From: Acinetobacter sp. 10FS3-1
GTDB taxonomy: Bacteria; Pseudomonadota; Gammaproteobacteria; Pseudomonadales; Moraxellaceae
DNA length: 64,000 bases
Assembly: GCF_013343215.1 (NCBI RefSeq)
Contig: NZ_CP039144.1
Coordinates: forward strand, 248,001-312,000
Direction: 5' to 3'
The notes under the pieces were generated by a model, which saw only the letters and a program-made list of their open reading frames with translations, was not told where the DNA came from and did no database searches. The number at the start of each line of letters is the position of its first letter. Position 1 is the first letter of the stretch. Shown here one piece after another: positions 1 to 64,000 of this stretch. The position numbers and the translations under genes were made by a program.

Positions 1-3000
1 CCGGTGGGATTTCCTGACCAGTTCTTTCGAGATAATCTTCATACTCGCGTTTGTCCAGGTAATCGTCCTGGTCATCCTCTTCAAAACGTCTGCTTGGGCG
101 AGCTACATCAAGTTCAACCACTTTTGCAGTAATCTCTTTGTTTAGCGCATCAAAAGACATTTCATGTAGGTTATCGACTGTACCTAAACGAGCACTGTTG
201 ATTTTTTCCCACGCCAAGTCAGTATCAGTATTACGGTTTGCACCCGGACCATCACGGTATGCCAGTTGTTTAGCGATATCGTTTAGATCAGCCGGAAGAA
301 TACGCATGTACGACAGATTTGCATTAGTGCGTGTCACCACATCCAAGTTCTGTTGATACGAAAATTCAGAACTTTCAAACATGCCTAAGTTGTTTTTGAA
401 CTGATTTACCGCAGTGCCAATGAAGTCATGGGTAACATCAGACAGACTTTGTGGGTTCGGCTGAACTTCATAACGGCGTTCACGAATCGTCGGCTGCATG
501 TATTCAAAGACTTGGCTGAATTGTTTATCAGAGTTCAAGGTGTTGGCAATGTAATCCGGCACTTTGCCTGTAGAGTTGTCATAAGGTTCAATTGATACAT
601 TCTTATGGAACAACACATCAGCAGCTTGAATCGCAGTTAAAGCAGTCTGGTAGTCCAGGGCGTTATCGAATTGCGTAGTAACACTTGGGTCCGAAATCAG
701 GCTGAGTTTCAGGTTTGCACTGTCTACAGTAAAGTCATCTAAAGATGGCACACCATTTTTGTAATAGTTCGCAGTCTTGTCATTGATGCTCTTAAACAAG
801 CGTTCAGCAGCTTCAATTAATGCTTCTTCATCTTCTGCTTCTAGCTGTTTTTTGTGGACGGCAATCAGGTTTTCCATGTTGGTTGCCACATCACCGCTAA
901 AGCCTAAATCTGTATAGAGCTTATTACGGCTATATGCAGCAAAACCGAGTGCAGCAGCATCACGCAGATTGCGTACACTCAACTCTTCTTGAGTGTCAGG
1001 CTTAATGTCGCCCAATTCGATACTGTTGATCTGGAATGGTTTATCGCTGTTTGCACGGTTCATCACCCAGACATGCTTACGGTCAGCAGGGTAGTCATCG
1101 TGATTTAGCGAAGGGATAAAGTTCTGAACATAGTGCAGGGCTTTACCTTGTTGATGTGTCGCGCTCGCACCTAAGCGATAGTAGCTTTCATTAAAATTCA
1201 CGCATGCTGCCTGAGCTTCAACATAGCTAGTTTTCACTTGGGTTACATCAAGTGTTGGGTTCTTCAAGGACTGATCGTAAGCGATCACACCTGGAACGAT
1301 GTGGCTTAAAATGTCTGCTGCTGCCTGTGCCTTGAACTGAATATGATCACCAACACCGAGCATTGGGTTAGTTATACCGTATTGTTCTTTGCTTTGTAGT
1401 TTTAACCAGTCCTGTACAGCTTTATTGCTAGACAGCATCGGAATAATACTTTGACCTGATGCACGTTCAATCATGTGAGCATCACGCGCAATTTTGGTCA
1501 GGTTGTCGAAGATACGTGTATCAGCAAGAATGTTATTTGGAGAAGAGTTTTCCAATTCAGCATATAGCTCTGCGCCATTTTGCAGCAGCAATTTAGCGTA
1601 TTCACGTAGACGTTCCTGAATAACAAAATCAGCTACCGCAGTGTTGATGTTTTCTTGAGGTTGAGCATTGTCAAAATCAGGAAGTTTAACCACGGTGATG
1701 CCTGAATGTGGCAATGTTTCAAAGCTGATTGGAGCCAGAGGTTCAGACGCAATGTTTTGGCGAGTGATAGTACGCGCTTCAACATTTTGAACGAACTGAA
1801 CCAGATCAGCATTTTCGTGAACGATATTGCCGAAGCCAAATGTTTCATTGGTGAAGTTAGCTTTAATTTCATTTTTGGCATCTTCAAAACCGGCTTCAAT
1901 CTCATGTTCGGTCATTGCTTTATGCAGTAAAAGGTTATCTACATATTCAGGCTTAACGAAGTCTGATTTGTAATCATGGATGTGCTCGCGCAGATCATTT
2001 AGATACGCCAGATAAGAGAGGTTGGTTGAGTTCTGTTGCTCTACCGCGTGTAAACGCCCTTGTGCAAATACAAGATCAGTAGTTGGGTGCAGCATGTGTG
2101 CAGCATACGGAGCCAAGCTATTAATCTGGCTTGGCACACCACCCATACCAACAATCATGTTAGATACGACAGATTTCTGACGCGCATTAACCAGTAAGTC
2201 GCGGTCTTTTTCACCCTGTTTGATTCGATTTAGGATGTTTGGAATCGCTTGCAGACGGATATGCTGATCTAATTGATGCAGATCACGTAACAATGGAGTT
2301 GGTTCAACGCCGTCGATTAGGACTTCTGGGGCAATATCATTGGGCGCAACGTCAATAACTTCCGGCTCCACCACTTTGATTGCTTCATGCAGTGGTTTAC
2401 CAGGTTCAACAGTGATTTCACCTGAAAGTACCGCAGATGCAGTATCTTCAATATCTTCAACAGTTGCAGTTGCTTGTTTCGGGTCCAGACCATCTTCCAG
2501 ATTATCACTTGGTTCAGCAACTAAAGAGCTTTGGTAAGCTAGTTGAGCTTCAAGTTCTGTTTCAAGGTTAGAGTAGGCAACAGTCAGGTTGTTTGCCACA
2601 TTTTTGAAGTCTCTACGCAAGTTGCCACGCAGAGCGTTAATTGGTGCGTGAATTTCGCTTAAACGCACGTACATATCATTCAGTGCAGCAGAGAAGTTAG
2701 TGCGGTTTACGTTCTCTTCTGCGGTCACAGACCATTTGCCGTCTGCATCCGAGATTGCATGCTGAACTTTGAATTGACCGTCTTTTTTCACAACGTCAAA
2801 ACGACTGTTCATAGAGAACTGTTGTTTTAGATCAGGATAACGCTCATACAGCACTTTATTGACGTAGCTATTGGTTTCAGCAATGCCAGAAAGCATCACA
2901 CCCACATTCTCTTCATTCAGGTTTTGGCTGTACTTGTTTAAAGCACGGAACTGATTATCAAAGTAGACGAGGGCATTGTGATTCAACGTCACAGCATTTG

Positions 3001-3781
3001 GTAACTGATAAAGTGAACTCCATCCCTTATGTGCCGATACGTCATAGTTCAGCATTTCGGGAATTTGGGAAATATCAGAGAACGCAAGGATTTGACCTTG
3101 ACTGTTACTCTTGATTGGTAGACTTGTATTTGGCAATTGAACCGGTTTTAAGTTCATTAAATCCACACCGGCAGCAATCGCAATTTCTTCTGTTGGGTAG
3201 TATGCAACTAAGCTCTTGTCAGAGGTATAGCCGTACTTTTCAAGCTGCGCCAGAGGGAAAGCATCAGCTTCGTAATGTTCAAAAAACATTTCTGCTTTCT
3301 TCTCGTGATCATGCTCCTGAAAAGCCTGTACTAAAGAAGAAGATAGAGGGGCAGCTTTGGAATCAACATAGCCGACCTTAGGTGCATCTTTGCCTTGCGA
3401 CACAATGTTAGTCCAATGTGCAACACGACCTTCTGCAATATTGGCATCATGGTTGATATAGATTTCGCTCGTATCCATATCACGAAGATGCTGTGCTTCG
3501 ATACCTGGAATGAGTTGTTTGAGCAGCTTGGTACTGAATGAGTTTTGCTTTGGGTCAAGCATCAGAGTCATATCGGAATCTGGAAATTCAGATTCAACGA
3601 TAGTTGCGCCTTTTGACTGAGCATTTTTAAGGAAATCACCAATGCTAATGTTGGTTTTTTGCGTAAATAGTGCAGGGTCCTGAACTACCAGTAAGCCTAC
3701 CTTTTCACGTTGCTGTGTCGCTGATGAAACGACAGCCCGCACTCCAAATTGAGTGAGGTCAATCCACTTCTTAACTGCCAT
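1..3781 (-). CDS. Giant plasmid protein of unknown function (C-terminus beyond window)
   Basis: An open frame starts at the ATG at 3781 and runs without a stop to the window edge, giving at least 1260 residues. The protein begins MAVKKWIDLTQFG and has no signal peptide. The visible part is soluble and mixed alpha/beta to helical, with a Glu/Pro-rich stretch near residues 420-480. I recognise no catalytic motif. Its first residues resemble those of the giant helicase at 19427-26413 (KWIDM followed by a hydrophobic strand). A TGTATATACA operator-like site lies about 70 bp upstream. It is the downstream-most gene of the minus-strand block and is separated from the 3974-5269 gene by a terminator. 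Function unknown; coding status is certain. Confidence 0.85.
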   Translation of the reverse strand, partial: MAVKKWIDLTQFGVRAVVSSATQQREKVGLLVVQDPALFTQKTNISIGDFLKNAQSKGATIVESEFPDSDMTLMLDPKQNSFSTKLLKQLIPGIEAQHLRDMDTSEIYINHDANIAEGRVAHWTNIVSQGKDAPKVGYVDSKAAPLSSSLVQAFQEHDHEKKAEMFFEHYEADAFPLAQLEKYGYTSDKSLVAYYPTEEIAIAAGVDLMNLKPVQLPNTSLPIKSNSQGQILAFSDISQIPEMLNYDVSAHKGWSSLYQLPNAVTLNHNALVYFDNQFRALNKYSQNLNEENVGVMLSGIAETNSYVNKVLYERYPDLKQQFSMNSRFDVVKKDGQFKVQHAISDADGKWSVTAEENVNRTNFSAALNDMYVRLSEIHAPINALRGNLRRDFKNVANNLTVAYSNLETELEAQLAYQSSLVAEPSDNLEDGLDPKQATATVEDIEDTASAVLSGEITVEPGKPLHEAIKVVEPEVIDVAPNDIAPEVLIDGVEPTPLLRDLHQLDQHIRLQAIPNILNRIKQGEKDRDLLVNARQKSVVSNMIVGMGGVPSQINSLAPYAAHMLHPTTDLVFAQGRLHAVEQQNSTNLSYLAYLNDLREHIHDYKSDFVKPEYVDNLLLHKAMTEHEIEAGFEDAKNEIKANFTNETFGFGNIVHENADLVQFVQNVEARTITRQNIASEPLAPISFETLPHSGITVVKLPDFDNAQPQENINTAVADFVIQERLREYAKLLLQNGAELYAELENSSPNNILADTRIFDNLTKIARDAHMIERASGQSIIPMLSSNKAVQDWLKLQSKEQYGITNPMLGVGDHIQFKAQAAADILSHIVPGVIAYDQSLKNPTLDVTQVKTSYVEAQAACVNFNESYYRLGASATHQQGKALHYVQNFIPSLNHDDYPADRKHVWVMNRANSDKPFQINSIELGDIKPDTQEELSVRNLRDAAALGFAAYSRNKLYTDLGFSGDVATNMENLIAVHKKQLEAEDEEALIEAAERLFKSINDKTANYYKNGVPSLDDFTVDSANLKLSLISDPSVTTQFDNALDYQTALTAIQAADVLFHKNVSIEPYDNSTGKVPDYIANTLNSDKQFSQVFEYMQPTIRERRYEVQPNPQSLSDVTHDFIGTAVNQFKNNLGMFESSEFSYQQNLDVVTRTNANLSYMRILPADLNDIAKQLAYRDGPGANRNTDTDLAWEKINSARLGTVDNLHEMSFDALNKEITAKVVELDVARPSRRFEEDDQDDYLDKREYEDYLERTGQEIPP

Positions 3782-3848
3782 ATAAACCTCTAATTATCGT
3801 TCTTAAACGTGCGCCTAAAGGGTCGCAATCACAGTATATAGGAATGTT

Positions 3849-3859
3849 CTGTATATACA
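3849..3859. promoter_or_regulatory. Shared palindrome CTGTATATACA
   Basis: A copy of the dispersed CTGTATATACA(G) palindrome lies 68 bp upstream of the minus-strand start at 3781. A partial inverted copy (ACAGTATATA) sits just beside it at 3831-3840. Probable operator for a plasmid regulator (inference). Confidence 0.5.
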
Positions 3860-3933
3860 AATGGTGGAAAAATACCATGCTGCACATTAGCCAATATATT
3901 TTTTTTCACCAGTGACAAACCGCTTCTTATAGG

Positions 3934-3965
3934 TAAAAAAATGGGAGCCGAAGCCCCCACTTTTT
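3934..3965 (-). terminator. Rho-independent terminator after the 3974-5269 gene
   Basis: Read on the minus strand, TGGGGGC-TTCG-GCTCCCA is followed by a T-run. It lies directly after the stop of the 3974-5269 gene and separates that operon from the giant gene at 1-3781. Confidence 0.75.
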
Positions 3966-3973
3966 AAAAAAGA

Positions 3974-5269
3974 TTATTCATTTTTTTTATCAACTGATGA
4001 TCTTAGATTGTCAGAAAGCGCGATACGTTGCTTGTATTCAGCATCAGAAACTTTGCTGATCGCTTGCAGATCGTAATCACCGCTTGCTAATTCTTGTTCC
4101 ATTGAAACAAGTGAAGCAAGTAGAGCTTCTTTACGCTCATTAGAACGATACATACGCTCACCAATCGCCAGTTTTAACGCTTTAACCTGTAGGATTTCTT
4201 TCAGGACACCGCGCTCTTCCTGTGATGTTAAGGCTTTGTTCCACTCTTTATATTCTTCATCGAATCCTAGATAGCGGTTTACTTCCTTACGGAATTGAGC
4301 AATTACAGGTACGCCACTAGAGCTGTGCGCATCATCTGTTTTAATAGAAGTAAATTCAGATTGAATTGCTTTCAGAGAATTGATTGCCGGAGAGATTTTT
4401 GCATCTTTAGACAATTTCTCTGCCAGGTATTTTTCACCCTCAGGCGTAGATGCCACACGATCATTGATCGGACGGTCAGGCAATCCAACCATGTTGTTGA
4501 TCAACGCATTCTGCGCAGCATGAACGTCATTACCTTCAACTGCTTCTGTGAACAGTGTTGCTGCCTGTAAGCTCAAGCCTGGTGCAGAACCAGAACCACA
4601 AAGGTTCGATGCCTGTTGGTCAGGTGTACAAAACTTCTCGTGGTGTTCTGCCAACATTTCTTTTTGAGCTTTGATTGGGTCAGCATAAGTACCCGGAGCA
4701 GCTTTAATTTCAGTAGAAATACGAGTAACCACAGAATCACGAGCTGCTTTCTGGTTTGCAGCAGCTTGGTTACGCTGTGCCAGAACCGTACAGTTTTTAA
4801 AACCTTGACCGGTTGCACCATACTCTAACATGAGTTCTTTTTGCTTCTCATTGACTTCAAACGCTTGATAGGCTGATGCCTGGCTTTGTGTAGTACGTGT
4901 TATGGTATCGGTGATAGCCGTACCAACTACGTTCTTTTGCTTAGTCAGAACCTTGATCGCATCAATGATATCGTTACGCTGTTCAGTCAAATCTTGGGAA
5001 ACTTGCTGATCGTGCTTAGACAACCATTGCAAGTTTTGTGAAGCCAGACTGGTATAGTGCTGCGTAATGTACGTTTTGAAAGTAATATCGTTGAATGGAG
5101 GGCAGTAGTAAGCAAAAATGGAAGCTGAGAATAGTGCCGAAGTCACCATGACAGATAGACGACGGAATGGATTACGTGATTTTTGCTGACCTTCACCGTT
5201 ACGAACACCGCGTAGCTCACGCATACGGTCTTTCATGTTCTGAGTGGGTTTTTGTTTGATACTCTTCAT
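3974..5269 (-). CDS. Exported paralogous protein 1 of 3 (unknown, transfer-apparatus-like)
   Basis: 431 residues. A basic N-terminus of about 38 residues is followed by a hydrophobic segment (about 39-55), then a helical periplasmic-type domain. It shares two blocks with the next two genes: TKQxxVVGxxxxD(T/S) near residue 110, and a cysteine pair after a phenylalanine (FCTPDQQASNLC). Spacing to the 5284-6480 gene is 14 bp, so they are co-transcribed. The helical secreted architecture and tandem triplication would fit minor pilin or channel-lining components of a conjugation system, but no family is recognised and this is only a suggestion. Confidence 0.8.
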   Translation of the reverse strand: MKSIKQKPTQNMKDRMRELRGVRNGEGQQKSRNPFRRLSVMVTSALFSASIFAYYCPPFNDITFKTYITQHYTSLASQNLQWLSKHDQQVSQDLTEQRNDIIDAIKVLTKQKNVVGTAITDTITRTTQSQASAYQAFEVNEKQKELMLEYGATGQGFKNCTVLAQRNQAAANQKAARDSVVTRISTEIKAAPGTYADPIKAQKEMLAEHHEKFCTPDQQASNLCGSGSAPGLSLQAATLFTEAVEGNDVHAAQNALINNMVGLPDRPINDRVASTPEGEKYLAEKLSKDAKISPAINSLKAIQSEFTSIKTDDAHSSSGVPVIAQFRKEVNRYLGFDEEYKEWNKALTSQEERGVLKEILQVKALKLAIGERMYRSNERKEALLASLVSMEQELASGDYDLQAISKVSDAEYKQRIALSDNLRSSVDKKNE

Positions 5270-5283
5270 AAGTCATCCCCCTC

Positions 5284-6480
5284 TTAAAGATCAGGCATTG
5301 AAATTTTGGCTTGGAAAGCAAGGGCGCGTTTTTCCGCTTCCTTCGTCTTATGCTTGAATGGTTCAGCAGTTGCTAATACCAATGTTGCCAATAGACCTTC
5401 CATACGCAAACTTTGCTCATAGGATTGTTGGTCCATCCAAACTTCCAAACCTTCAATACGTGCAGCTTCAACAAGTAAACCACGAGGTTCTTGAGCGAGC
5501 ATAGATTTTTGCCATTCCAAAGCTTCTTTACCGCCGTAGTAACGAGCTACTGTTTTCTCAAGAATGTCATTTGCAGACTTTAAATCACCATTTTCATCAC
5601 CAAACTGTTTAAGGTTTTGAGCTTCGATAATTGCAAGAGAATAAGCAGGGAACGCAAGCATTGAAGCCTTATGGTTTAAAGCTAATAGATACTCCTGACC
5701 TTGAGGTGTACGACCGCCAGCCACAGGAATTGCTAAATCTTTTTCACCAAGAATGTTTCGACGGATTGCAACACGCGCTTCCGCTTCTTTTGAATCTGGG
5801 TAAACAGACTGGAACAATAGGGCAGAGTTTGTGTCACCACCTGGTAAATCGGATAAGCGACATACCCCTGTTTGAGCTTCTGTTACTGTACAGAATTTCT
5901 CACGGTGCTCTTGAATACGAGCATTACGTTCAGACGTTGAATCTTGTGCAAGTGAACCTGGTTGGTTGCCAGTGTTGCCTACCATAGAAGCAGCAGACTG
6001 ATTAACGATTTGTGGTGTTTTCGCCAAGTCTTTGTTCTGCGCTACAACAGTACATGCTTTAAAACCTTGTCCAAGTGTTCCGTACTTAAATGCTATTTCT
6101 TTAGCCTTATTGTTTTGGTCTACAGCTTGAACAGCAGACATATACGATTGAGCATTACGCACAAGTGAATCCGTAATTTCTTCACCCACCACCTGTTCTT
6201 GCTTGGTAGTTACTGACAACGCCTTCGTGATCTCTTGCGTATTCTGCTTGATAATCATAGACATTGAAGTGGTCATGGTGTTGATTGCTTGTTCCACAGT
6301 ATTGCTGTAGACCTTAGACTGAGCATTATTGTTCGCTTGCGAATTAATAAATTTACTGTCTGCGGTGTAAGCCACAGGAATAGACGATGAAATCACAAAA
6401 GCAGCTATGATATTTCGACGCAATTTCGGTGATAACTTCGACCAAGCGTTAAGTTTTTTTGGAGTTGATTTTTTTCTCAT
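5284..6480 (-). CDS. Exported paralogous protein 2 of 3 (unknown)
   Basis: 398 residues with a signal-peptide-like N-terminus (basic residues to about 22, hydrophobic 23-37, possible cleavage after AYTA near 40). It carries the family blocks TKQEQVVGEEITDS and FCTVTEAQTGVC, and a block GTLGQGFKACTVVAQ that matches GATGQGFKNCTVLAQ in the 3974-5269 product. It sits between two paralogues with gaps of 14 and 18 bp. Likely periplasmic. Function is not recognised; a role in a conjugative or secretion apparatus is inferred from context only. Confidence 0.8.
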   Translation of the reverse strand: MRKKSTPKKLNAWSKLSPKLRRNIIAAFVISSSIPVAYTADSKFINSQANNNAQSKVYSNTVEQAINTMTTSMSMIIKQNTQEITKALSVTTKQEQVVGEEITDSLVRNAQSYMSAVQAVDQNNKAKEIAFKYGTLGQGFKACTVVAQNKDLAKTPQIVNQSAASMVGNTGNQPGSLAQDSTSERNARIQEHREKFCTVTEAQTGVCRLSDLPGGDTNSALLFQSVYPDSKEAEARVAIRRNILGEKDLAIPVAGGRTPQGQEYLLALNHKASMLAFPAYSLAIIEAQNLKQFGDENGDLKSANDILEKTVARYYGGKEALEWQKSMLAQEPRGLLVEAARIEGLEVWMDQQSYEQSLRMEGLLATLVLATAEPFKHKTKEAEKRALAFQAKISMPDL

Positions 6481-6498
6481 ATCAGTCGCCTTTTGTCC

Positions 6499-7377
6499 TT
6501 ATTCCACAGTCGGCTTGTAATCAGCGTTATACGTCATACGACTTTGCATTTGGTTACTCAAAACAAAGTTAGCAAGCGAGCCGGCTGTAGCACGAATCGT
6601 TGAACGCACCTGATCATTCACACACGAATCTTCAAAGTTACACGTAGCAATATTTTCAGGAAGTCCTACGTTATTCATAAAGTTTAGGTAGTTTTTGGCT
6701 ACATCAAATTTAGTAGGAGATAGATTATCTTTAGCAGAGAACATGGCGTAATCCACATCCATGAACTGATCGCCGTTGATCCCCATGTTACATAAGCCCT
6801 GTGCACTTTCTGTAGCACTACAGGCAAATTCAAGATGGAAAGCCAATGGCGCAGATTTTTTATCTACAGAGTTAAATTTCGGTAGTGCAGCAGTCACTTT
6901 GTTAAAGTCACTGACAATCATATCTTTAAGTTTTAACTGCGAATCAAAAGCTCTACGTTCTGCTGTTTGGGTACAGGCTGCGGAATCTGGCAAAGCACCT
7001 TTCAGGCTGCGGTCCATGATCATATCTTTGACTGCCATTGCCTGATCAATGGTTTGCTGTGTAGCAGCCAGAGAACTTGCATTACGGTTAATGGTGTCAT
7101 TTACCGCTACACCAACTACCTGTGTTTGCTTGGTCGTTGCACTCAAGCTATTGGTGTATAGCTGTTGTGAAAGAAATTCTTTCACTGGTGTTAGCCAAGC
7201 AAACGCATACGCATTTTGTTGGTAGCCCAGAAACAAGGAGCCACCAACAATCAATGAGCCTACAGATAAAACCGCAGTTGATTTACCCAATCCAGAGAGC
7301 TTTTCTGAGTTATGTTGCTGCTGTAAACGCTTTTGACGTTGTTCAGCTAAACGGTTACGAGAACGGTGAAAACTCAT
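6499..7377 (-). CDS. Exported paralogous protein 3 of 3 (unknown)
   Basis: 292 residues, the shortest of the triplet. A basic, Gln-rich N-terminus of 30 residues precedes a hydrophobic segment at about 33-51. The block TKQTQVVGVAVNDTINR aligns with the same block in the two downstream genes. The paired cysteines are also kept (FACSATESAQGLC). It ends 18 bp before the 5284-6480 gene. The stretch after the second cysteine is shortened relative to its paralogues. Likely periplasmic or anchored in the inner membrane. Confidence 0.8.
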   Translation of the reverse strand: MSFHRSRNRLAEQRQKRLQQQHNSEKLSGLGKSTAVLSVGSLIVGGSLFLGYQQNAYAFAWLTPVKEFLSQQLYTNSLSATTKQTQVVGVAVNDTINRNASSLAATQQTIDQAMAVKDMIMDRSLKGALPDSAACTQTAERRAFDSQLKLKDMIVSDFNKVTAALPKFNSVDKKSAPLAFHLEFACSATESAQGLCNMGINGDQFMDVDYAMFSAKDNLSPTKFDVAKNYLNFMNNVGLPENIATCNFEDSCVNDQVRSTIRATAGSLANFVLSNQMQSRMTYNADYKPTVE

Positions 7378-7395
7378 AGTAGACCCTCTTATTGA

Positions 7396-8418
7396 TTAGT
7401 TGCCAAAGAAGTTAGAAGCGTTGGCTGTACTATTACTCTTAACCGATGCAGTGCTCGCTTTAGCAGCTTCCGCATAAGGGTCATCAGTCTGAGGACCATT
7501 TGAACCATCAGAGCCACCTGCACCACCAGTTACACTGCCACCATTAGACGGGTCAGTTTTGATGGTATAACCGTCAATGTCATAGGTAATTGTGGTCTTA
7601 TCGGGCATGAAGATACCTGAATCAATACCCCACTTATCACCAGTCACTTCCGCAAACTCTTTTGCGAAATCATAAGATTGAGAATAGTTCTGGATTTCAT
7701 TCATTGATTCACGAATTGGACCAATCACCTGTTCAGAAGCTTCATAAACAGCGTCACAAACCTTCTTGCTTGCATAGTCTTTCAGCGCACCAATCAACTT
7801 GTCTGCCATACCACTCCAAGTAGGGATTGTTATAGACAGGTCAGGGATATCGCCTAGATCAGCAAAACAGCCACCTTGTTTCTTAGGTTGGAAAATCTGG
7901 TTCACATCAACATATTTTGAAAGCACCTGAGTACGGATGTTTAGGGCATCAGCAGCAGCCTTAACCAAACCGTTTTCACCTTCAGCACAAGCTTTTACAT
8001 CAGCAGCTACAGTTGAATCAGTAGTACCAATCACCTGAGCAACCTGATTTTGGTTGGCTTGCGCAGTTTCACTACCATCGGCAGCAGAAGTACCACCAGT
8101 GGTCAATACGTTGGTTGAACCTGTACCTGGTTGAGAACCTGTTTGATTCGTCTTAGCCACAATGTTTTCATGGGTATCAAGGTATTTAACTTCTTCGGCA
8201 ATTGTTGGTACTGAAATCGCTAAAGCTGTACCTACAAATGCACCAATCACCGTGCCACGATTCAAGTAAGTTTTTATAAAGCCTTTATCATTACCAGTTG
8301 ATATATCAACAGTAGAAGCAGCAGCTTTTTTCCTAAAGCCCACACCGACACGGCTGCCAGATTTTTTTGTTTGATGTTGAAGCCGAGCTTCACGCATATT
8401 TTTCGGTTGTTGTTTCAT
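7396..8418 (-). CDS. Membrane-anchored, Gly/Ser-tailed protein of unknown function
   Basis: 340 residues from the ATG at 8418, preceded by a GGGTGAT ribosome site; an upstream TTG at 8430 is less likely. A basic N-terminus is followed by one hydrophobic segment (about 48-66). The periplasmic domain has three conserved-looking cysteines (KACAEG, GGCFAD, KKVCDA), and the tail is low-complexity Gly/Ser/Ala. It is the second gene of an operon 4 bp after the 8423-9220 gene and 18 bp before the paralogue triplet, so it probably works with them in the cell envelope. No family recognised. Confidence 0.78.
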   Translation of the reverse strand: MKQQPKNMREARLQHQTKKSGSRVGVGFRKKAAASTVDISTGNDKGFIKTYLNRGTVIGAFVGTALAISVPTIAEEVKYLDTHENIVAKTNQTGSQPGTGSTNVLTTGGTSAADGSETAQANQNQVAQVIGTTDSTVAADVKACAEGENGLVKAAADALNIRTQVLSKYVDVNQIFQPKKQGGCFADLGDIPDLSITIPTWSGMADKLIGALKDYASKKVCDAVYEASEQVIGPIRESMNEIQNYSQSYDFAKEFAEVTGDKWGIDSGIFMPDKTTITYDIDGYTIKTDPSNGGSVTGGAGGSDGSNGPQTDDPYAEAAKASTASVKSNSTANASNFFGN

Positions 8419-8422
8419 ACAA

Positions 8423-9220
8423 TCACCCAATTGATCTAAAGTTTTTCATATATAAGTGAATTTTCGACGTATTTTCATGGTCTAGTAGAAAGACTGAAAA
8501 CAGGCGATTGAAGAAACGCATCAAGTTAGTGGAGAACAAAAATAGGTCTTTGTACTGCTCTTCTTTAATACCGAATTTCTGCAATTCGCTCGTTTCGAGT
8601 TTTGAAAATTCACTTACTAAAACCGCGAAACCTCTATTCACTGATAATGCAACTGACGCAATAAATAGGAACTGAATGCTATTCAGTAGATTCATCAGGC
8701 GACAGAAGTAATTAACAGCATCAAGAATTTGGTGAATTTGTTGCTCACCGATTTTTTCTAAATCAATGCGTGATTCAGTGATCTCACTCACTTTTTTAGA
8801 ACAAATTTGATTTACAACTTCGTCAGGGAAGATCGGCTGACAGCCTTCTACGAGGTAGTTTGATACCTTGCTGACTTGTTGCAGATAAAAGGAATAGTTG
8901 ACTGGATAATTACGCAGCTCAAATTCTTGTTTAGTAATAAACAAGTCAAATTTATTAGTTATTTGCTGACTTTCAGCGATCAACACAGCTTGCGATATGT
9001 TTCCAAAAACATCACCAACGAATTTAAAGCAATTCGCTTTGGAGAGAGTAAAGTCACCATTACCGGTTTTATCAAAATAATGATTCTGGTTTTTTAAAAA
9101 CGGATATTTGTTGTCGCAGCATTCTTGGATAAAACGAATAGCATGAGCTACTTGGTTTAGCTTCAAATCGAAACTAAACTCTTTTATCTCTGTATCAGCT
9201 ACTTGTTGTAATGCGCCCAT
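8423..9220 (-). CDS. Helical protein of unknown function
   Basis: 265 residues, all-helical, no signal peptide. One moderately hydrophobic helix (about 185-205) could be a buried helix rather than a membrane segment. It is the first gene of the 9220-to-3974 operon and stops 4 bp before the next start. No motif recognised; it may be a cytoplasmic partner of the exported proteins that follow. Confidence 0.75.
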   Translation of the reverse strand: MGALQQVADTEIKEFSFDLKLNQVAHAIRFIQECCDNKYPFLKNQNHYFDKTGNGDFTLSKANCFKFVGDVFGNISQAVLIAESQQITNKFDLFITKQEFELRNYPVNYSFYLQQVSKVSNYLVEGCQPIFPDEVVNQICSKKVSEITESRIDLEKIGEQQIHQILDAVNYFCRLMNLLNSIQFLFIASVALSVNRGFAVLVSEFSKLETSELQKFGIKEEQYKDLFLFSTNLMRFFNRLFSVFLLDHENTSKIHLYMKNFRSIG

Positions 9221-9373
9221 AATTGCACTCTTATTGCTTTTTCAAAAACCCCTAAAAGGTGGTTTCACCTGACTATAAAAATAGACATAGATTCTCTCAC
9301 CGTATATTAAAACAAAAAACTCACAAAACAAAAAGGCTTTCGCGGGGGGCGCAAAATTTTTTGTTGCACAAAA

Positions 9374-9398
9374 GTACAGCTCCTTTTACAGAGCTGTA
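9374..9398. terminator. Hairpin in the gap between two minus-strand genes
   Basis: TACAGCT and AGCTGTA form a stem in the 190-bp gap downstream of the 9411-9935 gene. There is only a weak T-run, so it could be a terminator or an RNA-processing hairpin. A G-rich tract (GCGGGGGGCGC) lies beside it at about 9339-9353. Confidence 0.4.
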
Positions 9399-9410
9399 GG
9401 TTTCAATGTT

Positions 9411-9935
9411 TTAAACCAGGCTTAAAATTGGCTTTTGCTCAAATTCTTTGCGGGGCAAATTCAAGATGCCATTATTGCTAAGAGAGCGAAGGAAGGAGTG
9501 CGGGAGTAGTGTACGGTCCTTACCATCTTTTGATGCAAGCACTGTAATAACGTCAGACTTGCGGTAATAAGCACAAGTCATCACACCAAGTACATTCTCA
9601 CGCACGATTGGCTCCAGGTCATTACGGCTTGGAATCTGACGGATAGAGCCATAAGTGATTTCAACTAGACTGATTGATGCCTGTAGAGTAGGTTCAAACT
9701 GACTGCTGATTGTTAGGAAGTTGCGATTATTTTCAAAGTGAGCGTGGAAGTTTTCACGTTCAGCTTCTTCATAAAGGGATTTGAATAGTTCAAACATAGG
9801 CTGCATATCTACAAATCCGTGTGGATTGAGAATACTGCGCTCTTGTTCAAAAGGGTTCAAAACAACACGATCACCAGTGGCTTCGTGTATGAAGAACTTT
9901 TGACTTAAAATTTCAGCATTAGTAGCTTGATTCAT
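9411..9935 (-). CDS. Small cytoplasmic protein, possible paralogue of the 43957-44517 product
   Basis: 174 residues, soluble, with no known motif. The segment GFVDMQPMFELFKSLYEEA resembles GLFEPMPIFEFMRYLYAKN in the 43957-44517 product, at a similar distance from the N-terminus, so the two may belong to one plasmid-specific family. A purine-rich site (AAAAGAGA) precedes the ATG. Function unknown. Confidence 0.72.
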   Translation of the reverse strand: MNQATNAEILSQKFFIHEATGDRVVLNPFEQERSILNPHGFVDMQPMFELFKSLYEEAERENFHAHFENNRNFLTISSQFEPTLQASISLVEITYGSIRQIPSRNDLEPIVRENVLGVMTCAYYRKSDVITVLASKDGKDRTLLPHSFLRSLSNNGILNLPRKEFEQKPILSLV

Positions 9936-9997
9936 ATTGTTGTCTCTTTTTCAAAATTCGGCTAAAAGCTCGAACATGGTTTGACTTCACGAAACAC

Positions 9998-10894
9998 TTA
10001 TAAACTTGGACCCGAATTTTCATTCTCGCGTTTTTGTACACGCGCTTCCGGGGTAGGTGGAGTTGATTCTACAGTAGTTTCCGGTTTTGGTTCAGGTTTA
10101 TTCATATCATTTTTGGCTGCTGCCACTGTTGCTGCTTGAACAGAAGCCTGGTCCTTTTTCAGATCAGCATGCAAATCATCTACAACATATTTACCATGAT
10201 CATCAACAAAAGGAATCATCGTTTCATTAATATTACTGATTGCATTATTACGCATTTCATTCAGTTCAACCATATCGCTTTGATAGGCTTTTGCTGCTTG
10301 TGCCACATTGCCATTATACTCAGTGGTCGCAATATTCTGTACAGCACCATGACCATCTAATTCACCTCTATTAATATGACCACGCATTGAATTAAAGCGG
10401 TGGTTGAGCTGCTTAAAGCTTGTAAGCGTTTTCTGGTAATGCTGTTTCATTTTAGGGTCAGCTTCAAAAGTTCGCTGCAATGTAGCCATTGCACCCAGAA
10501 CTTTACGGCTATCACCATGTTTAGCTAATAACTCGCCAACATTTTCACAATCATTCTCACGCAACAGGTCTTTGATACGCTGTTTGTATTGAATGTATTG
10601 TTCATTCTGGCGTATGTAATCCATGCTGATTTCGATTTCATTAGTAGTTTGTTGAATATCCTGTTTTTCCAGTGCAGCAACATAATACTCAGGCTGTGGA
10701 GCTACTTTAGATTGCTTATCTAAAGTATTCGCAGTGCGAAGATTGCCGTCAAACCCGCCTAGATTGATTTCCGACATTTTTTGGTCAAAGTTTTTGAATA
10801 AATCACTACCACCAATAACATTGCTATTGGTTACAAGTGGTTCTGCACCACGGTTTTGATTTTGACCTTTTGCTAACTTTAAAAAATCTACCAT
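9998..10894 (-). CDS. Coiled-coil protein of unknown function
   Basis: 298 residues, charged, predominantly helical, with a Pro/Glu/Thr-rich tail. AGGAAAT precedes the ATG. It lies 81 bp downstream of the giant 10976-17878 gene with a GGGGAT/ATCCCC hairpin in between (10936-10955), so the two are probably co-expressed with some separation. No recognised domain; could be a structural or chaperone partner of the giant protein. Confidence 0.75.
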   Translation of the reverse strand: MVDFLKLAKGQNQNRGAEPLVTNSNVIGGSDLFKNFDQKMSEINLGGFDGNLRTANTLDKQSKVAPQPEYYVAALEKQDIQQTTNEIEISMDYIRQNEQYIQYKQRIKDLLRENDCENVGELLAKHGDSRKVLGAMATLQRTFEADPKMKQHYQKTLTSFKQLNHRFNSMRGHINRGELDGHGAVQNIATTEYNGNVAQAAKAYQSDMVELNEMRNNAISNINETMIPFVDDHGKYVVDDLHADLKKDQASVQAATVAAAKNDMNKPEPKPETTVESTPPTPEARVQKRENENSGPSL

Positions 10895-10975
10895 TTCAAT
10901 TTCCTGAATTTATCGCCGTAATTTATAGCGAAAGTAGGGGGATATTGCATCCCCATACTTCTAATGTCTTAGAAA

Positions 10976-13900
10976 TTACATAGACAATGCACTGTCATTG
11001 TTATTGTCACGGCGTTTGTCTTTCTCGACTTCAACCTTAACTTTCACTTCTGCCTTCGGAGCAAACAGATCATTCGACTTAGCGGTAATCGCTTCTTCTT
11101 GCTCATTGTCACTACGTTTGAACATTGAGCTGACCTTATCCAGAAACTTGCCGAATTTCCCCTTACCTTCATTCACAATTTCCTCATTGGTCATTGGAGT
11201 AGGGTTGTTACGGTTTTGTTCAATGGTATTTGCTACCTCACTGTACTGTGCAACTGAACCCAGAATTGCCGGCAAACTTTCACGAGTGCTGATCGTATCG
11301 TTAGTCACCTGTTGGTGCAAACGAGTAATATCTTCTTTGGTGAAGTTGCCTTGATTCTCAGCATCGTTAAACACCTGAGTAACCATTTCCGCACGAATTT
11401 CGTCAATGCTACCCATAGTGTCAGCAATGTTACGGCTCACACGCCCTAACTCAGCCACTTGCGCGTTGAGTTTAGGGTCGTTTGCTTCAATCAGGACTTT
11501 GGCAAAGTCTGTTTGTTTGTAGAAGCCGTTTTCATCAGCCTTATTGGTCGAGTTCATTTCACGAAGCATGTTCAGAGTGTCAAAATTCACCACATTTTCA
11601 TACTTCAACAGTGCGCCTTGTTCATTTTGAACAGGGAGTACAATAGAAATAAGCGAAGCATCCATTTTGGATTCAGCCAGACGCTCTTGTACATTCGCCA
11701 TAAACTGAACTACAGCCGGGTTGTGCATCACTTCACGCTGAATCTCGAAGAAGCGGTCACGGTCCTGGTTAAGACTATCGCGCATATCCTGTAATTCACA
11801 TGCAAGTGAATCGTCTGGATGCTCTTGTGGATTAGTCAGCATAGCTAGAATGTTGTTTTTAGCACCATCCAACTCTGCGTTATGGCTAAGATCAAGTTTG
11901 CTTGGGGCAGACTTGATATCCAAACCATTAATGTCATTGAGATTCAGGTTCTCAAAACGCTCGATCTGACGGTTAGTTAAGCGACCACCGGCTTCTGCTG
12001 CAAGTTTCACATCAGCAGGGTCAATGGCTTCTGGTGTACCTACAAGACCAATTGCAGACGCTTTAGCGACAAGCAGACGTTCCGCTTTAGAACTTACACC
12101 GTTGTTCTCGATATCTTCCAGACGACGACCTACCACTGTCATCATATCGCCAGTTTTATCGTTCAGTACCAAGTCATTGATCTTGAGATCAGTGTCAGGG
12201 AACTGTGATTTGAAGGTTTCGCGGAATTGGGCCACGTTTTCAAAGTTATTACTTTGCGTGAAGCTTTTATTCAGCGATAGACCTACAGCTTCACATGCAC
12301 GACCAAGTTTGGTCACATCACTATTGATACGTGTTTGAAGCACTTGCTCGCACATTTTAACTGTAGCAGGGTGGTTATCACTTGCTTCAAGTTCATGCAA
12401 TATGCGTTCTTTTAATGCTTCAAATGGCTCATGGCGGTTACGGCGAGCCATTAGGCTTTGATCACCTTCAACACCGTTGATACTGCGTAGGCCAGGTGCA
12501 AACAGAGCAGATTGCTCATACCCCGAACTATTCACTTCGTCTCGATGTAATCGAAGCAGATTTGATGTATCGCTTAAACGGACATGCTCAGTTGCAGCTT
12601 TCAGCTCGTCAGCAGTCAACGTCTGTACATCTGGATTACGAGCTGCAAACGTAGAGAGGGTTTTAAGCTGCATCTGTTCTGCAAAGTTTGGACTACGGAT
12701 ATTAGCAATAAGGTCCGAAGTACCCATTGTTGGCATAGTTGAAATTTCAGAAAGACTGAAATTCAGTTTCACCGGTACAGCTTCACCGGTGATAACGGTA
12801 CGTGGTCCACGCCCCATTTCTTTTTGTATAGCTGCTTCTTGCTGCTCAACAATATGTGCAACAGTGTCCAGATTTGGTTCTTCAACTTGAAGTGCTTGAG
12901 CTTCCTGTTCAAGCTCCATCAGCATTTCTTGTTTATCAACCTCGATACGTGCCTTCATATCCTCAACAGCATTGTCGAGAATCATCTCTTGTTCAGGTGT
13001 AAGCATTACCGGTTGAACTTCTGCCGGCTCCGCAGCAACGACTTCTGGCTGTTCTTCAAGCAACTGATTGAATAAATCTTCGGTGCTATACGAGATTTCA
13101 GGAGTATTTACACTTGATTCTGGTGCGAAGTTTTGTTTTGCCAAGTCAGCCAGATCAAGTTTGAGAGCATCCACCCCCCAATCAATTTCAGCTTCTTTTT
13201 TAGCTTCAACAGCAGGGGCAACCGCTTCAACAGGATTCGCAGCATTAAAATCTTTCAAAAAGTTATCAAATGTTGCATCAGTAACTTGCGGAGCTTCTGC
13301 TTGTGGAATTTCAAATTTGAAGTCAGGAACCTGAATAAGCTCTACTTCCTTACTTTGAACTTGCTCATTGATAGCACCACGAGGGGAATCATTCCAAACA
13401 TCATTAATGAATGCTTCATTGGTTTGGTCTTTAGGCTCAAATTCCGGCATTTCAAAGGCTTTAACGCCGTCATACTCACGGTCGTAGTCAATTGAATTGT
13501 CATAAGCTTGGACAAATACCTGGTTATGCGGATTGATCGCAATATCTTTAAATTCTATTTCTTGCGGTAATGGACCAATAAAGGTTTCATCTGTGAAATT
13601 CAGCGAAGTGTCATTGCTTTGAATAAAGGTGTCATTCGCAACATTCACATCCGGGTCAATATCAATAGGACCAGGTGCAGCATTCGTCATAACTGGTACT
13701 GCTGCTGCTACAACAGGGGCAGCATAGCCGATACCATCATTATCGAGATTGAATACTGCTTTTTGATCAGGTTTATTTGACTTGATCGTTGGAGCAACCA
13801 CTTCCTGATCAGCAGATAGCGTAGGAATTGGCGTATCCAATGGGGTATCCAAAGGAGTAAGTTTTGGTCGCGGTTGTTTACCGAAGAAGCCAATACGACT

Positions 13901-16900
13901 GTTAATGCCTTGCTTGATGCTTGGGTCATTAATGTCGATGTTCTGCTTACTCAAGTATTCCTGAATATATACAGCTTCTTTCTCTTGTAACTTCTCTTGA
14001 ACAGCAGCCGGGTCAAACTTAATTTCATTAGAAGAAGCAGTAACATTTGGATGAATCTTGGCAAGATCATCTAATGTGTTGATCACATGATCTAACTCAG
14101 AAGAAGTTAAACGATGGATACCACTTTTTGAAAGCTCAAGGAAGGAAGCACCTAAAGTTTTTAGGTCAGCCAGGTCTAAGCCAATACCGTTGCGTTGAAT
14201 TTCAAAACCGTTCATTTGCAGATCAACTAAACGATCTTTCAGTTTCGGGTCCAGTACATCCGAAGCAGACAGTGAGTTTTTAGCAAAATCAGTAGGCTTT
14301 GTTGTATGGATTTTTGCATCACGCAAAAAGTTGAGATCAGCAGGAGTATCCGTAGTCATTTCAACTGTTTGGTAGGTGACAGCGCGTGAACCATCTTTAC
14401 GTGCAAAAGTATCCACGCCCACAATGACATGAGGCATGCCAGTGTCTTTATGTTGAAGCAAACGACCAATACGATCTTCCAGAACTGCTTTATCTGTAGT
14501 GATCAGTTTTTCTTTTTCATCTGGATACTTCTTAAAGAACGCATCCGGCTTAGATTTGTAGTCATTACGATTTGTAGCAACGTCAGGTGACAATACTTTT
14601 GAATCATAGGCTACGGCTTCCAATTGATCTGCTACTTCATCTTTATAGACAGAAACAACATGACGTTGGAAGTCAGGTGAATTACGTTCAATAGGAATAA
14701 TAGTTGAATCAGAAAGCTTGATTACTTCATATTTTGGTTTATCACCTTCTTCGGTCGGTGCATCACCCAAAATCACAAAGCGTTCACCATTTTTAGTAGT
14801 GAACATTGTGTCAGTACCCGCCAACTTATCAAATTCAGCCAATTGAACATCGTTCACAGGCTCTACAGGCACAACTTTTCCGTCCGTAATACTTGCAGCA
14901 AGCGTGTCATATTTACGTCCAGTACCTTCGGCAAACTTAGCATTAAGTTTGTCGAGTTGCGCCGATATGCTTTTTTCAGGGTCTTTATCCCCTAAGCTGT
15001 TCGGTAAATTAGCGACCGCGATTCCCTTACCATTATTTTTCGACTTAGTATTTTTCGTGCGATCAAAACTCAAGGTATCCAAAGTTTTCATAATCGCATT
15101 ATCGCGTTTCATTTTTGCGTCGAAGTTGTCTAAACCTTTGTGACCAAGAAGAGCTGCTTTACCCGCAAAATAACCCGCTTTAGCACCATTAAAGAGGAAT
15201 TTGAGCAGTTTGGCGAGCATTTTCAGGATGGCTAAGAACGCCTTTTGAGCAGCTTGCAGCAATTGTTCAACCAGATAACGAGCACTTGGAGTTTCAATCT
15301 CAGTTGAACCCGCTTTACGAGGTTTACGAGGTTGCTCTTCAAGATCATCAGTTAAATCTTTTGAGTTATTTCCTTTTGTTTTTTGTCCACCTTGACCACC
15401 ATTGCCGGCAAAATTACTTGCCATGCCAGTATCAACACCTGGACCAGTATTCTTCTTGAAGTTATTACGGCCATTCGGCTTCTTCACAGCCGGTTTTTCT
15501 TCTACTTTATTCTCTGAATCCACTTCTGCTTTAGGTTTAACAGCATTTTCAGGGGCTTTAGCAGGGTCTTGTTCCGGCTCTTTATCATCTAATTCAGGTT
15601 TAGAAATATCTAAGCCTTCTGTGATACCTACAGCAAAATCACGCTTACGGTCATTTTCTGCTGCTTCCAGTTCTTCAACAGTCACCGGATGCTCCGGGTC
15701 TGTACCACGAATACCATAAACTTCGCGTGGAGTTTCATTAAAAGAAAGACCATCTGGTGCTACAGCGATTTCGTTATCTTCACCCAATTTCACTTCTTCT
15801 GCACGACCGGCAATAGATGGGTGCTGAACGACATTCAAAGCTGATTTAAGCGGTAAACCTTCTTTAGCAATACCTAGATAAATGCCATTTTCAGGAGCCG
15901 TAGCAATCAGGTTATCCAGATCAGTCTTTTTCAGAGCGTTGGTCGCCGTATTTTTGACAACTTTATCATTTACCATTGCTTGACGAGCATCAATGAACTT
16001 CGCAACGTCTGGGTGAGCAGGGTCTACCGCTTGCATTGCATAACGAGTTACTTCTTGCAGCTCACGAGTTTTTGGATTGATGCTTTGGAAAGCAACAACA
16101 GGAACACGTTGGAACGCATTACTATCCAAACCTTTAAGTGCAGCATCACTACCATTCGGACTGTTGTACCAAGCTCCGCTTAATGTCGGGAACTTTGCTT
16201 CATTCAAAGATTTACCGGCATTGTGGGTATTCAGCTCTTGATCAAATAAAGCACGAGCATCATTCGTTACCAGATTGTTGAGTTCTTCAATGTCCTGTTT
16301 TTTCCATTTATCAAAATGAGCTTTGACTTGTGCTGCCGGTGCTTGTGCAAAGCTGTCAAATGCTTGATGGATTTCAGCCATTGTGCGAGTAGGGTGCAGC
16401 AAGTAATTCGGGGTTAAGCTGTTTAAATCAACAGTTGTACCCTCAAATACTGAATCGTTTTGGGTTTCAGCCATAGGTTGTACTCCTATATCGTTAGGTT
16501 CAGGCTGAGAGTTGATTTGCGACATATACGCTTCATCAAAGCCCTCAAAGCTACTTTGACCCGGAGGTGGTTCGCCAAAATCCTGATTTCCCATTTCAAA
16601 ATCATAATTTGACGGCTCTACAGGGTCTTGTATGCCTACATCCCAGAATGGGTCGTAGTCTTGTGGTGCAGACTGTGGCTGAACATTGCCGTTCTCACGG
16701 TCTTGGTTTTCCATAGCCATATTCGGTTCTTCCTCTTGAACAGGCAGTGGTGGGGGAACTGAATTGGATTGCGACACCAACGATTGATCAGGCATAGGTA
16801 TACCCACATCTTCATAACGTGCGTCTAAACTATCCAAGTAATCTTGTGGTAGTGGTGGAGGTACACTCACTTTGACTTCCTCAGGAAGAGGGGGCGGTTG

Positions 16901-17878
16901 CACCATGCCAATATCGTTATCTAGCTGATCACTAGAAGGAGAGTTGAAGCCAGTAAATTCAAAATCGTCGTCATCATCAAAGTTGTTGATGGTTCCAAAT
17001 TGCTGAGTATTCGCAGCTTCATAATCAGCTAGTTTCTGCTGAAAGCGTTGATCAATCTGGTTGAAGCGGTCAGTCATCTTCTGACGGACTTCTTCATTCG
17101 GCATTTTTTCAATTGTCGATAAGATGCTTTGTCTATTTTGTGTAATCTGCTCGATATGTGGAATTTGTAAGCCTGAATCCAGAGTGTCTAAGCGTTCACC
17201 GTTTAAAATCCTGTTGTTGTGGTAAACATATCGACCGATCAGTGCTTCAATTTCTTCTTCTGGTGAACCGTTGTGCACAGTAGCAATATGTTCTTTGTCA
17301 TAGCCCAGGCTTTCGATCAGTGCATTACGCTGTTCTGGTGTTGGGTCCGGTGTATCAGACCATCCCCACATGCCGATTTTATTAACAGGCGCACCTAATT
17401 CTTTAAGCACATTACCAACAGCAATATCGCGGGTTGCTTGCAAGGTTTTACCGTTAATTACTTCCGGCGCATCATAACGAACAACATTGATTCCGCTATC
17501 CAGAATATGCGCAGGAATTTCAGCTCCATTTGGTGCTACGAGCGTTGGTTGATGAAGACGTAGGTTGTCATTCGCATTTTGATGAAAGAAGGTGTCTGAT
17601 GGATTTAAACCCGCCAACAATCCTTTGTTCTTTTCATTTGTCTGTTCCAGAGGGGAAACGAAAACAAACAAATGGTTGAACTCGCTATACGCATGATTGC
17701 TCACCACACCATTAAGCGTGAAGTGAACTGTGTTGCGCATTGAGTTTTCGCTGACTGTTTCGTGAGTACGAGTAATAAGAAGATCGCCACCATCAACTTG
17801 AGTACCTTCAAGCCCCGCCTGAACGCGAACCAGGTACAGTTGATCGGACGCAACATTGCCGTATTGCAGTTTTGGCAT
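10976..17878 (-). CDS. 2300-residue plasmid polyprotein-like protein
   Basis: The ATG at 17878 has a good site (AAAGGAAC); a GTG at 17893 is an alternative. It has a folded N-terminal region (about 1-300), a long acidic Pro/Gln-rich stretch with PPPLP motifs (about 330-480), a second folded region (about 500-750), a basic linker with a hydrophobic helix cluster (about 900-940), further mixed domains, and a long Glu-rich region after about 1500. There is no signal peptide and no recognised catalytic motif. Size and mosaic architecture resemble the 'large polyvalent proteins' of plasmids and phages, which are thought to be injected or to act early in a new host; this is an analogy, not a domain hit. 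Confidence 0.85.
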   Translation of the reverse strand: MPKLQYGNVASDQLYLVRVQAGLEGTQVDGGDLLITRTHETVSENSMRNTVHFTLNGVVSNHAYSEFNHLFVFVSPLEQTNEKNKGLLAGLNPSDTFFHQNANDNLRLHQPTLVAPNGAEIPAHILDSGINVVRYDAPEVINGKTLQATRDIAVGNVLKELGAPVNKIGMWGWSDTPDPTPEQRNALIESLGYDKEHIATVHNGSPEEEIEALIGRYVYHNNRILNGERLDTLDSGLQIPHIEQITQNRQSILSTIEKMPNEEVRQKMTDRFNQIDQRFQQKLADYEAANTQQFGTINNFDDDDDFEFTGFNSPSSDQLDNDIGMVQPPPLPEEVKVSVPPPLPQDYLDSLDARYEDVGIPMPDQSLVSQSNSVPPPLPVQEEEPNMAMENQDRENGNVQPQSAPQDYDPFWDVGIQDPVEPSNYDFEMGNQDFGEPPPGQSSFEGFDEAYMSQINSQPEPNDIGVQPMAETQNDSVFEGTTVDLNSLTPNYLLHPTRTMAEIHQAFDSFAQAPAAQVKAHFDKWKKQDIEELNNLVTNDARALFDQELNTHNAGKSLNEAKFPTLSGAWYNSPNGSDAALKGLDSNAFQRVPVVAFQSINPKTRELQEVTRYAMQAVDPAHPDVAKFIDARQAMVNDKVVKNTATNALKKTDLDNLIATAPENGIYLGIAKEGLPLKSALNVVQHPSIAGRAEEVKLGEDNEIAVAPDGLSFNETPREVYGIRGTDPEHPVTVEELEAAENDRKRDFAVGITEGLDISKPELDDKEPEQDPAKAPENAVKPKAEVDSENKVEEKPAVKKPNGRNNFKKNTGPGVDTGMASNFAGNGGQGGQKTKGNNSKDLTDDLEEQPRKPRKAGSTEIETPSARYLVEQLLQAAQKAFLAILKMLAKLLKFLFNGAKAGYFAGKAALLGHKGLDNFDAKMKRDNAIMKTLDTLSFDRTKNTKSKNNGKGIAVANLPNSLGDKDPEKSISAQLDKLNAKFAEGTGRKYDTLAASITDGKVVPVEPVNDVQLAEFDKLAGTDTMFTTKNGERFVILGDAPTEEGDKPKYEVIKLSDSTIIPIERNSPDFQRHVVSVYKDEVADQLEAVAYDSKVLSPDVATNRNDYKSKPDAFFKKYPDEKEKLITTDKAVLEDRIGRLLQHKDTGMPHVIVGVDTFARKDGSRAVTYQTVEMTTDTPADLNFLRDAKIHTTKPTDFAKNSLSASDVLDPKLKDRLVDLQMNGFEIQRNGIGLDLADLKTLGASFLELSKSGIHRLTSSELDHVINTLDDLAKIHPNVTASSNEIKFDPAAVQEKLQEKEAVYIQEYLSKQNIDINDPSIKQGINSRIGFFGKQPRPKLTPLDTPLDTPIPTLSADQEVVAPTIKSNKPDQKAVFNLDNDGIGYAAPVVAAAVPVMTNAAPGPIDIDPDVNVANDTFIQSNDTSLNFTDETFIGPLPQEIEFKDIAINPHNQVFVQAYDNSIDYDREYDGVKAFEMPEFEPKDQTNEAFINDVWNDSPRGAINEQVQSKEVELIQVPDFKFEIPQAEAPQVTDATFDNFLKDFNAANPVEAVAPAVEAKKEAEIDWGVDALKLDLADLAKQNFAPESSVNTPEISYSTEDLFNQLLEEQPEVVAAEPAEVQPVMLTPEQEMILDNAVEDMKARIEVDKQEMLMELEQEAQALQVEEPNLDTVAHIVEQQEAAIQKEMGRGPRTVITGEAVPVKLNFSLSEISTMPTMGTSDLIANIRSPNFAEQMQLKTLSTFAARNPDVQTLTADELKAATEHVRLSDTSNLLRLHRDEVNSSGYEQSALFAPGLRSINGVEGDQSLMARRNRHEPFEALKERILHELEASDNHPATVKMCEQVLQTRINSDVTKLGRACEAVGLSLNKSFTQSNNFENVAQFRETFKSQFPDTDLKINDLVLNDKTGDMMTVVGRRLEDIENNGVSSKAERLLVAKASAIGLVGTPEAIDPADVKLAAEAGGRLTNRQIERFENLNLNDINGLDIKSAPSKLDLSHNAELDGAKNNILAMLTNPQEHPDDSLACELQDMRDSLNQDRDRFFEIQREVMHNPAVVQFMANVQERLAESKMDASLISIVLPVQNEQGALLKYENVVNFDTLNMLREMNSTNKADENGFYKQTDFAKVLIEANDPKLNAQVAELGRVSRNIADTMGSIDEIRAEMVTQVFNDAENQGNFTKEDITRLHQQVTNDTISTRESLPAILGSVAQYSEVANTIEQNRNNPTPMTNEEIVNEGKGKFGKFLDKVSSMFKRSDNEQEEAITAKSNDLFAPKAEVKVKVEVEKDKRRDNNNDSALSM

Positions 17879-18536
17879 TTTGGTTCCTTTCACCTATTTC
17901 TACATAGGTTGTTTTTGATCTAAATTGGTCCGTGGCTAACTGCTCACGGATAGAGGATTTATATTACTAATTTGCCTTGACTAGCGCATTGCTCAGAGTG
18001 CTTATTAACTACGCAAAATGAGCTGTATATACAAAACCTTCCATACCTCTGTATACCTTATTTCGCCTAACTTTGCGACGACTTTATCCGTGACAAATCA
18101 ATAAATAAGGTATTAATTTATTAACAGGTTTCTCAATGAATTTAATAAAAGAAAAATGGATTTTTTGTTGCTGTCTTGGGGTAGTTAAATTTTTTTACTA
18201 GGGCAGAGTGTTTGGTTTGCTTAAACAACTCCTTGTTTATCTATGTTTTTTTAACTGTAAATCAGTTGGTTATCAGGCTTGATTAACCTTGCTTAAACCA
18301 ACTAAGCAGTATTCCTTCCTTGTTCACCTACCTAAAGCAACTATCCGGTATTCCCGGAGAGTTCACGCCGTAGTAAAAATTTTTTACCAGGTTGAAGTTT
18401 GGCTTTATCTATTTCTGCACTAATGGGGTTGCGCCTATCCAGTTTTTCACATAAGCAAATAGTTGTTTAAATGCAGACAAATGTATGCAAAATACATAGT
18501 CAGTTTTATAGGGCATGGAAAATCGCCGTGGGGAAC
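17879..18536. promoter_or_regulatory. Divergent regulatory region with repeats
   Basis: 658 bp without a gene between the giant minus-strand gene and the plus-strand gene at 18537. It holds a CTGTATATACA site at 18023-18033. Two imperfect direct copies of a 35-bp block lie at 18181-18220 and 18370-18411, each with a run of A/T flanked by GTA and TAC and then GG..GA.T.TTTGG. There are also two copies of TTGCTTAAAC(C)AACT (about 18216 and 18289) and two GTATTCC...GTTCAC units (about 18310-18366). It is probably a control region; an oriT cannot be excluded. Confidence 0.45.
18023..18033. promoter_or_regulatory. Shared palindrome CTGTATATACA
   Basis: A copy of the dispersed palindrome about 145 bp upstream of the 17878 minus-strand start. 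A half-like sequence (CTGTATACC) follows 16 bp later. Confidence 0.5.
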
Positions 18537-19196
18537 ATGATCAAACTGAATCAGCAAAATGCTGTAAAGACTTCTGAAATTGAACTGATCGGATTAGGGT
18601 TGTTTGGAAAAAACTGGCAGTCTCAAATCTGCGAACAACTAAAAAACAAACAGGGCGGGAAACTAAGTCGTCAGACCTTGTTTGCATGGCACGACCGCGA
18701 TAGCCTACCGATTATCTACAAGCCAGAATTACGCAGACTTGCCGAAACTCGCATGAAGCAAATGCGGCAGGCTTATGCAATGCTGAATGATGATCAACGG
18801 TCTATTGAAGAAGCTATCGCACAATTCCTGAAAAAAAATGCCACTCTGTTAAATCCGCTATCGACCATCTATACCAGAGTGTTCTTTGGATATGACAAGT
18901 ATCGTAATTTTAATTTGCGGGTAGAACTGACCCTGAATGAACCAGAAGTGAAGCCAAAAGCAAAAGAGGATGATGCAAAATCACCTCAATGGAGTGCTTT
19001 TACTTTTAGCTTGAATGATTTTGTTAGCGAGTTAATTAATCTGAAAGAGAATCTGTTGAAGTTTATTCAAAGTCTGAATGTGTACTATGACGAAAAACTA
19101 AATACCCCGGACAGGGTTCGCTATAACCTTGCTGAAATCAATATTAGTCACTTCTCATGCTTTAAACCGCTTTCAGCTAAGGTCAGAAAAAAATAG
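18537..19196 (+). CDS. Possible DNA-binding protein (unknown family)
   Basis: 219 residues from the ATG at 18537, which follows GTGGGGAAC; an ATG at 18471 in the same frame would give 241. The segment KLSRQTLFAWHDRDSLP (about residues 40-56) looks like a recognition helix within a short helical domain, followed by a charged helical body and a basic C-terminus. It stands alone, divergent from the giant minus-strand gene, next to the repeats at 18181-18411, and could regulate one or both sides. No family name can be given. Confidence 0.65.
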   Translation: MIKLNQQNAVKTSEIELIGLGLFGKNWQSQICEQLKNKQGGKLSRQTLFAWHDRDSLPIIYKPELRRLAETRMKQMRQAYAMLNDDQRSIEEAIAQFLKKNATLLNPLSTIYTRVFFGYDKYRNFNLRVELTLNEPEVKPKAKEDDAKSPQWSAFTFSLNDFVSELINLKENLLKFIQSLNVYYDEKLNTPDRVRYNLAEINISHFSCFKPLSAKVRKK

Positions 19197-19373
19197 GTTT
19201 ATATTTTTATATAAACCCATTGTCCTAGTTTCCTATAAAACTATTTTTATATTTTACTATAAAAATATTTTCCTATTTTTATAGTTGTCTTTTTATATCA
19301 ATAAGCATTGATATAATTATGTTTAAGCTAAATTTCAGGATTAACTTTTCTATTTTTTTATAAACAGGCTCAA

Positions 19374-19405
19374 TAAAAAAACGCTTAAATTAATTAAGCG
19401 TTTCT
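19374..19405. terminator. Bidirectional terminator
   Basis: ACGCTTAA and TTAAGCGT form a stem with A-rich and T-rich flanks between the convergent genes ending at 19196 and 19427. A second hairpin (GGTTTATAT/ATATAAACC, 19194-19217) covers the end of the plus-strand gene. Confidence 0.75.
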
Positions 19406-19426
19406 TGTTTCTACAGTATAAACAGA

Positions 19427-22400
19427 TCAGGTGGTAAACAAGCTTTCCACATTGTTCACCAGTGCATCAGTGACACCATCTTCACTTTGCTTCACTTCCT
19501 CTAGTTTGCTGCCACCAGTACCGCCACTGACGATGTGATTCTTAGACAAGATCGCAAAATCCTTGTTCAGCATCTTGTCTAGTCTTTCTCGTGCGGTTTG
19601 CAGAGGTTTTGGATGGAAATGACTAATCTCAGCATTGATAAAGTGACCATTCTCACCCATCAGGTTAATGAGCTTCGGTAGGTTATTCCAATTGACTTTC
19701 GCAATACGCAAGGTACGTGCACCACGCGCAATCACATCACCAGAGATCATGATATTCAGTGAGTTTGGCTTATCAATCATTTCTGTTTTGAAGATCGTGT
19801 CATCTTCTAAGAAGCGATTGATTTCAGAGCTTGCGCCTTTCAAAGTCATGGTTGCATTCACTTGGCTTTGGAACTCAATCGTTACGCTCGTATTACGTGC
19901 ATTAAATACAATCTTCGGATATTGCTCATAATTCACAGCATGCTCTTTGAGAGCGTCCAGATAAACACTGATTTGCTCCGTGGTTGCAGTACGGTAGATC
20001 GAATCTTCAAGAGCTGCATAGGTGAATTTCGGTGATACCAGGAAGCCACGCTCACGGATACCATACTGATTCGTATAGATCACCGAGCAGTGAGGTACGT
20101 TCTTATCCATCAGCGTTTTAGCTTTGAACAGGTTGCCAGTCACAATGTTTGCAGTACGGTTCACACGACCTTCATGTGCGCTGTCGAAACTTGTTTTAAG
20201 CAGCGTCTCTTGTGTGTCCTCAATGTTGTAATAGACCATGTAGACCGGTTGTTTAGGTTCATCGTATTCACGCTGTTTATCCTTCGCAGCACGTTTATCC
20301 ATGATCTGTAGTCGAATCTCTTTAGCGTCCTTACTTGGTTCCACATACTTGCAGCTTTGAACTACAGCACTTGATTGTGAGAACAGGTAAGACAGGCTGA
20401 CTTGTACCAGTTCATCTTCGCCTGGGAAAATCACATCCATTTTGAATGCACTAGGAATAAGTGAGTTGGTACGAATCGGCGGGAAGAAGATACGCGCCAG
20501 AACACCACCGGCAATCATGCTTTCGCCATCTAGGGTCGGGCAGTACATTGGCAGTACCAGACCATGACGGTTCGCTGTATCGGCATCTTCTGAACGGTAA
20601 CAACGAGCAAAGTCTTTCAGTGTTTTGATAATCAGTTGCGCATTCTCAAAAGATTCAATTAATTTCTGGTTGTTGATGACTTCCAGAGCATCACGGATAG
20701 ATTGCTTAGTCGCTTTGATGTTCAAGTCACGATGATTATTTGGGTCCGTATCACGCTTGAAGTATTCCTGAACTAAACGAGCAGTTTCTTTACCCGCCAG
20801 GATGATAAATTCACCTTCTGCATTGATCACTGAGCTACGGCAGCTTGCTACATATTTTTCAACAATCAGCGCATCTAATTTGTCTGCATATTCAAGAATT
20901 GCTGTAGACAGGTGAGTAACTTGATCAGGCTCCTTACAAAGCAGTACCGCAAGCTGTTTCAGCATTGCTTCTTCACTTTCCTTGTAGATTTCAGGGAACT
21001 TATGGGTACGGATTGGGCGCATGTCCTGACTGTAGCCCACTTGTTTGTAGGTCAGCTCATGGTCAAATGCAGTTTCAAGACCAAAGTGGTTGCGTACAGA
21101 CACATCGAGCGCACCACGTTTAAGCTGATGCACACTCAGGTCTTTGGCTTTCCAGTTTAGCACTTGTACACGTAGCGGGTTACGACCGGCAGCTTCTAGT
21201 TCTTTCACGTATTCGTTGAACTTAGCTGACAAGTCCTGGAAGATCATTTCTTGCTGATGGATTGGAACCATAATGAGTTTTGAGAGCAGTTTGTTGATGT
21301 ACTTGCTCTTATCACGCTCATTTTTCTTATCCTTGTCGTCGCTCATGTCGATATCGAATGTAGCAGCGATTTCAGGGTTTTCAGTCAAGTAGTCGATACA
21401 TACCTTGTTGCCGACTTCATTCAGCATGTCAGGCATGTCATCCGTCTCTTTATAGCGAGATTCACGGTTAGACGTAGTGTTCGCTGATAACAGTGCCAGT
21501 TTGCGCATGTGCATCATGTTAATGCGGTTTTCCGCAGGGATACATGAGGACAGGGTGATGATCTGAGGTGAACTATACTGACCACGACGATCAACACGAC
21601 CCAGAGTTTGCATGAACTCCACAATTTCTAAAGGAAGCTGTGCCACAATCAAAACACGCTGACGCAAGTGGTCGGATGGAATGTCCGGGTTCTTGCTTTC
21701 CAGAGCATGCAGGGAAATACCAGTGGAGCCAGAACGAGTAATGATCAGGGCATCCAGTTTACCGCTTTGGAAGTCAGCAACAATGCGTACACGGTCGCCA
21801 ATATCATTGCTCTTTCGTGTTTCAGCATGCCAACGACCGGTTTCATGGTTTTGCAATAAACGAACAGTAGTACCCGCGATTTCATCAATCGTATATCCGG
21901 CTTTACGGATTTCATTACGCATAATGTCGATAGGCATGAACGGCAGATCAGGATAGTCATTGATCTTCTTACGAATCAGCTCACGTTGTTCATCATAAAC
22001 AGGGTTGCCATCACCCACGACCAGTTCAATGTAGTTGCCGTCCTGGTCTGTGATCTTCGCTTTATTCATGTTGTCGAGCATCATCAACAGAATTTCTTTG
22101 AATAGCGGTGGATGATCAAAGTCAGACAGATATTCTTTAATACGTTCACTACGACGATTCACGTATTCATCAAGTTCTTTTTGCAGCTTGGTCGTTACTT
22201 TGTCACTTTCTTCTGCATGCTTAATTTGCATCTGTAGACGAGCAATTTCACTTTCCAGATCAGCCAGTGTTTGACCTTTTTCGTCTGGGGTATTCAGCTT
22301 GTAAGCCATCAGACGGTTAAATACAGCTTCACCGGTACTTTCAAGACTGATTACAGGCTTCTTGCCACTGTTCAGGCAGTTAATCGCAGTCTCAATCGCG

Positions 22401-25400
22401 GAACCAGTCTTGATCGCCAATAGGAACTGACGTTGCACATCGTATAAACGTGAAGCGAAATTAAGCATGTTCACTTTCAAGCCGAGCTTCGCATCATCAA
22501 AATTAAACTTTGCGTTTGGATGTTCTTTACGGAACATATTAACGATGAACTGTTCAGGGTCGCCGGCATCAACAAAGTGATCGTTCAGATCATCCATCAG
22601 GCTTGTAGACAACTCGTTCATATCGAGCAGAATTGCTGATAACGCATCAGAGAGCTGATAAACGTATTCGTTATATTCCTTGTTTGGCTCCGGTGTCACA
22701 AACTCGATTTTTGACAAGTCCTGTTCACGACGGACCAGACAGCCATCCATAGACAAGTTGTGTGATACCAGTTCAAGTACCGCTTCATCTGCGTCTTTGA
22801 GCGTGGTCATAATGACCTCACGGCTAATTGATGCAGGGAACAGGCGGTAATAGAACGGCAGGTTGTTCGCAGTTTTAATACCGGTCGCAGACGAATATGC
22901 CAGAGAGCTTGCCTTGCCGATGATTTGGGTGAAAATCTTGTTGATATGCGATTTTTCACCGGCAGCCTTATGAGATTCATCCAGTACCAGGAATGTATTT
23001 TCATCTACCGCATCAATCAGCAAGTCAGGCTTTTGACCTGGTTTACCAAATTGAGAGTAGGTCGCCAACACTAGGTCATGCTTGTCTGAGATTTTGTCCA
23101 GACTTTTCGGAATGTTCGTGCCTTTAAACAGCTCGTTAGTTGTACCAAACTCACTGATACTTGCGTTTGCATTAAAAATAAATGGATTAGTAAACAGCTT
23201 GTCAGCCTTGATCGCTGTAATATCGCGCCAGATATCACCAAACAACTGAGCATTCAGTGTGAAGAAGGCAGGGCGTAGACCTTGCAGTTTCGCATACCGT
23301 AATAGACCCGCAGCTACACGACCTTTACCTAAACCGGTTTGGTCGCCAATCCAGATCGCACGGTTAGACTTATGTTGTGAAATAGCCAGTGCCAGTGCAT
23401 CTACCTGTTCACACGCGAAGCATTCAGCAAGTTCTTCGTGAGACTCGTATTGCAGCATGTACCCGACATAAGCATCAATCATGCTTTGGAAGTTTGTGCG
23501 TTCAACGTATTCAGCAAAGTCTTTGTTGTAGAAACGGTTGGAGCCAACAAAAATACGTTCAGTACCAGTTTCATCAGTCAGGGTTTCTTGAATTTCAGAC
23601 TGAGTTGATAATTCCAGATATTCAACCAGGGCATCACGCGCTCGATAGAATGATGGAGCCAAGTTTTTCGGAATCATTGAAATAGTTTCAGATACTCGTG
23701 ATTCTGAAATGTATTTCTGTTGGTAGTTGTTTTCTTCGTACAGTACCGCTTCATCCAGAGACTTGATGATCGTAGAGCTTGGCTTGTTGGTATCACCCAC
23801 GACACGGACAATTTCTTTATCCGTCTCAATTACAGTTGATTTATCGTCTGTCTCAGCTTCCGGTTCAGCTTCCGGTTTGTCCTCTGTATCCGTGGTTTCA
23901 GCAGTAGTTTCAGTTTCCTCAGTGAACAATTCAGTCGTAGGAGATTCTTCTACAATTTCCTCTGTGACTTCACTGGTCTCTAACGCTTCCAGATCAATTT
24001 CTTCTTCATCAAAACCGAATACAGGGATAGCCGGAGTTGATTCTTCGGTAGGTTCCGCAGCAGTTTCAGTCGCTTCACCATCTTCTTCAACGACTATCAC
24101 TGTAGAAGAGCCAACTACAGTTGATGTAGAGCCTGTTGATGTGCTTTCTTTCGCTGTAGAAATGCTCTCTTCTTTGTCCTCTTGATCATCCAGAGATTCA
24201 GTATAAGAAAATTGCTTATCTGTGGAGCCGGAGCCAAAACCACCAGTACCAGTTGATTCCCCTGGTCCTTTTAGATCAGCAGGGTCAAAGTCATTATCTA
24301 GTGCAGCAGGGTCAAAGTCGTCGTCCGGTGGTGGAGCATCGTCATCTTCAAATTTGAAGTCCTCGCCTGGCCCATCAGTTTCATCCGTTTCTTCATCAAA
24401 GAACGGATTACCAGTTTTCTCAACCGGTTTTTCTTCTGTGGCAGCAATCGTATCAAACGCATCTTCGCGTGATGTTTTACCTACAGCAAATCCATTAGCT
24501 TCATCGTCCTTGTCTGCCAGTAAGTCAATATCGTCATCGAGATCGTCAGTTGCGAATACATCCGGGATAACCTTCTCAGGTTGATTCTTAGGTTGAATCG
24601 CCTGTTGTGCAGCAGCTTCTTCGGCATCATTACCCATGATGTTTTGTAGCGTTGAATCGTCGTAATCCTCGATCTCGCGCTGATCTGGGCTAATAATCGG
24701 TGTGATGGTAGCGACTTGTTCCAATGATTCATCATCATTGAGATCATGGACATAGCGATCATTAAAGTTTTGATTCGTCTCTGAATCGCCGTAGACATTG
24801 ATCTGTTTGGCTTTGGTCAGATCAAATTCTTCTTCACCATAGCGTTTTTCAATCAGACGGCTAGACCACAGCCATAGGTCTTGATAGTCGTTGAAGAATT
24901 TAAGCTGAGTAGGAACCAGTTTAATTAACAGATCACGGTCAGCGATTGGTACATCACGTTTCTTTCCAACAACCAGAATACGGATGTTGTACTTTGCGCC
25001 CTGACGCGCATATAGCTCGCCACTGACTTCTACCAAGTCATCAACATGATAGTTCTCATACAGGTAGTACAGCATCAGTTGAGTTGATGCCTTAATCTCG
25101 CCGTGGCTGATTGGTGCGTCAGTCGAGAAGAAGAATACAGAACGTCCTTCATCTTCACGGCTTGTCAAAGCCCGGAACAGCAACAAATAATCTAGGCGAG
25201 TTGTTTTGAAGGTTTCATTCGGGTGGCTGCGTAGTCTACCAATCTCAGTACGTTCAATACGGTCACATGGCAGATTCGAGATTACGAAGTCAAATAGCTT
25301 GGAACCGTTATGCTCAATAAAATTGATTTCTTTGGAATCGCCCGAATACACCTGGATGGATTTGATCAGGTCGGTTTTTTGCAGACGAGACAAACGGTGG

Positions 25401-26413
25401 TTATCAATCTCAAAACCGAAAATATCTATGTTCTTATGCGCTGAAAGCATGGCAACAAGACTTGCATGCCCCAGACTAGGTTCCAGTAAAGAAAATTGAG
25501 TATCAGGGTCCTCAAGCTGCTCTTGATCAACCAACAGGCGTTGACCAATGAAAGCCAGAGGGAGCGGGGTAGTAATCTGTTGTAGGCTCAACACCACGTT
25601 ATTCGTTAGATTACGAATTGGCAGTTGTTCAAAGACCTGTACTGCAACATCGAAATGTTCTTTTGAAGTCATATCAAGGATGGAATACTTGGCAACGACC
25701 GCCATTTCCAGGGCATCTTGCACCAAGTCCAATTGAGTAGACGTTACTTGAGAAACATCGAAAGACGCATTGCCTTTCTGGGTGATTAAAGCTGTATAGC
25801 TCACCAGATCAGCATTACTGATGTTCTTCTTCTGCTCGATTTTGTAGTCTAAGAATCCCTGAATGCAGCTATACACTTCACCGCGCAATTTGGCACGTAA
25901 GAAGCGAGGGTCACTGATGATATTCCCTTTGATATCGCGTTTTTCAACTGAGATCGTACCGGTTTCTTCATTCACCGCAAAACGACCAAATGGTGATGCG
26001 TAAACCATATCGCCCAGACTGTTACGCCCAAGCGGGGTCTTAGTATTCAGTAATTGGGATAGGCTAAATTTTGTATAGCGTGAGAACTGTGTAGTGAACT
26101 GTTCAGTGAGATATTCCTGACTTGCGCTGATGATACGGATAATCTGATGCGATACACCGACCTTGACGAAGATATTAGGTTGAATACTTCCAGAACTCTT
26201 ATCCCGCATATACAGGCGTTCAGTTAATTGGTCTTGGTTTTCTATATAAACGCGCTCAAACCCATAAGTAGCAAGGCTTTCAGCAGATAGAATTTTATTG
26301 CAATCAAGGAGAAGTAGAACTTTTTTCTGATTGGCAAGCGTCTGAGGGAACAGATAAATTCCCGCGCTCGACATATCAATCCACTTCATTTTAACTTCGG
26401 ATTCAGTCGTCAT
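19427..26413 (-). CDS. Methyltransferase-like / Strawberry-notch-type SF2 helicase fusion
   Basis: 2328 residues. The N-terminal part (about 300-490) has an AdoMet-MTase-like fold signature: LEPSLGHASL near 312, an acidic strand end (FGFEID), and SNLPC near 381 in place of the usual (D/N)PP(Y/F). An acidic Ser/Thr/Glu-rich linker spans about 560-890. The C-terminal helicase shows Walker A GDQTGLGKGR (about 1021), DESH (about 1143), RSGSTGISLHA (motif V) and GRVDRRGQ (motif VI, about 1604). GDxTGxGKGR with DE(S/C)H is typical of Strawberry-notch-type helicases on plasmids and phages, often fused to methyltransferases. The degenerate NLPC makes methylation activity doubtful. Possible roles are anti-restriction, DNA remodelling or plasmid establishment. 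Confidence 0.85.
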   Translation of the reverse strand: MTTESEVKMKWIDMSSAGIYLFPQTLANQKKVLLLLDCNKILSAESLATYGFERVYIENQDQLTERLYMRDKSSGSIQPNIFVKVGVSHQIIRIISASQEYLTEQFTTQFSRYTKFSLSQLLNTKTPLGRNSLGDMVYASPFGRFAVNEETGTISVEKRDIKGNIISDPRFLRAKLRGEVYSCIQGFLDYKIEQKKNISNADLVSYTALITQKGNASFDVSQVTSTQLDLVQDALEMAVVAKYSILDMTSKEHFDVAVQVFEQLPIRNLTNNVVLSLQQITTPLPLAFIGQRLLVDQEQLEDPDTQFSLLEPSLGHASLVAMLSAHKNIDIFGFEIDNHRLSRLQKTDLIKSIQVYSGDSKEINFIEHNGSKLFDFVISNLPCDRIERTEIGRLRSHPNETFKTTRLDYLLLFRALTSREDEGRSVFFFSTDAPISHGEIKASTQLMLYYLYENYHVDDLVEVSGELYARQGAKYNIRILVVGKKRDVPIADRDLLIKLVPTQLKFFNDYQDLWLWSSRLIEKRYGEEEFDLTKAKQINVYGDSETNQNFNDRYVHDLNDDESLEQVATITPIISPDQREIEDYDDSTLQNIMGNDAEEAAAQQAIQPKNQPEKVIPDVFATDDLDDDIDLLADKDDEANGFAVGKTSREDAFDTIAATEEKPVEKTGNPFFDEETDETDGPGEDFKFEDDDAPPPDDDFDPAALDNDFDPADLKGPGESTGTGGFGSGSTDKQFSYTESLDDQEDKEESISTAKESTSTGSTSTVVGSSTVIVVEEDGEATETAAEPTEESTPAIPVFGFDEEEIDLEALETSEVTEEIVEESPTTELFTEETETTAETTDTEDKPEAEPEAETDDKSTVIETDKEIVRVVGDTNKPSSTIIKSLDEAVLYEENNYQQKYISESRVSETISMIPKNLAPSFYRARDALVEYLELSTQSEIQETLTDETGTERIFVGSNRFYNKDFAEYVERTNFQSMIDAYVGYMLQYESHEELAECFACEQVDALALAISQHKSNRAIWIGDQTGLGKGRVAAGLLRYAKLQGLRPAFFTLNAQLFGDIWRDITAIKADKLFTNPFIFNANASISEFGTTNELFKGTNIPKSLDKISDKHDLVLATYSQFGKPGQKPDLLIDAVDENTFLVLDESHKAAGEKSHINKIFTQIIGKASSLAYSSATGIKTANNLPFYYRLFPASISREVIMTTLKDADEAVLELVSHNLSMDGCLVRREQDLSKIEFVTPEPNKEYNEYVYQLSDALSAILLDMNELSTSLMDDLNDHFVDAGDPEQFIVNMFRKEHPNAKFNFDDAKLGLKVNMLNFASRLYDVQRQFLLAIKTGSAIETAINCLNSGKKPVISLESTGEAVFNRLMAYKLNTPDEKGQTLADLESEIARLQMQIKHAEESDKVTTKLQKELDEYVNRRSERIKEYLSDFDHPPLFKEILLMMLDNMNKAKITDQDGNYIELVVGDGNPVYDEQRELIRKKINDYPDLPFMPIDIMRNEIRKAGYTIDEIAGTTVRLLQNHETGRWHAETRKSNDIGDRVRIVADFQSGKLDALIITRSGSTGISLHALESKNPDIPSDHLRQRVLIVAQLPLEIVEFMQTLGRVDRRGQYSSPQIITLSSCIPAENRINMMHMRKLALLSANTTSNRESRYKETDDMPDMLNEVGNKVCIDYLTENPEIAATFDIDMSDDKDKKNERDKSKYINKLLSKLIMVPIHQQEMIFQDLSAKFNEYVKELEAAGRNPLRVQVLNWKAKDLSVHQLKRGALDVSVRNHFGLETAFDHELTYKQVGYSQDMRPIRTHKFPEIYKESEEAMLKQLAVLLCKEPDQVTHLSTAILEYADKLDALIVEKYVASCRSSVINAEGEFIILAGKETARLVQEYFKRDTDPNNHRDLNIKATKQSIRDALEVINNQKLIESFENAQLIIKTLKDFARCYRSEDADTANRHGLVLPMYCPTLDGESMIAGGVLARIFFPPIRTNSLIPSAFKMDVIFPGEDELVQVSLSYLFSQSSAVVQSCKYVEPSKDAKEIRLQIMDKRAAKDKQREYDEPKQPVYMVYYNIEDTQETLLKTSFDSAHEGRVNRTANIVTGNLFKAKTLMDKNVPHCSVIYTNQYGIRERGFLVSPKFTYAALEDSIYRTATTEQISVYLDALKEHAVNYEQYPKIVFNARNTSVTIEFQSQVNATMTLKGASSEINRFLEDDTIFKTEMIDKPNSLNIMISGDVIARGARTLRIAKVNWNNLPKLINLMGENGHFINAEISHFHPKPLQTARERLDKMLNKDFAILSKNHIVSGGTGGSKLEEVKQSEDGVTDALVNNVESLFTT

Positions 26414-26447
26414 TTTTATCTCTATCTCAAATACGGCTCACGGCACG

Positions 26448-26481
26448 TAAAAAAAGCTGTACTTCCGAAAAAATACAGCTT
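26448..26481 (-). terminator. Terminator after the 26515-28314 gene
   Basis: On the minus strand AAGCTGTA and TACAGCTT pair and are followed by a T-run. It lies in the 101-bp gap before the giant helicase gene, so that gene probably has its own promoter. Confidence 0.75.
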
Positions 26482-26514
26482 CATTTTTTAGCACAATTTC
26501 TTCATTTTTAACAG

Positions 26515-28314
26515 TTAAATCGAGTGCATAGGCGAATCGTCGTGCTGCACTTGGTTTTGGGATTGTTTTTCCTTTTCACGCTGCATTTGAAGTGTGTCAT
26601 TCAGGCTTGGAACCGCCGGAGCTTTTACATCATTCGACATTTCGCGTTGAACTTCTGCTGCTTGACGTTGAGCCAGATACAGGTCTTTGACGTTTTCAAG
26701 TTTGTCGTATTCAAATTCATTCAGATTTGAAGGGCGATAAACATTGGTTTTATGCTCATTGACGAACTCAACTGTCAGATCGCTCATTGCCAGAGATTTT
26801 TTCATAGCATGAGAACGAGCCAATTCTTGAGTTTCAATGTTGACCGCAATCAGGTTGTCAGTTGAAAGTTTTGACAACGGCTGTACTGCGACATACGCCG
26901 GGGTAAACACTGGCTTCGCATAGCTTGTTACCAGGTTCAAGGCATTGTCATCTGCATTAAGAATAAAATCATAAGTTAGCTTGTGGAAATTACCGCCACG
27001 AGGTTTACGATCTGGCTCTTCAATACCATCAATTCCTTTACCGCGAACAAAGTCCACTTTGGTATTGGTAATATCACGGAATGAAGATTGCGGTGCATTG
27101 TCGTTCAGATACTTGGTTGCAAACGTCTCTGTATAACGAGAACCCAGGTTAATTGTTTGACCAGAGAACAGTTCAGCAGTGTAGTTGCCGTTTTTTAGAC
27201 CTGCATATAGGTTCCGCAGTGATTTGTGCTCATGTGGGTTCAACTGCTGAGTTGTGACCGTAGGAATAGATTTAGCACCGATCAGTGATGAAACAATGAT
27301 ACGTGCTACATCCTGTTTAAGCACATTACGGTACGCAGAGCGCATATCCGTATTGCTTTCAAGTTGAGCAAAAGTCGCGTTGTTTCCGTACTTCTCAATG
27401 AACTGTTGGCTTGTGTAGTCCTTACATGCCAATAGATCAGCAATACTATCCTGTGGGTCAGCAGCAACCTTATAGCTGACTGTAGTTTTTTTAGCTTCTT
27501 TCGAGGTTCCTTTGTATTTTTGCATCGTATCAGGCTTATGGTCCTGAACTACGTCCTCATGCTTTGCTGTTTCCAGAGAGGGGAGTAGGGGGAACGAACC
27601 TTGAACCTTGCCAGTTTCCATGTTTCGGATATTCAGACGAGCAAAAGGCATTTTTACGTCTTGAGATTCAGATTTATTATTCAAACCTGATAACAAGGCT
27701 TGCAAGTTTTGAACTGCAACAGCTTGGGCTTGAGCCGGTTCTAGTTTTAAAGAATCAGGAGCCTGTAAACGGTGGGCGTTATCGAGAATGATCGCTGATG
27801 CGTAAAGATGCTTTTCACCATTCTTCATGTATGGCTGCATTTTAACGGTAGTCAAACCATGTACGACCTGAGCACTCAGTTCACCAGACATTTCATTCAC
27901 GCGGTCAGCCGTAAATGCCATGTATTTCCCTAAGTTTTCATCTTCCTTCAAACGGCATTTATCAAATGCCAGAATACGTCCACGGTCAGGAAATTCGGCA
28001 TTCCGAATACCAACAGAATCATTGTTTGAAAGACGTTCCATACTTTGACGAGATCGGCGACCACGAACTAAGTCCATCTGTTCTTCTGGGGTCTTGTTGC
28101 CAAAGTAGGTGCTTTTGAGTTTGTTGTTATTCTCACTAAGTTCTTCCAGAGAGGATAAGCGAATACGAACAGGGGTTTTGGTGCGAACCTCAATACCGTG
28201 CACATAAGTCACATCGTCGCCATCGTGTTTATAAAACTCATTCACGCTGACAATCAGACGTTGTATTTCAGACTTACGATGATCAAGAGGTTTTACAAAA
28301 TCATTCTTAGCCAT
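26515..28314 (-). CDS. 599-residue soluble protein of unknown function
   Basis: Soluble, mixed alpha/beta, no signal peptide and no recognised motif. The N-terminal 70 residues resemble a small beta-rich domain. The C-terminal 60 residues are Gln/Glu-rich and probably disordered. It lies upstream of the helicase gene on the same strand, separated by a terminator, and opposite the origin region. Its promoter should lie in 28315-28400. A role with the helicase is possible from position only. Confidence 0.78.
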   Translation of the reverse strand: MAKNDFVKPLDHRKSEIQRLIVSVNEFYKHDGDDVTYVHGIEVRTKTPVRIRLSSLEELSENNNKLKSTYFGNKTPEEQMDLVRGRRSRQSMERLSNNDSVGIRNAEFPDRGRILAFDKCRLKEDENLGKYMAFTADRVNEMSGELSAQVVHGLTTVKMQPYMKNGEKHLYASAIILDNAHRLQAPDSLKLEPAQAQAVAVQNLQALLSGLNNKSESQDVKMPFARLNIRNMETGKVQGSFPLLPSLETAKHEDVVQDHKPDTMQKYKGTSKEAKKTTVSYKVAADPQDSIADLLACKDYTSQQFIEKYGNNATFAQLESNTDMRSAYRNVLKQDVARIIVSSLIGAKSIPTVTTQQLNPHEHKSLRNLYAGLKNGNYTAELFSGQTINLGSRYTETFATKYLNDNAPQSSFRDITNTKVDFVRGKGIDGIEEPDRKPRGGNFHKLTYDFILNADDNALNLVTSYAKPVFTPAYVAVQPLSKLSTDNLIAVNIETQELARSHAMKKSLAMSDLTVEFVNEHKTNVYRPSNLNEFEYDKLENVKDLYLAQRQAAEVQREMSNDVKAPAVPSLNDTLQMQREKEKQSQNQVQHDDSPMHSI

Positions 28315-28929
28315 AGGTTAAACCTCATTTCAGCATTCAAAACAGTGAGCTGAAATTTTTTATTTTTCAGTGGGTGTTGGTTAAATACTCAACATGCTTA
28401 CGCCGTTTAAAAATACAGGATTTAGCGGAAAAACTCAATTTATGAAAAATTATAGAAAAGCTTTGTTTTAAAGAGAAAGAGCATAGATTTAAAAGAGGGA
28501 AGGGTAGTCAAAATAAGCTCATTCATTTTTTGATTTATAACAGTAAAAACATTTCACAAAGGAAAAGCTGCTGTTGATAGGGTTACAAGCATTGTTGGTC
28601 TAATTGATAGTGAATATGTTTACTGTACCTTCTGAAAAACAAACTGCGGTATTTGAACTTGTCAGTTAGAGAGACTATCTCGTAAATATATAAACTTGGT
28701 TATAATAGAGATATTATTAATTCTTTCATTAATATTGATTAATGTGTTTATATTAATATTTAGATTTGATATTATATAAACCAGATTATTTATTTGTTAG
28801 TTTGATTTGTTTATTTGAATAATAAAAAAAGAGTGACAAATATTTCATCAACTTCTCACTATCATTTATACACCCTATATGATTTATGTATCTTTGTTCG
28901 ATCTGTAATCCACGTATATCAAGCCTTAT
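28315..28929. other. AT-rich non-coding flank of the origin
   Basis: No open frame longer than about 50 codons with coding character. AT content is very high from about 28680 to 28860, which would suit a DNA-unwinding region beside the iterons that start at 28937. Nothing else recognised. Confidence 0.4.
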
Positions 28930-29430
28930 GATGATTTTTTGGAGAGAAGGCTCTGAAAAAATGGAGAAGAGGGTTTTTTATGGTTTTTCATAACACCGTA
29001 GTTTTGGCTTAAATTTGCAAACCCTCTGCTCCATTTTGAGTTTATATCAGCATACTTATCCACAGAATTTCTAAGTTGTTGAAAAAGCGTGAATAGCGCG
29101 AAAATACTTGGGCTAGAAGCCAGATCATACACCTTAATTATCGAGCCTTTTTACATGATCATTCAAATAATTCAAATTTAATTCATGCAATGCTTAAACC
29201 CTTATCAGACAAGGCTTAGAACACTCTTTTGGAGTGAAGGCTTGCTAATTTTGGAGTGAAGGCTTGTAAATTCCTGTGGATAAGCCCTCTACTCCAAAAC
29301 ACTTATAAGTTAATGTTTTACATAGCAAAATGCACTACACTATTTTTCTCAAGCCACTCTTTCAGTCGATATACATATAAATTTAAAAGTATATATAAAT
29401 ATGATTTTAAATTTATTTTTGTGGATAACT
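28930..29430. other. Candidate vegetative replication origin (oriV)
   Basis: Three perfect DnaA boxes are present: TTATCCACA at 29056-29064 and its complement TGTGGATAA at 29275-29283 and 29420-29428. Six copies of an iteron-like motif, consensus TTTTGGAGnnnAGGGCTT with some variation, lie at 28937-28954, 28958-28975, 29019-29037 (minus), 29227-29244, 29249-29266 and 29282-29300 (minus). The copies at 29227 and 29249 are identical and 22 bp apart, i.e. two helical turns. AT-rich DNA flanks both sides. Iterons plus DnaA boxes next to a Rep-like gene is the standard arrangement of theta-replicating plasmids. Confidence 0.75.
29227..29266 (+). repeat. Two identical 18-bp iterons at 22-bp spacing
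   Basis: TTTTGGAGTGAAGGCTTG occurs at 29227-29244 and 29249-29266. An inverted related copy follows at 29282-29300, overlapping the edge of a DnaA box. Confidence 0.8.
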
Positions 29431-29732
29431 CTATGGGCTTTAAATTTGAAAACGTATTATTAATACATGAAAAGAAAACTATTTTAAATAGTAGTTTTAT
29501 TTAAGAGCTTTTATTCTAAACACGCCTATTTTTGTGTATTTATTTAGTAATATATCGGAAATTTAGTATTATTGGTTTTATGAATTATTTAAGTTATTGA
29601 TTTGTATGGTTTTACACTTATTTGTTAGTTACAAAATTATTTTAACAAAATTGTTTTTTTAGTTTAATTTTAGTATTATAAAAACAATTAGGCAGATCAA
29701 CTGTCTTTACAGACAGGAAACAGGAAAAGAAC
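29431..29732. other. AT-rich leader of the 29733 gene
   Basis: About 300 bp of very AT-rich DNA without a gene. It should hold the promoter of the 29733 gene and may be the strand-opening region of the origin. The ribosome site AGGAAACAGGAAAAG lies directly before the ATG. Confidence 0.4.
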
Positions 29733-30377
29733 ATGACACAACTTATGTTGTTTTCTTCCCTTGCAGCATCTAGTAGTAGCTACGGAGCGGGGGGAGAACA
29801 AAGCCCACTTGCTTCACCTTATGAACTGTCAAATGCGTACAGCGTGGACAATGTGCAAGTCAAAAAAGATATTCGTTGTAAGATCAACGGTAGAGATTAC
29901 GTTATTCGGGGTTTTAAATACCTTGAGAGTGTTGTGATCTGGAACTACCTGTATCAACGCATGTTAGACAATGAATCTAACTACAACGAATTTACTTGGG
30001 ATGAAATGTGCCAAGCAACCGGTCTGCAAATGTCTAAAGATACTTATGAAGTAGTTTTAAAAGCTCTTCTTAAAGTATCAATCGTGCATGAAGTTCGACG
30101 TTTACCGTTTCGTTTCTACCGCACGTTTAATGCCTTGAGCACACGCCAATATACAAGCGGTGAAATGAAGTTTGCTATGACATTGGCTAGTAGCTTTTGT
30201 GGTATGGACCCAGATTTCCAACAAACACTTTACCGTGTCCTGGTGGAAAATACCCAAAAGAGCTATTCAAACCCGCAAGACATTGAAAAAATCCGCAATA
30301 TTGCGCGTTCTCAATACGTGGTTGGTGGTCAAAACAGCATGCTCGACATTGATGCTTCGGTAGTCGCTACTGCTTAA
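29733..30377 (+). CDS. Origin-linked winged-helix-like protein
   Basis: 214 residues. After a low-complexity N-terminus (about 1-35), the region from about residue 60 to 130 reads like a winged helix: a helix ending in YNEFTWDEMCQATGL, then a recognition-like helix SKDTYEVVLKALLKV, then a strand pair VHEVRRLPFRFYRTF. It is transcribed away from the iteron cluster and ends at a terminator (30396-30419). It may be a replication initiator or copy-control protein; no family is confidently named. Confidence 0.72.
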   Translation: MTQLMLFSSLAASSSSYGAGGEQSPLASPYELSNAYSVDNVQVKKDIRCKINGRDYVIRGFKYLESVVIWNYLYQRMLDNESNYNEFTWDEMCQATGLQMSKDTYEVVLKALLKVSIVHEVRRLPFRFYRTFNALSTRQYTSGEMKFAMTLASSFCGMDPDFQQTLYRVLVENTQKSYSNPQDIEKIRNIARSQYVVGGQNSMLDIDASVVATA

Positions 30378-30395
30378 TCCAGATTTGAAAATAAG

Positions 30396-30419
30396 AGGTG
30401 GGGATTCCCGCCTTTTTTT
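30396..30419 (+). terminator. Terminator after the 29733 gene
   Basis: AGGTGGG pairs with CCCGCCT (one G-U) and is followed by seven T. Confidence 0.8.
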
Positions 30420-30422
30420 ATT

Positions 30423-30433
30423 CTGTATATACA
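30423..30433. promoter_or_regulatory. Shared palindrome CTGTATATACA
   Basis: A copy of the dispersed palindrome in the 360-bp gap upstream of the 825-residue Rep-like gene. The rest of the gap holds a small GATGT/ACATC hairpin (30547-30560) and nothing else recognised. Confidence 0.5.
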
Positions 30434-30737
30434 AATCACTCAAAACAGCAATATTTTTGTAAAAACCCATATTTTTCGATGGAAAATGGAGTTTTTTATA
30501 TATTTCCTACTCCACTTTTTATTTTTTATTTGCTATAACTATCCGTGATGTAAGAACATCGTAAGAAATTGAGAGAAAGTAACTACATTGCGACTGGTCT
30601 AGCGCATGTGAAATCATCTCTATTTTATGAAATATCGTATGTGTGAATATATCTGGCGATCTTAGTTAAAAAAGACGTTTTGTGGGCTGGACACCTACTT
30701 AATGGTCTACTGAGAGAATCCGGGTCAGGAAATAATT

Positions 30738-33215
30738 ATGTTAAAGCAAGCTGTAGTACGCGGTCTTGCAGAAGCTAAACCTCAAGAAGTCGTTTTAGAT
30801 TTAGAACGAGTGGCTTCTGAGATTGCCAATGCAGAACAAAAGAAAGTCTTATCTTTGGAGAGCGTTCATACTTATGCTTTCCAGACCGTTTATGAGCAAA
30901 ATCCTCTTTTGCTGAATCAGCGTCTCAAATCAAATCAAGAATCCGCTAAACAGTTTGACAAGGCTGCGATCTCTGTACCGAATATTGTTCTCAATAGCTT
31001 TCAGCAATTAAAACAAGATAGCCTACCGTTAGTTGTGGCTATGATTGCGCAAGTCTATCACCAGATTGAAAACTACACTGACAAATTAGCCAAAACTTTA
31101 AAAGATCACGCGCCTACAAGTGATGCGGTTAAGGCGGTCATTGCTACAAATCCAGTAGAAAAAAATTACTTCTTCCTACCATATCAACTTGTTCGCACCC
31201 TATTGAACTTCGGGTCTATTTCTGAGGACTTTGAAGCTGATAAATTTGGTCGCGCTACCAGTGAACTGCGTACTTTCTGCTTCCGTTTATACTTCAACCG
31301 TGAGACGGATAAGGTAAAAGGCGAGCAGATCAATCTTTTGACAACCTTTGTGGGTCAAGAGAAAGACCTTGATGAACATTCTGTAGAAATTAACGCTTTT
31401 GAAAACTGTTTCTACTGGCAGCATGACAAGAAAGAATTTTTAGGTTTTACGATTGGCGCAGAGTTTCGTAAATTGCTGTTGATGCTAATGAGCGAAATGA
31501 AAGATGGCGGTAAACTCAGACAGATCATGCCATACACGCGCATTGACTGGCACTTCTTACATTTCTTGCCACAACGTAACAACCTTCGCCAAATGTACCT
31601 GTTTATCAAGTCGAATATTTATAACAATTCGGTCTTGCGTGAGCACTCAAGTTTTGAATACTCATTAGATGACCTCAAGCGGTTTATGGGCGTAATCCAG
31701 GATTCGCACTATGCCGATAATGATGCTCACTTTGTCCGAGATAAAATCCGTAAAGTTGTTGCCGACCTGAGTAAAACGCCGGGTTGCGAATACAGCGTAG
31801 ATATTTCTACACGTTCTATCAAAACCCCAGGTGGTTTGAAGAAAAAACTAATCAAATTTAACGTGGTGATCAAGCGGTCATTCCTTGATTCACATAAAGC
31901 CATCTTGAAGCACATCAAAGCGACCACCAATGTCAGCAACTTCAAAAATGACTGGCTGATCTTTAGCTGTATTCGTTACTGTACAGTGGAGCAGCTTTGC
32001 GCTCGTATTGATGCAGCCTATAGCAAGTTTATTGGTGCTCAAAAGAAAGTTGGTCTTTCTAAAAAATATGACCACTTGACTGTTGAAACCCAGATCAGCC
32101 GATTCTTGTCTGATGACCTACAAAAATACTGGCAAGAACTGGCAGCATCCATGTTTATTGAAAATCCTTACAGCTCACATTCGCGTCTGGTGAAGAAGGT
32201 TGTTGTAGGTGAATCTGCAACCAAGATTTTCTCAAGCCCGGCAGCTCAGATTGTCCACTCTAAAAAACGTGGTCGTCCACCTAAAGACCCATCTAAAGTT
32301 ACGATGCCTAAGCTCTCTGCAAAAGAGAAAAAACTTTTGGACGAGTACAATGCAAAAATTGAAGCTGAGAAACTAAAAGCGAAAGAAGCTAAGGGTCAGA
32401 CGGATACAGATTTAGTAGAAGAAAATACCCAAGTGGTTCCACCTGAATCATTGGAACCACCAGTTCCAGTATCGAAAAACAATGTAATCGTATTTCCTAA
32501 AGAGCATATTCTTTCGGATGCTGACCGAATGGCAGACGAAGTTGCTCAGGCAACGGCTGAACAGGCTGAAAATCTGGAAACTGATTACCGCATTGATGCG
32601 CCGGCAAACTTCTCTGCACCACCTCCTGTAGTTGAAGATGCTCAGTGGGAAGCGTATAGCGAGAATGAAGTCAGCATGGAAATAAACCGTGATGATTTTG
32701 ATCTGGAAGGTTTAGAGACGTTCATCATCAATAGTGACAATCTGGTTGAGCACTTGCAGCCGGTAAACGGCAATACAGATCACTATGTTTGGGTGAATGA
32801 TTATCTGGAACACATGAATGACGATCATCAGTCTGATGCCAATTCATTGTTCTATGATTTGTTCAATCTAACAGCGATTCTTAACATCATTGAACACGAC
32901 AACAAGCAATTCCAAAGCAGAAATGTAAAATATATTGACTTGTATCGTGAAAAGTTAAATATTGTGTTCCAGACGTTGTTCAAGTTCCACGGAACCTACA
33001 AACAGCGTAATGACCAGGCTTCTGTTTACGCCTTTATGGTAGAGAAAACAGCCGAGATTCTTTTTGAATCTTCTGAGATTTCACCAGAACAGCGTATGTT
33101 TACGAGAGGTCTATTCGTGCAATTAGCCGAAGCGGTCAAAACTGAGAAGAAAGTTTCTATGAAGGAATTTTATTCTCTTAGAGGGCAATGCGTAGCATAC
33201 CCATTTACAGAATAA
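30738..33215 (+). CDS. Large Rep_3-like protein with AT-hook, upstream of the cas module
   Basis: 825 residues; AGGAAATAATT precedes the ATG. Residues about 280-390 resemble a plasmid initiator winged helix: a helix ending in IKSNIYNNSV, the block FEYSLDDLKRFMGV, then a long helix with IRKVVADLSKT and a strand pair with basic residues. An AT-hook core (KKRGRPPK) lies near 509-516 in a Lys-rich linker, followed by an acidic Pro-rich stretch and a helical C-terminal domain. It could be the plasmid initiator binding the iterons 1.3 kb upstream. Only 68 bp separate it from the cas6-like gene, where type IV operons normally have csf1; no zinc-finger cysteines of Csf1 are visible, so identity as a large subunit is not supported. 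Confidence 0.75.
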   Translation: MLKQAVVRGLAEAKPQEVVLDLERVASEIANAEQKKVLSLESVHTYAFQTVYEQNPLLLNQRLKSNQESAKQFDKAAISVPNIVLNSFQQLKQDSLPLVVAMIAQVYHQIENYTDKLAKTLKDHAPTSDAVKAVIATNPVEKNYFFLPYQLVRTLLNFGSISEDFEADKFGRATSELRTFCFRLYFNRETDKVKGEQINLLTTFVGQEKDLDEHSVEINAFENCFYWQHDKKEFLGFTIGAEFRKLLLMLMSEMKDGGKLRQIMPYTRIDWHFLHFLPQRNNLRQMYLFIKSNIYNNSVLREHSSFEYSLDDLKRFMGVIQDSHYADNDAHFVRDKIRKVVADLSKTPGCEYSVDISTRSIKTPGGLKKKLIKFNVVIKRSFLDSHKAILKHIKATTNVSNFKNDWLIFSCIRYCTVEQLCARIDAAYSKFIGAQKKVGLSKKYDHLTVETQISRFLSDDLQKYWQELAASMFIENPYSSHSRLVKKVVVGESATKIFSSPAAQIVHSKKRGRPPKDPSKVTMPKLSAKEKKLLDEYNAKIEAEKLKAKEAKGQTDTDLVEENTQVVPPESLEPPVPVSKNNVIVFPKEHILSDADRMADEVAQATAEQAENLETDYRIDAPANFSAPPPVVEDAQWEAYSENEVSMEINRDDFDLEGLETFIINSDNLVEHLQPVNGNTDHYVWVNDYLEHMNDDHQSDANSLFYDLFNLTAILNIIEHDNKQFQSRNVKYIDLYREKLNIVFQTLFKFHGTYKQRNDQASVYAFMVEKTAEILFESSEISPEQRMFTRGLFVQLAEAVKTEKKVSMKEFYSLRGQCVAYPFTE

Positions 33216-33283
33216 TCGTCAGTGATGTGACGGCAAGCCTGATGTGGAAAAGAATCAGCTTGTTTTAAAAATGGTCTTTTTTG

Positions 33284-33958
33284 ATGAACAATATTCTGCA
33301 AGGATGTGTGTTCTCAGCATTTCTAATCGCGTTCAGAAAACAGCGCGGGAAGGTTTGCTATGCACACGAAAGCTTATTTAAGGTTCTTGTTCAAGATAGC
33401 CTGATTGAATCAGCCGAGCTGAACAAAAAGAACTCTGTCAATAAATGGCTCACCAAGCCTACCGATGAAAAAAATATCTCAGAGCGTAAGGTCCAGTTTG
33501 TCGAACTGGATGATTATATTTTTGCGCGTCTGAGCTGTAAGCCAAACACTCTGCATTACAAAGAATCCTATTTTGAGCTGAAACCTTTGGACCAGGTAGA
33601 AATTGTCGTTAATTTCCCTGCGGTGTATGAACGCCGTCGATCATTCAAAAAAAATGAACTTGGTGAATATGAGGTTTTACCCCGCAAGTACCTTTCCGAT
33701 ATCGAAAAGCTTGAGTATGCCACCCGCATGCTTTCAACTACCGGTATTGAGTTTGATAGGGTCGAATTTACTGAAAACGAAAATCGAACTATTTACTTCC
33801 GCAAGAACAGGCAGACTTTAACGCTTCTCAGCTACGAAGTTCGTGTCACTGCAACCGTTACCGACCCACAGCTTTTATTGACCGCTTACCAGAATGGAAT
33901 TGGTCGTCGTAAAACGTGGGGCTTTGGCATGTTGCGTATCGAGAAATTAAAGTCATAA
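33284..33958 (+). CDS. cas6: Cas6-like CRISPR RNA endonuclease (type IV Csf5-like)
   Basis: 224 residues from the ATG at 33284 (a TTG directly before it is possible). The C-terminus carries a classical Cas6 glycine-rich loop, GIGRRKTWGFGML. A histidine at residue 28 in CYAHESLFKVL matches the place and context of the catalytic His of Cas6e (Y..H..L). RAMP-type beta-alpha folding fits the length of Cas6e and Csf5. Cas6 proteins cut precursor CRISPR RNA at the repeat hairpin and often stay on the 3' end. First of three tightly linked cas genes. Activity is inferred from family; no repeat array is in the window. Confidence 0.75.
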   Translation: MNNILQGCVFSAFLIAFRKQRGKVCYAHESLFKVLVQDSLIESAELNKKNSVNKWLTKPTDEKNISERKVQFVELDDYIFARLSCKPNTLHYKESYFELKPLDQVEIVVNFPAVYERRRSFKKNELGEYEVLPRKYLSDIEKLEYATRMLSTTGIEFDRVEFTENENRTIYFRKNRQTLTLLSYEVRVTATVTDPQLLLTAYQNGIGRRKTWGFGMLRIEKLKS

Positions 33959-33974
33959 GACTTAGGAGGTGAGT

Positions 33975-34667
33975 ATGTTCCAACCATACCGTATTGCACT
34001 CACCATGAGGACACCCATTGTTCCTGGCAAATTTCCTTTGCATCTGGATTCATTGTTCTACTGGTTCCTAAGTGAGTTCATAGATAACGATGACGAAATT
34101 CTGGATATCCTGGATACCGTTTTAGAAAAGCAAGATGATACTTATCTGTGTTCAGCTATGTATTTTCAGGATAAGCCTAAATACATTCGTTGCGGTGTTA
34201 CGTCCAAGTCAGACACCATGATTGATAATCTCATGGATATGCAAGCCTGGACCAATGACAAAGTAATGGGTGAAACCAAAATGGCATCAGTTCATGCCAT
34301 TGCTACCAAAACTGCATTTTTTAATGCCACCTGTGACAAAGAGAAAGCCGAAGCTCTATTAAAGAAAATTCATGGCGTTGGTCGTTTAACCAATACCGGG
34401 TTTGGAGAAATCGCTTCGATCTCTTTTGTTCAGCTTAAACGTGACCAGAGTGTAATTTCTGATGGTCGTTTAATGCGTGTCGTCAAAGATATCGGATTAA
34501 CACCAGATCAGATCAAACGAGTGGATGGTTATAAAGATTATGGTCGTTATTCACCGCCATACCATACCCAATCCAAGTCGTCTGTGATTATCCCGAAACG
34601 ATTGATCTATACACTCCCATTCAACAACGTGAAGAAGAAAGGCAATAAAAAAGGATTTGGCAAATGA
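33975..34667 (+). CDS. csf3: Cas5-like protein, type IV Csf3 family
   Basis: 230 residues from the ATG at 33975, which has a perfect AGGAGG five bases upstream; a GTG at 33969 is less likely. N-terminal RAMP strand YRIALTMRTPIV, then a PLHLDSLFYW segment that matches the P..LD.LL pattern of Csf3. A C-terminal glycine-rich loop, GVGRLTNTGFGEI, is typical of Cas5/Cas7 RAMPs. In type IV complexes Csf3 caps the 5' handle of the guide RNA. It overlaps csf2 by four bases (ATGA), so translation is coupled. Confidence 0.75.
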   Translation: MFQPYRIALTMRTPIVPGKFPLHLDSLFYWFLSEFIDNDDEILDILDTVLEKQDDTYLCSAMYFQDKPKYIRCGVTSKSDTMIDNLMDMQAWTNDKVMGETKMASVHAIATKTAFFNATCDKEKAEALLKKIHGVGRLTNTGFGEIASISFVQLKRDQSVISDGRLMRVVKDIGLTPDQIKRVDGYKDYGRYSPPYHTQSKSSVIIPKRLIYTLPFNNVKKKGNKKGFGK

Positions 34668-35719
34668 ACACTATTTTAAGTTTTGAAGGCAATATCACGA
34701 CAGTTACACCGTTCACTGTGCAGCTCCCGAATAAGAACAATGTGTTCCCGCACAGCATGGAAGGTCTGCCGATCATCCAAAGCTCAACAATTCGTGGTTG
34801 GCTGCGTCACTCTGTCCATAATGCAATTGCTGCTATGGCAAATCACCAGGGGCAAAGTTTCGATGTGGCAGAACATCACTTTATGGGCTTAGGTCTGGAT
34901 GTGCACAATCAGCTTTCTAAAGTTTCCCAGATGGAACGTAAGAAAATTAACCGTAATCTCAAAGAACAGAATCCATTTTTTGCAGTATTTGGACGTTGGC
35001 TTTCTGGTGGTCGTCTGGTCGTGAATAACGCCGTAGCGAATAAGAAGGATGCCGTGATTCAGATTGGCAGCTCAAGTAGTACCAATATCCTGAAAAGCGA
35101 CCCGCATGTACTTCAACAGATCGACCCATCTACAATTTCAGAACTGGATTCAATATTACTGGCGAAAGTGGCATCGGCTGATATTAAGAGCGATACCAAA
35201 AATGAGATTAAGGCTCTACAAGCCAAACTCAATAAGCCAGACATTGACCCAAACCTAGAAAAACTCATTCAAAAGTCGATTAAAAGTCTTGAAACGAAAA
35301 TGAGTGAGTTAGAAAAAGCCGAGAGAGGTGTAGGTCCACATCGTAAAGTAAATAACACAGTGGCATTAGCCGAAAATGTAGTGCTTAAACACTCCATGCG
35401 TCTAAATAATCCTTCTGAAAAAGACTTTATATTTTTTGTCTGGTCTATATTCACTGCATCCAAACATCCTATTGGTGGAAAGGTCGGGCAGGGTTATGGT
35501 CAGATCGAATTTGAGTGGGATATATATAGCGAAACCCTATTTGATGTAACTCGTAAACATATTGGTGTGATCGGTTTTAATCAAAAGGAAGGGTTTTATC
35601 TAAAAGCCAATGACGATATTGAAAAACTCCAAAAGCTGCTGAAAAAAGAGAATTTTAATATAGAAACTATTTCCAAAATCATTGCTGAAAAATGTACAAG
35701 TTACGGCAAATTTCGTTAA
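34664..35719 (+). CDS. csf2: Cas7-like backbone protein, type IV Csf2 family
   Basis: 351 residues, the usual length for Csf2 (about 340-350). N-terminal RAMP strand FEGNITTVTPFTV, then the block GLPIIQSSTIRGWLRHSVH, the Csf2/Cas7 signature for substrate-side helix and loop (P.i..S..RG.lR), and a C-terminal GGKVGQGYGQIEFEW glycine-rich strand. A charged helical insert spans about 165-225. Csf2 multimers line the guide RNA in type IV complexes. Last gene of the operon, followed by a strong terminator at 35729-35764. Confidence 0.82.
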   Translation: MNTILSFEGNITTVTPFTVQLPNKNNVFPHSMEGLPIIQSSTIRGWLRHSVHNAIAAMANHQGQSFDVAEHHFMGLGLDVHNQLSKVSQMERKKINRNLKEQNPFFAVFGRWLSGGRLVVNNAVANKKDAVIQIGSSSSTNILKSDPHVLQQIDPSTISELDSILLAKVASADIKSDTKNEIKALQAKLNKPDIDPNLEKLIQKSIKSLETKMSELEKAERGVGPHRKVNNTVALAENVVLKHSMRLNNPSEKDFIFFVWSIFTASKHPIGGKVGQGYGQIEFEWDIYSETLFDVTRKHIGVIGFNQKEGFYLKANDDIEKLQKLLKKENFNIETISKIIAEKCTSYGKFR

Positions 35720-35728
35720 ATAAAAAAT

Positions 35729-35764
35729 AGCCCATAACTCGCCTGATTTATGGGCTTTTTTTTA
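35729..35764 (+). terminator. Terminator of the cas operon
   Basis: AGCCCATAA pairs with TTATGGGCT and is followed by nine T. It separates the cas operon from the structured RNA that follows. Confidence 0.85.
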
Positions 35765-35818
35765 AATTTTTATTGTTTTAGAGGTGGAAAATAAACATTT
35801 ATTGTGCATAATAGAAAG

Positions 35819-36018
35819 CAGTTACCGTTATAAATCAAAAAATGATTTGAAACGGCACTAGCCCAATATTCCCTTAGGTGGGTAGGCAATTATTACTTCA
35901 AAGAGTGTTAATCACATCCCAAAAGTGGGTAAGAAGTATTTGAAAATCATCCCTCCAGGGGGTTTTTCAAAAGGTGTTAAGCCGGGAAAAAGGGACAAGT
36001 TAATTGTTCCTTTTTTTT
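35819..36018 (+). ncRNA. Structured non-coding RNA downstream of the cas operon
   Basis: About 200 nt between two terminators with no open frame. A -10-like CATAAT lies at 35807-35812. Predicted stems: CCGTTATAAATCA with TGATTTGAAACGG (35825-35855, two mismatches); TACTTC with GAAGTA (35894-35938) enclosing a CCC/GGG hairpin; TTTGAAAA with TTTTCAAA (35939-35971) enclosing another CCC/GGG hairpin; and a terminator AAGGGACAA/TTGTTCCTT with eight T (35989-36018). Three short hairpins of form A(T/C)CCC-loop-GGGT recur, and TTCAAAnnGTGTTAA occurs twice (35897, 35966). Could be an independent small RNA, a leader controlling the 36112 gene, or a partner RNA of the Cas proteins. Confidence 0.6.
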
Positions 36019-36111
36019 CGCCTGTAATTTACCTATCCCAAAACACCAAAACTGCTTAAAATTACTTGGCTTTATATACACAATCCAAATTAGTTAAATT
36101 GGAATACTAAA

Positions 36112-36867
36112 ATGAAAAAGTTATTTGTAGCTGTTAGCGCAATTTCAACTTTTGCTATAACCACTAACGTATCGGCTGATATGAGTAGTTGGATAGCAAA
36201 GAAACCTTCACAAGCAGCGTCATCAACACAATCAACACAAGCTGCTCAAGCTCCACAAATTGAACAGGCTTCACAGGCTCAAGTTGCAACTGGTTCAACA
36301 TTAGCTCAGGCAGAAGGTCATACTCAGGTTCAAACTTTACCAAGCCAAACACATCCGGCTCCGGTACAACCGCGTCCTCAGATCGCACCGGGGGAATATC
36401 ACCCACAACAACCTCAACATCAAGGTCAGGTGACACCACCACCTAAAACCCAGAATCATAAACCTCAGGTATATAACCCACAGCAGCAACATCAAAATAA
36501 CCAGGTGGCGAATGAAACCGCAAACCAGGAAATTGTTTCTCGTGCAATCCAAAACGCTATGCCTAATGCTGTAAGTCTATTGAATACGCCGTCTTTGAAT
36601 AACACTCAAAAGAATTACGGCTTTTCTTATATCGCTGCCGTATCTCAAATGATCTCTGACCCTAAGAACATGAACGTAGCTAGTATTCAGCAAACCTACA
36701 ATACTGCGGTTACTTGTGCTGCTCGTACAGGAGCCGGTAATGTGATTGCTCAAATGCAGGGTATTCTTTTACGCGATCAGGCTTTAGCTGAAAACTTCAA
36801 GATCGCTCAAGGGCGTGGGAACTTTATAGCTGTAGGTCAGCAAGCACCAGGCGTTACTTGCTCATAA
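36112..36867 (+). CDS. Secreted Gln/Pro-rich protein of unknown function
   Basis: 251 residues. A clear signal peptide (1-22, ending NVSA before DMSSW), then a Gln/Ala/Pro-rich low-complexity stretch (about 28-135), then a small folded domain with two cysteines (TCAART and GVTCS) that could form a disulphide. Periplasmic or secreted. It follows the structured RNA by about 90 bp. A weak TATATACA copy lies at 36072-36081. Function unknown. Confidence 0.75.
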   Translation: MKKLFVAVSAISTFAITTNVSADMSSWIAKKPSQAASSTQSTQAAQAPQIEQASQAQVATGSTLAQAEGHTQVQTLPSQTHPAPVQPRPQIAPGEYHPQQPQHQGQVTPPPKTQNHKPQVYNPQQQHQNNQVANETANQEIVSRAIQNAMPNAVSLLNTPSLNNTQKNYGFSYIAAVSQMISDPKNMNVASIQQTYNTAVTCAARTGAGNVIAQMQGILLRDQALAENFKIAQGRGNFIAVGQQAPGVTCS

Positions 36868-36880
36868 GAAATTTCAGGCA

Positions 36881-36910
36881 AAAAAAAAGAAGTCATAGAC
36901 TTCTTTTTTT
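36881..36910 (+). terminator. Terminator after the 36112 gene
   Basis: AAAGAAGTC and GACTTCTTT stem, loop ATA, followed by T-run. Confidence 0.85.
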
Positions 36911-37019
36911 ATGGGTATTGCTCTGCAACTAAATGGATTTGCTAAGACACTTAGAAGCTGATGTAGATATTATGCCTGAATAATCAGATTCTATCAATTG
37001 AATACTGTGTGATCTTTTT

Positions 37020-37031
37020 CTGTATATACAG
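37020..37031. promoter_or_regulatory. Perfect palindrome CTGTATATACAG
   Basis: The full 12-bp perfect form of the dispersed palindrome, 123 bp upstream of the 37154 gene, in a gap that otherwise shows nothing recognisable. Confidence 0.55.
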
Positions 37032-37153
37032 AAAACCAAACTAATGAGAAGCAAAATAGTCAATAAATTGATCAATATATGACGAGCTTTATTTGAATAC
37101 TGTTATAATTGAAAAAATAAACCACTTGTCCAGGGTTTTTAAAAAACTAATTT

Positions 37154-38194
37154 ATGAATGCGAATATCCAAAACCTAATCAGGTCTTTTAGCCCTGAAAA
37201 ACGTAAAGAAATCCAAGATTACGTTGTCCAAAATATGAGTGCTGAAATTCGTGAAGCTACATTGCATGGTAGTGTTTCACCGCAGATGCAAAATGAATTA
37301 GAAAGCATCATTTTTAAGTACCTCGAACTTCATTATCCAGAAGATATTAAGCACACCATTACTCAAGCCCGAAATGAAGTAGAAGAACAGATCGGTAATC
37401 TGGTGAATAAGCAGCTCGACTTTATGGCTATTCAGCCTGTAGAGGAAACTCCACAGGAAAATAACGCCGTAGAAGAAGTCGCTCCCGTACTAGAAGAAGC
37501 GAAATCAAGCTTCCTATTCAATATGGGTGCTAAATATGCACAAGTCATTCCACCGGAACAACCGCAAACGATTGAAGTTGCTAAAACTGCTCAAGAACCT
37601 GTAACACCATCAGCAGCGCAAGTGAATATTGAACCGGCTCCGCTTGCTCAACTTCAAACGCCTGTTCCGGCTCCAACTCCTGTAGCTGCCAAACAAGCAG
37701 AAGATGATCTTGTGTATTCCGATGATGAAAACCTATTAGGTGAAAATACCGGGTATCACCAACGCCATGACCATGAAGATCGTTTCTTCGGTATGCAGCT
37801 TAAAATCTACAAGTTGTTAGCCCTAACAGATGATGAGTCAGCAGAGAGTTACTTCCGAATCGGTATGGTGATTGCTGCGATTATGATTTTTTTGGGAGCG
37901 TGGAACCTATTTAATGACTTCACCACTATCTCAAGTATGCAAAACTACTTCTATGTGAAGAATCCTGTGTATATGCGTCAGCTTGCCGAGTTCTGTCAAA
38001 CCAGTATGAGCAATATTAAACAGTTCCAGGATTGTGTTGCTAATCGTCAAGCAGACCTGATCTTAGGTCGTCGTCTGGATGCAGTAAAAGATTTCTTTGT
38101 GATTGCAACCGGTGGTGTTCTGTTCTTTATCGCGTATTTCCTGAAACTGAACTATCGTGGTCGTGAAGCATACTTGAACCGTGAGGACTACTAA
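37154..38194 (+). CDS. Two-span inner-membrane protein with long cytoplasmic N-terminus
   Basis: 346 residues. Helical N-terminal region (1-95), Pro/Ala/Gln-rich linker (about 98-185), and two membrane segments (about 234-252 and 313-331). No recognised domain. It is followed four bases later by another two-span membrane protein, so the two probably form a complex. Confidence 0.75.
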   Translation: MNANIQNLIRSFSPEKRKEIQDYVVQNMSAEIREATLHGSVSPQMQNELESIIFKYLELHYPEDIKHTITQARNEVEEQIGNLVNKQLDFMAIQPVEETPQENNAVEEVAPVLEEAKSSFLFNMGAKYAQVIPPEQPQTIEVAKTAQEPVTPSAAQVNIEPAPLAQLQTPVPAPTPVAAKQAEDDLVYSDDENLLGENTGYHQRHDHEDRFFGMQLKIYKLLALTDDESAESYFRIGMVIAAIMIFLGAWNLFNDFTTISSMQNYFYVKNPVYMRQLAEFCQTSMSNIKQFQDCVANRQADLILGRRLDAVKDFFVIATGGVLFFIAYFLKLNYRGREAYLNREDY

Positions 38195-38198
38195 GGTT

Positions 38199-38909
38199 AT
38201 GGCTGATCAAAAATTTAATAGTTCTCAAGCTAATGCTCTTGTCGATGAATTAAAAAGACGCTACACAACGGTTAATGATTTTTTGAAAGGGGATATCCAG
38301 AACCTTGAGAATGTCAAAGAGCTGCATGAACGCCGTCATAATATTCAGATTGAGAAACTACAGCTCTTAGTAGAGAGCCGTACTAAACGAAATCTAGTGA
38401 AACGAATCTTATGTTCGCTTTTGATCTGCCTGGTGACAGCAGCTCTAATTGTTTATGCAGGGATATTCGACTTTGGCAAATTATTCCCACCAATGACGGA
38501 CCTGGCTTCTGCTATCCATGCAAGTAAACATAACAATATGGTCTTTGACTGGATTCTACCGATCACAATTACAACCATGATTCTTTTTGTAGTCAATATC
38601 ATTGTGCTAGGTTTGATTGTTCACCCAATTGCAAAAATTGTTGATGCCGGTCTTGCGAATGTTCACCAGGAAGCACAATCAGCAGAAGCAACCAGACAAA
38701 TAATCCATGAGTTAAACGCCAATATTGTTCAACTTGATACACAGCATAATGGTTTGAATAAAATTTTGGATAGAATGATATTATCTGCAAAAAAAAATGA
38801 TGATCAAAACGCCGTAGATTCAATACTAAAATTAAAAGATGATCTTCTGTCTCATGCCACTACATATCATCGGTATTACAGTATTGTCTTAATGCGAATA
38901 AGCATGTAA
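38199..38909 (+). CDS. Two-span membrane protein, partner of the 37154 product
   Basis: 236 residues from the ATG at 38199, four bases after the upstream stop; a GTG at 38181 is an in-frame alternative. N-terminal charged helix (coiled-coil-like, about 15-65), two membrane segments (about 70-90 and 116-140) and a long C-terminal coiled coil. No family recognised. Confidence 0.75.
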   Translation: MADQKFNSSQANALVDELKRRYTTVNDFLKGDIQNLENVKELHERRHNIQIEKLQLLVESRTKRNLVKRILCSLLICLVTAALIVYAGIFDFGKLFPPMTDLASAIHASKHNNMVFDWILPITITTMILFVVNIIVLGLIVHPIAKIVDAGLANVHQEAQSAEATRQIIHELNANIVQLDTQHNGLNKILDRMILSAKKNDDQNAVDSILKLKDDLLSHATTYHRYYSIVLMRISM

Positions 38910-38973
38910 GAATTAAGAATTTTTAATTAAAAAAACTCAACTAAAGGACTGATTCATTCAGTCTTTTATAATA

Positions 38974-39002
38974 TTGACTAATGCCATGTTTTGATGATAC
39001 AA
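38974..39002 (+). promoter_or_regulatory. Promoter of the TTGACT-TATGCCATG family
   Basis: TTGACT, a 17-bp spacer beginning AATGCCATGTTTT, then ATACAA; 41 bp upstream of the 39043 start. The spacer matches the other members at 43892, 56054 and 63811. Confidence 0.6.
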
Positions 39003-39042
39003 ATGAATTATATTGTATTACGAGTTTGTGAGTAAAAATATT

Positions 39043-39381
39043 ATGTATGCAAACCTTTATGCCGGTGAAGTTACGATTTCAGAAAAGCCGGAGTTTATTG
39101 CTCGTAGTGAAGAAACAGATATCAAAACTCTGATTAAAGTAGCGAAAGGCGATAACGATAAAAGCTTATATGCACCTTTTGAAAACAGTGTCCATACTCG
39201 TGTCGCGCCAGGTGGAGAGTGGTTCGTGACCGTAAATGGTACATTTGAAAACGAATTGGCTGAAAACGGCTTGGGTTTTGCTTGGAATCAGGTATATACC
39301 ATTAAAGCTAACTCTGCTGATGAAGCTGAAAAAATCGTTTTTGATGATTTGAAAAAGGCTGCCATTAATATCATCTACTAA
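39043..39381 (+). CDS. Small soluble protein of unknown function
   Basis: 112 residues from the ATG at 39043; an upstream TTG at 39013 lacks a ribosome site. Alpha/beta, acidic, no signal peptide, no cysteines. It has its own promoter of the dispersed TATGCCATG family and a strong terminator, so it is a single-gene unit. Confidence 0.72.
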   Translation: MYANLYAGEVTISEKPEFIARSEETDIKTLIKVAKGDNDKSLYAPFENSVHTRVAPGGEWFVTVNGTFENELAENGLGFAWNQVYTIKANSADEAEKIVFDDLKKAAINIIY

Positions 39382-39395
39382 GCTCACCAGAGCAG

Positions 39396-39425
39396 AAAAA
39401 AACCCGCATTAATGCGGGTTTTTTT
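39396..39425. terminator. Bidirectional terminator
   Basis: AACCCGCATT and AATGCGGGTT form a perfect stem with A- and T-runs on the two sides, between the convergent 39043 and 39521 genes. Confidence 0.85.
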
Positions 39426-39520
39426 CTTGGTCAGGATTATGCGTGTGTAGATTAAACGTATTGCCATAGTGTGCTATTTTATTCCATTTGTTTATCCAGG
39501 ATAAGATCAGCCTTCTGATC

Positions 39521-40321
39521 TTATTCATTGCGTTGTCCACAACGAAACTGAACGTCAGTTTTAGGCTGTAGTATTTCTTTAGATTGGGAATATTGACCGC
39601 GTAAATGGTTCAACCTTTTAGCATCAGCCTTTGCATGTACATCACGGTTAATATCGCGGATTTTCTGGCGTTCACGTTCCTGGCGAGCTTCTTCCTGATC
39701 GGTTATCCGCTTCTTAATGTTGTTCACATGATAAAAATCTGTTGATAGTGAAGGTGACAGCCGGTGCGACGATAGTAGCTGACTAAATTCTTCAACCTGT
39801 TCTGGGGTATAACGTGGAGTAGAGAATGATTTTATAAAATCAACTATTTCTCTACCGACACAAATATTTGGGAAGTATTCACCGTTAGCGAAGCTAATAT
39901 CAGCCCGGTTAGTAAAGAATACGACATTAACTGGTTCCGAGTGCGGTAAACGTAAAACCGAAGCTACAGCTCTACAGTGAGCTATGTTCTGATGGAAAGG
40001 AGAGTTAATTTTAAAGACTTTGGCGTTTTTATGCGGTGAGTACCGTACAAACCATTTATCGTGATTCTGGGTGGCAGTAATAAAACCTTTATAGTTTTTC
40101 ACCTCGATCACAAAGACCCCATATTCATTGATTAAAATATTGTCGATCTGGGAAGTATAGGAGCCGTAGGGCAGGGTGACGTTATTTAAACGCTTAGAAT
40201 GAGAAAAAAAGAGTTTTAAATAACCGGAAACAAGCTTTTCAGCATAAATACCTTTCAAACCATTAACACAGTATTTTTTGGCTAGAAATTTTAGCCAAGC
40301 AATCATTTTCTGAATATTCAC
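39521..40321 (-). CDS. NERD-domain protein (nuclease-related)
   Basis: 266 residues. A NERD domain lies at about 22-130: GIYAEKLV (E28), then SQIDNILINEYGVFVIEVKNYKG with D60, E73 and K75 in the restriction-endonuclease-like D...ExK arrangement. NERD proteins are predicted DNA-processing nucleases common on plasmids. The C-terminal third is helical and basic. It is transcribed alone, convergent with the 39043 gene and divergent from the 40449 gene. Confidence 0.85.
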   Translation of the reverse strand: MNIQKMIAWLKFLAKKYCVNGLKGIYAEKLVSGYLKLFFSHSKRLNNVTLPYGSYTSQIDNILINEYGVFVIEVKNYKGFITATQNHDKWFVRYSPHKNAKVFKINSPFHQNIAHCRAVASVLRLPHSEPVNVVFFTNRADISFANGEYFPNICVGREIVDFIKSFSTPRYTPEQVEEFSQLLSSHRLSPSLSTDFYHVNNIKKRITDQEEARQERERQKIRDINRDVHAKADAKRLNHLRGQYSQSKEILQPKTDVQFRCGQRNE

Positions 40322-40448
40322 TTAGAACCTATACTTTGGAGGAACACGCTTAACAAGTCGTGCATAAATATGTATTAAACCACCGTACAATTTTGTATTA
40401 TGGTTGACTCAATAGAATATCAAAAAAAAACAGGGTCGTAGGCGTAAT

Positions 40449-41006
40449 ATGAACCGATATTTTTTACTGGAAGGTGAGGTTAATCGTATTGATGATACAC
40501 CTTCAATTAAACTACTTTTGAAGAAAATTAAAATCGACATTGATTTTCTTAATGAGTTAGATCAGTTTTTATTAAAATTAGAAACCCAAAATATTGCAGA
40601 CCCTCAGTTCTGGAAAAAAAAATCACACGATACGTTAATGGCTTCAAAAAGGTGTTATTACAATATCCGTGAACTAATTGAGCAATATGAAAACTTCGAC
40701 ACCCATTCCCATATCTGCACCCACTTTATGCAGCTAAAGAAAAAATTAACAACTGAAATTATTACCGCAGGGTTTTGTGATACTGAAATGAGCACTGGTT
40801 TAGTTGAAACAAGGGATACAATTGAGCTTTTTCTTGATTCTAATGGTGCTAAGAAAACAGAAATAATAATAGAAGAATATAAAAAACTAAATATTCAAAT
40901 TAATAATGAAATACTAAAAAAAATAAAAAGCTGTGAGATTTTATTATCAAAATTAACTGACCTTCATTTCCACCTTATGAATATCGCAATATCCCGAACC
41001 TTATAA
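40449..41006 (+). CDS. Helical protein of unknown function
   Basis: 185 residues, all-helical, no signal peptide, Lys-rich and very AT-rich towards the 3' end. Divergent from the NERD gene with 127 bp between. No family recognised. Confidence 0.65.
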   Translation: MNRYFLLEGEVNRIDDTPSIKLLLKKIKIDIDFLNELDQFLLKLETQNIADPQFWKKKSHDTLMASKRCYYNIRELIEQYENFDTHSHICTHFMQLKKKLTTEIITAGFCDTEMSTGLVETRDTIELFLDSNGAKKTEIIIEEYKKLNIQINNEILKKIKSCEILLSKLTDLHFHLMNIAISRTL

Positions 41007-41988
41007 TTTAAAATTGAAACGACCGATTATTAAATCCCTTTTTTATCCCCAAACACCAGAATAGCCTAAGCAACTCAGCAACCCTTTTTGGTTCCCACTT
41101 TCCATCAAATTTCTTCAAAATTTGATGGAAAGTGCGGTATTCAAGGATGGATAAAACGAAATCGCCCTGATTACTGCCACAATTATTTTGTAGAGTAGGG
41201 TAGTGGTTTAGACGGTAAGTGTTTTGTAATGAAATCATTTGAAGTGACCAGTAAATTTTGCTTAGGCTATTTTCCCCCTATCCCCTATGGGGTAGGAATT
41301 TTAAAAATTAAAAAAAATGGTAATAGCGAAAGGTTTGGTCTTAAATAAATGATTTGAAAGGTATTTTTTTGGTTTTTGAAGGAAATAAGCAGCCGACATT
41401 AAAGGTGTAATGAAACCCTTTAACTGGATATTTAAAGTGAAATTTTGACTTGTAGAAAAGCCATATTGAGGTTTTTCTGCGGTGCAGAAAGATGATGTAG
41501 TTGACTGCCAGAGCGACAGATAACCACACGCATTGATAGCGTGTTTTGCGTCCATAACTATTTTACAACCAGTTTATCGCGTCCTAAAAGGTACGCTAGA
41601 TTTAGTGTTTTGTATGCTTAAAGTCTGGGGTGTTAGAAGCACCTTTGGTTCTCTTTTTAGAGGACTGCAACTCTAAGCAGTGCGTAACATAATTGTCTTT
41701 TTTTCAAATTAAAGCAAGAAAAATATAATATATTTTGGGTGTTTTTTATACACTCGCAATAGTTCTGTAATAATATAAGAAATAATATCTATAAATGCCT
41801 GGAATAAAATAAATTTGATGATTTATATAATAGGTAATTAAGCCACTTAATATATTTTCTATTAGTTTGTAGAAAATTTTTATTAAACAGGCTTTGCATG
41901 TCCTAAAGTTACACTCTAAAATGGGTTTAAGTAACGAATTTTGTTTAAAATATAGTTGTGCTGTTAGCCGCGATTGAGATATAGAACA
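41007..41988. other. 982 bp without a convincing gene
   Basis: AT-rich. Contains a perfect 17-bp inverted repeat (41096-41134), a CCCC/GGGG palindromic patch (41273-41295), and two minus-strand open frames of 76 and 84 codons that lack ribosome sites and coding character. It looks like decayed or regulatory DNA. Confidence 0.4.
41096..41134. repeat. Perfect 17-bp inverted repeat
   Basis: Arms 41096-41112 and 41118-41134 (CACTTTCCATCAAATTT and its exact complement) with a 5-bp loop. There is no T-run, so it is not an ordinary terminator. Confidence 0.8.
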
Positions 41989-42975
41989 ATGAGAATACTT
42001 TGCCCTGCGGGGAATGTCTTACACACTGATGCTGCTCTTATAGTAGCTATAGAATTTTTACCGGTTCTAAACACCTCACTCGAACCTATTGATGATAAGC
42101 AGATCAGAGTATCTACTGATGCAGATTTCATTGTGTCACCTGATGTTTGGAATGAATGGTCCTATTCACTGGCTTTAGCTACACGCCTGGTCACTCGTAT
42201 TGTGGGTTTGCCTGGCTTTGATAAGGTTCCAGTGAATGTAGGCACTGACAAGCTTATGGCAATGTTTGGTAGCGATATTGAGACTTTATTCACGGCCCCA
42301 CTAAGCGAATTACCAGATCGTCTTGAAAAGTTGCACCGCAACTTCGACAAAGAGCTTCATACCAATGTTACGGATGATGTAATTGAAGCCAGTAAGAAAG
42401 ATGCTTCGGTACTAGGTAGTTCTCGTGAACAGTTGGAAAAAGATGGTCTTTATTCTGATGAATATAACCAGTTTTTTCAGACCACTCCAAAACAATTCTT
42501 GCGTGTTGAGCTTTCTGATGCTCCAGGAAAGGTCTTTGACTTGTACTTGCCACATGATGAAGAACAAACCAATTCTTTCTTTGAGATAGTAACTAACTCA
42601 GAAATTCAGCTACAACCACATGCAGATGAAAGTGTTGCTGATTTTGTTTCTGATACTGCCACTTTGATTAATTGGTTTAATGATGTATTCAGCTTCTATC
42701 GGTTAAAGTTGAAGATTGAAACCTATCGTGAGATCAAGTTTGTTGAAAGAGACAATGAGGAATTTGTTTCACAGATCGAAACCTTTGACGAGATCATTAA
42801 AGCAACAAGTGATGAAAATGAATCTAGCAGTGACAAACACTACTTCCTTTTGAATAAAATCTCAGGGATTTTGAACGCTTTTGGATATGAGCAGCAGATT
42901 CTACATGCTGTGACTGATATACAGGATTTCGGGCAATCAGACGATGAAACTGGCTACTTTATGCAGCTTGTCTAA
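41989..42975 (+). CDS. Acidic soluble protein of unknown function
   Basis: 328 residues from the ATG at 41989; a TTG at 41974 is an in-frame alternative. Acidic, mixed alpha/beta, no signal peptide, one cysteine (MRILCPAG). No recognised motif. It ends at a bidirectional terminator shared with the convergent 43015 gene. Confidence 0.72.
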   Translation: MRILCPAGNVLHTDAALIVAIEFLPVLNTSLEPIDDKQIRVSTDADFIVSPDVWNEWSYSLALATRLVTRIVGLPGFDKVPVNVGTDKLMAMFGSDIETLFTAPLSELPDRLEKLHRNFDKELHTNVTDDVIEASKKDASVLGSSREQLEKDGLYSDEYNQFFQTTPKQFLRVELSDAPGKVFDLYLPHDEEQTNSFFEIVTNSEIQLQPHADESVADFVSDTATLINWFNDVFSFYRLKLKIETYREIKFVERDNEEFVSQIETFDEIIKATSDENESSSDKHYFLLNKISGILNAFGYEQQILHAVTDIQDFGQSDDETGYFMQLV

Positions 42976-42988
42976 TCTGGAAATATTG

Positions 42989-43014
42989 AAGGGGCTTTTA
43001 AAGCCCCTTTATTT
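42989..43014. terminator. Bidirectional terminator
   Basis: AAGGGGCTTT/AAAGCCCCTT palindrome between convergent genes, with a T-rich flank. Confidence 0.8.
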
Positions 43015-43674
43015 TTAAACATATTGCTGTGAAACAAAGTCAGCGTAATGTTCCGCTTCAATAAATCGAACAGTACCATCTTCATTCCTTACTTCTACAA
43101 ACCCTTCTTCATTGACTACAGGCATTTGCATACCACCTAAAGACGATGCACCCATTGTCATAGACGTTAATCGTTGTGCACCACGTACACTATAGTTATT
43201 AAGCGTATCGTAACTAGGTATAGGTTCAGCTATTGGAGCTAAGTTTCGGTTCGCCAGTTCTTTTAGTAGGGCATCATCAGCTAAGTGTTTTGCCAGATCG
43301 TTATGATCGAACTCACGAGTAGCGTCTACAGCAGTGAAATAATCACTTACTTTGCCTTTTGAGTTAATGATGTTCTGCTTAATCAATGCACTTGGAATTG
43401 TGTTGAGATCACCTTCAATAATACGTTGTTGTTCAGCATCATTTAGTTGAGCCAGAATATTCTTGAAATAAACCCCATACTCAAACTTAGCAATAAACTC
43501 TAATAAACGTACCTGTACTGCATCCAGGAGAGAAAAAGACACAGGCTTTTGCTTCCGTGATTTTTCATATTTAGGTTCATAAGGTTTTGTTTTAGGATTA
43601 CGTGGCTTTGGGTTTGTAGCATCTTTAACTGTCATATCTGTTTCCTCATGCCGATAAATTTGCTCGACTTGCAA
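43015..43674 (-). CDS. Basic N-terminus protein of unknown function
   Basis: 219 residues. A Lys/Pro-rich N-terminal stretch (about 15-50) is followed by a helical domain and a short C-terminal beta region. No membrane segment. The palindrome TTTGTATATACAAA (43722-43735) lies 48 bp upstream, where an operator would be expected. Confidence 0.7.
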   Translation of the reverse strand: MQVEQIYRHEETDMTVKDATNPKPRNPKTKPYEPKYEKSRKQKPVSFSLLDAVQVRLLEFIAKFEYGVYFKNILAQLNDAEQQRIIEGDLNTIPSALIKQNIINSKGKVSDYFTAVDATREFDHNDLAKHLADDALLKELANRNLAPIAEPIPSYDTLNNYSVRGAQRLTSMTMGASSLGGMQMPVVNEEGFVEVRNEDGTVRFIEAEHYADFVSQQYV

Positions 43675-43721
43675 TTGTCATTAATGAATCTATTGATTAG
43701 TAATTAAGATTCGTAAGACTG

Positions 43722-43735
43722 TTTGTATATACAAA
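43722..43735. promoter_or_regulatory. Perfect palindrome TTTGTATATACAAA
   Basis: A 14-bp perfect palindrome containing the TGTATATACA core, 48 bp upstream of the 43674 minus-strand start. A second, imperfect copy (TGTATATAC) is at 43859-43867, before the plus-strand promoter at 43892. Confidence 0.55.
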
Positions 43736-43891
43736 AAAAGTTTAAATCAAAATAAGGCATAAGGCAACATCAAAAGGAGAGAAAAAAACGTATATTTTTG
43801 TATTTCTTGCAAGGTGTTTTTGATCGCTAGAAACTTGTTTTATAAGGGATAATACTCTTGTATATACTTGAAATACATAGGAATATATATA

Positions 43892-43920
43892 TTGACTTAT
43901 GCCATGTTTTCGAGGATAAT
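43892..43920 (+). promoter_or_regulatory. Promoter of the TTGACT-TATGCCATG family
   Basis: TTGACT, 17-bp spacer starting TATGCCATGTTTT, then GATAAT: a near-consensus sigma-70 promoter 37 bp upstream of the 43957 start. The best member of the family. Confidence 0.75.
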
Positions 43921-43956
43921 CAAGAATAATTAAATATAGATATAACGGTGATAAAA

Positions 43957-44517
43957 ATGAGCATTTTTAGAACCGCAGAATCATTCGATGTGGTGCGTTA
44001 TACACCAGATGGTTTGACTAGAGCTGCACATGATAAAGCATTCAATATTCCAACCGTCTTTTTTAATGCGAAAGAAGGTTTGTTTGAGCCTATGCCTATT
44101 TTTGAATTTATGCGATATTTGTACGCGAAAAATTCAGATCGGTTCAATGATTATGCACAGCTAAAGCAGCGTGAGGATAAATCTCTAGTTGTATTGCTAA
44201 ATAACGTGGACATGGGCAAAGCAAATGAAATGATTGCCTTGATCAATGAACTAAGTCTTTCAGCTCAAAAGGCACAACTCTATCTGGCTACTCAGCTTAA
44301 TAGTGATGCCTTGCTGAAAAGTTTTGAGCAATGGTTGTTAAATTCAGGTGAATATAAGAGCCTACAGCTTAATCATCAGTTAGAAACTTTTGATTCTGCT
44401 GAGAATGGTTTGGAGCTTGTGCGCCAGAATGAAAAACTTAAACCAGTTGTTTTGACACGTTTGATCATGAAGTTCAAAGCAGAGGTTATGGGTAACAGCC
44501 TTGTTCAGTACATTTAA
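43957..44517 (+). CDS. Small soluble protein, possible paralogue of the 9411-9935 product
   Basis: 186 residues from the ATG at 43957; a GTG at 43948 is possible. Soluble and helical. GLFEPMPIFEFMRYLYAKN resembles a block in the 9411-9935 product. It is followed 22 bp later by a membrane protein gene, so it is probably bicistronic. Driven by the strong TATGCCATG-family promoter. Function unknown. Confidence 0.72.
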   Translation: MSIFRTAESFDVVRYTPDGLTRAAHDKAFNIPTVFFNAKEGLFEPMPIFEFMRYLYAKNSDRFNDYAQLKQREDKSLVVLLNNVDMGKANEMIALINELSLSAQKAQLYLATQLNSDALLKSFEQWLLNSGEYKSLQLNHQLETFDSAENGLELVRQNEKLKPVVLTRLIMKFKAEVMGNSLVQYI

Positions 44518-44539
44518 TATCTAAGTACGAGAAAACAAA

Positions 44540-45073
44540 GTGGAAAAACAAATCGGTGTAGTCAACCCGAATGGATTTCAGCAAATGCCAGACGTAGATA
44601 TGGGAATCTTAATTTTCTCAGTATCTTCCGGTCTAATTATGGGCTTCCTGGTCATGGCTGTTATTGTTTGGATAATGAAAGGTGCTTTTAACACCCGCAC
44701 AAATGCAGCAAGTATTATTTCAGCGTTCTTTTTAAGTGGAACTGCATTCATTGTGTTTATTACTGGAATGATGTTTTACTCAAAAGAGATTTGGCTTATG
44801 TCGTCTGTGATGCTGTGGACCGCAGTTTATATGGGTTCACTTTGGATTCTACAGCCGGCTTCGTTAGAACAGATGATAGCTAAAACTCGTACAGACGTAG
44901 AAAAAATGGAAAAACAACTCGAAAAGCAGAAAAAACAAGATGCTGATCGAGAAGCTAAGGAAGCTGCTAAAGCTGCGCGTAAAGCTGATAAGGCTCGTGC
45001 TAAAGGTGTGATTGTTAAAACCCCTGCATCGACTTCTGCGAACTCTACAGATACTAAAAAAGACCTCTCTTGA
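44540..45073 (+). CDS. Three-span membrane protein with charged tail
   Basis: 177 residues from a GTG at 44540 (an internal ATG at about 44585 is less likely). Three hydrophobic segments (about 24-47, 58-80 and 86-104), then a Lys/Glu/Ala-rich coiled coil and a disordered Ser/Thr tail. Its stop lies inside the stem of the terminator. No family recognised. Confidence 0.72.
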   Translation: MEKQIGVVNPNGFQQMPDVDMGILIFSVSSGLIMGFLVMAVIVWIMKGAFNTRTNAASIISAFFLSGTAFIVFITGMMFYSKEIWLMSSVMLWTAVYMGSLWILQPASLEQMIAKTRTDVEKMEKQLEKQKKQDADREAKEAAKAARKADKARAKGVIVKTPASTSANSTDTKKDLS

Positions 45074-45086
45074 AGTCTTTTTTTTT
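45056..45086 (+). terminator. Terminator overlapping the end of the 44540 gene
   Basis: AAAAAGAC pairs with GTCTTTTT, followed by T-run; the stop codon of the gene is in the loop. Confidence 0.8.
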
Positions 45087-45270
45087 GCGCCCTATGAACA
45101 GTAGTTTACGTTATTTCTAAAGTAAAAAGATCAAGCCATAAGTAATTGTTTTATATTAGCTTTTGTACACAATGGCGACATTTACAGGACGTTTTTACAA
45201 TATCTTCTAGGGTCTTTCTTTTTTAAAATGAAACACATACCACTTAATACTAATAGGTTGAGAATAGAAC

Positions 45271-46095
45271 ATGAAAGTTAAGATGAAATTGGGTTTGTTA
45301 GCAACGGTTTTAGCGTCTGCATCACTTTTAGGTGGCTGTGTTAGTACCACTAAAACAGGTACTTTGGGGTCAGAGCGTAAGCAGTTCCTTTTAATGCCGG
45401 CTGCCATTTACCAAGAGCAATCTGTCCAGGCTTATAGCCAGATTATTAATACTGCCAAGTCAAGCCGAAAGGTAGTGACTAACTCTCAGGTGAACCGCGT
45501 TACTGCTCGCCTAATCCCGCTTGCAAAACTGTATCGTGAAGATAGTGCACAGTGGAAATGGGAAGTGAACACCATCAAATCAGACGAGCTTAATGCCTTC
45601 GCTGTCGCGGGTGGAAAAATCGTCGTTTATACCGGCATTATCGAAAAGCTGAAATTAACTGATGATGAATTGGCAGCAATCATCGGTCACGAAATGGCTC
45701 ACGCGCTACGTGAACATGGTCGTGAACGTGCAAGCATGCAGATGGTGACTAATCTGGGTCTTAAATACGGCGCAGCAGCAGCCGGTTTAGGGGGTGGTGA
45801 ACAGCAGATCGCGCAGCTTGTGACTAACTACGGTTTAACGCTTCCTAACTCTCGTAAACATGAATCCGAAGCTGATCTGGTTGGCTTAGAAATCATGGCA
45901 CGAGCAGGGTATAACCCAAATGCTGCGGTAAACGTCTGGAAGAAGATGGCAGCAGCTACAGGAAATACAGGTAAAGCTACTCAATTCTTGAGTACACACC
46001 CGGCTCCGGTTACTCGTATTGAGCAGATTCAAAAAACGATTCCAACAGTGATGCCATACTATGAAGCCTATTACAAAGGCAAGGCTAAAAAATAA
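45271..46095 (+). CDS. M48-family metallopeptidase lipoprotein
   Basis: 274 residues. Lipoprotein signal with lipobox LLGGC (C23). Zinc motif GHEMAH (H140, E141, H144) and the third ligand in HESEAD (about E200). This matches the single-domain periplasmic M48 peptidases of the LoiP/YggG type, which degrade misfolded or specific envelope proteins. All catalytic residues are intact. On plasmids such peptidases may support envelope remodelling during transfer (inference). Single-gene unit with its own terminator. Confidence 0.9.
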   Translation: MKVKMKLGLLATVLASASLLGGCVSTTKTGTLGSERKQFLLMPAAIYQEQSVQAYSQIINTAKSSRKVVTNSQVNRVTARLIPLAKLYREDSAQWKWEVNTIKSDELNAFAVAGGKIVVYTGIIEKLKLTDDELAAIIGHEMAHALREHGRERASMQMVTNLGLKYGAAAAGLGGGEQQIAQLVTNYGLTLPNSRKHESEADLVGLEIMARAGYNPNAAVNVWKKMAAATGNTGKATQFLSTHPAPVTRIEQIQKTIPTVMPYYEAYYKGKAKK

Positions 46096-46113
46096 AACGC
46101 CAGATATAAACTA

Positions 46114-46136
46114 AGGGAGCAAAAGCTCTCTTTTTT
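46114..46136 (+). terminator. Terminator after the M48 peptidase gene
   Basis: AGGGAGC-AAAA-GCTCTCT followed by T-run. Confidence 0.8.
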
Positions 46137-46211
46137 CGTTATTAGGGGTGTAATTTTATTCAGGTTTTTATATCCTTGTATCACGACCATTCGTGTAAGG
46201 TTGCTCAGGAA

Positions 46212-47060
46212 ATGAATAACGACAATAACAGAACTACCCACCGGGGTATGATCGTAGTAGATCAGACAGACCGCTTTCTGGTGTCTATCACAGGACATGA
46301 CAAGCTATATACGCTATTAAAGAGTGATAAGAACTGCGTGTCAGTTTTTGAGCCTTTATCCCGCTTTGAATGTGATGCCAGTTTTAATGATGATAATTAC
46401 ATCCAGATTAATGAGCTGATTCGCTTTGATAACGTACTCAAGATCAAGCATAAGGATTCTATTCTTGCACTACTCGCTACGTTACAAGACAACATGCAGA
46501 GCAATATTGCCAATATTGCCCCATTGAACGACTTACAAGCCATCTTTAAGGGTGAGCATATACCGTATTCCGTATATGGCTTTGATAAGCTGCGGTTTGA
46601 GTTTTGGATGCTTGATCTGCGTGTGAAAATTGATGAACTGGAACAGTCGGAGCCTGGCAAGAAATGTGAAGCTTTAATCGCCAATCTGGAAAAACGCACT
46701 TTCATGTTTGAAAATAATCCAGATCAGCATGAGCGTTATTTGAAGGTATTGGAAAGTTTTAAATCAGGAGAGAAACCTTCTACGGCGAAAGATAGCTTTG
46801 ATAAGAATAATCGGGTTCTAGTTGCTGAATCAGAAGCACCTAAAGTCGGGGAGTGGGTAGAGTTTCCATTCCTGGCTAAACTAGGCAAAGTTTTGATTAA
46901 GACAATTGGTAAGTCATTCCAGTTGTCTGATACCAGTAAGAATGTATCAGAAGCCACGAAAAAGCGTTTAAGTGGAAAGATGGTGTGTTGGGTTGCGATT
47001 TACTGGATAAAACTACCACTTATTCCTGTTCGTACCATACCAGTCGCTCCTATTTCTTAA
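46212..47060 (+). CDS. Protein of unknown function with hydrophobic C-terminus
   Basis: 282 residues from the ATG at 46212, preceded by CAGGAA; an upstream TTG at 46176 is unlikely. Soluble helical body with a hydrophobic C-terminal helix (about 258-277). The last codons overlap by three bases the end of a minus-strand coding remnant (47057-47233), so the 3' end may lie at the edge of a rearrangement and the natural C-terminus may have been altered. Confidence 0.65.
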   Translation: MNNDNNRTTHRGMIVVDQTDRFLVSITGHDKLYTLLKSDKNCVSVFEPLSRFECDASFNDDNYIQINELIRFDNVLKIKHKDSILALLATLQDNMQSNIANIAPLNDLQAIFKGEHIPYSVYGFDKLRFEFWMLDLRVKIDELEQSEPGKKCEALIANLEKRTFMFENNPDQHERYLKVLESFKSGEKPSTAKDSFDKNNRVLVAESEAPKVGEWVEFPFLAKLGKVLIKTIGKSFQLSDTSKNVSEATKKRLSGKMVCWVAIYWIKLPLIPVRTIPVAPIS

Positions 47061-47233
47061 ACCACAGTTTTATCTCCTAGTTGTTCAGCAATGTGTGTAT
47101 ATTTAATTTCTTTTGCTTGTAATGAGTTAAAAAACTCTATTACTTTGATTAAGCGATTTGATAGTTCTTTCTTACGATCGAGAAGTTGAAATAGACTCAG
47201 TACACCATTTCCGAATCTAGTAATAAGACTAGA
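47057..47233 (-). pseudogene. Coding remnant (C-terminal fragment)
   Basis: Read on the minus strand, 58 codons open from a stop-bounded start give a clearly protein-like sequence containing GVLSLFQLLDRKKELSNRL and then THIAEQLGDKTVV before a stop. There is no start codon with a ribosome site. It looks like the C-terminal end of a helical protein truncated by the arrival of the AT-rich cargo. Family unknown. Confidence 0.5.
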
Positions 47234-47322
47234 CTAAATAAAATGGGTAAAAATAATTTATGAATGATGTTTAATGTATATTTATTTCTTATTTATTAAT
47301 TTTTAATTTATTTTTTATATTA

Positions 47323-47349
47323 AAAAGGCCCTTTAAAAGAGCTTTTTTC
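47323..47349 (-). terminator. Terminator after the TetR gene
   Basis: On the minus strand a GCTCTTT/AAAGGGC imperfect stem is followed by a T-run immediately after the TetR stop. Confidence 0.6.
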
Positions 47350-47931
47350 TTAAATATCAACAACTATTACTGATACTAATGAATCACATATTGATAGAAG
47401 TTTTTTTGGGTCCTTATGATGTTTTTCCATTACAGCAATACCTCGTAAAAAGGTAAATATTAGTTCTGCTGCATCTTTTGGAGGTAATCTAAGTTCATCA
47501 ACAAATTTAGGATTAGAAAGTATAAGAGTAATTATTTCTGTCATATCTGTAACGAATGAAGAAATTTTACCTTGAATTAATTCATTGGTTAAATCTATTT
47601 CAATTAATATTTTTGTTGTTAAACAACCTTTAGGTTTTTCACCTCCCGTCATATTATCTATAGCAGCTTTAAATAAGCCATTAATAATATCTTTAAGAGT
47701 ATCACCTACCATATTACTTTCAACGCTTTTTATAAAGCGTTCAATATAAATATCATAAGCTAGTAAGAAAAGTTCATCTTTACCTTTGTACGCATTGTAA
47801 AGAGACCCCCGTTGTATTCCAGTCTCTTTTGAAATGTCATTGAGAGAAGTGGCTTGCCATCCATTTTTCCAAAATAGATCGAGTACTGTTCCCAATAATT
47901 GCTGTTCATCAAACTTTCTGATTCCAGACAT
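47350..47931 (-). CDS. TetR-family transcriptional repressor
   Basis: 193 residues. The N-terminal TetR DNA-binding domain spans about 9-52, with the helix-turn-helix TSLNDISKETGIQRGSLYN (about 28-46) followed by KDELFLLAYD. The C-terminal ligand domain is of the TetR_C type with GCLTTK near 100. Divergent from the cupin gene with a 43-bp perfect palindrome between them, so it probably represses both directions until a small ligand binds. Confidence 0.92.
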   Translation of the reverse strand: MSGIRKFDEQQLLGTVLDLFWKNGWQATSLNDISKETGIQRGSLYNAYKGKDELFLLAYDIYIERFIKSVESNMVGDTLKDIINGLFKAAIDNMTGGEKPKGCLTTKILIEIDLTNELIQGKISSFVTDMTEIITLILSNPKFVDELRLPPKDAAELIFTFLRGIAVMEKHHKDPKKLLSICDSLVSVIVVDI

Positions 47932-47963
47932 ATTTACCTCTTGACTAAAAATTAATCTTTGAC

Positions 47964-48006
47964 AATACTGTCAAGAATGATCTGAGAGATCATTCTTGAC
48001 AGTATT
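47964..48006. promoter_or_regulatory. 43-bp perfect palindrome, TetR operator
   Basis: Two exact 20-bp arms (47964-47983 and 47987-48006) are separated by GAG. The right arm contains a TTGACA (47996-48001) that can serve as -35 for the cupin operon, and the left arm contains its mirror image for the TetR gene. The symmetry and position between the divergent genes fit an operator that shuts both promoters. Confidence 0.85.
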
Positions 48007-48045
48007 CTAGTAATTAATGGATTATTTAATAAGGACTGTAAGCAC

Positions 48046-49065
48046 ATGTTAGACAATCAAAAACATCAATATTTAAACATTGTAGATCATAACTTTCATA
48101 ACGGCAAAATTACACTTGAGTTGCTTGAGGCTGCTACTGAAGGTTTTACAAAACCTGCCTTATTCAGAAAATTAGCACCAATAGATCCAAAATTAAAAAC
48201 TGAAGAGTTCTTTCAGCAAATTGATGGTGATTTACAATTACAGTGGCGTACCAAATCAAGTGACTCTGCCGTTACGATGCGTGGTGAAGATGGGGAGTCC
48301 GATTATAATTATGTAACTGGAAAGATCGGGACGGGCAAAGAGTTTCTAGATGACTTATTCTCAAAAAAACTTGATGTTTATTCACATCTTGGCACGATAT
48401 CTTCTGGATATTCAGATCCATATCCATGGGGAAAGCTTGCTTTTAATAAGGTTAAGGAATCAATCTTCAGTAACTCATGGTTTGACGTCCCTAATTGGGT
48501 CGTTACAGGCCACATTTTCCTTGGGAATAGTACACAAGAATATGGTGAGCCTTCTAATGGAGCAGTTGGAAGTGACTGGCATATGTTCCCAACACTTAAT
48601 ATTTTCGTAATGGTTGCCGGTGAAAAAAAATGGTCTACTCGACCACCTGAAATCGGTGATCAATATGAAGATTATGATTTGATGTTCTCTTCAAGTAGTG
48701 GCCGAGAAGCACCAGGTGCAGATTTTGAAGCTGACACTTTTACTCTACAGCCAGGCGATGTATTAATAAATCCACCATTTGAGTGGCATAAGGTTTTAAA
48801 TGCAAAGGGGCTATCAATTGGAGCAGCATTCCGAGTAATCGATAAAACATATTTAAAACAATTAGAAGATCGTAAAAATCTTGATTTAAATCGCGTAGAT
48901 ATTGAAGCTGACTTTGCTAATAACGAAGAGCTTGCCCATTTTCTCACAAGTGTAAGTTATGCATCAAAAGATTTAAAAAGATCTCAAATGCTATTGAATG
49001 ATATTGAATATGCTTATTTGCGAAAAAAAGGTTCAGTTAATTCAATTGAAATTGGTCATAAATAA
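48046..49065 (+). CDS. Cupin/JmjC-like oxygenase family protein, metal-site acid replaced
   Basis: 339 residues. The region WHMFPTLNIFVMVAGEKKW (about 178-196) aligns with the JmjC/cupin_8 pattern H.D....N....v.G.K.w, and PPFEWHKV gives the distal histidine (H248). The first metal histidine is H179 and the conserved Asn is N185, but the acid two residues after H179 is Phe (F181). Enzymes of this fold are Fe(II)/2-oxoglutarate hydroxylases; loss of the acid is known in related halogenases. First gene of the cargo operon. Substrate unknown. Confidence 0.78.
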   Translation: MLDNQKHQYLNIVDHNFHNGKITLELLEAATEGFTKPALFRKLAPIDPKLKTEEFFQQIDGDLQLQWRTKSSDSAVTMRGEDGESDYNYVTGKIGTGKEFLDDLFSKKLDVYSHLGTISSGYSDPYPWGKLAFNKVKESIFSNSWFDVPNWVVTGHIFLGNSTQEYGEPSNGAVGSDWHMFPTLNIFVMVAGEKKWSTRPPEIGDQYEDYDLMFSSSSGREAPGADFEADTFTLQPGDVLINPPFEWHKVLNAKGLSIGAAFRVIDKTYLKQLEDRKNLDLNRVDIEADFANNEELAHFLTSVSYASKDLKRSQMLLNDIEYAYLRKKGSVNSIEIGHK

Positions 49066-49131
49066 ATAGATAGATAAATTGTAACATCTCACTTTATCTG
49101 TGAGATGTTATTTTCAAAGAAGGAAGACCCC

Positions 49132-49551
49132 ATGAATATTGAAAATAATGTATTTCCACTTACTTCAAAAGAGAAAATTAGATACTCAGATACTGATCGT
49201 CAAGGCCACGTTAATAATTCTAATTTTTCAACTTTCTTAGAAACAGGACGTGTGGAACTTTTATATGATCCAAACAAGATAAGCAAACCTCAAACAGCAG
49301 AGTTTGTCATTGCTAAGCTCAACATAGAGTATAAAAAAGAAATATTATGGCCAGGCTATATAGAAATATTTACCGCAGTAAAATCAGTAGGCAAAAGCTC
49401 TGTAACTCTCCTACAAAGAATATGCCAAAACGATAGTGTTTGTGCAGAAGCTGAAACCATTATTGTACAGGTCTGTAGTATTTCGAAGAAGTCAAAAGTG
49501 TTTGATGATGTAGTACTAAGTCAATTAAACAACCTTAAAATTCCGCATTAA
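49132..49551 (+). CDS. 4-hydroxybenzoyl-CoA-thioesterase-fold acyl-CoA thioesterase
   Basis: 139 residues from the ATG at 49132, preceded by AAGGAAGA; the ORF opens further upstream at 49105. Hotdog-fold signature RYSDTDRQGHVNNSNF with the catalytic Asp in YSDTD and GHVNN. Length fits single-domain 4HBT thioesterases, which hydrolyse short or aromatic acyl-CoA. Second gene of the cargo operon. Confidence 0.88.
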   Translation: MNIENNVFPLTSKEKIRYSDTDRQGHVNNSNFSTFLETGRVELLYDPNKISKPQTAEFVIAKLNIEYKKEILWPGYIEIFTAVKSVGKSSVTLLQRICQNDSVCAEAETIIVQVCSISKKSKVFDDVVLSQLNNLKIPH

Positions 49552-49583
49552 CCAATTAAATTGTTGATATAAAAGGAACTTAT

Positions 49584-50516
49584 ATGGCATTAAAAAATAA
49601 ATATTTAATTGGAGTTATTTATGGATTGATGGCTTCGATAATTTGGGCAGCCTTTCCAGTCATGACAAGATTTGGAGTAGCTAAATCTAATTTTGATGAA
49701 TGGGATATGACTTTTATAAGGTTTTTTTTATCTGGTCTTATTGCTATTCCATACTTACTTTTTAAGTTTAAGAGTCAAAATCCGGTAAAAGTGCCTCTAC
49801 ATAGTATTATAATTATGACTATAGGTTTAGGTGCACCTTATATGTATGTGATTTCTTCAGGATTAAAACTTGCACCAGTTGAACAATTTGCAGTCGTGAC
49901 ACCATCAAGTATGATTGCTTTTTCATTGCTATTAAGTATTATATTTTTTAAAACTAAGATACACTTAAATGAATATATTGGTATCTCAATAATTTTATTT
50001 GGGGTTCTATTAATAGGTTTTATTTCATTTGGAACATCAAGCTTATATTCATACCTATTTTTCTTGTTGGGTGGTGCAATGTGGGCTGCATACACCGTAG
50101 TTTCAAAACATTATTGTAGCTCACCACTTTATGCAACAATGATTGTATCTTTTTATTCTCTTATTTTATATCTTCCCATTTATTTATATAAAAAGTCCTT
50201 TGATATTTTTTTTATATCACCAGATATATTAATACCTCAATTAATTTATCAGGGAATATTTGTTTCTATAATTGCTCTTTTTTTCTACAGCCAATCAGTA
50301 TTAATATTAGGTGCGACAAGTGGTTCCGTATTTGCAGCACTTGTTCCAGCTTTAGCGACTATAACATCTGCATTAACTCTCAATGAATTCCCTGAAATAA
50401 GTTCAATTTTAGGTTTATTTATTATCTCAATTGGAATGATGATCACCGTAATAAAATTTAATGGAAATTTAGTATTTAAAAAAACCAATGTTAAAGGAAG
50501 GAAAGAAAATGATTAA
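49584..50516 (+). CDS. EamA-family (DMT) transporter
   Basis: 310 residues with ten predicted membrane segments in two EamA repeats (IWAAFPVMTRFG near residue 18 and GGAMWAAYTVVSKHY near 157). DMT transporters export small metabolites or amino acids. It overlaps the reductase gene by eight bases. In this operon it would export the pathway product (inference). Confidence 0.9.
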   Translation: MALKNKYLIGVIYGLMASIIWAAFPVMTRFGVAKSNFDEWDMTFIRFFLSGLIAIPYLLFKFKSQNPVKVPLHSIIIMTIGLGAPYMYVISSGLKLAPVEQFAVVTPSSMIAFSLLLSIIFFKTKIHLNEYIGISIILFGVLLIGFISFGTSSLYSYLFFLLGGAMWAAYTVVSKHYCSSPLYATMIVSFYSLILYLPIYLYKKSFDIFFISPDILIPQLIYQGIFVSIIALFFYSQSVLILGATSGSVFAALVPALATITSALTLNEFPEISSILGLFIISIGMMITVIKFNGNLVFKKTNVKGRKEND

Positions 50517-51246
50517 AACAGCTTTGATAACTGGTGGGATGGGTGGTATTGGTGAGATTGTTGCCAAAAAACTTCATGATGCTGGGTATAGAGTCATAGT
50601 GACACACTCATCCAGAAATACTAGAAAAAAAATGTGGCAAGCAGATTGCCTTAAAGCTGGTTATGATTTTATTTGTGTTGAAGTTGATGTTGAGGATATA
50701 GAGTCTACTCGGAAAATGGCTAATCATATTGCAGATTTAGGTTATCACGTAGATATTATTATTAATAATGCTGGAATAACTAAAGACATTTCATTCAAAA
50801 AGATGACTTATGATGATTGGAACATAGTAATCAGAACCAACCTTGACTCACTCTATAATGTTACAAGTCAATTTATAAATAAAATGATTGAAAAGAATTG
50901 GGGAAGAGTCATTAATATCTCTTCAATTAATGGATCTAAGGGTCAATTTGGCCAGACGAATTATGCTGCTTCTAAAGCTGGTGTTATAGGTTTTACTAAA
51001 TCATTAGCTTTAGAGGTAGCTGATAAAGGGATTACTGTTAATTGCATATCTCCAGGTTATCAAGAAACAGCTATGGTTAATGCCGTAGACCCCTTAATAC
51101 TTCAACAGATTATTTCCACAATACCTATGAAAAGATTAGGACAACCTAGAGAAATTGCTGATTTAGTATTGTATCTATGTAGTGATACTTCTGAATTCAT
51201 GACTGGAGCTAATCTACATATTAATGGTGGACAGTATATGGGATGA
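50509..51246 (+). CDS. phaB: Acetoacetyl-CoA reductase-like SDR (PhaB type)
   Basis: 245 residues from the ATG at 50509 with AAGGAAGG upstream. NADPH-binding TGGMGGIG (8-15), NNAG (86-89), N111, S139, Y152 and K156 form the classical SDR set. The blocks FKKMTYDDWN, NGSKGQFGQTNYAASKAG and ISPGYQETAMV are those of PhaB acetoacetyl-CoA reductases, which make (R)-3-hydroxybutyryl-CoA; general FabG is the alternative. No PHA synthase or thiolase is next to it. Confidence 0.82.
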   Translation: MIKTALITGGMGGIGEIVAKKLHDAGYRVIVTHSSRNTRKKMWQADCLKAGYDFICVEVDVEDIESTRKMANHIADLGYHVDIIINNAGITKDISFKKMTYDDWNIVIRTNLDSLYNVTSQFINKMIEKNWGRVINISSINGSKGQFGQTNYAASKAGVIGFTKSLALEVADKGITVNCISPGYQETAMVNAVDPLILQQIISTIPMKRLGQPREIADLVLYLCSDTSEFMTGANLHINGGQYMG

Positions 51247-51294
51247 ATGGATTTTTCCATCCTTAAACTGTTTAATTTAATATAGGAAGTTTAT

Positions 51295-51354
51295 ATGAAT
51301 TCGATATTAAAGCAGACTACTTTCGCTAATGATAAAATTAAATTACAACTGTAA
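51295..51354 (+). pseudogene. Short reading frame before the IS, possible truncated cargo gene
   Basis: An ATG with a good ribosome site (AGGAAGT) opens a frame of only 19 codons (MNSILKQTTFAND...) that stops 8 bp before the IS end. It may be the start of a fifth cargo gene whose rest was lost when the IS arrived, with the stop created later or at the junction. Confidence 0.35.
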
Positions 51355-51362
51355 TTTAGAGC

Positions 51363-52400
51363 GGCTTTGTTGCACAAACCTACCTCTAAGGGCTTATTCA
51401 GCAATATAATTCTCAAATGAATAAGCCCACACCTAAGATTTATCGTGCAACCAATTGGTCATCCTACAATCGCGCTTTGATCAATCGTGGTAAATTAACA
51501 ATTTGGTTTGATCCGGAAACGCAATGGTATGCGCAGCCAAAAGGTAAACATGGTCGCAATCAAACTTATTCTGATGCTGCTATCCAATGCTGTCTGATGA
51601 TTAAATCTCTATTCCATCTATCTTTACGTATGGTCAATGGCTTTGTTCAAAGTCTCATTCATCTTTGTAGATTAGATGGACAGCCCCAGATTATTCCACT
51701 ATTTGTAGAAGACAAAAGCATATTGATATTGCAATTAATTATCAAAAAAGCAGTAATGGTCTCCACCTACTCGTCGATTCTACTGGCTTAAAGTTTTTAG
51801 GTGAAGGCGAATGGAAACGTAAAAAACATCAGCCTGAATATCGGCGCCAATGGCGTAAATTACATATTGGTATCGATGCTGAAACCCTTCAAATACGCGC
51901 TATTCAGCTCACAAGCAACAATGTGAGTGATTCACAGGTGCTTGGTGATTTACTTGATCAGATTCCATAAGAAGAACAGATAGACTCCGTCTATACTGAT
52001 GGGGCTTATGACACCAAGCAATGCCATCAGGTAATCGCAGACCGACAAGCGCATGCGGTGATTCCACCAAGAAAAAATGCGAAACCTTGGAAAGATACAA
52101 AGATTAGCTCGCTAGAGCGAAATGAATTACTTCGAACCGTTGAACGTTTAGGCAGGACACTATGGAAAAAATGGTCAGGCTATCACCGTCGCAGTTTGGT
52201 TGAAACCAAGATGCATTGCATCAAATTATTAGGCGAAAAATTAATGACAAGAAGCTTTCCCAGTCAAGTAAATGAAATTCATGCTCGTGTAGCCGTATTA
52301 AATAAATTTACGGAAATTGGCCGACCACATACCCAAGTTATGCCTTAAATTTGAGTGGCTTAGAATAACTCTACCTTTAAAGACTTTATGCAACAAAGCC
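51363..52400 (+). mobile_element. IS5-family (IS903 group, IS17-like) insertion sequence
   Basis: 1038 bp bounded by 16-bp inverted repeats GGCTTTGTTGCACAAA (51363-51378) and, inverted, GGCTTTGTTGCATAAA (52385-52400), one mismatch. Size and ends are those of the IS17-like IS903-group elements of Acinetobacter (from memory). Flanking 9-mers (ATTTAGAGC and TCTGACAGT) do not match, so no target duplication remains. Confidence 0.85.
51417..52348 (+). pseudogene. Inactivated IS5-family transposase
   Basis: Starts MNKPTPKIYRATNWSSYN and is collinear with IS903-group transposases but is broken twice: a frame change at about 51665-51720, after which the correct protein (VDSTGLKFLGEG...) continues in another frame, and an in-frame TAA at 51968-51970 (expected Gln). 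The DDE parts are still readable: LLVDSTGLK, VYTDGAYD and SLVETKMHC. The element cannot move on its own. Confidence 0.85.
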
Positions 52401-52439
52401 TCTGACAGTTACCATTTGTCACTATGTTGTTGTGCTATT

Positions 52440-52465
52440 TTCACAATCTAACAATATAATGTGAA
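52440..52465 (+). promoter_or_regulatory. Promoter/operator of the toxin-antitoxin operon
   Basis: A perfect -10 box TATAAT (52455-52460) lies inside an inverted repeat TTCACA...TGTGAA (52440-52445 and 52460-52465), 34 bp upstream of the antitoxin start. This is the place for autorepression by the antitoxin. Confidence 0.6.
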
Positions 52466-52493
52466 TATGCAACACAAATAGAGGGCTTCAAAA

Positions 52494-52862
52494 ATGTCTG
52501 ATGTTGTTGAAAGACCAAAAGTAGATCGGAAAGCTGTACTCTCCAAAGCCTTATTAAATGCAGCCGATCAGCTCAAGATCAATCAAGCTGATCTTGCCGA
52601 GGTGATTGGTGTTCACCGTACTGCAATTAGCAAATTGAAAAAGAAACCTGATCTGGACCCGGATTCTAAAGCCGGAGAATTAGCAGTGTTGTTTATTCGC
52701 TTATATCGTGGTGTGTACGCACTCAACGGCGGTAATCAGGATTGGATGCTTCGCTTCCTTAATTCACCTAACAAAGCAACTGGCGGTGTGCCGGCGCAGC
52801 AAATCAAGACCGTTCAAGGTCTAGTGCATGTAGTTCAGTATTTAGATGCAATGCCAGGATAA
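52494..52862 (+). CDS. Xre/MbcA/ParS-family antitoxin
   Basis: 122 residues. Helix-turn-helix at about 28-52 (LKINQADLAEVIGVHRTAISKL), then the toxin-binding domain (DUF2384 type) with WMLRFLNSPNKATGGVPAQ and a final G.v.Vv.yLDAM.G. First gene of a two-gene operon; the RES toxin starts 9 bp after its stop. It should neutralise the toxin and repress the operon. Confidence 0.9.
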   Translation: MSDVVERPKVDRKAVLSKALLNAADQLKINQADLAEVIGVHRTAISKLKKKPDLDPDSKAGELAVLFIRLYRGVYALNGGNQDWMLRFLNSPNKATGGVPAQQIKTVQGLVHVVQYLDAMPG

Positions 52863-52871
52863 GGATAACGA

Positions 52872-53636
52872 ATGAAAGCTACGGACAGCATTTGGAAAGC
52901 ATGTCGCGGTGAAGAGCAGATAGTTCCAGTATCAGGTGTACTGTTTCGCATGGTTAAAAAACTGGAACAGATCGCCACCTGGCAAATTGTGGAAAATCTG
53001 GGTGAACAGGCTGAACTTGAAGATTTGATCGAAGAAAAGATATCGGCAGTATCAAGCCTACCTAAAGAAGATGAACTACACATTCTGTTAAAAGCACCGT
53101 TTCAATATCCACCGTTAGAATGGGGTTCTCGATTTGGGCGTACCCATGAGCCGAGTATTTTTTATGGTGGGTGTAGTGTTGACGCGACATTGGCTGAATT
53201 GGCTTACTATCGTTTTGTTTATTTGCAAAATATAGATACTAATTCTGGGGAATCAATGCAGTCACAACATTTGATGTTCTCAGTTGGCTATCAGTCAGAG
53301 AAGGGTATTCGATTACAGGACCCGCCATTTGATCAGCACCATGATTTGATTGCGCATCCATCTAATTACAGTCGTGCTCAACAATTAGGTGCTGAAATGC
53401 GTGTGGCAGAAGTTGAAGTGTTTGAATACCCATCTTCACGAGCTGCTGATCATGCGCCTTGTGTTGGTATTTTCACACCAGGTAACTTCACTCAAAACTA
53501 TCCTCTGTCACAGGAAGAGTGGCTAAGTGAGTTGACTAGGGATACCGTGACATTCAAATCAATGGGTAGCCGTCTTGTTAAGACATATTCAATCAGTGAT
53601 TTTTTTCACAACGGCGAATTTCCAAGACCGGCTTAA
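52872..53636 (+). CDS. RES-domain toxin
   Basis: 254 residues. The RES core includes GSRFGRTHEPSIFYGGCS and DATLAELAYYRFVY, giving the conserved Arg and Glu of RES proteins; the Ser region lies further on. RES toxins paired with Xre antitoxins consume NAD+. It forms a plasmid-maintenance module with the upstream antitoxin. Slightly longer than minimal RES domains because of an N-terminal extension of about 85 residues, which is usual in this subgroup. Confidence 0.88.
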   Translation: MKATDSIWKACRGEEQIVPVSGVLFRMVKKLEQIATWQIVENLGEQAELEDLIEEKISAVSSLPKEDELHILLKAPFQYPPLEWGSRFGRTHEPSIFYGGCSVDATLAELAYYRFVYLQNIDTNSGESMQSQHLMFSVGYQSEKGIRLQDPPFDQHHDLIAHPSNYSRAQQLGAEMRVAEVEVFEYPSSRAADHAPCVGIFTPGNFTQNYPLSQEEWLSELTRDTVTFKSMGSRLVKTYSISDFFHNGEFPRPA

Positions 53637-53642
53637 CCCATA

Positions 53643-53672
53643 AAAAAAGCACCGATCACCGGTACTTTTTTA
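53643..53672. terminator. Bidirectional terminator
   Basis: AAAAAGCACCG and CGGTACTTTTTT stem between the convergent RES and lipoprotein genes. Confidence 0.75.
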
Positions 53673-53692
53673 TTGTCAGGCAGTTGTTCTAG

Positions 53693-54076
53693 TTAATGTC
53701 CATGATCGTCGTGTTCATCAGTATGCGATTGCGGAGCAGAATTACGTTTCTTGTACGATGCCTGGATAGCCAAAGCTTCTTCATACGCTTGGGTTGTAAA
53801 TAATAGGGATGAATCATACGGCAAACCTTGATCTACCAGACGTTTTGCGTGTGATACAAAAATCGGATGCTCATTGTAATTCGGTACTTTAACCTCTGTT
53901 TTAGCAGGGTTTACCGGTGTATTAGAAAATAATTCTGCCATTTTCTCAGCATCAGCCAATACCACTTTTGCTTCTTCTGCATGCAGCCTTTCAATTGCTT
54001 CTTTATCCGAGATCACTTCGACACTGCATCCGGCTAATACGGCGCATGTTGCCAAAATCGTAAATATTTTAATCAT
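53693..54076 (-). CDS. Small lipoprotein with His-rich tail
   Basis: 127 residues. Lipoprotein signal with lipobox LAGC (C17), helical body, and a C-terminal tail SHTDEHDDHGH that could bind metal. Outer-membrane or periplasmic. Could serve as an entry-exclusion or metal-handling lipoprotein; no family recognised. Divergent from the 54200 gene. Confidence 0.75.
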   Translation of the reverse strand: MIKIFTILATCAVLAGCSVEVISDKEAIERLHAEEAKVVLADAEKMAELFSNTPVNPAKTEVKVPNYNEHPIFVSHAKRLVDQGLPYDSSLLFTTQAYEEALAIQASYKKRNSAPQSHTDEHDDHGH

Positions 54077-54199
54077 CTATATATGCCTGACAGGTCATTT
54101 GCAGACATTATAGAGTAATTATAAGCAGTTTTAACAGTGCAAAAAGACTGATAATATGATGCGGGTCAGTCGTGTACGACACTTGGAAATTAATAAGAA

Positions 54200-55102
54200 A
54201 TGAAGAACGATGCTGCTGTAATCAACGCGGAGCCATCCGTTAGTCGTCTATCTGCTGTATTGCAGAAATTGACAAAGAAGCCTGATGCAGATGAATTTTT
54301 TGAAGCGAATATCCGTTCACTTCTGGACCCGGAAATGGACCCTAAAGATATGGGTTTTTTCCAACGTCTAAATACATACCTATATCAGTTTACCCATTAC
54401 ACCAAGTTAATTGACCAAGATATTAAATCCTGGCGAACCAACCAGATTCTTTATCTATTGCTTTATCTGGGTGGCTTAGTTGCGATTCCAGTCTGGTTGC
54501 TTGTTCTTGAGATGGCGCAATTCGGGAAAAGTGGTTTGGCAGAAACTTGGACCTTCATGTTCTTGTATAGTCTGGTACTGCTTACCGGTATCACGTTTTC
54601 GCACAAGACCCTTAAAAAGATCAAGCTGATCAATGATTCAAGAAAGAAGCTTTTTGATAAAGCTGCTGATGTAATCCGTGCTTGTAAGCAATACAACGTG
54701 GCTATGTTTCTGGACAAAAATAATGGAACCACACCAGGTTTTGATAAAGACCTTAATCTGGTACTGCAACTCAGTGATGTTCTGGATACTGAATTTCCTA
54801 CGATCAGCAAAAGCTACGTTAAATATTTAGTGCAAAATGAGCATTTCGATTATCAGAACCTTGCCGGGATTATTCGTGCACACCACGCGCTCTATACCAA
54901 CCGAATCAAAACCGATGCTGAACATGCTCAACAACAGCGTGACGAGTATTTCCGATTTGCTGATAAAAATGAGTTAAACAGTAGCTTGGTACGCAATATT
55001 GAAGAAGAGATTTTGGAACGTCATATTGACCAGATCAAAAGTCTGCATAAGTTTTACAGCTTACGTCTCCTTGATATGCAAAGTAAGAAGAAAAAAGCCT
55101 AA
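54200..55102 (+). CDS. Two-span membrane protein of unknown function
   Basis: 300 residues. Cytoplasmic N-terminus of about 80 residues, two membrane segments (about 83-105 and 116-134), then a long helical C-terminal domain with a basic end. Single-gene unit ending at a terminator. Confidence 0.75.
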   Translation: MKNDAAVINAEPSVSRLSAVLQKLTKKPDADEFFEANIRSLLDPEMDPKDMGFFQRLNTYLYQFTHYTKLIDQDIKSWRTNQILYLLLYLGGLVAIPVWLLVLEMAQFGKSGLAETWTFMFLYSLVLLTGITFSHKTLKKIKLINDSRKKLFDKAADVIRACKQYNVAMFLDKNNGTTPGFDKDLNLVLQLSDVLDTEFPTISKSYVKYLVQNEHFDYQNLAGIIRAHHALYTNRIKTDAEHAQQQRDEYFRFADKNELNSSLVRNIEEEILERHIDQIKSLHKFYSLRLLDMQSKKKKA

Positions 55103-55124
55103 TGCCAATTTTTAGGCAATAAAA

Positions 55125-55152
55125 AAAACCCGCAATTATGGCGGGTTTTTTA
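55125..55152. terminator. Bidirectional terminator
   Basis: AACCCGC-AATTATG-GCGGGTT with A- and T-runs between convergent genes. Confidence 0.85.
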
Positions 55153-55176
55153 TTGGGTAAAATATTATTCAGAAAT

Positions 55177-55314
55177 TTAAAAACCAATTTCATAGTAGTT
55201 GGTTCCAGTACATCGTAAGGTTGTACCTTTGCCATCTTTGTCCTTGATGCGTAATGTTAGATCATTTAGCTTTGAATCGCTAAACCCGGCAGTAAAAGTA
55301 TATTGGATAGCCAT
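55177..55314 (-). CDS. Small protein of 45 residues
   Basis: The ATG at 55314 has AGGA six bases upstream (an ATG at 55320 is too close to it). It encodes a short, soluble protein starting MAIQYTFTAGFSDSK and ending TNYYEIGF, with beta-strand character and one cysteine. It lies 18 bp downstream of the 55333 gene on the same strand, so they are co-transcribed. Regular composition and spacing make it a believable gene. Confidence 0.6.
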   Translation of the reverse strand: MAIQYTFTAGFSDSKLNDLTLRIKDKDGKGTTLRCTGTNYYEIGF

Positions 55315-55332
55315 AGTCATTCCTGATAGGGT

Positions 55333-56031
55333 TTATTTAGCCTTTTCAGCTTCCAGTTCTTCGGACAATTTCTTGCTTAAAGTCAGGACAGCAAGTTTGC
55401 CATTAGGACGTTCATACAGGCGTTTAGTTACACCTTCTGCATTTTCAATCACCAGATTCTTACGACCATAGATTTTGTCTAGTTCTGCAAGTTTCTCAAT
55501 ATCGCTGCTAAGTAAGGCTTTAGTAATCACTGCAATGTCTTGTTCTGTTAGTTCATTATGCTTAACACCATCATTCACAGTGCTCTTCATAGAACTCAAG
55601 AAAGCCGTTGCTTGTGCAATAGGAGACATAGGCGGGTTTTTCGCTTGCTGAACAGACCACTCGTTCACTGTTTTGGCAATCTCAGGCGCACCTGTCAGTT
55701 CCTCAGTGCTTACCGTTTCCGCTTCTTCCTCAGGTTTAACGGTAGCAGGAGATTTACCACTACGAGCCAGTATTTCTTCATACTCTTTACGCTGTTCAGC
55801 CATGATACGCTCACGGCGTTCATCATCCTTAATATAGATTGGGCTAGACCCGAATAAGCCATATTCTTTGATAATTCCACCTACAGTATTATTGTAGAAG
55901 TCTTTAACAGCACCCCCACCCATAATAACACCCCAAAGTATTGCGCAAATGATCGCGGGTGCTGCTAGGGCTACAAAGGCAACAATAATCGCTCTAATCG
56001 CTTGCATCTTGAAATTCTCTTTAGTACACAC
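55333..56031 (-). CDS. Membrane-anchored protein of unknown function
   Basis: 232 residues from the ATG at 56031 (or 224 from an internal ATG at 56007). One hydrophobic segment (about 12-37) containing a GG-rich end, then a charged helical domain with a Glu/Pro-rich linker. Divergent from the 56135 gene. No family recognised. Confidence 0.72.
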   Translation of the reverse strand: MCTKENFKMQAIRAIIVAFVALAAPAIICAILWGVIMGGGAVKDFYNNTVGGIIKEYGLFGSSPIYIKDDERRERIMAEQRKEYEEILARSGKSPATVKPEEEAETVSTEELTGAPEIAKTVNEWSVQQAKNPPMSPIAQATAFLSSMKSTVNDGVKHNELTEQDIAVITKALLSSDIEKLAELDKIYGRKNLVIENAEGVTKRLYERPNGKLAVLTLSKKLSEELEAEKAK

Positions 56032-56053
56032 ATTCTTATAAGTTTTTATTATA

Positions 56054-56082
56054 TTGACTTATGCCATGTTTTGAAATAGATA
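56054..56082 (+). promoter_or_regulatory. Promoter of the TTGACT-TATGCCATG family
   Basis: TTGACT, 17-bp spacer starting TATGCCATGTTTT, then TAGATA, 52 bp upstream of the 56135 start. Confidence 0.6.
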
Positions 56083-56134
56083 TTTTGTCTTTTTTAGGTT
56101 AATATCCTTCACAATTTATCTATAGTTGGAAACC

Positions 56135-56728
56135 ATGAAAACGATTCAGATGATTTGCTACCTCAAGCGTCATGCGTATCGTGATAAATTACAACGTAAG
56201 AATTTGATCAATCTGATCTCTCACTGCTGTATGCGTCACCAGGATTCTCTTTTGATGACGACCTACCTAGTGGAAGATTTTAAGGGTGTTCTCACTGGCT
56301 TTTGGAATACGATCAACAATCTTAAATATGCTGTAAAAACTGAACTGATCTTTATGATTAGCGAAGATGATGTTCTGGAAGAAATTGAGGTCGCACTTAA
56401 AGATTATTTTGTTCCGAATAAACTACCGATCAAAGTCATTTATGTGCCGTACCACGGCGAGCAGAGTGAACAGCTCATTGAGCAGTTTGAGAAGCTGATT
56501 TACTGCAATTTTGCGGATACTGGACCGGCTGATGAAAATGGCGAACCACGAATTGATGCAAGCGAGTGTATTAAAGAGCTTGATGCAAGTGGTATGATCG
56601 GACACCGAGCAGTACGTTGTAAAATCACACCTGAATTTGATTCGGCAATGTCTGTATATACAGAACGCTTGGACTTGTTAAGCCAAGAAGAAAACGACGA
56701 GTTTTTCTTGTCGATTAATGCTTTGTAA
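56135..56728 (+). CDS. Soluble protein of unknown function
   Basis: 197 residues from the ATG at 56135, preceded by TTGGAAACC; a TTG at 56126 is possible. Alpha/beta, three cysteines, no signal peptide. Its 3' end contains a perfect CTGTATATACAG (56652-56663), which may be an operator for the 56768 gene placed inside the coding sequence. The two genes are 39 bp apart. Confidence 0.72.
   Translation: MKTIQMICYLKRHAYRDKLQRKNLINLISHCCMRHQDSLLMTTYLVEDFKGVLTGFWNTINNLKYAVKTELIFMISEDDVLEEIEVALKDYFVPNKLPIKVIYVPYHGEQSEQLIEQFEKLIYCNFADTGPADENGEPRIDASECIKELDASGMIGHRAVRCKITPEFDSAMSVYTERLDLLSQEENDEFFLSINAL
56652..56663. promoter_or_regulatory. Perfect palindrome CTGTATATACAG inside a gene
   Basis: A perfect copy of the dispersed palindrome within the last 80 bp of the 56135 gene, 105 bp before the 56768 start. 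It could control the downstream gene or be a chance occurrence in coding DNA. Confidence 0.4.
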
Positions 56729-56767
56729 GAACTTAAAAAACCTACTGTCAGTGGTTATGAGATAAAC

Positions 56768-58198
56768 ATGAAAAAGAGTGTTATAGCCGGTGTTACTGCC
56801 GGAGTAATTATTGTTGGAGCCGGTGCATACATTGGCATCCATGAAAGTAAAAAGGACAACCCATCATTTTCTACGAATACCAGCGACAAAAACAAAAAAT
56901 CAAAATCCGAAATGACTGAGCAGCAGCTCGTATCTGAATACGAAAAGCGCGTGACCAGCTATAACCCAGATATTTACCCAATCCCTAAAAACAATATTGG
57001 TCGTCTTGATGCTGATACTGAATGTATTAACGGTCTTGGTGGTAAATCAAAAGGGTTAGGCAAAGGGATTTTTGATGAATCTCTATTTGTGATTATGACC
57101 GAAGCCAGTGAGTTTGAAGGCTTCAAAGCGTTTGCTCCTTATTCTCGCGTTACCAATGTTGTAAATGACGTAATTTTTGAAGCTGATGTTGATACCTTTG
57201 ATCGTCAGGTAATGAACCAACGCTACATGATGGCGGGTGTTCCTTCTAAACGTCACATCATTACCACTGATGGTTTTTTCTATGACAGCTATAGCCACAT
57301 GCCAGTGAAGGGGGTAGGTTATCCAGTTGGCTACCTGATCTCACAAGCGGGTTTATATACCGGTACTGCATTGATCAATGACCAGTGCGATAAAGACTTG
57401 GGTAAACGCAAGTATGAATGGCAGAAGATTGATATTAGTGATAAGCCGATCTCATATATCACTACAACCATTCCAACGACCCAAACCGTGATTTCACCTT
57501 ATGGCATGTTCTCCTATACGATCAGCAGCTACCTGTATTTACCGAATACTACAGGCGAATACATTGCTAGTAATATTAAGCTGCTACAGAAGTTTAATCG
57601 CAATGACCGCTATCCAAAAGGCTCGTATATCTATATTCCAAAGAATATCGAAGTCTACAAAGAAGTAATGATGCAAGACCTGAATGAGTACACTGCAATC
57701 GAAAACTTCAACATGGATGAATATGTCACCCAGGTTGCGAAGGTGTCAGGTGTGGACCCAAAAGTGGTGAGTATGATTGAGACAAATTCAGGGAATATGA
57801 CGTTGTACGTTCCGCGCCACAAATTCGATCAAACTGAATTACCAAATGCTTCACCGATTCTGAAAAAAGATGGCAAGTATTATCCGATGGCTTGGACATT
57901 ACCTAACAAAACCGACATTAACTATAAAAAAGGTGTTGGCGATTTAGCGTATATGAACAAGACGGCGCACGATCACACTGTTCATGCCATGAAATCTTCT
58001 TTCCAGGGATTGCAGTTAAGCAATAACACCTTGACTGATGGTGCAACGAAAGAAATGGCTGAATCTCGACAGGCTCTATATGACCGCCGAGTGAGGGAAA
58101 TAGAAAAAATGTTTGGTCCAGAGTTTAAGGATATTCCACCTGAATTACTGGCAGACTTAAAAGACCCAAGTAAAGGTTTGACCATTACCGGTAACTAA
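56768..58198 (+). CDS. Signal-anchored envelope protein with possible LysM-like segments
   Basis: 476 residues. N-terminal hydrophobic anchor (about 4-25), Lys/Ser-rich linker, then a large extracytoplasmic domain. Two stretches read like LysM motifs: NIKLLQKFNRNDRYPKGSYI followed by YIPKN (about 274-298), and VAKVSGVDPKVVSMIETNSG followed by LYVP (about 323-350). If real, it binds peptidoglycan. Ends at a terminator (58225). Confidence 0.72.
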   Translation: MKKSVIAGVTAGVIIVGAGAYIGIHESKKDNPSFSTNTSDKNKKSKSEMTEQQLVSEYEKRVTSYNPDIYPIPKNNIGRLDADTECINGLGGKSKGLGKGIFDESLFVIMTEASEFEGFKAFAPYSRVTNVVNDVIFEADVDTFDRQVMNQRYMMAGVPSKRHIITTDGFFYDSYSHMPVKGVGYPVGYLISQAGLYTGTALINDQCDKDLGKRKYEWQKIDISDKPISYITTTIPTTQTVISPYGMFSYTISSYLYLPNTTGEYIASNIKLLQKFNRNDRYPKGSYIYIPKNIEVYKEVMMQDLNEYTAIENFNMDEYVTQVAKVSGVDPKVVSMIETNSGNMTLYVPRHKFDQTELPNASPILKKDGKYYPMAWTLPNKTDINYKKGVGDLAYMNKTAHDHTVHAMKSSFQGLQLSNNTLTDGATKEMAESRQALYDRRVREIEKMFGPEFKDIPPELLADLKDPSKGLTITGN

Positions 58199-58224
58199 TT
58201 TTATTAGGTTAAAGTGTATTTATG

Positions 58225-58249
58225 GGGCTTCTACGGAAGCCCTTTTCTT
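58225..58249 (+). terminator. Terminator after the 56768 gene
   Basis: GGGCTTC-TACG-GAAGCCC followed by TTTTCTTT. Confidence 0.8.
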
Positions 58250-58304
58250 TGTAAATTATTTGGAATTAAAGTATGCTGTATACCACCTAAACTTTAGGTT
58301 GATT

Positions 58305-58332
58305 GCTCTAATTGAAATATGGCATAAGTCAA
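58305..58332 (-). promoter_or_regulatory. Inverted copy of the TTGACTTATGCCAT element
   Basis: On the minus strand TTGACTTATGCCAT matches the promoter family at 38974, 43892 and 56054, but the -10 place (TAGAGC or AGAGCA) is poor and no minus-strand gene follows nearby. It is either an antisense promoter or a bare regulator-binding site. The rest of the 297-bp gap (58199-58494) is AT-rich with nothing recognised. Confidence 0.4.
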
Positions 58333-58494
58333 TTTGTATGTTTTTTTTTAACAATATAAATATATGTATTTTATGTATTTTTTATTTTAAAACATGGGTA
58401 AAGTCACTTTGTTCTTTACACGGTTTTTAACACTTAAAAATTATACTGTGCTATATTCAGAACTTAGCAAAAAAAACAAATTGAAGGACACTTT

Positions 58495-58869
58495 ATGCCT
58501 CCCTCTAAAGTGACAAAAACAGTTCAAGCTTTTCAGGTCGATTCTAGCTTTGACAAGATTCAAAAACATTGTGAAGCGACCCATAAGCAGTTGAGCCGGT
58601 TTATCAGTCATCAGTTTGATGATCTATTGCGAAAAGGTGAAGGTAAATGGACAGTAAGCGTGGACCAATTTAGTGAATTAATCTCTAAAGAATCCAAGCA
58701 GAATATTTGTCGTTTCCGTTTGCGTGAGGATGTAAACAAGCGTGTTGATGCGTTTGCAGCAAATACTTCGCGCAAGAAAAGCCTGTTTCTGAGTTTTTTG
58801 CTGTACCAGGTTGCAGTTCAGTTGGAACATGGTAATAAAAGGCGGATTGTGAAAAAGCGTGACGAATAG
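58495..58869 (+). CDS. Small basic protein, possible regulator
   Basis: 124 residues, basic, helical with a short N-terminal strand (KTVQAFQVDSSF) that could be part of a ribbon-helix-helix fold; a second similar block (NICRFRLREDVNKRVDAFA) follows, as in a tandem RHH. AAGGACAC precedes the ATG. It lies at the head of the TelA operon and may regulate it. Family not confirmed. Confidence 0.65.
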   Translation: MPPSKVTKTVQAFQVDSSFDKIQKHCEATHKQLSRFISHQFDDLLRKGEGKWTVSVDQFSELISKESKQNICRFRLREDVNKRVDAFAANTSRKKSLFLSFLLYQVAVQLEHGNKRRIVKKRDE

Positions 58870-58877
58870 ATGGCTTA

Positions 58878-59774
58878 GTGGGAACAATTGCCTTGTCCTC
58901 ACATTCTACTCGCATATACGCGGGTGGTTTTAAAGCATGTAAGATTCTGGGTAGTGGTGGTGTGATGGAAAGAATAGCTCCTGGTTCACATGATACGCAC
59001 TTATATAGCGTTGAAGAGTTCCTTGCGGATACTGTCAGCGTTGATAAGGGATACGGCAGTGAACTGTTTGATGCGATCAATACGCTCACTGGTTTTACTT
59101 CGTATGATCAGTCTAAAGGTGTGCAGTATTACTTTCAGGGTGAATTGCATCCTTATCATCGTGCGTGTACTTATCAGCCATTAGTACGTTCTATCAATGA
59201 AGACATCAAAGCGATTTTTGCAGGGATGGAGCTTTCCGACCCGAAAAAATTGAGCCGTAAGTTCTCGTGGTGGGATAAACTGTTGTGCAATCACACGCAA
59301 GCTGAATCAGATTACTTACAGGGCGTAAAAGATATTCGTTGCCACAAAGTCTTGATGGAGCGTAATGCGAAGCAGCTACTTGAAGCATTAACCGCTTTAC
59401 GTTCAATTGAGAAAGAGTTGTCTACGGCGTTACCATTCTTAAAGCAATTAATTGACCAGGGTTTTACCTTCGTTCAAAAGCAACAAGAGAACCCGGAGCC
59501 GGTTTATGAACGTCATGTAGATCGTTTTAATCGCCAGTTGCAAAATGCAGTCGCATTTCAGTCAATGGCAATGATGAATGCTAAACAAATTGAGCAATAT
59601 ATTGATGTAGCCCAAGCTACATTAGATCGCGCCACCGAAGTTAGCACTTTATTGATTCCGATTTGGCAAACTGTGTATCACAATCAAAATTCTGAACACC
59701 ATGTCGATAAAGCTAATTTGGAAGAAATAGCGGTATTGCATGAAAGAGTGATTGAAAGCCTAAAAAGCTTGTAA
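58878..59774 (+). CDS. TelA-operon protein 1 (TelA-like helical)
   Basis: 298 residues from a GTG at 58878; an ATG at 58965 (MERIAPGSHDTH) with GGTGGTG upstream would give 269 and is a real alternative. All-helical, cytoplasmic. Its end (STLLIPIWQTVYHNQN) resembles the TelA segment TIPTWKNSYA, suggesting a divergent relative. First of four closely spaced genes with the 59808, 60654 and 61877 genes. Confidence 0.68.
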   Translation: MGTIALSSHSTRIYAGGFKACKILGSGGVMERIAPGSHDTHLYSVEEFLADTVSVDKGYGSELFDAINTLTGFTSYDQSKGVQYYFQGELHPYHRACTYQPLVRSINEDIKAIFAGMELSDPKKLSRKFSWWDKLLCNHTQAESDYLQGVKDIRCHKVLMERNAKQLLEALTALRSIEKELSTALPFLKQLIDQGFTFVQKQQENPEPVYERHVDRFNRQLQNAVAFQSMAMMNAKQIEQYIDVAQATLDRATEVSTLLIPIWQTVYHNQNSEHHVDKANLEEIAVLHERVIESLKSL

Positions 59775-59807
59775 AATTTAAGTAAATTTACATGGAGTAT
59801 TTCACCC

Positions 59808-60620
59808 ATGCAGTTAGTAAACCTAGATAACACACAGATGCTTCTTGCATCTTTACAACGTATTGGAAATCAAGATTTATTGGGGCTTCCTATACAATCC
59901 ACTGCAAATATTGAACGTGCGATTGCACTGGCTTGTGACTTATTTGGTTCGGATAAAGCAGTAATGGCTACGGCGCATGAGAAACTTGCGCTGATGATCG
60001 ACAGCTACCCGAAATCTGTTCAAGAATATACAGCGACCATTCGCCAAGTGAAGGCTCACGAGCTGACCAATCTAATCAATGGTTATAACGATAAGCTGTA
60101 TAACCTGTTAAAGCTGCAAGCCAATTTCAATCTGAATATTTTTTATAAAAAGTCTATCGAAGAAATACTGTCTGCCAGTGTCGATTTTCTGGAAGAAAGT
60201 AAGGTTCTTCTGGCTGATGAACATGAAGTATTGCTGCGTAACTTCATTCGAGTAAAACGGATTCACGACCAGATCAAGCTCCGCTATACCGGAATCAAGG
60301 AACGCGCCCAGATTTTAAATGATGCCGGTATAAAGCTGTCTGTTATTCAATCTGTATGTCAGCTTTACCATCAAACCGCGCTCAACCAGATTATATTGCT
60401 TGAGCCAAATAAACTTGAGCATGTCGAAGATTTGAATTACCTGAATTTTGTGGTTGCTACCGCAGATCGTGTTTTAACGCTGATTAATCCGGCTCATAAA
60501 CGCATTGTGGAAGTGGTGGCATGGTTCAGAGCAATTAACGATAACCAGAAGATTGCTTTAGAGATCATGCAAGCACACGAGAAGTACCTGGTAACAGCCC
60601 AAGCCCATGCTGTGTGCTAA
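59808..60620 (+). CDS. TelA-operon protein 2 (helical, unknown)
   Basis: 270 residues, all-helical, no membrane segment. 33 bp from each neighbour. No motif recognised, but length and helical make-up resemble the other members, so it may be a partner in a TelA-containing complex. Confidence 0.72.
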   Translation: MQLVNLDNTQMLLASLQRIGNQDLLGLPIQSTANIERAIALACDLFGSDKAVMATAHEKLALMIDSYPKSVQEYTATIRQVKAHELTNLINGYNDKLYNLLKLQANFNLNIFYKKSIEEILSASVDFLEESKVLLADEHEVLLRNFIRVKRIHDQIKLRYTGIKERAQILNDAGIKLSVIQSVCQLYHQTALNQIILLEPNKLEHVEDLNYLNFVVATADRVLTLINPAHKRIVEVVAWFRAINDNQKIALEIMQAHEKYLVTAQAHAVC

Positions 60621-60653
60621 TCCAATAAAATTAATTCGGGAAATAAATTAGAA

Positions 60654-61880
60654 ATGAACCATACTAATCAAGTAGTAGCTACTGAAATCGACAACAAAGA
60701 TATTGATTCAGCTTTAAAGGCAATCGAAGAATCAAAAGGTATTACCCGAAATCAAATTTTGGGTCCAACAGTAGACACTTTATCGACCCCGGAAACGATT
60801 GCACGTATCCATGCAATTAAATCAAAACTGGACGGCAATCTATCATCCAATGAAGTTAGTCTGTTTGGCTTGGAGATTGGTGAAAAGACCAATACCTATA
60901 CCAAAGATATGTTATCCGAAGTCCAAAGCAATGACCTGGAAACTTTGGGTACTGGTCTGACAAATCTCGTGCTTTCTACCCAGAAGCATAGCCAGAATGC
61001 TTTAATGTTCCGTGAGCGCAACCAGAAAAGCAGTATTCCGTTGATCGGTAAGCTGATTGACCGATACCGTGAGAAGAAGGAAGAAAACAAGATCATGTTT
61101 GCTACGGTTAAGCAGAACATTGATGAAATGGTTGATAATCTGAATGTACGTCAGAATGCGATTATTAAGCGCAATGACGAGCTAGAAAATATGTACAACG
61201 GCGTTCTTGAGACAGCTCAGGAGATTGGTCTATACATCATTTCCGCACAGCTTCGTTTAGCCGAGCTGAAAGCTGAACTGGTGGTACTCAGTAATCGTAA
61301 TTTGGACAACTCAGACAAGTTTCTGGTTCAGGAAATTTTCGACAAAAATGCAGCCGTAAACTCACTGGAAAAACGCATTGATGATATGTACCTGTTGCAG
61401 CAAGCTCAATTCTTGACCCTGCCACAGATTCGCGTGATTCAGCAGAACAACCGCGATCTTACTGATAAGTTCAATGTGGTGAAGTCGATTACGATTCCTA
61501 CCTGGAAGAACAGCTACGCTATGGCGATCTCGCTGCAAGATCAGCAAAATAATATCGAGCTGATCAATCAGGTGGACGACCATACCAACCAATTGCTGAA
61601 AAACCTGGCAGATCAGTTGCAGCAAAACTCTATCGCTACAGCCAAAGCCAATAACCGCAATGCCATTGATGTAGAGACTATTGAGCATGTACAGCAAAAA
61701 TTGGTTGAAACAGTTGAGGAAGTTATCAAAATTCAACAGCAAGGCATTATCGAAAACCGTAAAGCAATTTTGCGTCTGAATAAGAATAAAGGTTTTACTG
61801 ATGCGATTATGCTGAACCAGGAAAGCAAACTTCCAAAAGGTATTCTGGCCCTGGAAGTAGGTGGAAGCAAAGAAAAATGA
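60654..61880 (+). CDS. telA: TelA/toxic-anion-resistance family protein
   Basis: 408 residues, all-helical. It shows the TelA (toxic anion resistance) family core: LPQIRVIQQNNRDLTDKFN, then IPTWKNSYAMAISL, and a long helix with AIDVETIEHVQQKLVETVEE. Members are linked to tellurite and colicin resistance and phage inhibition and are cytoplasmic, often membrane-associated. The stop overlaps the start of the next gene by four bases (ATGA). No terB/terD genes are present, so this is not a classical ter operon. Confidence 0.88.
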   Translation: MNHTNQVVATEIDNKDIDSALKAIEESKGITRNQILGPTVDTLSTPETIARIHAIKSKLDGNLSSNEVSLFGLEIGEKTNTYTKDMLSEVQSNDLETLGTGLTNLVLSTQKHSQNALMFRERNQKSSIPLIGKLIDRYREKKEENKIMFATVKQNIDEMVDNLNVRQNAIIKRNDELENMYNGVLETAQEIGLYIISAQLRLAELKAELVVLSNRNLDNSDKFLVQEIFDKNAAVNSLEKRIDDMYLLQQAQFLTLPQIRVIQQNNRDLTDKFNVVKSITIPTWKNSYAMAISLQDQQNNIELINQVDDHTNQLLKNLADQLQQNSIATAKANNRNAIDVETIEHVQQKLVETVEEVIKIQQQGIIENRKAILRLNKNKGFTDAIMLNQESKLPKGILALEVGGSKEK

Positions 61881-62617
61881 GACGCGACCGGCTGACCCAA
61901 AGAGTATTAGAGCAGTACCGCAATGAAGATTTGAATGAGCATTACGAAAAGAGCCGTAAATACTTTATCAATATCTTCATATTGGCGTTATTCATTGGGT
62001 TTATCGCCTTATTTATTGTAGTTCAAAACCATTACAGCATCTATCTCAACTATGCCAAGTATGACTTGGCACGTTATGAAAATATGGTGGATGAATCTGT
62101 TACCGGTGAATACGAATCTGTAAAAGGGGAAGCTGCTCTATCGAAATGGGAGCAATATAAGAAAATAGTTCGCACCAGTGCTTTACCAATAACTGACCAG
62201 AACTACATTCTTGCTCAAAAAGCCTTGCTCTTGGATTTGCCAGAAAACGAAGAGCTGAACAAGCTGTCATCTTATTTTGAGTATGAAGTTAAAACGGATG
62301 ATCTGGACTATGTAAACGTAGATCATAACGTCTTGAACCGTTTTGTTTTTCACTACTCACCATATAACGGCACAGATAAAAAAATGTTCGTGAAACTTCA
62401 AGCGGAGCTTTTCGACAAAATGGCAACTAAGATTGTGCGTGAGAACTATGTAAATCTGTTTTTATACAACACATCGGTTCTGCTAGATCAGTACAATAGG
62501 CCAGTTCACCGGTTTCTACCGTTTGGGGTGATTTACCTCATTATGTTTGGCTTTTGTTTTGCAGTGTTCTATGGCGTATGCAACAACTTGGCTGCCAGGT
62601 ACGAAGCCTATCATTAG
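61877..62617 (+). CDS. TelA-operon membrane protein
   Basis: 246 residues. Two membrane segments (about 31-52 and 214-236) flank a soluble, probably periplasmic domain. Translationally coupled to telA by a four-base overlap, so it is a likely membrane anchor of the TelA complex. No family recognised. Confidence 0.78.
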   Translation: MRRDRLTQRVLEQYRNEDLNEHYEKSRKYFINIFILALFIGFIALFIVVQNHYSIYLNYAKYDLARYENMVDESVTGEYESVKGEAALSKWEQYKKIVRTSALPITDQNYILAQKALLLDLPENEELNKLSSYFEYEVKTDDLDYVNVDHNVLNRFVFHYSPYNGTDKKMFVKLQAELFDKMATKIVRENYVNLFLYNTSVLLDQYNRPVHRFLPFGVIYLIMFGFCFAVFYGVCNNLAARYEAYH

Positions 62618-62637
62618 GATGCAGTACCAAAGATACG

Positions 62638-62662
62638 AAAAAGCCCGGATGGGGCTTTTTTT
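62638..62662 (+). terminator. Terminator of the TelA operon
   Basis: AAAAGCCC-GGAT-GGGGCTTTTTTT. Confidence 0.8.
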
Positions 62663-62714
62663 ACGTCTCCGGTAAAATGCACGTCCGATACTAAAAAAGA
62701 GCTGTCAGCGTAAA

Positions 62715-62982
62715 TTAGGAAGCAAGAGGGTGGTTTTCTAACGCATGGTTGGCATATCCGACTACGTTACCATCCAAAGTGGCCGGATAAGTATTCCATT
62801 TGATGCAGTGATCGTCTGCATACCATTTCACTTCTACTAAGCCTGTAGATTCATATTCTTCATGGACCAGGGCTTCAAGTTCATCAAAGTGTTTAATCTC
62901 ACGTATTGTTCATTGAATCTTCAAGTAATTGTCGATGCCAATGGAAAAGAATTGAAGTGTTGTTATTGTCGGTTGCGATCAT
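62715..62982 (-). pseudogene. Frameshifted small gene
   Basis: The minus-strand ATG at 62982 opens MIATDNNNTSILFHWHRQ and stops at TGA after 27 codons. The next frame, open from just beyond that point, reads REIKHFDELEALVHEEYEST and continues through VKWYADDHCIKWNTYP to a stop at 62715. A single base lost near 62905 would join the two into one protein of about 90 residues. The second half has normal coding composition. Confidence 0.6.
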
Positions 62983-63040
62983 AAGTATTCCCTAGAGCCG
63001 TCTGTTCTAAGGTCTGTTTTCAGTCTACTTTTCTTTAGGC
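62983..63040. other. Short gap before the small-RNA candidate
   Basis: No gene. It contains the upstream region of the frameshifted gene and the downstream end of the small-RNA terminator. Confidence 0.4.
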
Positions 63041-63147
63041 AAAAAAAAACTGCGTAAGCACTTCTAATACTGACGCAGTACCTATTCTTCATAGGTTGTA
63101 AAATATCGGTAAGCGAGAATGGACGTTCTCATGTGCTTACAGTGTGT
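63041..63147 (-). ncRNA. Structured small RNA candidate on the minus strand
   Basis: A perfect -10 box (TATAAT on the minus strand, 63154-63159; weak -35) is followed by about 107 nt with three hairpins. First, GTAAGC...GCTTAC (63109-63140) enclosing GAGAA/TTCTC. Second, ACCTAT-GAAGA-ATAGGT (63080-63096). Third, a terminator ACTGCGT/ACGCAGT (63049-63079) followed by nine U. There is no open frame. The organisation is that of an independent small RNA; a target cannot be named. Confidence 0.65.
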
Positions 63148-63159
63148 ACAGTCATTATA

Positions 63160-63810
63160 AGCATTTTTTCTCAGGAATCTATACTTTTTTTAAATTATTT
63201 TTATTTTTCTCGTATTTTTTTTGATTTCTCAATTATTAACTATTTGTTACCGATTTAACGGAAATTCATTCTCTATTAAATAAATCATATAGCTCTGCGG
63301 ATATTATTGTAGGTAAGGTTATTTTAAGAGTTTTTAGTGTATAAAAACTACTCAAAATTAAGGGGGAAAGGAGATGTTTGTTGAAAAAATGTGTTGCAAG
63401 CCTATGTTTAATAGAGGGTTCAAGGCGGTGTAATGACAAGTGAAGTACATACATTTTTTTCACATAAATTTTGATAGTTTTTGTAATTATACCTTGTTTT
63501 TTTAGTTTAAGACCTTTTGCAAATATTATAATGACATAGAGTATTTATTTTATTTCAATGAAGTTATTTAAAATATTTTTATTATTAAATAATTTTAATT
63601 TATTTTAATAATCATAAAAAGACTATTATATCTTTAATTGTTTTTAAGTATAAAAAATAAATGGTTTTTCGTGATCTTTAAAACATGCCCGAACATGCCA
63701 GAGCTAGGGGCTAATTCCATATCTTTCTTTATATAACAAATACTTAGCTTTTATTTTTTGAGTTTTGCATACGTGTTCACACACCAGAAATAGCATTAAA
63801 ACCCTCTAGG
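63160..63810. other. 650 bp of AT-rich DNA without genes
   Basis: No convincing open frame on either strand. A 65-codon minus-strand frame at 63266-63463 lacks coding character and a ribosome site. A short direct repeat, CATGCCcgaaCATGCC, lies at about 63684-63699. Confidence 0.4.
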
Positions 63811-63840
63811 TTGACCTATGCCATGAATGGGTTTTTATAT
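63811..63840 (+). promoter_or_regulatory. Promoter of the TTGACC-TATGCCATG family
   Basis: TTGACC, 17-bp spacer starting TATGCCATGAATGG, then TTTATA. It points out of the window and predicts a gene beyond 64000. Confidence 0.5.
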
Positions 63841-63930
63841 AGTATTTTTTGATTTGTTGCTTTTAGCTCATATTAAACAGCTTTTTTAAGTTGATTAATT
63901 GAATTGGTATTAACCCATTTATTTGTATTA

Positions 63931-63952
63931 AGGGTGTATATAAATACACCCT
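63931..63952. repeat. 9-bp inverted repeat downstream of the last promoter
   Basis: AGGGTGTAT and ATACACCCT separated by ATAA, about 90 bp after the TATGCCATG-family promoter. It contains the TGTAT half of the dispersed palindrome and could be an operator or a leader hairpin. Confidence 0.5.
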
Positions 63953-64000
63953 GGCATTAAAAACTATAAAAATAGAAAAATATTTATTTTATAGGTATGA

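Follow-up and report, generated by a model that had tools for sequence, protein, structure and literature searches.

What can a type IV CRISPR-Cas operon do when it consists of cas6, csf3 and csf2 alone? The question is raised by a locus in Acinetobacter sp. 10FS3-1. The window analysed here, the whole 64,000-nucleotide stretch of DNA, corresponds to C2:248001-312000, where C2 is a plasmid contig (NZ_CP039144.1) of 395,494 bases in a 3.65-Mb genome. Coordinates without a prefix are window positions.

A type IV-A3-like operon on a large plasmid

The first-pass annotation of this DNA had read three linked RAMP genes at 33284..35719 as Cas6-, Csf3- and Csf2-like. This reading holds: all three ORFs are intact, lie on one strand (the csf3 and csf2 ORFs overlap by 4 nt) and have type IV matches in PADLOC. 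The operon features are as follows.

33284..33958, plus strand: cas6-like RNase gene, ATG start, 224 aa (ORF, Pfam, PADLOC, structure model)
33975..34667, plus strand: csf3 (type IV Cas5), 230 aa from ATG 33975 (PADLOC, fold match)
34664..35719, plus strand: csf2 (type IV Cas7), 351 aa, thumb-helix region retained (PADLOC, PDB sequence)
35722..35763, plus strand: intrinsic terminator 3' of csf2 (z -5.22)

For csf3 the ATG at 33975 is preferred, as it is preceded by the Shine-Dalgarno sequence AGGAGGTGA; a GTG at 33969 is the alternative start. The catalytic-type histidine of Cas6 (His28, codon 33365-33367) and the C-terminal glycine-rich loop GIGRRKTWGFGML are both present as claimed earlier.

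The top PADLOC models were Cas6_0_IVA3 (9.5e-12), Csf3_0_IV (7.5e-28) and Csf2_0_IV (3.8e-25), and type III profiles scored below type IV for the operon proteins. A PDB sequence search matched the Klebsiella pneumoniae IV-A3 complex with Csf2 (1.1e-23) and Csf3 (7.7e-4); for Cas6 the same search returned no significant match (best 0.068). Cas6 is above the Pfam cut-off (41.3 against 25 bits), Csf2 falls short of that for the Pfam RAMP family (18.3 against 22.1), and the Pfam scan of Csf3 gave no match over cut-off. NCBIfam matches of the operon proteins are all under cut-off (csf3: 37.2 against 140 bits). With Csf2 and Csf3 scoring below the Pfam and NCBIfam cut-offs, the operon proteins are therefore taken as diverged family members. 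The structure models are modest (mean pLDDT 70.3 for Cas6 and 65.4 for Csf3) and were used for fold identity only; Cas6 matches the Cas6e fold (5cd4_A, E 5.1e-8) and Csf3 matches 8rc2_F (E 2.1e-9). Profile and structure searches thus place the proteins in the Cas5, Cas6 and Cas7 families. Cas6, Csf3 and Csf2 are a type IV-A3-like RAMP set, nearest to the type IV-A3 profiles. The genome contains one csf2 match.

Along about 275 kb, C2 is 99.99% identical to the Acinetobacter indicus plasmid pB18-1; about 119 kb of C2 is additional. The same Cas6-Csf3-Csf2 module is carried by pB18-1, which does not have the 119-kb segment bearing the plasmid I-F array described below. Two PAPS-reductase-like genes are also found on pB18-1, distant from the module. 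Upstream of the operon lie two further features.

28937..29430, plus strand: putative origin with 22-bp iteron-like repeats and DnaA-box-like sites, upstream of the 825-aa gene
30738..33215, plus strand: 825-aa gene upstream of cas6, stop 68 nt before cas6, no family match over cut-off

The DnaA-box-like sites were identified by likeness to the DnaA-box consensus. The module had been described as sitting behind a Rep-like gene and origin. The 825-aa gene is indeed immediately upstream and the iteron-like repeats are there, but none of the libraries scanned recognised a Rep in this protein. An action on plasmid replication or incompatibility, proposed in the same place, found no support other than the position of the genes.

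dinG, csf1 and CRISPR arrays

A scan of ten ORFs from 26515 to 40321 showed no csf1, helicase, cas1 or cas2, in agreement with the earlier statement that adaptation genes and a helicase are missing nearby. Among the scanned neighbours there is also no cas11 or cysH-like partner (IV-B genes), and cas6 is present, unlike in IV-B.

Across the genome, the DinG domain (PF13307) had no matches (control positive in 10/14). A DinG profile built without Acinetobacter rows gave a best value of 0.11; its control worked, recovering three DinG genes in two related genomes (E 6.1e-87 or better). For csf1, ORF, Pfam, PADLOC and zinc-finger motif scans found no ORF in or beside the operon. A genome-wide profile search found none either, but its control failed: a profile made without Acinetobacter rows did not recover the csf1-position genes in the same two genomes (genes assigned by position and zinc-finger motif). 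The CxxC-CxxC pattern is present in 6/6 Csf1 proteins and in 2/235 plasmid ORFs of 150-450 aa. One of these two, a 257-aa ORF, did not match the Csf1 profile, and the second is HNH-like by eye. Two other candidates, both within C2:119720-121528, were rejected as chance matches: a 182-aa ORF as DinG (HMM E 0.0025) and a 231-aa ORF as Csf1 (HMM E 0.045), with no Walker or zinc-finger region in the aligned parts. Pfam gave nothing over cut-off for the whole of the former and the first 93 aa of the latter.

No CRISPR array was found within the 64-kb window and no type IV array on C2, where only an I-F array and non-CRISPR tandem repeats were found. A genome-wide search for the TGL-Y2-type IV-A repeat, allowing up to 3 mismatches, gave no copy. 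On the chromosome, arrays were searched de novo over 45 kb and with two repeat patterns genome-wide.

The absence of csf1, dinG and an array had been noted from the window, with the caveat that they might lie outside it on the same plasmid. For dinG the absence extends to the genome with a working control. For csf1 it holds at the locus; none was found in the rest of the genome, but with a profile search whose control failed. For arrays it holds in the window and, as regards type IV, on the plasmid, which does carry an I-F array (C2:136009-136874).

Relatives and phylogeny

In about 5.8 billion proteins, relatives were found for Csf2 (9 matches at 54-100% identity, the one at 100% being the query itself), Cas6 (17, 53-97%) and Csf3 (17, 54-97%). 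Relatives in the 53-97% identity range cover nearly the full length and share many invariant residues. Linkage of the three genes in these metagenomic relatives rests on equal lengths of the longest contigs: six are common to all three lists (6382, 30409, 41786, 43304, 28062 and 21309), and five more are shared by two of the three (85974, 66217, 3508, 2820 and 11969).

All 9 Csf2 matches were used in the alignments, the query as the window row. Five of 17 relatives were omitted from the Cas6 alignment (P0011-P0015), and P0018 and P0023 were further left aside when counting His28 and in the alignment comparison for Cas6. Five of 17 (P0030, P0031 and P0033-P0035; 88-90% identical) were likewise omitted from the Csf3 alignment and loop table. 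Eight complete-type comparison rows were hand-picked for diversity from 454 plasmid records. The minimal-type proteins form a clade with support of 100/100 for Csf2 (9 rows) and 100/99 for Csf3 (13 rows), in trees rooted at the midpoint for which the tool warned of meeting long branches. This clade diversified after a long stem. The Cas6 histidine is kept in 19/19 rows; with the lone Cas6 of pXBB1-9 included, His28 becomes nearly invariant instead of invariant.

Among sequenced genomes the distribution is sparse. Species genomes with a csf2 match number 3/175 in the genus and 3/348 in the family, own genome included, and the matches of the other two positive genus genomes are at the coordinates of the plasmids pARA1 and TGL-Y2. 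An order-wide sample of 390 genomes gave a match only in the own genome, and the genome-contig, viral-contig and phage-record scans contained no relatives. Judged by these comparisons, the Cas6-Csf3-Csf2 module is a recurring conserved set and not one decayed locus. Its status as a variant, suggested earlier, is now better supported, as diverged relatives carry the same proteins and have a change in Csf3 in common.

The Csf3 thumb loop

In the K. pneumoniae IV-A3 complex, according to the text available of the structural study (PMC11519345), Csf3 contacts PAM-side DNA through an arginine-rich thumb loop (R102, R104, R105, R110) together with T114 and K119, and does so with Cas8. Cas8, the partner in this contact, is absent from the operon. 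In the minimal-clade profile R102, R104 and R105 fall into a gap, while R110, T114 and K119 align to different residues with low alignment confidence. The segment was therefore compared between two well-aligned anchors. It measures 50-52 aa with a net charge of -3 to +3 in 13/13 minimal-type proteins and 57-64 aa with a net charge of +2 to +7 in 8/8 complete systems. The two charge ranges meet, with Alteromonas (complete) at +2 and P0043 (minimal) at +3. As suggested by Csf3 alone, the metagenomic relatives may likewise be without csf1 and dinG.

In Csf2 the core and the long thumb-helix region are retained in the alignment. Thumb helices of IV-A3 Csf2 contribute to DNA binding (same study, PMC11519345, in excerpt), so contact with DNA need not have been lost altogether.

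A structured element after csf2

Downstream of the operon terminator a further feature was detected.

35810..36025, plus strand: strongly folding non-coding element, candidate small RNA, with a terminator-like hairpin and T run at its end

Its fold has a z of -4.17, and 0/200 shuffles were equally stable. Rfam returned no match at the gathering score and sub-threshold matches only at relaxed E. Likeness to CRISPR repeats was rejected, the best of 10 comparisons (p 0.023) not being significant once corrected. Searched against its own genome, the element recovered itself and matches of ≤28 bases (best E 8e-4), many of them in an A/T-rich palindrome. It is identical in pB18-1, with no other match among plasmid records. 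In the Aeromonas and Alteromonas loci the array sits after csf2, and in Shewanella it is upstream. The element is a candidate guide or structural RNA.

Proposed function

The absent helicase and the apparently absent large subunit and array suggest a CRISPR machine rebuilt for another job. The reading favoured here, to which we give somewhat less than an even chance, is that the locus is a conserved, derived type IV-A3-like operon cut down to its RNA-handling core, which forms a guided RNP that silences single-stranded targets. From the composition of the module and its Csf3 we infer an RNP whose specialisation has moved from PAM-dependent double-stranded DNA towards single-stranded RNA or DNA. 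Cas6 would cut a hairpin-containing small RNA, Csf3 would cap its 5' end and Csf2 would polymerise along it. The resulting RNP would then bind complementary single-stranded nucleic acid, either mRNA or ssDNA entering by conjugation, and could silence it by occupancy, needing neither PAM reading nor a helicase nor R-loop unwinding. Its guide would probably come from something other than a classical array, and the structured element downstream of csf2 is a candidate for this.

A more detailed version is, taken as a whole, unlikely: a type IV-derived RNP no longer equipped with Cas8, helicase, PAM reading or array, whose Cas6 would mature a stand-alone small RNA (perhaps the element after csf2), and which would bind single-stranded RNA or transferring DNA as a plasmid regulator or interference device. 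If functional, the module would show the minimum of a class 1 effector that is sufficient for an RNA-guided machine, as a natural Cas5-Cas6-Cas7 core with neither helicase nor PAM-reading loop. With three small genes and perhaps a single RNA partner, it would also be a tractable case for the role of array-less type IV complexes.

I-F systems and alternative explanations

Two I-F systems are found in the genome. The plasmid array (C2:136009-136874, 15 repeats) is about 137-145 kb from the operon and is accompanied by cas6f-cas7f-cas5f-cas8f-cas3 in the 119-kb extra part (cas8f by order and size only); no cas1 was seen beside these genes. The chromosomal array has 135 repeats and 134 spacers, with an apparently intact gene set of cas1, cas2-3, cas8f, cas5f, cas7f and cas6f, in which cas2-3 is an open 1127-codon frame assigned by place and size. 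Genome-wide, the I-F repeat pattern has 148 matches, apparently the chromosomal and the plasmid array together.

Of the chromosomal spacers 9/134 match the plasmid at ≤5 mismatches, two of them perfectly, and reversed spacers give 0 matches. Seven matches, including both perfect ones, carry 5'-CC, the I-F PAM. Two protospacers lie within the window.

62073..62104, minus strand: protospacer, 32/32 to the spacer at the AT-rich leader-like end of the chromosomal I-F array, 5'-CC
63006..63037, minus strand: protospacer of a second chromosomal I-F spacer, 2 mismatches, 5'-CC

Since the plasmid persists despite these matches, some escape must exist. Cas6-Csf3-Csf2 could provide it as a counter-defence decoy that hampers the I-F system of the host, for instance by tying up crRNA or Cas subunits, and the intact-looking chromosomal gene set and a perfect match at the leader-like end agree with this. 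Cas-derived inhibitors are rare according to the accessible part of a review (PMC11656645). However, the Cas6 is Cas6e/IV-A3-like with no Cas6f model among its matches, so binding to I-F repeats is not expected. A solitary I-F-like repeat is absent from the contig at ≤8 mismatches, and a silent I-F system or recent acquisition could explain the escape as well. The decoy is rather improbable.

Decay is another way to arrive at three genes. The order found here is that of complete loci (csf1-cas6-dinG-csf3-csf2, read in L005-L008 and, with an additional gene ahead of csf3, in L003) minus csf1 and dinG, the array was not found, and csf2 matches are confined to 3/348 family genomes, all of which would fit the decay of a complete IV-A3 locus to a remnant that no longer functions. 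The intact and tightly spaced genes, the near full-length relatives at 53-97% identity with their many invariant residues, and a clade that diversified after its long stem argue against this, and we consider it quite improbable.

A complete type IV-A system could also be dispersed, with a diverged csf1 and an array of unknown repeat elsewhere on the plasmid or chromosome. Since the Csf1 profile lacking Acinetobacter rows did not pick up the genes in the csf1 position of two related genomes, csf1 can escape detection, and the de novo array scan of the chromosome covered 45 kb besides the two genome-wide repeat patterns. This arrangement nevertheless has a low probability: a search for dinG with a good control came back empty, the PAM-loop segment of Csf3 is reduced, and the CxxC-CxxC pattern occurs in only two plasmid ORFs, one HNH-like and the other unmatched to the Csf1 profile.

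Finally, a trans-acting type IV effector that takes its crRNAs from either I-F array, plasmid or chromosomal, and its helicase from the host is quite improbable, although the genome holds two such arrays and a type IV-A system reportedly draws in trans on the I-E adaptation of its host (PMC11656645, in part): the I-F systems own a Cas6f, their plasmid and chromosomal repeats differ by eye from those beside the TGL-Y2 IV-A loci, pB18-1 has the module but not the segment with the plasmid array, the Csf3 PAM-loop segment is reduced, and the IV-B complex of Mycobacterium sp. JS623 barely took I-E crRNAs (about 0.12% of reads; PMC7937560, in part).

Comparison with known systems

The minimal RNP reading can be set against several known systems. 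Type IV-A3 (K. pneumoniae, e.g. pENVA; PDB 8rc2) shares the Csf2, Csf3 and Cas6 families, the relative gene order and the megaplasmid location. It differs in that here dinG and an associated array were not found, the locus is without csf1, the Csf3 PAM-loop segment is reduced and the proteins form a separate deep clade. The Acinetobacter IV-A loci (pARA1 and the TGL-Y2 plasmid) share the genus, large plasmids and three gene families, with a Csf2 identity of 27-28%. Unlike the module, they keep dinG, a basic Csf3 segment and a csf1-position gene with CxxC-CxxC, which PADLOC did not recognise in the two tested, and TGL-Y2 also has short arrays with a 60-nt periodicity.

Type IV variants without csf1 are mentioned by Taylor et al. 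2021, citing Pinilla-Redondo (PMC8175902, in excerpt); they are alike in csf1 loss, the comparison being with this mention alone. A form with Cas6, Csf3 and Csf2 only is not mentioned in the accessible portion of the 2025 classification. The literature search, whose scope did not include the primary type IV surveys (Pinilla-Redondo 2020, Moya-Beltran 2021), returned no paper on such an Acinetobacter module or on pB18-1.

HRAMP and ARAMP are also array-less CRISPR-like modules. They are type III-derived and typically nuclease-linked (PMC12669027, partial text), whereas the module is type IV-like and no nuclease was seen directly adjacent. Type IV-B, represented by the Csf complex of Mycobacterium sp. 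JS623, is plasmid-borne and has no array of its own (PMC7937560, partial text). It has csf1, cas11 and a CysH-like partner and no Cas6, whereas the module keeps Cas6 and none of the other three was seen at its locus. The same partial text describes the IV-B complex as assembling on non-CRISPR RNAs (PMC7937560), a precedent for an array-less type IV complex.

Type I-F loci on the chromosome and the plasmid

The spacers of the host's chromosomal type I-F array were compared with the resident plasmid (contig C2). At five or fewer mismatches the plasmid is matched by 9 of the 134 spacers, two of them perfectly and with 5'-CC. By these sequence matches, the plasmid would be targeted by the I-F array of its own host. 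This suggests that the I-F system is either silent or held in check by an anti-CRISPR.

G000 C1 (host chromosome), about 1899034-1907105: I-F array
Window 62073-62104 and 63006-63037; C2 318-373 kb: plasmid sites matched by chromosomal I-F spacers
C2:136009-143969, beyond the window: I-F array of the plasmid with its effector genes

No cas1 was seen with the plasmid-borne effector genes. Their locus sits in a 119-kb segment that the near-identical plasmid pB18-1 is without. Both ends of this segment (98.3 kb and 217.5 kb on C2) lie inside tandem repeats; its absence from pB18-1 may therefore reflect either a real deletion or a collapse of the repeats during assembly.

Possible lone Cas6-like genes

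A Cas6-like match is present in 61 other Acinetobacter plasmids, with about 27% identity among the matches listed. In the two plasmids examined (L048 and L049), no further cas gene is annotated beside it. In pXBB1-9, the gene following the Cas6-like one matches AcrVA2 (PDB 7ci1, E 1.4e-7).

L048 9058-9702 and 9779-10861: two stretches at the Cas6-like locus
L049 5959-6603: Cas6-like region

The Cas6 relative P0026 (A. baumannii, 330104-base contig; 53% identity) is possibly another lone Cas6, as the Csf2 and Csf3 searches gave no match from a contig of 330104 bases.

Probable origin, CysH-like genes and short arrays

An AT-rich intergenic stretch of the window, with DnaA-box-like sites and 22-bp repeats that resemble iterons, is a probable origin of replication. 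Type IV-B systems are partnered by CysH-like genes; the two phosphoadenosine phosphosulfate reductase genes annotated in pB18-1 lie far from the cas6-csf3-csf2 operon.

Window 28937-29430: probable origin
pB18-1 208768-209778 and 228869-229642: phosphoadenosine phosphosulfate reductase genes
L004 4394-4540, 15496-15645 and 21610-21700; L047 10169-10670: TGL-Y2 short arrays

These short arrays, missing from the record's listed features, have a periodicity of about 60 nt and lie near the two IV-A loci of the TGL-Y2 plasmid.
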